From Mesaphorura yosii (Eukaryota; Arthropoda; Collembola; Poduromorpha; Tullbergiidae), in contig WIXG01000646.1 in the NCBI GenBank assembly GCA_009869945.1, positions 1-29,247 on the forward strand: a stretch of DNA of 29,247 nt. Reading direction: 5' to 3'. The notes beneath the pieces were generated by a model, which made no database searches, was not told the origin of the DNA, and worked only from the letters and a program-made list of their open reading frames with translations. Both the position numbers and the translations under genes were made by a program. Shown here one piece after another: positions 1-29,247 of this stretch. Each line of letters starts with the position of its first letter. The first letter of the stretch is position 1.

Positions 1-93
1 CCAACAATTTCATCATGTTCACGGCATCGCTCTCGTTCTCGAATGCGAATTTCATAAAAGCCTCATGCAAGAGTGCATTCATGCAAGAATTCT

Positions 94-99
94 TTTATT
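94..99 (-). terminator. polyadenylation signal of the secreted Cys-rich gene
   Basis: AATAAA on the minus strand (TTTATT on plus), about 57 nt past the inferred stop codon of the small secreted protein gene. It supports the proposed last exon. Confidence 0.6.
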
Positions 100-155
100 G
101 ATAAGTACACATTTTTACACACAACATCAGATAAAGCTTAAGCCTTAATGAATAT

Positions 156-750
156 TTAGTTGATTCCAACGACTTGGGCTTCGCATTTCTGTACACAAAA
201 TTAAGCAATCAATGAACTCATTCAATTATTGAAGCTACGACTAAGATGTGAGTCAATTGAGGCACTTACGTTGACTGCGTCGAGTGACGCCTGGAGGTTG
301 AGGCCAGCCGCCGAGAATTCACGTTGGAGGCATGCAGCATACTGAAATCAAAATCAAATCGTCAAAACAATCCACCATTGGCATTGGCTGATTGGCTCTT
401 GAGTGCATTTGTGCCGAATCAGTAAATGAGAGGCCAATTGAAAAATTTACCCTGGGGAATGTGATGAGGCTCCTGCAGCTCTTCCGGATGTTCTCCTGCG
501 TGTTGAGGATGTATCCGTTCACTTCCATCTGGCATTTGACGAAGAGGTTCTTGCCGGGTGCCACGTCGTAGCAGTCGAAGAAGCGTTGAGCAATGGTGGG
601 GTCTCGGTTGCTGCACAGGCAGAGCTTCGCCACGATGCGGGCTGTGGAGGCGAGGTCTCCTCCAATGCTGCTCTGAGCTTGAACTTGGATGGTGGTTGTG
701 GCGGCCAGGAAGCAGGCGGCAAGGACGACGAGGGCTCGAATTGCAATCAT
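156..750 (-). CDS. small secreted cysteine-rich protein, three exons
   Basis: Three minus-strand exons are supported: 750-451, 341-270 and 188-156, all joined in phase 0 with GTAAAT/CAG and GTAAGT/CAG borders; stop TAA at 158-156. The product is about 134 residues. The first 25 or so form a clear signal peptide (charged Met-Ile-Ala-Ile-Arg start, Leu/Ala core, end near VQAQ). The mature part is small and hydrophilic with about seven cysteines, including a CLC pair near residue 45 and single Cys in FFDCYD, VKCQM, KSCRS, AACLQ and KCEA, so it is probably disulfide-bonded and extracellular. I do not recognise the family. The same promoter and first codons recur in inverted orientation at the right edge of the window, so it belongs to a duplicated family. 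Reading on past the first donor gives a longer open frame, but the three-exon model uses better signals and keeps two further Cys. Confidence 0.7.
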
Positions 751-1125
751 GTTGAATGGAATGCTGGAGTCTTACGCTTGAGTTGCTGGTGCTTGTGTTG
801 CGAAGTAGCTCAAAACTGATTTGATTGCCATTTGAGGGAAATATGGCCGTATTTATTGGGCTGGAGCTACTGGAGAAGCTGGCTGCCTAACCACAAATGG
901 ACTTTGAGCCTTCTGCAGACGGGAAGTTCTTTGAATTTCGCAATTTAGCAGTGGACTCTCGACTCTCGGTTCGGTCAAAGGTTGTGGCTTGCCAGGAGCT
1001 AAGTCCGAAGGCAAAATTTAAATCTGTGTTTACACAGCCGGGCTGGAGAAGCCAAAATCAAGCGCAGAAACCAGGAACAGTAAGGCGTGGTTGTGGTTTG
1101 TGGTATCCTTGCAATTGCAATTTAT
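743..1125 (-). repeat. left arm of a 28-kb-apart inverted duplication (promoter and 5' end)
   Basis: The reverse complement of this stretch matches 28871-29247 almost base for base: about twenty substitutions and a few small indels by eye over roughly 380 nt. The part nearest the gene, from the AATAAATACGG element through the 5' UTR to the start codon, is essentially identical. It contains a possible TATA-like element and an arthropod-style initiator (TCAGTT) about 25-37 nt downstream, so the conserved part is probably the core promoter. The differences argue against a palindromic assembly artefact. Confidence 0.9.
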
Positions 1126-1214
1126 TAAACTAACTAACAATGATAGTAATTCAGCTAAGCCTAACTAACAGAATGGTAATTTCTAGGCCGTAGTGATTTC
1201 ATTCTTTTCCCATT

Positions 1215-2068
1215 TTATTCGATTGACTTTGACTTGGCTGGTCGCCGGTGTGCTCTTCTCTCTTATCGTGCTTACGTAGGTTCCACGACCCCGCAAACTC
1301 CCCCCACAATCGTAGAACTTGTTCGGTTTCTCACCCGTATGAGCTTTCATGTGCCCACGGAACCCACTCTCTCGCTCCGGAACTCCCTCCTACAGAGGCT
1401 GCACCCCCAAACTTTCTCGTGCGTATGAGTGGAGAGATGCGCTCGTCAATACTTGGCACGCGCGAACTCTCTTCCGCAAATGTGACAGGTGAATCTTGCC
1501 GGAGTTCCGCCTTGCTCCTCTCGGACGTGCTGCTTCAGATTGTAGGCGGTGCTGTATTTCGCCTCGCACTGGTCACAGCCGTGCGTCTCTCCATCGTGCT
1601 GACTCCTCACGTGCGCCATCATATTGCCCTTGGCGGCAGACGTCCGCTAGCAGTGCGAACGCACGCAGCGATAAGGCTTCTCTCCCGTGTACACCCTTGC
1701 GTGAGCATTAAGCGTACTGATTCTTGTGCACGCGTAGTTGTAGTACATGCAACGAAACGATTTCTCACCGATATGAACTGCCCTCACGTGTGCTTTCATG
1801 TTGACTTTGCTCTTGTAGGATTTCCTACACATTGCGCCGGCTCTTCACCAGAGCCAATATGAAGCAGAGTGTGTCTTCGCAGGTACGCAATCTTGCACGC
1901 CTTGTCACATTGCGAATGCGAGCACTTCAGGTCGCGGGTAGTGTGAAAAGCGTAGGCGCATTACTCGCACATGCATGGTGTCTAGCCCTTTTGAGTTGGT
2001 ACGTGCTGAATGAACGAGCGGCTGGTGATGGTGGCCAAATGCAGAGGATCACTGCAATGGCCGCACAT
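1215..2068 (-). pseudogene. decayed C2H2 zinc-finger gene
   Basis: On the minus strand several C2H2 zinc fingers can be read, but only by changing frame. From high to low coordinate there are a weak finger beginning CGHC near 2065, a finger ending HVRAVHIGEKSFRC, the linker HARVYTGEKPYRC, then CDQCEAKYS...HVREEQ, CHICGREFARAKY (TGA stop) RAHLSTHTHEK, CSLCRREF, HMKAHTGEKP and a final HDKREEH. The classic TGEKP linkers identify a DNA-binding zinc-finger protein with at least six fingers. At least two stops and two frameshifts (near 1365 and 1300) interrupt it, and some fingers lack a Cys or His. An AATAAA lies near 1216. The 204-codon open frame on the opposite strand is its shadow. A gene with several short introns is possible but would not explain the stop inside a finger. 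Confidence 0.7.
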
Positions 2069-2450
2069 AAACTGGCCGGGCTATCAATGTTCATTTTACT
2101 TTTGGTACGAGTGTATAACAGCAATCATGTAGGCTAGATCATTAAGATGACTGACGTTATCAGAGATTAATTTATAAGAAGCAGAGGGTATTTTCACTGC
2201 ATGGATTCCAAACTAACTTCCATTACTTGAGTGACTCGGGAACCTCAGCCACAACTTTGCTTGCACTTAAGCGGTACATATTCCGAGCTCTATTGTATTG
2301 GGAAATACAAAACTTTTATTTCTACGAAAGCAAAGCACGAAGTACACATCCGCAGATTACATGCAAAGACGACTCTGTGGAATTAATGCTGAACCTTCAC
2401 ATTCTCATTGCCAGACAACCAGCCAATCGATCCGGTTCAAATTTAAGAAA

Positions 2451-3901
2451 ATGGCGCCTAGCAAACTATCTGGTCGTGGTTACCCGTTTTTCATATCGCT
2501 ATTAGAGAACGGTCTGTTCAACTTTGTAATGTTCATCGGACTCGTTTGCGGGTGCTGTCCAGCTCTGCTAATCCCATCATCGTCGACTCGTTTTATCAAC
2601 TCTGTTCCAGACAGGCCTTATAAGAACTACATTGGGTTCTTATATTGCGTAGCGGCATGGATCTTTATGTCTTTATCTCCAGTTGACTTTATCATTGCTT
2701 ACGGCGATGGCATCACGACCGGATCCACTTCTTCGATTCTACTCACATTTTTAACCGAATATATGATCACTTTGGTCGATCTGGTCAGGCGGTCGATCTT
2801 TCTATTCAAATATACCGAGCTGGTACTTGTTTTACGTTATATACATGAAGAGAGTGTAAGACATAAGATTCAGACATCTGGAACGCACTCGATTCTGTAT
2901 CTCACATGCACAACTGTACTTTTAGCCACTGTCCGAGTGGTCCTGGAATTCGTCACGGTCGCCATAAGGACAGAAGAGCCTCAATCGGCGATTTATCCAC
3001 CACAAGTCGACGTGATAGCATGGTACACGTGGCTCGCCTTTCTATACGGGTCCAACATTGTCTCAAAAATCCTTGTACACCTTGTAGGACATTACCTCAT
3101 CAGGCAATACCAATTACAGTGTTCAGAATTCCAAGACTTTTATGAATCTCGAGTTGTCGCCACGGTCGATCAACTCGCCGACTTCCGGCTTAAATTCGAG
3201 CGATTAGAGTCAGGTTTCGCATTGTACGGCGACGGAGTTGGGTTCTTACTCGGTATTGCAATAATTCAATGTATTTCAACATTCTTCTCCCATATTTTCA
3301 CCACTGTAGATTTATTAAGGAAAAGTGACTTCAGTGCAATCAATTTTAGCATTAAGTTGCTAATTTTTCTGGAAGAAGTTCTAAATTTGGTGCAAATTGG
3401 ACATATCGGTCAATACATGAAGGATGAGGTATTTTTTGATAAAAATAAGTTCTAAAATATCTTAAACCGGTTCTCTCCCGCCTGATTTTTGAGATGGAGG
3501 TCACAAAAAGGAAAATGAAGTGCATGATTGCCCAAGACGAAATATTGCAAAATCGGGACACATTCTTGAGGCACGACAAAGCTTCTATCGAGGTAAACGT
3601 GTACAAAATTTAAAGCTGAGCAACTCACATGCACAAATTACAGTTATTTGCGCAGAGAAATTCGATTGCCAATTTGATTGTGACTTGGAAATGGCATTTG
3701 ACAGCCAAAGACATGTGCCCTGTTGACTACGGAATCTTTCCAAGCGTAAGTTACTTGCGATCTAAATTTTGGAGACGGCGTACCAAACTTTTACTTGACT
3801 TTACATATTTTTAGGTCGTGAACAATACGCTCACGTTCTTAATGTTTGTATTCACACTCAAATTGAGCGAAGCACCTGTGCAGCAGCTTCCGCGCAAGTA
3901 G
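2451..3901 (+). CDS. gustatory-receptor-like seven-transmembrane chemoreceptor A
   Basis: Four exons, all in phase 0: 2451-3428, 3494-3592, 3656-3745, 3815-3901; 417 residues. The start ATG was chosen because the same KMA- start context occurs in the relatives at 4439 and 5079; upstream codons in the open frame are not shared. The protein has about seven hydrophobic segments, beginning FNFVMFIGLVCGCCPALL. The gene layout, one long exon and three short phase-0 C-terminal exons, and the C-terminal pattern (LTAKDMC.VDYG then a last helix TLTFLMFVFTLKL) resemble the arthropod gustatory receptor family, where the last helix carries TYxxxxxQF. The TYxxxxxQF itself is not exact. Such receptors are ligand-gated cation channels of sensory neurons. 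The acceptor before exon 2 is TTTTGAG, unusual but required by alignment with gene B. Confidence 0.65.
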
Positions 3902-4438
3902 GCGCTCCTTACCAATTAATAATAATTTTTAATAATGATTAAATTTGCTCGCAATGAGTCCGTAAAATGGTTCCCATGCTTTTCTCGTTTCAATTTTTAT
4001 AACACGCATTTGCTTGCTCCATTACATTGTTATTGTTCAGGTCACTTCGCATCAGTACCATGAGCATCAAGTCGTCATTCATTCATAATTGAACAAGCGT
4101 ACACGTGAAGGCTCTCTGCCATGCAATGTCGTGTCTGATTTTTATTACAAAGTAATATTGCAATTATTGGCTAATTAACAAAGAGCCTTTTGTCGTCAAA
4201 TTGTCCAAGTGTTGTTCACGTCATTTCATATGAGGTGACACCCTGCATCAAATTACTTGTCCGACATATCATTATAGGTATTCGTTTTTGCCTTGCAGTT
4301 GTAAATAAAAATCGATTATGCACGAAATTCTGGTGGGATTTGTATATCACGTTTGAGTACGCAAAGTGGTTTGTGGACTTTTCAACGAATTTTCATTGCC
4401 AATTAGCCAACCAAGTAATTCAGATCAAAGTTCAAAAA
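3902..4438. other. intergenic spacer, nothing recognised
   Basis: AT-rich spacer between two receptor loci. I see no coding exon or repeat. The last 50 nt or so before 4439 resemble the sequence upstream of receptor A's start codon, so some promoter-proximal sequence was duplicated with the gene. Confidence 0.5.
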
Positions 4439-4847
4439 ATGGCGGCCAACACACTGTCTCCGTTTACCGCTACTTATTGAGGAGGCGTGGTTACGATTTT
4501 CTATCAGTAAGTGCGAACTTTCAATTGCACTGCATTTTATTGTATAAGAGATTTTCATTTTCACAGAGAAATGCAGCTGCAAGCTTGAGTGTGTACTGCA
4601 ACTGGAATTTGATTGCGGGTAACTTGTGCACTGTTGACTATGGGCTATATACTAGCGTATGTACATTGTCGACAGACTCCGGGCGTCAGTTTTACACGGT
4701 GAAAGCCGTATATTTTTGGTTACTTTGCAGGTCGCCAATACTACACTCACATTTCCCATTTTCTGTTTACACTCAAACTATCTGAAATTTCCGTGGGCCG
4801 TCCGTCGCCACAACCTAAATAGAAGATAAGCACACCTTCCAAATGGT
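4439..4847 (+). pseudogene. internally deleted gustatory-receptor-like pseudogene
   Basis: This copy lies between receptors A and B. It keeps the start (ATG GCG GCC AAC), which is followed after 13 codons by an in-frame TGA. It then runs straight into a splice donor (CTATCAGTAAGT) that matches the exon-2 donor of receptor B. The exon-3 equivalent follows a TTTTCACAG acceptor near 4566 and is recognisable (RNAAASLSVYCNWN...CTVDYGLYTS), as is the last exon starting at about 4731 (VANTTLTF), where one missing base shifts the frame before FTLKLSE. Nearly all of the roughly 900-nt main exon is missing. The locus cannot encode a seven-helix receptor. Confidence 0.75.
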
Positions 4848-5034
4848 CTTCAATTGTCCGATAACTATTAGGCATTTTTCGTAGAATTTTTGTCAAAGGA
4901 TGTCACGACATCCTCATGGGCATAAAAATTCGAGAAAGTTTCCAATATCCTTCTGCCCTGTTTGCTTAGAATATTTCTTTCTGGTGTCACATGGGATTGT
5001 AATATCGAGAGAGCTCTCACAGAGTAGCACAATA

Positions 5035-5049
5035 GAAATATATATAACC
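5035..5049 (+). promoter_or_regulatory. TATA-like element upstream of receptor B
   Basis: AATATATATAACC lies about 30-45 nt before the start codon of receptor B. It could be a TATA box for a transcript with a very short leader. No initiator is obvious, so this is tentative. Confidence 0.3.
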
Positions 5050-5078
5050 AACCGTTCACATGCATCACGTAAGTTAAA

Positions 5079-6442
5079 ATGGCTTCACCGAATAAATTTT
5101 CTCGGTTCATTTCTTCTTGGTGTGAAAATTGGCTTTTAAAGTACGTAAAGGTCATCGGTCTTGTTTGTGGATGCATACCAGCGGCGGCGTCTGCACCCGA
5201 GAGTTACTACGCCGTCAGCTTTCTATATTGCCTCCTGCTGTGGTTCTTCAACGTTGCCGGCTCCGTAGACTTTTTAGCAGCCTACTACAAAAAATTTACA
5301 GCCGGGTCACCTTCATCCGTCTTGACCACGTTTGTCAGCGAATTTACGACCATTACATTCGATTTGGGGGTACGATTCATTTTTCTTTGCAAATCGGCCA
5401 AGGTGGTTCTCATTTTTCGCCATTCGGACGAGGAAGTCAGCACAGATCATGTAATTCTGTACCTCACATGCGTAAATGTGTTCCTAGCAAGTGCCCGATT
5501 GGTGTTTGAGTTGATTGAGACTGCGAACGAAATTGAAAGCATCAAGTCAGCTTTCTACCCGACCCAACTCGTCATCACGTATTGGTTCGTTTGGTATGTT
5601 CTTGCTTACGCGTCCAATATTGCATCCAAAGCATCGGTTCATCTCATCGGCAATCGTCTGATGCGCAAATATCAGACCATCTGCAACGAATTTCAGAGAG
5701 CTTATCAAGAATCGATCGACGACAACGCTCAGCTGTACGAGTTCAAAATGAAACTGCAACAACTGGAGGATAGATTTGCATTGTACGGCGACGTGGTCGG
5801 GTTTCTGGTCGCCTTCACCATCATGCAATGCATCGCCACATTCTTTTCAGTCATTTTCACCGCAGTACATCTACTGGATGAGAAGACATTGAATTCGGTC
5901 ACCTTCTCCATCGAAGTACTCAATCTAGCAGAGCAGATGCTGAATTTGGTCCAGCTTGCATACATGGGGCAGTATATGAAGAATGAGGTGAGGTAAAGTT
6001 TCCCAAAATTTTGAGCCTGTATCTTTTTGTATGCATTTGGATTGCAGATGGATTCCATGAAAAGGAAATTTCAGAAAATGATAGGGCAAGATGGCAGTGA
6101 AAAGCAAACCGGAGGATCATTGCTGATAAGGCATAGTCAAGATTCGATATCAGTAAGCTCCAAGTTTAGTTTGAATTGTATTACTAGAATTGTGACTGGA
6201 ATTTTTCATTTGCCCTGCAGAAAAATTCGGTGGGCAATTTGGTCGTGACGTGGAACTGGAATTTAACAGCGAAAGACATGTGCACTGTTGACTATGGACT
6301 CTATCCGACTGTAAGTACTCCAAAATCCTTGGTAATGTTTCTTAAAATCTTACCACCTCCTAACCGACAATTGCAGGTCGCAGCAACGACCCTCTCATTC
6401 TTGATGTTTGTTTTCGCTCTCAAACTGTCTGAGCCACGATGA
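5079..6442 (+). CDS. gustatory-receptor-like seven-transmembrane chemoreceptor B
   Basis: Four phase-0 exons: 5079-5987, 6048-6152, 6221-6310, 6377-6442; 389 residues. All borders are GT-AG with good acceptors (GATTGCAG, CCCTGCAG, ATTGCAG). It is the closest relative of receptor A: FIGLVCGCCPA matches VIGLVCGCIPA, the segment ALYGD.VGFL is shared, and the last exons carry NWNLTAKDMCTVDYGLYP followed by a final helix ending ALKLSEPR. About seven hydrophobic helices are present, with the long hydrophilic loop before the last exons expected for this family (inverted topology, cytosolic N-terminus). The shared intron positions show that A, B and the pseudogene between them arose by tandem duplication. 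The ligand is not predictable. Another insect-type 7-helix chemoreceptor lineage is the main alternative. Confidence 0.65.
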
Positions 6443-6694
6443 TAAAGAGGCCAGACGAATGTAACATTATTTCATTGAGTAAAATTTTATTCAAGACTTT
6501 CAATCGTACCCGTTCAAAGGATATTCAGCGAAGCATCATCCGTTGAATCCATGTAAAGGCCGTATTGTTTGAAAACGCAAGCTGTTTGTTTCTTACAATA
6601 ATCTACCTCTCCGCCTATCACCATGTGCAACTGCACCTCCTCTCCATGGAGTTGGATCCAATCGACCATTGGTTACTTTGACATAAATGAGTAC

Positions 6695-6844
6695 TTTCCA
6701 ACGGCATTTAAATCCTGAGCAACATGGGTGTCCTGGTGCGCAGTGCTGTCCTTCCAGTACGCATTGTTTTGGCTGGCGTGCCTCTGCGAGCATGGAGCAG
6801 GCTGCTGCCAGAATTATCACGGAAACTTTCAGAATCTTCGCCAT
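6695..6844 (-). CDS. short secreted cysteine-rich (knottin-like) peptide, first coding exon
   Basis: ATG at 6844-6842 opens a signal peptide of about 22 residues (MAKILKVSVIILAAACSMLA) followed by a small domain CVLEGQHC...PCCSGFKC, i.e. C-x5-C-x6-CC-x4-C, the spacing of inhibitor-cystine-knot peptides. The exon probably ends at 6695 before GTACTC, or a few bases earlier at CGTTGG. The sixth Cys would lie in a following exon, perhaps just after the CAG at about 6586, where a TGCGTTTTC codon run is read in one frame, but no combination is convincing. Reading straight through gives a basic tail without Cys. Function is unknown: knottins include protease inhibitors, defence peptides and channel ligands. 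Only the first exon is supported. Confidence 0.5.
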
Positions 6845-7197
6845 TTTGTTGATCTTAAAGGCAACGAGACGAATGAAAATCAATTACAAATGATTCGTCT
6901 AGAATCTGGAACGGTTACCTGTTGCTTGAAGAATGGCTTCTGTATTTAGACTATCTTGAACTTGTTACCGTGTTATGAATTACAATGCATGCAATTTGTA
7001 CTTTAGCCTCAAGTCCTTGTCTCGTGGAGTCGGGACGCTGTTTCATCATCAGAGGAAAAACGTGCTCTGGAAAATGTATATATCGTTGTTAGTCCCTTTT
7101 TGTAATAACGAAAACAATTTATCGACAAAGGCGCCTTCAGTTGTGAACGGTTTCTTTTTATTCTAGCTCGCAATGAATAGTTTATTCTAACTCTAGT

Positions 7198-7802
7198 CGA
7201 TGAGGATACCCTCTGCCACATTGTGCCAGAAGATTTCTACGACCAGATTGAGTGGACTCAAGTCTTCTTCGTTTTGCGATTGAAAGTGTTGCGCGGTCTA
7301 AACGGTGTCATTGAGCACGGGTTTGTTGTTCTGTGGAAGAACGTCCAATCCTCGGCTAAGGACACAGTGATTGCTGACTATAGGAGACAAATGGAGAAGT
7401 TCGCCGTGGAGGAGGCGATTCCAATTTCGATGGATTTTGAGATTATCAACATTTTCCTGTTCTGTGGCGTGCTTGATCAGCGTGGTCATCTTCCTTTGTG
7501 AGATAGAGGACAAATTCAAATAGAAAATCACAAATCGCTCGAAGGTTCAGCCTGCGTCAGAGATCAGAAGCCCCTCGGCATGGATTGGAGACATCGGTAC
7601 TGTGGAGACATGTTGGTAAGCTGAGGAGGTGATTATTGTCAACGAGTTGTCGTTCGAATGCAACTGAGCAAATCATCGTTGCGGACTTCCCTACGCGGAT
7701 GCCTACGCCATGGCAACCGCCACGTGGTTGTAATTTTACTTTGCCTGCAAGGACCTGAGAGGTCAAATTTTTCAACCTGACAAAGAGAAATGTTTGCCTT
7801 GA
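7198..7802 (+). pseudogene. unrecognised reading frame with one internal stop
   Basis: A plus-strand frame begins just after a good acceptor (TTCTAACTCTAG at 7197), reads DEDTLCHIVPEDFYD, and continues to a TGA at 7499-7501. The same frame stays open afterwards to a donor TTG/GTAAGC at 7615, and the fragment following GCAAG at 7751 continues in phase to a TGA at 7802. This looks like two exons of a gene with one nonsense mutation, or chance. I recognise no domain. The opposite strand also has open stretches here but with more stops. Low confidence. Confidence 0.25.
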
Positions 7803-8336
7803 TTGGGGTTGCTACCAGAGATTAAAAGGATTATAAGCCTACTCTCGTAATAAGACTGAATTCCATTCTTCCCCGCATCCCACACAATAAATTCATGAAT
7901 TATACGCCCAGCCGTCCAATACCAACTTGCGCAGTGCGGTATTTGTCTATGTGAACTTTAATTTTGGTGCAAATAAGAATTAATTTATTTCCTGCAAATG
8001 AAAGGCTGCATGAGTCATGAGATTGTTTATTCAAGCCTAACTTATTTTTTCCTGGAAATTTGCGTATTAACTATGATGGTGGACCTAGACAGGTTGTAAA
8101 CCTGAGCTGCTGCCCACGCCACTTTAGCACTATAAGGATCGGCGGTCATTATCAACTTATGCACAAAGCACATTCCGAATCCAATAATGTTATCGGGTAA
8201 CAGGGTTACGATGAACTTGACTCTTAACTGGTTACAGTCCCGGAGAAGATAAAATGACGAGAAAAAGTGAAAACATCATACAAACACTCGTGCAGAATCC
8301 AAACAGCCACATCATTCATTTCATTGCAATTCAAAA
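7803..8336. other. spacer, nothing recognised
   Basis: No coding exon, repeat or RNA gene is visible. The last 100 nt or so presumably include the promoter and leader of the receptor gene that starts at 8337, but no clear TATA or initiator stands out. Confidence 0.4.
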
Positions 8337-11144
8337 ATGGGACCAAGGTCAAGATTTATTTTCTGGTTCAAGGTGACATTCCGGCTGACCATTGCCGTAT
8401 TGGGGATGCTGATCCACCGAAGTCGCTCCCAGTTCAATGAATTTGATAGCAAGTGCACTCAATGTAGTGACAAGGAATTTTTGTGATGTTTGACCTGTGC
8501 TTTGCTCATAGATTGCAAAATCAGTGACCATGACGCGGGCGGATACCCTTGGTCAGTTGGCCTTCGAATTTCCTTCGAAAACGAGAACGACGCGTACTGG
8601 CCTGCGATTATCATTGGACCACACACGTTGATAGCGGATGGACGCACCTTTCGAGCTCCAAACCGGAAACTCAGGTTCCTATCTCCAAGCAATTACTCGA
8701 TTAGTCTCACGAATACCCCAGTTGCGGATGGGTACAGTGACATCGAGGTAAGTTGCTTCCAAATTAATTGGAATACTCTTCATGGTAAATCTCTAATTTT
8801 GTGGACATCAGATCTCGTACATCCGCCCACATCCCAAAATTGGTGTAAACACTGAATATTGGATGGTGGCAGAACATGACTTTGCACTGATCCGCACTCG
8901 AAATCCGATCAACTTCACTCACACAATCCGACCACTTTGTCTGCCCAATTGGGACGAAGATGACTGGAAATCGTGTCAAGATCGAAAAGTATCGTACATC
9001 CAAGATGGTAATTACCTGATAATCATGGGGTGGACGTGCAAATACTACTATTCCCTGCCCGGTGGCGTGAATGGGTCTGCTGGCTTTGATTTCCTGATCC
9101 GTTCTTACCAAGACTGCTACGGCGTATGGCGATAGCAGCCGGAGTACATGATGTACGAAGGAGTCAACTACATCAATCAGGTATGCGGAAGACCAAAAGT
9201 GCGGAGATTCAACATGTCATCTGACGACCTTGACCCAGGATTCTGTGGAGAAAAAGGATACTACGCGACTGGCAAAGTGGGTACCGGCGATGAATGGAGT
9301 CTGCTTTGCAAATTCAATGGATTTGGGCAAGAAGTGTTTGCGGGACCAACGGGATACGTTTCTTTGCTGACTCCGTCCATTGTGGAATGGATTCGGAACG
9401 CTACGACTTGTGATCCAAGGCAGTATGCCTGCAACGACGGCCAGTGCATTCCGCTGGCCCAACGCTGTGACCAGGTGCAAGACTGCGCGGATAGATCGGA
9501 TGAAGACCCTGTATACTGTCGGGCCCTGAACCACTGCGGAACAAATCAGTTCGAGTGTGATGTGTACGGGGAGTGCAAGCCAGCCGTGGATGAAAACGGA
9601 AAAGTGCGAGCAAATTGTGATGGTGTACGAGATTGCCCGAATGGTGAGGATGAATACCCAAGCATGTGTTTGCAGCCGGATCCATCTTGGTTCAGCAGAA
9701 ATTGGGGCTATGTCATCAGCTCTGCTGTGGCGGTCATAATTGTCATCCTACTCGTGGTAGAGCTCGTAGCAAGGCAGACAATAATCGTGAGATGACTACC
9801 ATAGTCCAAGTAAATAATTTTTGATTATGAATAATCGCTGACTTTTCATTTGCAGAGACGACGTCTTTACCTGACTGATGATGAAATACAAGAATTTCTG
9901 CAAGGAGTTGATAACGAAATTAGTGAGGTTCCACCAGAGGGTGCAAACCGAGGATAAATTCAGCCCTCCTCAATGCAGATGCCATATATTTACGTCATCA
10001 AGAAAGACAGGTTCAAATGGGGACCATTAATTGGTAAAGGCGCCTCTGGCGATGTTTATGAAGGGCACGTCGATGGGCGGCAGGTTGCCATCAAAGTTCT
10101 TAAGAAGGGAACCGTCGAAAAGGAGATTTTCAAGACATTTTTAATTGAACTCAAAAAACTGGCATTCGTCAATTTTATCAAGGGTGGGCACGGTAATGTG
10201 ATAAACTTGGTTGGCGCACACATCGAGGAAATTCGCAATCGTATGTCCATCTGACCCGTTTTCTCGTAATTTGATTCTGAACTGGAGCTTCTATCCCTAG
10301 TTGAGTTGCATATTGCACTCGAGTTCTGTGAAAATGAGAGCGTCATCGACTATCTCAAGAAGCACTCACATGAATTTAAAACGAATGCTAATGCTGATAC
10401 GTACTCAATGGCTTCCGTGGACGGCGGGCTTGTACTGCAAGCCTCACAGCAGCGGTACATTAAATTCGATTCCATGGAGCGTATAAATAAAAGCAGCCGC
10501 GCGACAGAAGACAGCGGCAGGCCCTCCAGTTCGACTGATGGAGCTTCAACTTTTACTTGGAATTCGCTCCTTCACCAATGGCTCTGTAAAATAGCGGACG
10601 GTATGCGGTTCCTTTCCTCACATAATGTTGCTCACGGTGACCTGGCCGCCAGAAATGTTCTGTAAGACTCTAACCTCAACGTAAAAATTAGCGATTTCGG
10701 GCTGTCCCGTCAAGTGTATATTATAACAAGTCAGGAGCTAAAGTGGACAAGAACACGCAGTTGCCTTGGCCGTGGATGGCACCAGAGGTACTTGGAGCCA
10801 TGAGAATGTCTCCTGCGTCTGATGTATGGCCGTTTGGCATCTTGACTTGGGAACTTTACACTTTGGGTGGTGTGCCGTACGGAGGACTTGAATGGAGCCC
10901 CAACTTTGTGAATCAGCTCCAGTGTGGGTTGCGACTCCCAAAGCCAGAGCATGCGTCGAAAGAATTGTTAGTAATTGCGAGGAATTTTATGATGAAATTG
11001 AATTTATGCTCATTTCATTATTTCATTGACAGGATCCGCATAACAGAAAAGTGCTGGGCATTCCAACCCAAAGCACGCCCCGATTTCAACGGGTTGCATC
11101 AGAAATTAATGGCACTGTCGAATTTTGGCAACTCCGACCGTTGA
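8337..11144 (+). pseudogene. trypsin-like / LDLa / transmembrane / tyrosine-kinase receptor, broken
   Basis: Exons inferred: 8337-8463, 8512-8747, 8812-9786, 9856-10240, 10301-10966, 11033-11144. The order is signal peptide, chymotrypsin-fold domain (GGYPWSVGL near residue 55; EHDFALI, IRPLCLP; VEWI), two LDLa modules (about 321-358 and 363-407, with CDxxxDCxDxSDE), one helix (about 418-440), then a tyrosine kinase (GKGASGDV loop, VAIK, HGDLAARN, DFGLS, WMAPE, SDVWPFG). The protease is degenerate: no TAAHC, and GDSGG is replaced by GTGDEW, so His57 and Ser195 are lost while the Asp102 region remains. Lesions: TAG at 9133-9135, TAA at 10663-10665 inside the catalytic loop region, and an indel near 10720 (exon length off by one phase). 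A TAA at 9955 may be removed by a 51-nt intron (9928-9978). Ancestral role: a receptor kinase with a non-catalytic protease ectodomain. It now looks non-functional unless the assembly is wrong. Confidence 0.8.
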
Positions 11145-11481
11145 GATTGGCAAAACTTTTCGAAACTAAATAATTACTGGTTCATAAAATATTCAAAAAG
11201 TAATAAGTTAATGCCTCTGTAATTGCGGAACACTTGCACTTCTTTTTTTCTTAATTGCCTCAGGTGGATTCGATTCGCTCTCTCATTTGCGACAAGAACA
11301 TGGAACAGCGAAGGCGATATTTTCCGTTTGTGTTGTACCTGTATGCCCAGGAGCGCCGTTCCAAATGAAAAAGGAACAAAAGGGTCAACCGAGAAATGCT
11401 GTGGCAATATTTTGAATCAAGTCTACTTAGCATTGAGTCACAAAATTTCAAGGACCATCCATTTTTATTAGTAGTATTTCA
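11145..11481. other. spacer between convergent gene ends
   Basis: Short region after the broken receptor kinase and before the 3' end of the transporter fragment. It contains the minus-strand AATAAA at 11469-11464 that belongs to the latter. No coding exon seen. Confidence 0.4.
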
Positions 11482-11775
11482 TTATCCGCATGCTGATATT
11501 AAAATCATCTGCAAGAATATACATTCTAAGTAATTTACTTTCATCACTTCACAGGTCAAATATAGCTTACGATGTGAAAGAGCACTTACATGAAACACTT
11601 GCAGCCTCACAACGAGGGTGCACTCAGTCCTGAATCTAATCAAGTCATTGAGAGCGCCGGATATTGTCGGAGTCGTAAAGAGGCCCAGTGAAATAGCCGA
11701 CCACCATATCCCAGAAATTAACTCATGACCTTTAAGGTCATCTTCGGGACTGCCCGACCCAAGCGCCTTGCCTCC
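11482..11775 (-). pseudogene. 3' fragment of an SLC18B1-like MFS transporter
   Basis: Two minus-strand exons, 11775-11590 (after a CCGTGCAG acceptor, ending at a perfect GTAAGT donor) and 11508-11482 (after CTTGCAG), give 70 residues ending in TAA, with AATAAA at 11469-11464. The sequence PEDDLKGHELISGIWWSAIS followed by LGLFTTPTISGALND matches the late helices of the vesicular amine/polyamine transporter-like SLC18B1 branch of the major facilitator superfamily, where a PDD...SGLW...GP..SG..D pattern is typical. About eleven upstream helices are absent: the 670 nt upstream hold no clear exon and then the 3' end of a kinase gene begins. The last helix is also unusually short. I read it as a 5'-truncated copy; a gene with very distant 5' exons is unlikely in this compact region. 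Confidence 0.55.
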
Positions 11776-11781
11776 CTGCAC

Positions 11782-12449
11782 GGCGATTAGAAGTTCACAA
11801 GTTTACAACTTTGCACACTTGATGCATAAGATTCAATATTTAGAGGTCTCGAGGTTTGGGTCAAGCGTTCGTGAGTTTCCCGGAATACCCTATTACCAAC
11901 CTAACCCAACCTAATCATGCCAATGTTGATTTCACTGGACAAGCTGCTGTTTATGCTGAGTTCCTGAGCCATGAATTTTCAAACAAAAAGCATCAAGTAA
12001 CAGTAATATTTCTACAGTAACAGCTTGGCATTGGTATTCTTCAACTCACCAGATAAATTGACATGAGTCAGCACTCAGTTCAAAAAGGATCAAGTATCAC
12101 AGTAAGGGAAGTAATTTTGCTGACCTTATAAATTAGAAATGTTTCCCCCATACTCTCATAACAAAACTTTAGCATATACACGCTTAGTTTTACCCACTTT
12201 TCATATTCCCACTAAATTTTGGGTTGGAATTCTACATAAGCGAAAGAAGTTACACGTCACCATGGCAATGCATACAAGAGCGTAGTAATTGGCATAGCTA
12301 CCACCGCCAAATCACATGTTTTTAATACGTTTGAGCAAAGTTCTGGTCAAGGCAGGGTTGTTAAGTGAGTAAAATTAAGCGTTACACCTTGTAGTTTATC
12401 TAGTCAATACTCAGTTGGTTTACTCCAAATCAGGGGATCCTTCTGCACA
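11782..12449. other. AT-rich spacer
   Basis: No full exon is recognised. On the minus strand near 12320-12235 a short open stretch reads FGGGSYANYYALVCIAMVT, which has the look of a membrane helix and could be a remnant of the neighbouring transporter, but it lacks clear splice signals. A short run of CCAACCTAACCCAACCTAA at about 11898-11916 is telomere-like by eye but too short to mean anything. Confidence 0.35.
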
Positions 12450-15348
12450 TTATATGTTAAGCTTAGTCAATGTTTCCTTGATCTGGCTTATTGTCGGTCG
12501 CTCTTTCGGATCCAAATGCCAACACTCCGTCAGCAGCTTGTAAGCTTCCTCCGTCGAAAACTCTGGCTTTGGATTCCTGAGCCCAGACTCCAGCTCCTGA
12601 ACAAAGGTCGGACTCCATAGTGTATTCGGGTACGGCGTCTGAGCAAGGCTGAACACTTCCCAGGCTGTGACCCCAAATGACCACACGTCGGACGCAGTCG
12701 AGAATCGCATGTCTTTGATGGACTCAAGAGCCATCCATCGCCAGGGCAACTGTCGCTCCTCGGATCGGACGTAGGCGGAATAGTCACTCAGTAGTGCGGC
12801 TAGCCCAAAGTCTGCAATCTTGACGATCAGATGTTCGTCGAGAAGCACGTTCCTAGCTGCCAGGTCGCCATGCACAACTCGCCTCTCTGCGAGGAACTCC
12901 ATCCCGGATGCAATCTGAGTCGTCCACTGAAGCAGTTGCCTTTTCCTCATCTCTGCCTCAGACGACGACGCGTCTACGAGTAGACGAATGGCGCGCAGAT
13001 ACCCTTCCAGATCCCGATTCACACACACTTCCAGTACGATGGAGACACAGTCCAGGTCAACCGTTACAGCACCCAACAGGCCCACAATATTCGTGTGTGG
13101 CCCAACATGAATGAGGATCTGAAGTTCTTTGAGGAGTCTGGTGATGGAGGCGCCACCTGTCACATGACGTTGGATCTTGCCTGGACCGCTCATTTTGGGC
13201 CGCTTCACCGCTACATGAAGAGGAGGTTCTGACGACCCTTGTTTGAACAGGAGACCCGGGTGAACAACACTGAATTGTCCGGTCCCAAACACCTGCCCGT
13301 TTGGGTCCAGTCGCACACTGTTTGCGTCCAACTCGTACTGACCAGCGTCGTAGGGCGTGGTGAGGGCGAGGTAGTTTCCACTCGGGCGTTGAGGATTCCC
13401 CACTCCGCCTCTACACTCCAGGTCGACTGAGCACCAGCTCAACGGCAGCACACCCGCGTGAAACTGGTGGAGAATGCTCTGGAGTGAGAGTGCGGTTGAG
13501 GAGAGGCGGCTGGCTTTTCCTCCCGAAGTGGCGGGGTCAATGACGAGGGCGTGACCCGATCGACGACTTCGCCTCCTCCACCAAACGAGTCCAAGGGTGC
13601 ATAAGATGAAAAGTGCAAGGGAGCCAAGGGTGAGTGAGACGGAAAGAAGCCAGGAAGGTGTCGCCCCTTCACTTTCTTCATCGCGTTCGGTTACTGTCGT
13701 TGTTGAAGGTGACGACGAGGCGATGCAGCTCAGTCCTTCACGCACGCACATCACCGCCCCGAGTGCGTCTAGACGACCAGCTCCAAAGTGAAAGTTTGGA
13801 AACTGAGAGTCTGGGACTCCACCACAACTCGACCCCGCCTCCTTCAGCTCCTTTGAGGCAGTGACCCGAAGGACTTGCTTCACCTCCTCGTAACTACGAG
13901 TCATTGAAAGATGCCGTGTGTAATTATTATTACAGGAGTAAAATTGAAATCCAAAAATTGTGCCATTAACTTTATATTAATTATAAAGGCTAGGGCGGGT
14001 CCATGGGTGAAACGCGGAGATTGCGGACCAATTGTTAAGCTTACGTGAGTTGAGGTGCTTCGCTGAGCATGAGTGCAACAACTCCTACCACATGCGCGGC
14101 CGCGATTGTCGGAGCTTCGGAAGGTGGCCAGGATCCGTAACAATCGTCCGCACTGTGTGTGGGGGCAAGGACGTTCACGCCAGGTGCCGTGAGGTCCGGT
14201 TTGAGGGGTGCGCCAGGTCTTGGGCTGGGTCCGACTCCCGAGTAGCTGGCGAGTCTGTCCTCCTCGTCCGTAGCACCCACGCTTATCGCCCAGTCCGACC
14301 ATCCCGTGTACGTGATTGAGGAGCAGGCAGGCGGCGCCTCCTCCGGTTCTCCGACTGCTATGGAACTGTGTGTGACGTGAATGATGCCTCCTTCACGCCA
14401 GGCACGGAACAGGTTCTCGTAGGAGGGGATATTGGCCGTGTTGCTCACCAGGAAGGAGGTTATCACAACATTAGGTGCTCGTTCTGGGTCTGGGTCACTT
14501 TTGTCTAGCCTCCATGGAGTCAATATAAACTGCCCACACATGGCAATGGAGGTGAGGGTCCCTGACCCATTGTTGTTGAAGGCCTTGCACGTCAACCATT
14601 GCGCTCCCGGAGCCACTCCAACTCTACCACCGCCAAGAGACACTCCAAGCTCCTGAGTGCCCATACCAAAGTCGTCAAAGGGTTGCGGGGACTGAAAGAA
14701 GGTGAGTGCGTTGTACCAAGAGTGACCATCGTCTCTGTACGAGCGGCTCAGGGCCTCATGTGTGACACGCACTCCAGTGCTCAGGCTTCCTATGACAACC
14801 CCTGACCCATTCACACCAGCTGCCCACACTTCCTCCACACCAATCAGCCTCAGATTGTAATCAATGTACGACTTCGAGCTCTGCATCACTGCCGCATGGT
14901 TCGAACTGCCTTTTGCTCGTGTAGCAGGAAGATGAATCGGCTCATCAACCTCAACACGAACCACGTCGGCTCTGTCACGCAAAATGTCAAGTATTTTTGA
15001 AGGAGCATTTCGGATGTGGATTTGGTTGGTGATCCAGAAACTTGTGATTTCGAGGGCAGGCTCCCATCCTTTCAGAACCTTCAGCAATGAGGCTTGTGAA
15101 TCTTCAGCGTTCCGGAGGAGAGCGAAGTGGAGGGCAGCCCGTCGGTCTGCAATGTTTGTAAACGTGCCGGCATTGGCGGCTGACGAAATATGGTTAAGGG
15201 GTGTGTTGTTGCCCACCCGCATCGAGATGAGGATGCTGGAGGAGGCGGTGGAGGCCTGGATTCTGGGGTCAATCCAGGGAGCTCCAACCACAGAGATGCT
15301 GAATAAAGCCAAGAGGAAGAGGCGGAACACAAGCGCCATTATTGCCAT
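12450..15348 (-). CDS. subtilase-like pseudoprotease receptor tyrosine kinase, copy 1
   Basis: Two exons, 15348-14045 and 13893-12450 (phase 2, GTAAGC/CGTAG), encode 915 residues. The start is the ATG at 15348; the open frame begins earlier but at a TTG. Order: signal peptide, I9-like propeptide (about 65-135), S8 subtilisin-like domain (about 165-470), one helix (about 514-539), then a kinase. All catalytic positions of the S8 domain are changed: DTG reads STG (S190), GHGT reads GMGT (M229), the oxyanion Asn is replaced (about I330) and GTSMA reads APTIA (T414). It should be proteolytically dead. The kinase looks intact: GTGQFSVV loop, VAVK (K665), Glu in LLKELQIL (about 691), HGDLAARN (D778, N783), DFG (D796) and LPWRWM typical of tyrosine kinases. 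It should sit in the plasma membrane with the kinase in the cytosol. The head-to-head neighbour is its paralogue. Confidence 0.9.
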
Positions 15349-15814
15349 TGAGTGGATCAAACAGAGACTTTAGCGCACACTGCACTAATGTACTCTTAAT
15401 ATGAACGTAGTAGTATTGAGTATGAAATTGAGTCGAATCTGGGACAAATTGCAACTGCATTTCAACGCAACACAAATTTAGGAACTTAACAAAGTGAACA
15501 AGCAGTCAACTGAGTGTTTTTAAACTCCCTGAATGTAACATTGAGAGGAAGGTCCAGTAGTCGTCAGTCATACTACATAGAGAAGATAAGAGATCCAGTT
15601 GAACAAGGAGTACAATTCAGTCCAATTCAACAACAACTTGCTTATCGTCGTCGCGGTACTCAAGTGCCATGTCCTTCCCTGGAATCCTACGTGCAAAAAT
15701 GCAGAATGCGAACAAGTGATTAGAAAATTGTCAACTTGGCAACTGCAGATACGAATTGAATGATTTCATCCATTTCAACATGTCCATAGATTTTAGTATT
15801 CAGATCAGTTCGTT
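15349..15814. promoter_or_regulatory. shared upstream region of two divergent receptor-kinase genes
   Basis: The two start codons are 466 nt apart and point away from each other, so both promoters must lie here or in undetected upstream exons. On the plus side GATCAGTTCGTT at 15804-15815 is an excellent arthropod initiator but would leave a leader of only about 8 nt; alternatively TTTTAGTATTCAG just before it is a splice acceptor of a non-coding first exon. The arrangement suggests co-expression of the pair. Confidence 0.45.
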
Positions 15815-18783
15815 ATGATTCTGTTATTGTTATTGCTAGAGTTTACAGCCCTTGCAATCACGTGTACTTCTGGTGCATTCATCGAGCCTGAATTAGAAAG
15901 ATTGGTAAGGGATGAGCAGCAGAGTTACAGCCTCCGCCGCCCCATCGAGCTACTCATCACGATGAGGGAAGGGACGAGAAAAGTCCTGACGGAGTTTCCT
16001 GAAGCGGACATACCAAGGAGCTCCGTACAAATGGGAAACCACCGCACTGCACTCCGCCACGCCCTCTTGCTGAATGCCCAGGCTTCACAGGCCTCACTCA
16101 TCGCCGCTTTGACGGACATGTTTCAGGAATCCGGCACCGGCACTCAACTGACAAGTTTCTGGATCACGAATCAACTTCTCGTTCGGAACATAACCGCGAA
16201 CGTCATTGGTCTCCTGAATCTGCTCCGTGACCATGACGAGGTGGCACGAGTGCAGCAAAATGCGCGATTCTCTATTCACAGTCACAGCCACAAACAGCAG
16301 CTCTGGCCAGAGTCGACTCTGAATTGCAAGAGTCAGAATGGAGGTCGTCTGGAGCCAGGCTACAACCTCCAGCTCCTCCGGGTTCCCGAACTCTGGGCGA
16401 AGGGTGTGAACGGAACCGGTGTCGTCGTCGGGATAATCGACACTGGTGTCCGACACACTCACTCAGCTCTCCGGGACAGCTACAAGGGAGACAAGTACTC
16501 GTGGCGCGACGGAGTGACCTTTGCTAGCAACCCGTCGGATGACCTGGGGCACGGGACGATGAGCATGGGACTTCTGGTTGGAGGGGAAGGTGTTGGAGTG
16601 GCTCCAGGAGCCAAGTGGATAGCCTGTAAAGCAGTGGATGCGAGTGAGATGACGTGGGACGCATTTATTCGCTGCGGTCAGTTTATGTTATGTCCGACGA
16701 CACCGGACGGTTTAGAGGAAGACTGTAGTCAGGCACCGAGTATCGTCAGTGGTGGCCTCAATGCTCCTCCAGGCTTTGATGGCGACGGCTTGCTTGACAG
16801 CATTGCCAAAGCTTTGAGTGCTGCCGGCATTCTTGGCGTCTCGTCCGCAGGCGCCCACGGTGAGGTAGAGGAGGGATGCTCTTCAGTCTTGTTCCCTGCA
16901 CACTACCCCACGGTCCTGGCCGTTGGAGCGACGGATGAAGAGGACCGACTATGGAGGCTGAGTGGTCAAGGTCCGCCTGCCTCCGATCCTCATTTAATTA
17001 AACCTGAGGTCACAGCGCCTGGAGTGAACGTTATCTCGACCGCCTTCGACTCGGACGACTGCTACTCCGTGGGTTCAGGGACCGACAGAGCTGGGCCACA
17101 GGTGGCGGGAGTGGTGGCGTTGCTCCTGAGTCACGCTCCATGGCTGACACCAGCACAGGTTCAGACTTTGCTCCAGAATACGGCCGCGAGAAACCTTGGA
17201 TTCGAGGGTCGAACCTGTGCTGACCTCCCAGACTCTGAGTTTCCAAATTTCCAGTTTGGGTACGGACGAGTCGACGCTTATGCTGCGTACAAGTGTATAA
17301 ACGACCCGGTATGTTTGAAGGAGTCGGGCATAACTCCAGAACCGTCGTCAACAATAACCCAAGTCACAAGTACAGAGATCGGCGACACTGACACAGAGAC
17401 CAACATGGTAATCCAACAGAATTATCACATCACAACTTTAAATTTTAAACTTGCGTCTTGACTCCCGTAATTTTACAGACAGTTTGGCTGTGGGTTGGAG
17501 TTGTGGCTGGAGGAGTAATTGTGCTCCTCCTGCTCGCCTCCCCAATGGCCTTCGTGTTTGTGTACTGCAAAAGGAAATCAAACACTAATTCGAAATTTAA
17601 AGAAGATGAAGCTACTCCTATGGAACACATTCTCCGCCAGTTCCAGGCTGGTGTGTGGCCTCAGCTTGTTGCCCTTCAACAATTGCGTAATCATCACGAT
17701 GACAACCAATCAGAATCGAGAGTTGAGATTGCCAACTATGTCGCCTTTAGTCAACCATACGATTTCCAACGCTATGACATTCAAACGTCGGACCTCCAAA
17801 TTGAGACGAGTCATGTGCTTGGAGCGGGTGAATTCGGGATCGTGTACGCAGGCGTTCTCACAAAGCGTATAAACGAAGAAAAGCGCGAAACTCAGGTCGG
17901 AGTAAAAAAACTGAGGCCTGGGCACGATGTGGAGGCTGTGTCCTCGTTTCTGAAAGAGTTACAGATCATGGCTTATGTTGGAGAACACGTGAACATTGTC
18001 CAGCTGCTGGGTGCGTGCACACAATCAAAACACGCCAACGTGGATGAACTTTGCATGGTCCTCAGTCTCTGTGTACATGGAAACCTTGAGTCGTACCTTC
18101 GAAACAATCGGGCTGCATTTGTAGGCTCGGAGCAGAAGAAACCGAGACTGGACTTCGGATCCTCGACCTCGAATGCTCATTACGTCTCATTTTTCCCCTC
18201 CGACTTTCCTGAAGCGACTTGGTCATTTTGTACGGAAGATTTGGTTCGTTGGACACTCCAAATAGCGTCTGGTATGGAATACTTGGCCCAGAAGCGTGTG
18301 ATTCACGGTGACCTCGCGGCTCGGAACGTGCTTCTCGATGAGGCCCGCATGGTTAAGCTTTCTGACTTTGGGCTTGCGAGTCGACTGTACGAGTATACGT
18401 ACAGGAAACCTTTCGACGCACACGCATCGGACTCGGAGCAGCGCCCTCTGCCGTGGCGGTGGATGTCACTTGAGTCACTCAGGGAGTTGAAGTTCTCCAC
18501 GGCCTCCGACGTCTGGGCGTTTGGGATCACAGCCTGGGAAGTGTTCAGCCTCGCAGAGGTTCCCTACCCGGGTCTCGTGTATGGTCACCGTTTCCTTCAA
18601 CTCCTTGGACAAGGGTACAGAAACACAAGGCCAAAGTACGGCCCGGATGACGTGTATGCGATCATGAGACTCTGCTGGGCTTCGAAACCGAGTCAGCGAC
18701 CAAATATGGCGGAGATTAAGGAGATGCTGACTCATATTCTCGAAGTCGTCCTGTCCAAAGCAAACTCAACATTAGATAGCTGA
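15815..18783 (+). CDS. subtilase-like pseudoprotease receptor tyrosine kinase, copy 2
   Basis: Two phase-0 exons, 15815-17407 and 17479-18783, encode 965 residues. Order: signal peptide (MILLLLLLEFTALAI), I9-like propeptide (about 75-152), S8 domain of the bacillopeptidase-F-like type (about 182-495; GVNGTGVVVGIIDTG, DDLGHGT, GVGVAPGAKWIACKA), acidic Ser/Thr linker, helix (about 533-560), kinase (about 640-950). In the protease Asp (D209) and His (H246) remain, but the oxyanion Asn is Ala (A347) and the nucleophile motif GTSMA reads GTDRA (Ser to Asp, D424), so it should not cleave. The kinase keeps GAGEFGIV, Lys (VGVK, about 674), Glu (FLKELQI, about 691), HGDLAARN (D809, N814), DFG (D827) and LPWRWM; an insert of about 60 residues separates its hinge from the alphaE helix, as in split-kinase RTKs. 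Intron position differs from copy 1. Ligand unknown. Confidence 0.92.
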
Positions 18784-19136
18784 AGGTCACATCATACTTA
18801 CATTACATTTACACAATATACTGGTTTACTTCAAGAAATGCGGAGCAGTGCGGAGGTAAGCTTAGATGGGTATCGGATCCGCGTCCCTTTTGACGGAGCA
18901 CCGAGGTACGTGCTGGTTCTTGTCCAGCTGCCGGCCACTACCGCTGCACCCTTCGCTGGACGTGCAGGACGTCGTACAACCCGTGGGGAGCCGTTATCAA
19001 CTCCTGTGATGGCGCAGACGTTCAGAAATTGCGCGGATATTTTGATTTATTGAAGGGTCAGCTTTAAAGTGCAGAACAGAACTTGCCTTATTTCCCCGTG
19101 TGAATTTAGATTGTAATAATAATTAGTCAATTGTAG
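18784..19136. other. spacer with a GC-rich unassigned stretch
   Basis: Between the stop of the kinase gene and the 3' end of the Reeler-DOMON gene. From 18838 to 19053 the composition is GC-rich and coding-like: plus has 71 open codons and minus is also largely open. I recognise no product and see no convincing splice sites. It may be a remnant exon. Confidence 0.3.
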
Positions 19137-20618
19137 TTAATAAAGAGACACAAACACGACAGACGTGAATAGTAAAAGAAAAGCCAAGGCCCCTGGCTGA
19201 CAGCCCACACCGCCGGCAGTGACAATTCCACGACCGCCGCTCGGAGCGACTTCTTCGGGAGACTTCACAGCAGCTGGTTCAACAACGCCTGTGTACTCCG
19301 CTAGCACCACCGCCTCCTTGCTCACGCCCTTGTCCTTTGCCGGATCCTTGTGGTAGCCCAGTTTCGCGTCTTCCACCGTCACCGACCTCGCGAGAAGCAA
19401 AAAGTACGCCTCCTTCGCGAGGTTAAAGTCTTGCCCAACGGGCTCCTTCACCTTCTGAAGCACGAGCTTCTCAAACTCACAGAACACGAACCCGTCCTGG
19501 TAGTCCCCATACTTCTCCCCTTCGACGAGGTCCTGCTGCTCTGGCTTGAGGATCGCATTCTGCTTTGTCCCGGGCAGGTTGTAGTACGCCTTCGCATGCA
19601 CTTTTCCGTTCTGCAGCACACAGCCAACGACCGAATCCGAGCCCATGTACGGGTCGGAGGAGAATCCGACCGAGACGTGGCCCGTGTTGGAGCCTGCGGT
19701 CGGGAGGCGGCCGCCAACCCAGAATTTCATGTGTTCGGTTTCCGTTCTCGGAAGCCAAGTCACAACCATCTCGCAGGATTTCAACTTCACGCAGCCGGCA
19801 GGGAGCCCGAAACAGCCTTTGCTCACCCCGCAGCCAGTGTATATCCGCTGGGGCAAAGGAGTCGCGATGTGGGCGTCATCAGGCAGCGGTATAACGGGCT
19901 CGAGGTTGAAGCTCGATCGCTTCACGGTGACGACTGGTGAAGGCTCACGAGCCCAGTACGTCGCAAAGTCCTGGACGATCGTCATCCTGCGGGTAGAGGC
20001 GGTAAGATTTGACTCGTTATTTCTGCGGGCGAAAACTCAAATTCAAATTAGGCGCTATCACACTTACAGCAGGACGTAATCCCCATTTTCCGCCCCGACC
20101 GGGCTCCACTCCAGCACGAGCTCCGTTTTTTCGTCCGCATCGCTATGCGTGAGGCCCGAATCGGGCGCATCTCCGCATTTCAGCGCTTTGGCTCCAACTC
20201 CGCCTGGGGGAGCTATTCGCAGTGAGCCAACTGCCCTCTCGAGTGCCTTCTGCGGCCATCTCGACACGGGCGGAGGGCGCCCGAGGTCTCTGACCCCTCC
20301 ACTTCGAATGTCGCCAGCGTCAATTGTCTGGTTTACCGGCTGGGCGATGACCAGAAAGCCTTTGAATCGTGGCGGTGGCAGCGATTGACGGCCTGCCACA
20401 GCGCGATTCGGAGCGATCGTCACTCGCACGGGGTTGTCATCGACCAGCACGAGCTTGTCGACGGTGATAGTGTATGGAAAGGGGCTGGTTTGTGGCTTGG
20501 AGGAGCGATGGCTCGGTTCCAGGCTATAGCACGTCGTTGCGGGTGCGCCGTAAGGGAAAGCCAGGGCCAGGTGAGGTAGGAGACTGATTAGGAACGGTAA
20601 AGAAGTGAAAAAAGACAT
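19137..20618 (-). CDS. Reeler-DOMON domain protein, probably GPI-anchored
   Basis: Two exons, 20618-20068 and 19986-19137 (phase 2, GTAAGT/CCGCAG), encode 466 residues. A signal peptide (about 1-20, ending ALAFPYGAPA) precedes a Reeler domain: GAPATTCYSLEPSHRS, TSPFPYTITV and RFKGFLVIAQ are its landmarks. The second part is a DOMON domain (CEMVVTWLP, KFWVGGRLP, VSVGFSSDPYMGSDSVVGCV, KAYYNLPG), a fold that binds haem or sugars in related proteins. The family includes FRRS1 and insect defence-type Reeler proteins; unlike FRRS1 there is no cytochrome b561 six-helix module. The C-terminus is a Gly/Ser-rich stretch followed by a hydrophobic end (GALAFLLLFTSVVFVSLY) with no cytosolic tail, the layout of a GPI-anchor signal. 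Likely extracellular, membrane-tethered; electron transfer or immune roles are only family-based guesses. Confidence 0.8.
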
Positions 20619-20921
20619 CTTGCGAGGGTGAATTATGAAGATGTACTGATAAGGGTGTGCCTTTAATGTGGGTGATGAGCAGTTTTGTCCTAATTTGGAG
20701 GGTGAATAATTTTTAATGTGGTTTTCCTTCCGATCGAGCCGTAGCCGCGGCGCGGATCATGACGCAGCAGACGCCTGGAGCCGCTTCTTTGTTCCAGTCG
20801 AGAAACGCAGCATTTTTGAATCGCTGATGCGGAGAGGAGAAGAGTTTTCTTTCTGATATACCAAAAGGGGCGTATCGCGTACTTACAAAGTTAACTAAGT
20901 TGCCGATTGATATTAACACCG
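20619..20921. promoter_or_regulatory. divergent promoter region, Reeler-DOMON and CCDC32 genes
   Basis: 303 nt separate two divergent start codons. The stretch 20725-20835 is CpG-rich (GATCGAGCCGTAGCCGCGGC and on) relative to its surroundings, as expected for a housekeeping-type bidirectional promoter or first exon. A short open stretch on plus begins at ATG near 20759 and would be an upstream ORF if transcribed. No TATA box is seen. Confidence 0.35.
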
Positions 20922-21850
20922 ATGGTTATGGACCCATGGTCCTCCGTGCAGGCTCCAGAACCAGAAAGTGATCAGGATCAGAATACATTCCAATTCCAGG
21001 ATCAAGATAAAGCTGCAGCTGCAGCAGTAAATAATAACGGTAAGCAGCAAGCAGCAAACAGCTACGCATGCATTTTGATGAGAGCTGCTAATAGTCTCAT
21101 CTTTCAGGTCATTAGGTCATTAGGTCGAGTTAACCTTGTGAATAACCTGATAAGGACTGAATATTGAGTTCCACGTTTGCGTGTTGGTCATTCTCCAACA
21201 TGGTGCAAGCCGCATAGCATTTCTCAAATCTAATTGTGCTTAATTCCTGCCTGCAGAATTTGAAGACCATTTCACCGACGTCATTTCAACTTCAGACCCA
21301 GCTGTGACAGTCACTAGTGAAGCACAGGCGCCAGCTAAATCAGCAGCATTTGAAAAGCTCCCCGATTCACAAGACTATTTGGCGTCATTGGGTAAGTTTG
21401 TTACTTCTATATTGGCTAGCTAATCGTGAATTCAGTTAATTTTACTCTGCTTTTACAGAGAAGAAACTGAGGGCAGTCCAGTCTGGAACTCGAACCCGAA
21501 ACCAACGCCATAATCAGCCCCAGTCGAGTACACTTATTCAGTCGCTGGAGGAAACGCGAGAATCGTACATGGTCAATCTCTTAGGCAGCACAGGCATAAG
21601 TTCAAGTTCAGAAGGCGTCATAATCGACTCTCAGGACCTGAGTGTTAACCCAATTCTTAAGAAACTTGCGCCAGAGAAGCAGGCGCTGACAACTGAGGAG
21701 CTGCTAGAACTACTCAAAGCGGATCAGTTGAGTTTATTACAACAGGAGGGCGAAGCAGACGCAGAATCAGCAGCTAAACCCCAACCAGCAGCAGCGTCAG
21801 AGCAGCCGAAGGACGAAGAAAGCAACGAAGGCCAGAGCCAATCGTCATAA
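20922..21850 (+). CDS. CCDC32: CCDC32 homologue
   Basis: Three exons, 20922-21039, 21257-21391 and 21459-21850, both introns in phase 1 with GTAAGC/CTGCAG and GTAAGT/TTACAG; 214 residues. The start is the ATG reading MVMDPWSS; a second ATG two codons on is equally possible. The diagnostic core is LPDSQDYLASLEKKLRAVQSG (split across exons 2 and 3), which matches the central motif of vertebrate CCDC32 (DSEVYLASLEKKLRxIKG), preceded by an acidic FEDHFTDV segment like the family's FSDSF region. The C-terminal third is Gln/Glu/Ala-rich and low complexity. In vertebrates CCDC32 acts in assembly of the AP2 clathrin adaptor. Its stop codon TAA shares its last base with the ATG of the next gene, so both may be read from one mRNA. 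Confidence 0.8.
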
Positions 21851-22677
21851 TGGAATTCTGGGGTCCAAAGACATTCTGCCTGGTCACAGGCGCCTCTCGC
21901 GGGATTGGCAAATGCATCGCAGTCGAATTTGCGAAAAAGATTGGAGCCGGGTCCACAATTTTGCTGGTAGCACGCTCAGAAGCGGCGCTGGAGGCGACCA
22001 AGAACGAAATCTTGACAAACAACGCTTCGGCACCGGAAGGAGCCAAGGCGCTACACGTGCGCACCTCCGCACTTGACTTGGGTCGACCAGAAGCCGGAGT
22101 GTACTTCAATCTGATCCAGTCTGCACTTGCGCAGTCCGGCACGACGGCCTCCGACTACGACCGAGTTCTGCTCGTGCACAACGCCGGCTCACTCGGTGAT
22201 ATCACCATCCGAGTGACTCAGATGGACAACGTCGCGGCCCTCCACGACTACTTCGCCTTCAACGTGTTTTCGATGATCGTCCTCACGTCGCAGTTCTTCA
22301 AGATTTTCAACGACCGGAGCCCGAGCAAGCTGCGAAGCGTGGTGCAGATTTCATCAAAGGGGGCCGTGGAGCCGTTCAAGACGTGGGGGCTGTACTGCTC
22401 TGGCAAGGCGGCCCGTGACATGCTCATGAGGAGCATCGCGGAGGAGGAGGAGGGCACAATCTGCACATTCAACTACGCTCCGGGCCCAGTGGACACGGAC
22501 ATTTACACTCAGGCGGCGACGGAGACGGGCGACGAGGCACTGAAGAACGAATTCGCAGACAGCAAGGCGAAGGGCGAGATTCTGACGACCGGACAGACTG
22601 TGAGCAAGTTGGTGCGGCTACTGGCCGAGAAAACCTACACGAAAGGGGAGCACGTGGATTATTACGACGTGGAGTAG
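21850..22677 (+). CDS. SPR: sepiapterin reductase
   Basis: A single uninterrupted exon of 275 codons in a context where other genes have introns. It is a short-chain dehydrogenase: the NADP-binding TGASRGIG motif lies at about residue 13, HNAG at about 100, an active-site Ser in QISSKG at about 165, and YCSGKAARDM supplies the catalytic Tyr and Lys. YCSGKAARDML, NYAPGPVDTD and the C-terminal HVDYYD are signatures of sepiapterin reductase, which makes tetrahydrobiopterin from 6-pyruvoyl-tetrahydropterin in the cytosol; the product is the cofactor of aromatic amino acid hydroxylases and nitric oxide synthase and feeds pteridine pigments. Length fits the family (about 260). The ATG overlaps the CCDC32 stop (TAATG) and has a strong context (A at -3, G at +4). 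AATAAA follows at about 22720. Confidence 0.93.
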   Translation: MEFWGPKTFCLVTGASRGIGKCIAVEFAKKIGAGSTILLVARSEAALEATKNEILTNNASAPEGAKALHVRTSALDLGRPEAGVYFNLIQSALAQSGTTASDYDRVLLVHNAGSLGDITIRVTQMDNVAALHDYFAFNVFSMIVLTSQFFKIFNDRSPSKLRSVVQISSKGAVEPFKTWGLYCSGKAARDMLMRSIAEEEEGTICTFNYAPGPVDTDIYTQAATETGDEALKNEFADSKAKGEILTTGQTVSKLVRLLAEKTYTKGEHVDYYDVE

Positions 22678-22719
22678 AAAAATAGAATGCCAAAATTAAA
22701 TATGGAGCAGGATTGAAAT

Positions 22720-22728
22720 TGAATAAAA
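22720..22728 (+). terminator. polyadenylation signal after sepiapterin reductase
   Basis: GAATAAAAC lies about 45 nt after the SPR stop codon, the usual distance for an AATAAA signal. No comparable signal follows the CCDC32 stop, which agrees with a shared 3' end for both genes. Confidence 0.6.
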
Positions 22729-23110
22729 CGTGGCTGTCTAAGAAAAGAAACCGGACGCAATTTATTTACAGCAGATTAGTACAGTACAGATAAGACAATA
22801 AATTCGTTGTGGCTAATGAGCTGATTAATAAAATCAAATCACAATTGACATCCACACGATTCCACATTCCATTATCCATTCACAACACCAGCAGGCATCA
22901 GCACTCAGCAGCAGTTTCAATTTCACGATCAGGCGGACTCGGACCAGAAGCTGAAGGATCTGACGATCTGAGCTATTCATCTTACCGAAAACCGAAAATA
23001 AGTGTGAGTGTGAGCAAAAGTCGACAACGACAATATACAACTTAAATAACAGTGAGAAGAAGCAGCAGCTTGACAGGTGATTAATTAAGAAAAGAGAGAA
23101 GTTAAGATCT

Positions 23111-26100
23111 TCAATCGGAGTTGCCCCAAAAGTCGACATCCTGCTCTTGCTCCTGCTCTTGCTCCTGCTCCTCCTCAGCCACAGGATCCGGTTCCAGCTC
23201 CGCATTCTTCTTGGCGGTGATCGTGGCCTGGGGCGACGGCGAATGTACAGGTCGATCCTCGGCCTCGTCGTCGATGAACTGAAGTTCCTCAGCAGCGGAA
23301 TCTACGCTCAACAAAACAAACATCATCGAATGCTGATCTTGGCACCGCCAACCCAATTTTGTCAGGAGTAGCGAGCACGAGCATCTGGCCCAAGCCACTT
23401 TATGTGCAAACTGATAGCCGTAGCAGAAGCCAAGAGAGAGCCAACAGCCAAGCGAGGCGAATTCGAATTACGAGACGAGCAGATCTACGAGCTAAGAAAG
23501 ATGAAGAGCACGGCAGACCGAAACGAGATCTATAAAAACTGAAATACTAAAATGTGATCTGCGTAACCTTCAGCAGCAGAAGCAATAACAGAAACGGCTT
23601 AAGCCGTTAGTGGAGATTAGTACGAATACGTCTACAACTATGACTACGAGAAAATAGTATTTGATTTATGCCAGGAGCTGCTGGCGTGCTGGCAGCCTGG
23701 CAAGGCACCGCAGCACGCCCGTCGACTGTCGATTCGTCTGTCTTCGTCGTCATCGCCGTCATCTGGATCGCTCAGCAGGATACAAAATTCATTAAATCTC
23801 TCCACCGACTGACTCTCGACTCGACTGGCAGTCCACGAATAGATTTACGATCGTGTTTTCGGTGATTGTAAACCTCAATACTTCTAATTAGCGAAGCAAA
23901 TGAAGCTGATCTTCGCTGACACGCCTGAAAATACTGAAAATACGGCAGAAAAGTACTGGAAAGTCATCAAAACGTGGTTATTTTTGGCAAAAATGGCTCC
24001 AATTTCGCACAAGCGGTCCAATTCGCAAAAACCTTAGTCTCCGCGTGACAGGAAGCCATCAAAGCGACCAAAGATTGGATTTTCCAGTTTATTTTTAGAG
24101 TTAAAGCCCAAAAACGGAGAACAAATCGACGACGACGGCGGCGGCGGTGGTGGCCAAAAGAGAATTCGCTCCACCTCCGCCTCGCCTCGTCTTTAGTTCG
24201 GTACGGGTTACAGGTTAATTAAATGAAGAATTAAAATGAAGAGAAGTTAAAAGCAGAAGAGATAAAGATTAAAGAGTAAAGATATTGAATTAAAGAATGA
24301 AAATTATAAAGAAGCACGCGGCGCAGTAGCAGCGGCTTAGGCTTAAGCTAAAGCCAAGCCAAAGCGACATTTAACCTTGTGCTTCTTCCTCCAACTCCTC
24401 CTCTTCGTCCCCACCGCCGAAAAAGTCGCTGACCACCTCGCCCGGCTTCACTTTCCCCCCAAGCGCAATCTCAGACGCTTCATCGTCCTCCTCCGCCGTG
24501 GCCTGACCGTTTATCAGCGGTTCAGAGTCTGCTGCCGGAGCGGGCGAGACGGCGTCCTCGACCGGGCCGTTCTGCGCTGGACTCTGCGCAGCGGGAGTGG
24601 AGGGCTCCTCGGTCGCTGATTCTTCGGGAGCCGGTGAAGGCGTGGGGGCCTCGGCAGCGGGCTCGACTGCGGGCTCGACTGCGGGCTCTGGAGTGGCGGC
24701 GACCGGTTCAGGTGTCGGTTCTGGCTCGGGCACCGGCGTCGCTGCAGGCTCTTCGACCGGAGTCTCCACAACAGGCTCTGGTGTAGGCTCCGGCGTGGGC
24801 GTGGGTTCCGGTTCGGCCGGTGCGGGCTCTGGTTCTGGAGTGGGAACAGCAGCAGCCTCGGGCTCTGCCTCGGGCTCTGCCTCGGGCTCCGCTGCCTTGC
24901 TGCTCGGAGCAGCCAGTTTGATCGTTTCCTCTGCCTCAACGGCCTCTTCTGGCACAGGCTCTTCTTTCGCCGCCGCCTTGGGCATCTTGACCACCACATC
25001 CTGTTCAGGTACGTCGTTGACGGCGGCCTCAGTCGCCGGGACCTCGACGACAGACTTACGAGGGCCAGGTAGCGTGACTTCCTGGCGGACCTCCTCTGCC
25101 GGAGTCGGAGATGGTGAAGGCGGAGCGGCAGCAGCGACGGGCTTCTTGTCCTTTTCCTTCTTCAGGCCCTTGCCCGACTTCTTTGCAGCCGGCTCAGGCT
25201 CCGGTGGTGGTGGAGTTGGCTCCTTCGGAGGAGGCGTCGGCTCCTTTGCTGGAGGTGGAGTCGCTTCCTTTGGTGGTGGCGGAGTCGGCTCGCGTGGTGG
25301 TGGGCTCGGCTCCTTTGGCGGAGGCGACGGACTGCGTGCACGGCGCGGTGGTGACGGCGACGCCGGCGGCGAGACTTCGCGGATAGGCGACCGACGCGGC
25401 GTGTACTTTTCATCAGCGAGGGCTCGCTGTACCCATTTTGACTCCTGCAGCAGAGAAATATCAAAAATGCGTGCAGACGCTTTTTTCATAATTTTCATTC
25501 GCTGCAGCGCAGAATGGTCGACGCGATGCATAAAAATGGAAACGTACCCGTTTGACGCGTGGCGTCTCGTCCTGATTGCCAAGGAGTGACTTTTTGCTTT
25601 TGTACAGTGGTTGGTAGACGGCTAGAAGAATCAGATTAGTAGATTAGCATGGCGTGGAGAGTTATTTTCGAAGATGCAGCACAGCAGGTGCTCGACTAAT
25701 GCGAGACTACATATTAAATATAAGACTTCAGAGATGCAGATCTTTCAACACTGCGACTTACGTTTCTGGTATGCCCTTCCCAAATTGGCAGCGATTCGGA
25801 TCGAATTATAAAAAGACCGAAAGTCATTCCTGAGCAGATTATCTTCAGGGTAGTGCGGGTAGAACGTCCGGCGGCGCGCGATGGGTCGACCACCGGCGTA
25901 CGAGATGGAGGCCAGGTTGCCACGCCCGATCCCGCCGAGATATCCTTGCCGCAGAGGCTGCTGATAGCGCGACATGCGGTAAATGTCGTACTGCACCTGA
26001 CTCAGTGGAGCCAGCGCACTGTTGCGCCCCGCGACGAACTGTCGTCGAATATCGCCAATTTCCGCCAGCTCAAAGGCGGAGCGGAGCGGGATGCTGTGCG

Positions 26101-27585
26101 ACGAGAAGAGCGGACCACCGCCGATGCCGAGCGCGAGCCGGTTGAACGCCTGCGAAGCTTCGCGGCGCTCTGTCCGAGCCTCGTACTCGTAGTCGTCGTA
26201 CTCACTGCCGCCGCCAGTGACGTCGCGGATGTAGACGACTTTGCTAATGGGCGCGACGGGGACAGGCCGCGGCGTGTAGCGGACGACGATCCCGTTCGAC
26301 GGGCGGTAGCTGAACACTTCGCTCGTGAACTCGCCAAAGTTGTCGTGCGCTGGTGTGATGGAGCGTGCAGGCGGAGGCACGCTGCTCAATCGAGCGTTGG
26401 CGATCCGCATCGGGCCGACGGATGGAGCACGGCTCAGTGAGCGGGACTGCAATTAAATAAAAAACGAGCCGAGACACGGTCAGAACGCGTGTCATAAGCA
26501 TAACGCAGGAATTATGGCAATGAGTTAATTAAGGCCACGCCCACGCAAGTCAATGCAAGAACGGCATGAAAGGAGCGATAGCAATTTGGGCCCTCCGCCA
26601 AGAACATCAAAGGAGCAGGAAACTTGAGATCAGTCACTGTCAAGTCGATCAAATTTGTCTTGTTTACTTTACGGACGATGGCAAGGCGGGCCGAGGTGCG
26701 AGATTGGCCTCGTTGTCGTCGTACTTTTGGTCTTGACACCAAAAACCCGGCCGGCCTAGAGCAGACGAATTCGATCAAAGTTGACCCCGCAGCCCACCGT
26801 CGCTGCCCTGGCCATAAATAAAGTTGGCTTGGCTTGGCGGCTCCACCGAACTCAAAACATAATGAATTGCCTTTCATTCCCTCATTTGCATTTGCGCAAA
26901 CTGCTGCAAACGCAGAGAATGAGAAGATCCGGCACCGGGTGACGCGAGAGTTTATGTTTACAGATAACAGATAACAAGAAAACAGATTGTACAACGGTGC
27001 ACTCGTACGCTTACGCGGAATTAGGGAAATGCGAAATGTTCATGGCGCGTGTTTACATTAAACAAAATGTGAAAATAAATTGGATCCGAGATTTATGTGA
27101 GCATTGTCGTAGTCTCTCCGAGTCGATTTACATTCACGGATTCTTGGCAGCTGAACGCCCGTTTGCCAATATAAATCTGGAGCAGAGAACGACTGCAGAA
27201 TGGAATTTTGAAATTTTGATCTGACCATCTGACATACGATCAAGCTGGTTAGTAAGTAAAGCGCTAAATACTACGTTAACTAGTTAATTAATGAAATGCT
27301 TAATTAACAGTTGACTGGTTGACTTACCTTTGCGAATCCGGCTGGCACCACAACGACAGAAGCTGCTCGCCTCGGAGCTGCCGCCTGAAAGAATTAAGCA
27401 ATCAGCGAGTTAATCGGTTGAATGAGTCCAATCATTTAAGCAACATCTGGTTCAAATTGGCCTTCGACCTCATCTGAGCCCGCATTCCGATGACTTACCG
27501 GGTTGTAAGCGAACACCTGCGGGTGTCCTGGTCTTGAGTTGGCGTAGACTGAGCGCCTGGTCGAATAATCCATGCTAACCACCAT
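23111..27585 (-). CDS. putative myofibrillar protein with Pro/Glu/Ala-rich tail
   Basis: Exons: 27585-27499, 27384-27328, 26446-25762, 25621-25548 and 25444-24371 (TAA), 658 residues, all phases fitting. The microexon 25621-25548 was needed to keep the frame and encodes VYQPLYKSKKSLLG. An alternative end uses a GTTAAA donor at 24375, one codon before the TAA, to join exon 23301-23111 (phase 1, GCGTAG acceptor), replacing the last residue with 64 acidic ones ending DVDFWGNSD; 720 residues. The N-terminal half is basic and rich in Tyr, Arg, Ser and Pro (MDYSTRRS, VPAGFAK, PVAPISKVVYIRDVTGGG, NDFRSFYNSI); then comes ESKWVQRALADEKY and a long low-complexity tail. No enzyme domain, signal peptide or helix is seen. 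The tone and Pro/Glu/Ala tail suggest a thick-filament protein such as myofilin, but I cannot confirm this. A 5' UTR intron acceptor (CTTTTCAG) lies near 27645. Confidence 0.65.
23301..24370 (-). other. 3' UTR of the short isoform / last intron of the long isoform
   Basis: About 1.07 kb between the two possible ends of the minus-strand gene. It contains AATAAA on minus at about 24094-24089, which could serve the isoform ending at 24371. Purine-rich and low in coding potential; a 16-bp perfect palindrome AACGGCTTAAGCCGTT lies at 23593-23608. No separate gene seen. Confidence 0.4.
24590..24910 (-). repeat. coding low-complexity Glu-Pro/Thr-Pro repeat
   Basis: Inside the tail exon, imperfect tandem units such as EAEP, EPEPTP, PEPT and VEPA repeat for about 100 codons. 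Strongly acidic, probably unstructured. The repeat creates a 330-codon Gly/Ser frame on the opposite strand that is not a gene. Confidence 0.8.
25190..25333 (-). repeat. coding tandem repeat, K/R-E-P-T-P-P-P units
   Basis: About six imperfect copies of an 8-9 residue unit (PPPKEPSPPPREPTPPPP and so on) in the tail exon. Proline-rich units of this kind form extended linkers and, in muscle proteins, can bind SH3 domains or act as spacers. Confidence 0.8.
26447..27327 (-). other. large second intron of the putative muscle gene
   Basis: About 880 nt between exon 2 (GTAAGT donor) and exon 3 (TTTAATTGCAG acceptor). It holds a 160-codon minus-strand open frame (26994-26512) with no recognisable domain and no conserved-looking composition, which I treat as chance. 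A long first or second intron may hold regulatory elements. Confidence 0.5.
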
Positions 27586-28870
27586 CTTGGCCTCTGATCG
27601 TGTGGTCACTGGTCAGTGATCGACTGATTACTGAGGAGGATTGACTGAAAAGATTGAAACGGTTCTAAACCGCTAATTTCAAGACTGGACGCACTGATAA
27701 CACTTCACTACACTCCACTGGCGGGGCGAAGAGAGCTGGCGGAGCAGTCTGCAGTCGGTCGGTCTTGCCAACTCGGATTCGCGTACACAACTGTGCAGAC
27801 TCCGAAGATCCGTGAAGAGTGAAAATGAAGATGAAAGTCGTCTTCTTTTTTGGATCTCGCTTCCAGCTTCCGCACGTCGACCAGATTCACACAGACTCCT
27901 CCAACTACGAATAACGTACCAATGCATGGCACGGCACGCACGCAAGGAATTCGTGTAATCAGTGCTCTGCTCTGCTCGGCTCTGGCCTGCCTGCCGTGCT
28001 ATTTTTAATCATTTGCAATTTCTTGGCATGTGCTCAGGTTTCAAATTGAAGTTTTGCATTTGATGATGTACATGCATTCCAAAATTACGGGCGGCACGGC
28101 TCGACGAGGACCAAAATTACGACTACTACGAGGCCGCGAGGCCGAGAAGTGAGAGTGTGTGGGTCGGTTTGGCGTGGAACGGCTACCGCATTGGAGATAA
28201 TTTACGTCCACGCGGTGCGGTCTCTTGAAAGAAATCAATGAAAGACGATGCTCAATGTAAATCTGCGAATCTGCACATAAATGCCAAGTCAGCCAAAGCC
28301 ATGCAAACACTGGTTCATTGTCAAGATCCACGGGTTCTAAAAGTCAAAGCCAAAATCAGTGCCAAGACGGACATTAATTACTTATTACGTAAAGCGATTG
28401 CTGTGATTGGCACTTGCTTCAGCTTTTGTTTACATTTCCGAGGCAGGATTCAGAATTCAGGCTTTTCAGGTTCCTGTACTGCTGCTGCTGTGAATGAAAT
28501 CCGACTGACATGTTGACGCTGCGCTGTGACAGTGACGTTACGCGCTCGATGATGTGATCTGTTGAATGACGCAATATAAATATGACTGCAAAATAAATCG
28601 TAAATCGTGAATCCTAAGTTTCCTGCAGCAAAAACAAAAGCAAAAGCCATTAGAATCGACGTCAGGCATCATCACTTTTCTGGACTTTGTCACATCATGA
28701 ATCACGAATCACGCATCAAGCCGTTTACAGTTTGAGAAAAAAATACTCGAGGCTCATCAATTCCGATGCTGCTCACTGCACACCCACATTTTGAATCTGC
28801 CCTCATGGGTTCACTGTTTACTTGCCATGGACTCAGCATTCGCCACAGTCCATGACAAGCAGCGAAATTA
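27586..28870. other. upstream region, no gene recognised
   Basis: From the start codon of the minus-strand gene to the right arm of the inverted repeat. The first 60 nt or so are 5' UTR with a likely splice acceptor (AATCTTTTCAG on minus), so a non-coding first exon and promoter probably lie further right. Open stretches here are short and unlike proteins. No RNA gene or transposon is visible. Confidence 0.4.
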
Positions 28871-29247
28871 CATAAATTGCAATTGCAGAGATACCACAAC
28901 CACGCCTTGCTGTTCCTGGTTTCTATTCTTGACTATGGCTTCTCCAGCCCGGCTGTGTAAACACAAATTTAAATTTTGCCTTCGGACTTGGCTCCTGGCA
29001 AGCCCCAACCTTTGATCGAACCGAGAGTCGAAAGTCCACTGCTAAATTGCGAAATTCAAAGAACTGCCCGTCTGCAGAAGGCTCAAAGTCCATTTGTGGT
29101 TAGGCAGCCAGCTGCTCCAGCAGCTCCACCCCAATAAATACGGCCATATTTCCCTCAAATGGCAATCAAATCAGTTTTGAGCTACTTCGCAACACAAGCA
29201 CCAGCAACTCAAGCGTAAGACTCCAGCATTCCATTCAAAATGATTGC
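28871..29247 (+). repeat. right arm of the inverted duplication: promoter and first codons of a second copy
   Basis: Matches the reverse complement of 743-1125. It contains the AATAAATACGG element (about 29133), the initiator-like ATCAGTTTT (about 29170) and a leader ending in AAAATGATTGC, so the window closes on the first codons (Met-Ile) of a second secreted Cys-rich gene, transcribed rightward. The two gene copies are divergent and about 28.5 kb apart. Confidence 0.85.
29240..29247 (+). CDS. start of a second copy of the secreted Cys-rich gene (cut by window end)
   Basis: ATG at 29240-29242, first codons Met-Ile as in the left copy. The leader differs from the left copy only by a C-to-A change just before the ATG. 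Nothing more of the gene is in the window; its integrity cannot be judged. Confidence 0.6.

Follow-up and report, generated by a model that had tools for sequence, protein, structure and literature searches.

A probable family of receptor tyrosine kinases with a dead subtilisin-like ectodomain in the springtail Mesaphorura yosii

The insect PVR is a PDGFR/VEGFR-type receptor tyrosine kinase (RTK). PCSK9 is a protein of the S8 fold that acts by binding, with its prodomain left in place. It is secreted, keeps its triad, cuts itself once and has no kinase. The serine protease homologues (SPHs) of arthropods, for example the clip-domain SPHs, are secreted dead proteases of the S1 fold that act in extracellular signalling. 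Likewise, an enzyme-like part serves as the sensor in the integrated decoys of plants. Dead enzymes are common, but we know of none described as the sensing part of an RTK. No description of an S8 or trypsin-like RTK was found among the titles, abstract openings and passages searched in open PubMed Central papers, PMC8662651 and PMC5490193 among them. Non-RD immune receptor kinases, from which the Arg of the HxD motif is absent, are associated with innate immune signalling (PMC8463890).

We analysed a stretch of 29,247 nucleotides of Mesaphorura yosii (contig WIXG01000646.1; hereafter, the window). Two of its genes, copy 1 and copy 2, probably represent an RTK family, known to date from this genome only, that has a pro-subtilisin (S8) fold as ectodomain and the dead S8 domain as ligand-binding part. 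A single helix is shared with the PDGFR/VEGFR class, and the kinase of copy 2 can be aligned with PDGFRA (residues 8-331 of 343). However, that class has an Ig ectodomain and an HRD motif, in place of the S8 domain and HGD found here. The S8 subtilases (subtilisin, Tk-subtilisin) have the prodomain and the fold in common with these receptors, whereas here the catalytic residues are lost and the domain is fused to a helix and a tyrosine kinase. PCSK9 is similar in its S8 fold, retained prodomain and the proposed action by binding; it differs in its secretion, kept triad and lack of a kinase. Clip-domain SPHs are comparable to a trypsin-like RTK family described below, but are secreted and have no kinase. 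Finally, plant decoys and non-RD kinases are alike in the enzyme-like sensor and the missing HxD Arg. Their kinases are unrelated to those studied here, for which an immune role is putative.

The head-to-head pair and its relatives in the genome

Copy 1 (type B; 12450-15348, minus strand) encodes 915 residues. Its exon 1 (14045-15348) and exon 2 (12450-13893) are separated by a phase 2 intron of 151 bases (13894-14044), which splits the S8 domain (13734-14808). The transmembrane helix predicted by hydropathy (residues 520-538; 13584-13640) and the tyrosine kinase domain (12468-13295) follow. Copy 2 (type A; 15815-18783, plus strand) encodes 965 residues in exon 1 (15815-17407) and exon 2 (17479-18783). 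It consists of an I9-like prodomain assigned by predicted fold (residues 42-153; 15938-16273), the S8 domain (16412-17266), a helix, again from hydropathy (residues 533-551; 17482-17538), and the kinase (17803-18729). Its intron of 71 bases (17408-17478) lies between the S8 domain and the helix. The start codons are 466 bases apart (15349-15814).

The original prediction of one-intron genes was borne out: removing the introns, both GT-AG, gives stop-free translations of the predicted lengths. A stop codon is located close upstream of the signal peptide in the frame of both copies. The proposed domains were recovered with Pfam Peptidase_S8 (E 6e-22 in copy 1, 2e-35 in copy 2) and PK_Tyr_Ser-Thr (E 3e-68 and 1e-77). 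Hydropathy agrees with the proposed signal peptide and single membrane helix of each product. With the reading frame, it gives the RTK layout of signal peptide, ectodomain and one transmembrane helix. The I9-like propeptide was upheld in part. The predicted structure of copy 2 matches pro-subtilisins, but Pfam Inhibitor_I9 is not significant in either copy. Elsewhere in the window, two related multi-helix membrane proteins were read by eye in tandem on the plus strand (2271-3455 and 5073-5996).

The search of the genome (93 Mb, 1127 contigs) gave 72 S8 matches and at least 159 tyrosine kinase matches. The S8 domain and kinase occur together twice on C646, on the minus strand of C981, on C789 and on C793. 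On the plus strand of C981, the S8 domain, the helix and the same juxtamembrane region are followed by the contig end; in C527, the S8 domain and helix lead into the beginning of the kinase. So there are seven S8-receptor genes on five contigs, all in one genome, and those of C793 and C527 are frame-broken. About 15 further contigs have S8 matches, with no kinase match near the S8 domain among the matches listed.

These genes bear on a possible artefact of gene reading, in which adjacent protease and kinase genes would be expressed separately. Each window copy has one intron, that of copy 2 lies between the S8 domain and the helix, and the reading is made at the DNA level. Nevertheless, C789 runs in one frame of 858 residues through the S8 domain, helix and kinase, with no stop or intron between domains. 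The intron of copy 1 and that of C981 minus fall within the S8 domain, and the last part of this domain shares its frame with the helix and kinase. The same order is repeated in further genes, and we regard the artefact as extremely improbable. The original prediction had named two refuting outcomes, transcripts that reveal separate protease and kinase genes and absence of the architecture from every related genome. The DNA shows an uninterrupted frame in C789 for the first, and for the second a layout repeated in further genes, all within this genome.

C646 and C981 share a head-to-head arrangement of one type A and one type B gene, with the order unchanged, and a joint duplication of the pair is therefore probable. 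The S8 domain of C793 falls with type B and its kinase with type A, which suggests a mosaic or a mis-assembly. In loci L011 and L039, C793 and C527 have nearly the same S8 start, and the C793 kinase is of type A. C789 apparently has two successive prodomain-like stretches (L010, 1475-2008 and 1854-2150), perhaps a partial exon duplication.

Catalytic loss, constraint and origin of the S8 ectodomain

Copy 2 presents Asp209 and His246, with Ala (residue 347) in place of the oxyanion Asn and Asp (residue 424) in place of the nucleophile Ser. This alignment coincides with the catalytic state first proposed. For copy 1, the changes of Asp to Ser and His to Met and the loss of Asn and Ser were confirmed, but the proposed Thr for Ser depends on the alignment: Thr or Pro occupies the Ser place, and Ala or Glu that of Asn. 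Across all seven kinase-linked S8 domains, 20 of 27 scored cells of the catalytic set (Asp-His-Ser triad and oxyanion Asn) are lost. The p-values for this loss (7e-9) and for the change around the cleft (7e-7) are indicative only, because the scored cells share ancestry. The S8 profile was built on three of the seven domains, and the most diverged members may therefore have misplaced columns. L033 (an S8 fragment of 32 columns) and L024 (a degraded second S8 copy) were left out before the trees and the residue scoring. L024 has neither His nor Ser; a count made on 23 domains would be 19 of 24 with it added. L030 and L031, two of those 23, are almost identical.

Protein cleavage by the receptors might persist, through residual or substrate-assisted catalysis, with the kinase reporting it. 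C981 minus lacks His alone of the catalytic set, retaining Asp, Asn and Ser, and copy 2 has Asp and His; both could allow a weak or unusual catalysis. However, no member has the complete set, and none of the scored residues is kept in copy 1 (0/4), C527 (0/4) or C793 (0/3). We consider this explanation very improbable.

The subtilisin fold that defines peptidase family S8 is present. Residues 42 to 497 of the copy 2 model superpose on pro-subtilisins, and the Foldseek whole-length matches to pro-forms have an rmsd of 5-7. This predicted fold supports the I9 prodomain, while Pfam I9 itself stays below significance. The residues around the old active-site cleft are altered while the predicted fold stays. 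The outer part seems to be a protein-cutting enzyme without its cutting residues and with its shape kept, an old enzyme turned into a sensor.

The genes might instead be decaying pseudogenes. C793 and C527 are frame-broken, a third window locus contains stops, and the S8 branches are long: end branches measure 0.33-0.94 in the seven, compared with 0.27-0.52 in the four kinase-less genes closest to them. On the other hand, the four complete genes (858-965 residues) are stop-free, and their codon positions point to constraint in the S8 domain and kinase. These are signs of purifying selection in the sequences, and decay of the family seems scarcely credible. Conservation is lower in the prodomain, where the four complete members are 25-34% identical and show little codon contrast. 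Copy 1 has also lost 21 of 72 other near-invariant S8 columns and shows a weaker codon contrast (S8 0.43-0.45/0.35-0.39/0.65-0.68). With the long branches, it means that relaxed constraint is partly in play.

In a tree of 38 S8 domains with the catalytic columns removed, the seven kinase-linked domains form one clade (96/92) with two subclades. A quick tree of 62 rows agrees on this clade (SH-aLRT 93). Its neighbours are C980, C881 and C464, kinase-less genes of the same genome, and C225 is further out. C881 has an intact triad; C980 has His replaced by Gln and Ser by Ala. By eye, the C-termini of both present a Thr-rich stalk and a GPI-like tail. Copy 1, both C981 genes, C793, C527, C881 and C980 share the position of an intron donor, two bases past the same Leu codon.

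The Ser of C981 minus and the His of copy 2 imply that the ancestor of subclade A, already fused, probably had both, reversals aside. Inactivation therefore seems to have followed fusion, at least partly in parallel. From the sequences, the His part of this order would be ambiguous, given the Gln of C980.

A protein search with a 501-residue protease as query places relatives of the wider S8 family in the springtails Orchesella and Allacma, fungus gnats and oomycetes. Its length limit excludes most receptors of this size, so it has no bearing on the fused architecture. In two other protein searches, no protein with both S8 and kinase appeared among the best 120 of 235 and the best 120 of 1889 matches, with about 8,000 candidates scored in each. 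This lack is telling for close relatives and not absolute.

The HGD kinases and a second dead-protease family

The claim that kinase residues are kept was largely sustained. Lys, Glu, the catalytic Asp, Asn and DFG are present in both copies, but the Arg of HRD, usual in RTKs and not strictly defining, is Gly in both. In copy 1, the last Gly of the P-loop is also replaced by Ser. HGD occurs in 12 of the 13 kinases of the genome with the motif read, including both window copies, and C1118 has HRD. With HGD for HRD, kinase activation may differ from that of usual RTKs. The best solved relatives by sequence are an EGFR chain with repeated kinase, followed by PDGFRA, VEGFR, KIT and CSF1R.

The kinase tree was built from 14 same-genome kinases and 21 proteins from databases, with no PDGFR/VEGFR rows; C527 covers 35% of its columns and C653 was omitted. 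The S8 receptors group with C665 and C1089 (99/98), nested in a larger group of same-genome kinases (100/100) in which 12 of 13 have HGD. As kinases of other springtails are absent from the tree, it does not establish that this group is lineage-specific. Outside the S8 family, C665 is the closest kinase of the genome; it is preceded by an Ig-like stretch (a weak I-set match, under its cut-off).

The related kinases of the genome include those of L037-L043. Kelch-repeat ectodomain RTKs are found in single open frames (L040, 362-2662; L041, 578-2851), with further Kelch matches near kinases. On the minus strand of L038 (2390-3801), peptide-synthetase-like frames, read by eye, lie beside a broken kinase of the S8-receptor type.

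Along the third receptor-kinase locus of the window (8487-11144, plus strand), a dead trypsin-like domain is followed by LDLa repeats, a helix and a kinase. Its trypsin match is weak (E 2e-5), and in-frame stops and a frame shift were read by eye. The locus seems to be a pseudogene that belongs to a second RTK family with a dead protease. C454 shows the same domain order in one open frame. C779 matches Pfam Trypsin (E 1e-6), and C454 and C903 have no Pfam Trypsin match at E 0.01. The top matches of the trypsin-like ectodomain profile are LDLa proteins; it also matches the protease part of TMPRSS2 (E 5e-8) and of protein C (E 1e-6). Against an intact trypsin of the same genome, the profile aligns over 88 columns with 96.8% probability, compared with 0.4% for S8. 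All four members lack His57 and Ser195, and two lack Asp102; the alignment behind this is loose around Ser195 and contains crude joins for two members. LDLa lies within 1.5 kb before a same-strand kinase at no fewer than 11 loci, four of which were examined. The predicted structure of the C454 ectodomain was unusable (pLDDT 33).

Second-family members are L044, L045, L046 and the window locus, with HGD kinases. A trypsin gene beside a kinase on C447 was considered as a further fusion and taken as unrelated genes; by eye, that kinase is of the Ser/Thr type.

Proposed function of the receptors

The kept predicted fold and the selective loss of catalytic residues favour the idea, already in the original prediction, that the fold was reused for binding and signals through the kinase. 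A binding receptor with a presumed ligand is the most economical reading. The dead S8 domain would bind an extracellular ligand in or around the old active-site cleft. The prodomain probably stays tethered across this cleft, as in unprocessed Ser-to-Ala pro-subtilisins, because a dead S8 domain cannot cut itself. Receptor pairing would change, and the kinase be turned on, when a ligand binds or when an active relative removes the prodomain. Possibly, the divergent A and B genes are expressed together and their products pair.

Two more specific explanations were weighed. If the receptor were gated by its prodomain, a different protease, perhaps an active relative of the S8 type, would cut the tethered prodomain and activate the kinase. 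The prodomain is present in a predicted pro-subtilisin arrangement, and the intact relative with its stalk and GPI-like tail exists. However, the cleavage site is hypothetical and conservation is lower in the prodomain than in the rest; gating is a serious if unlikely possibility. In an immune decoy, the dead protease would bind microbial inhibitors aimed at the active proteases of the animal and then report them. The changed surroundings of the active site in a kept fold and the same use of a second, unrelated protease fold are consistent with it, as is the link of kinases lacking the HxD Arg to innate immune signalling (PMC8463890). Nevertheless, the changes extend to those cleft residues with which inhibitors of active subtilisins would make contact, and this role is rather doubtful.

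Beyond the binding receptor itself, we tentatively suggest that an expanding set of HGD RTKs in this lineage twice took protease ectodomains (S8 and S1). Both would have lost catalysis and would now sense proteases or inhibitors in the body or soil. The stages of such a change are apparently visible within one genome: one anchored protease is intact, another is dead, and further dead proteases are fused to a kinase. The catalytic losses differ between copies, and the change from enzyme to receptor is directly testable. If true, this pseudoprotease receptor class would be an animal counterpart of integrated decoys.
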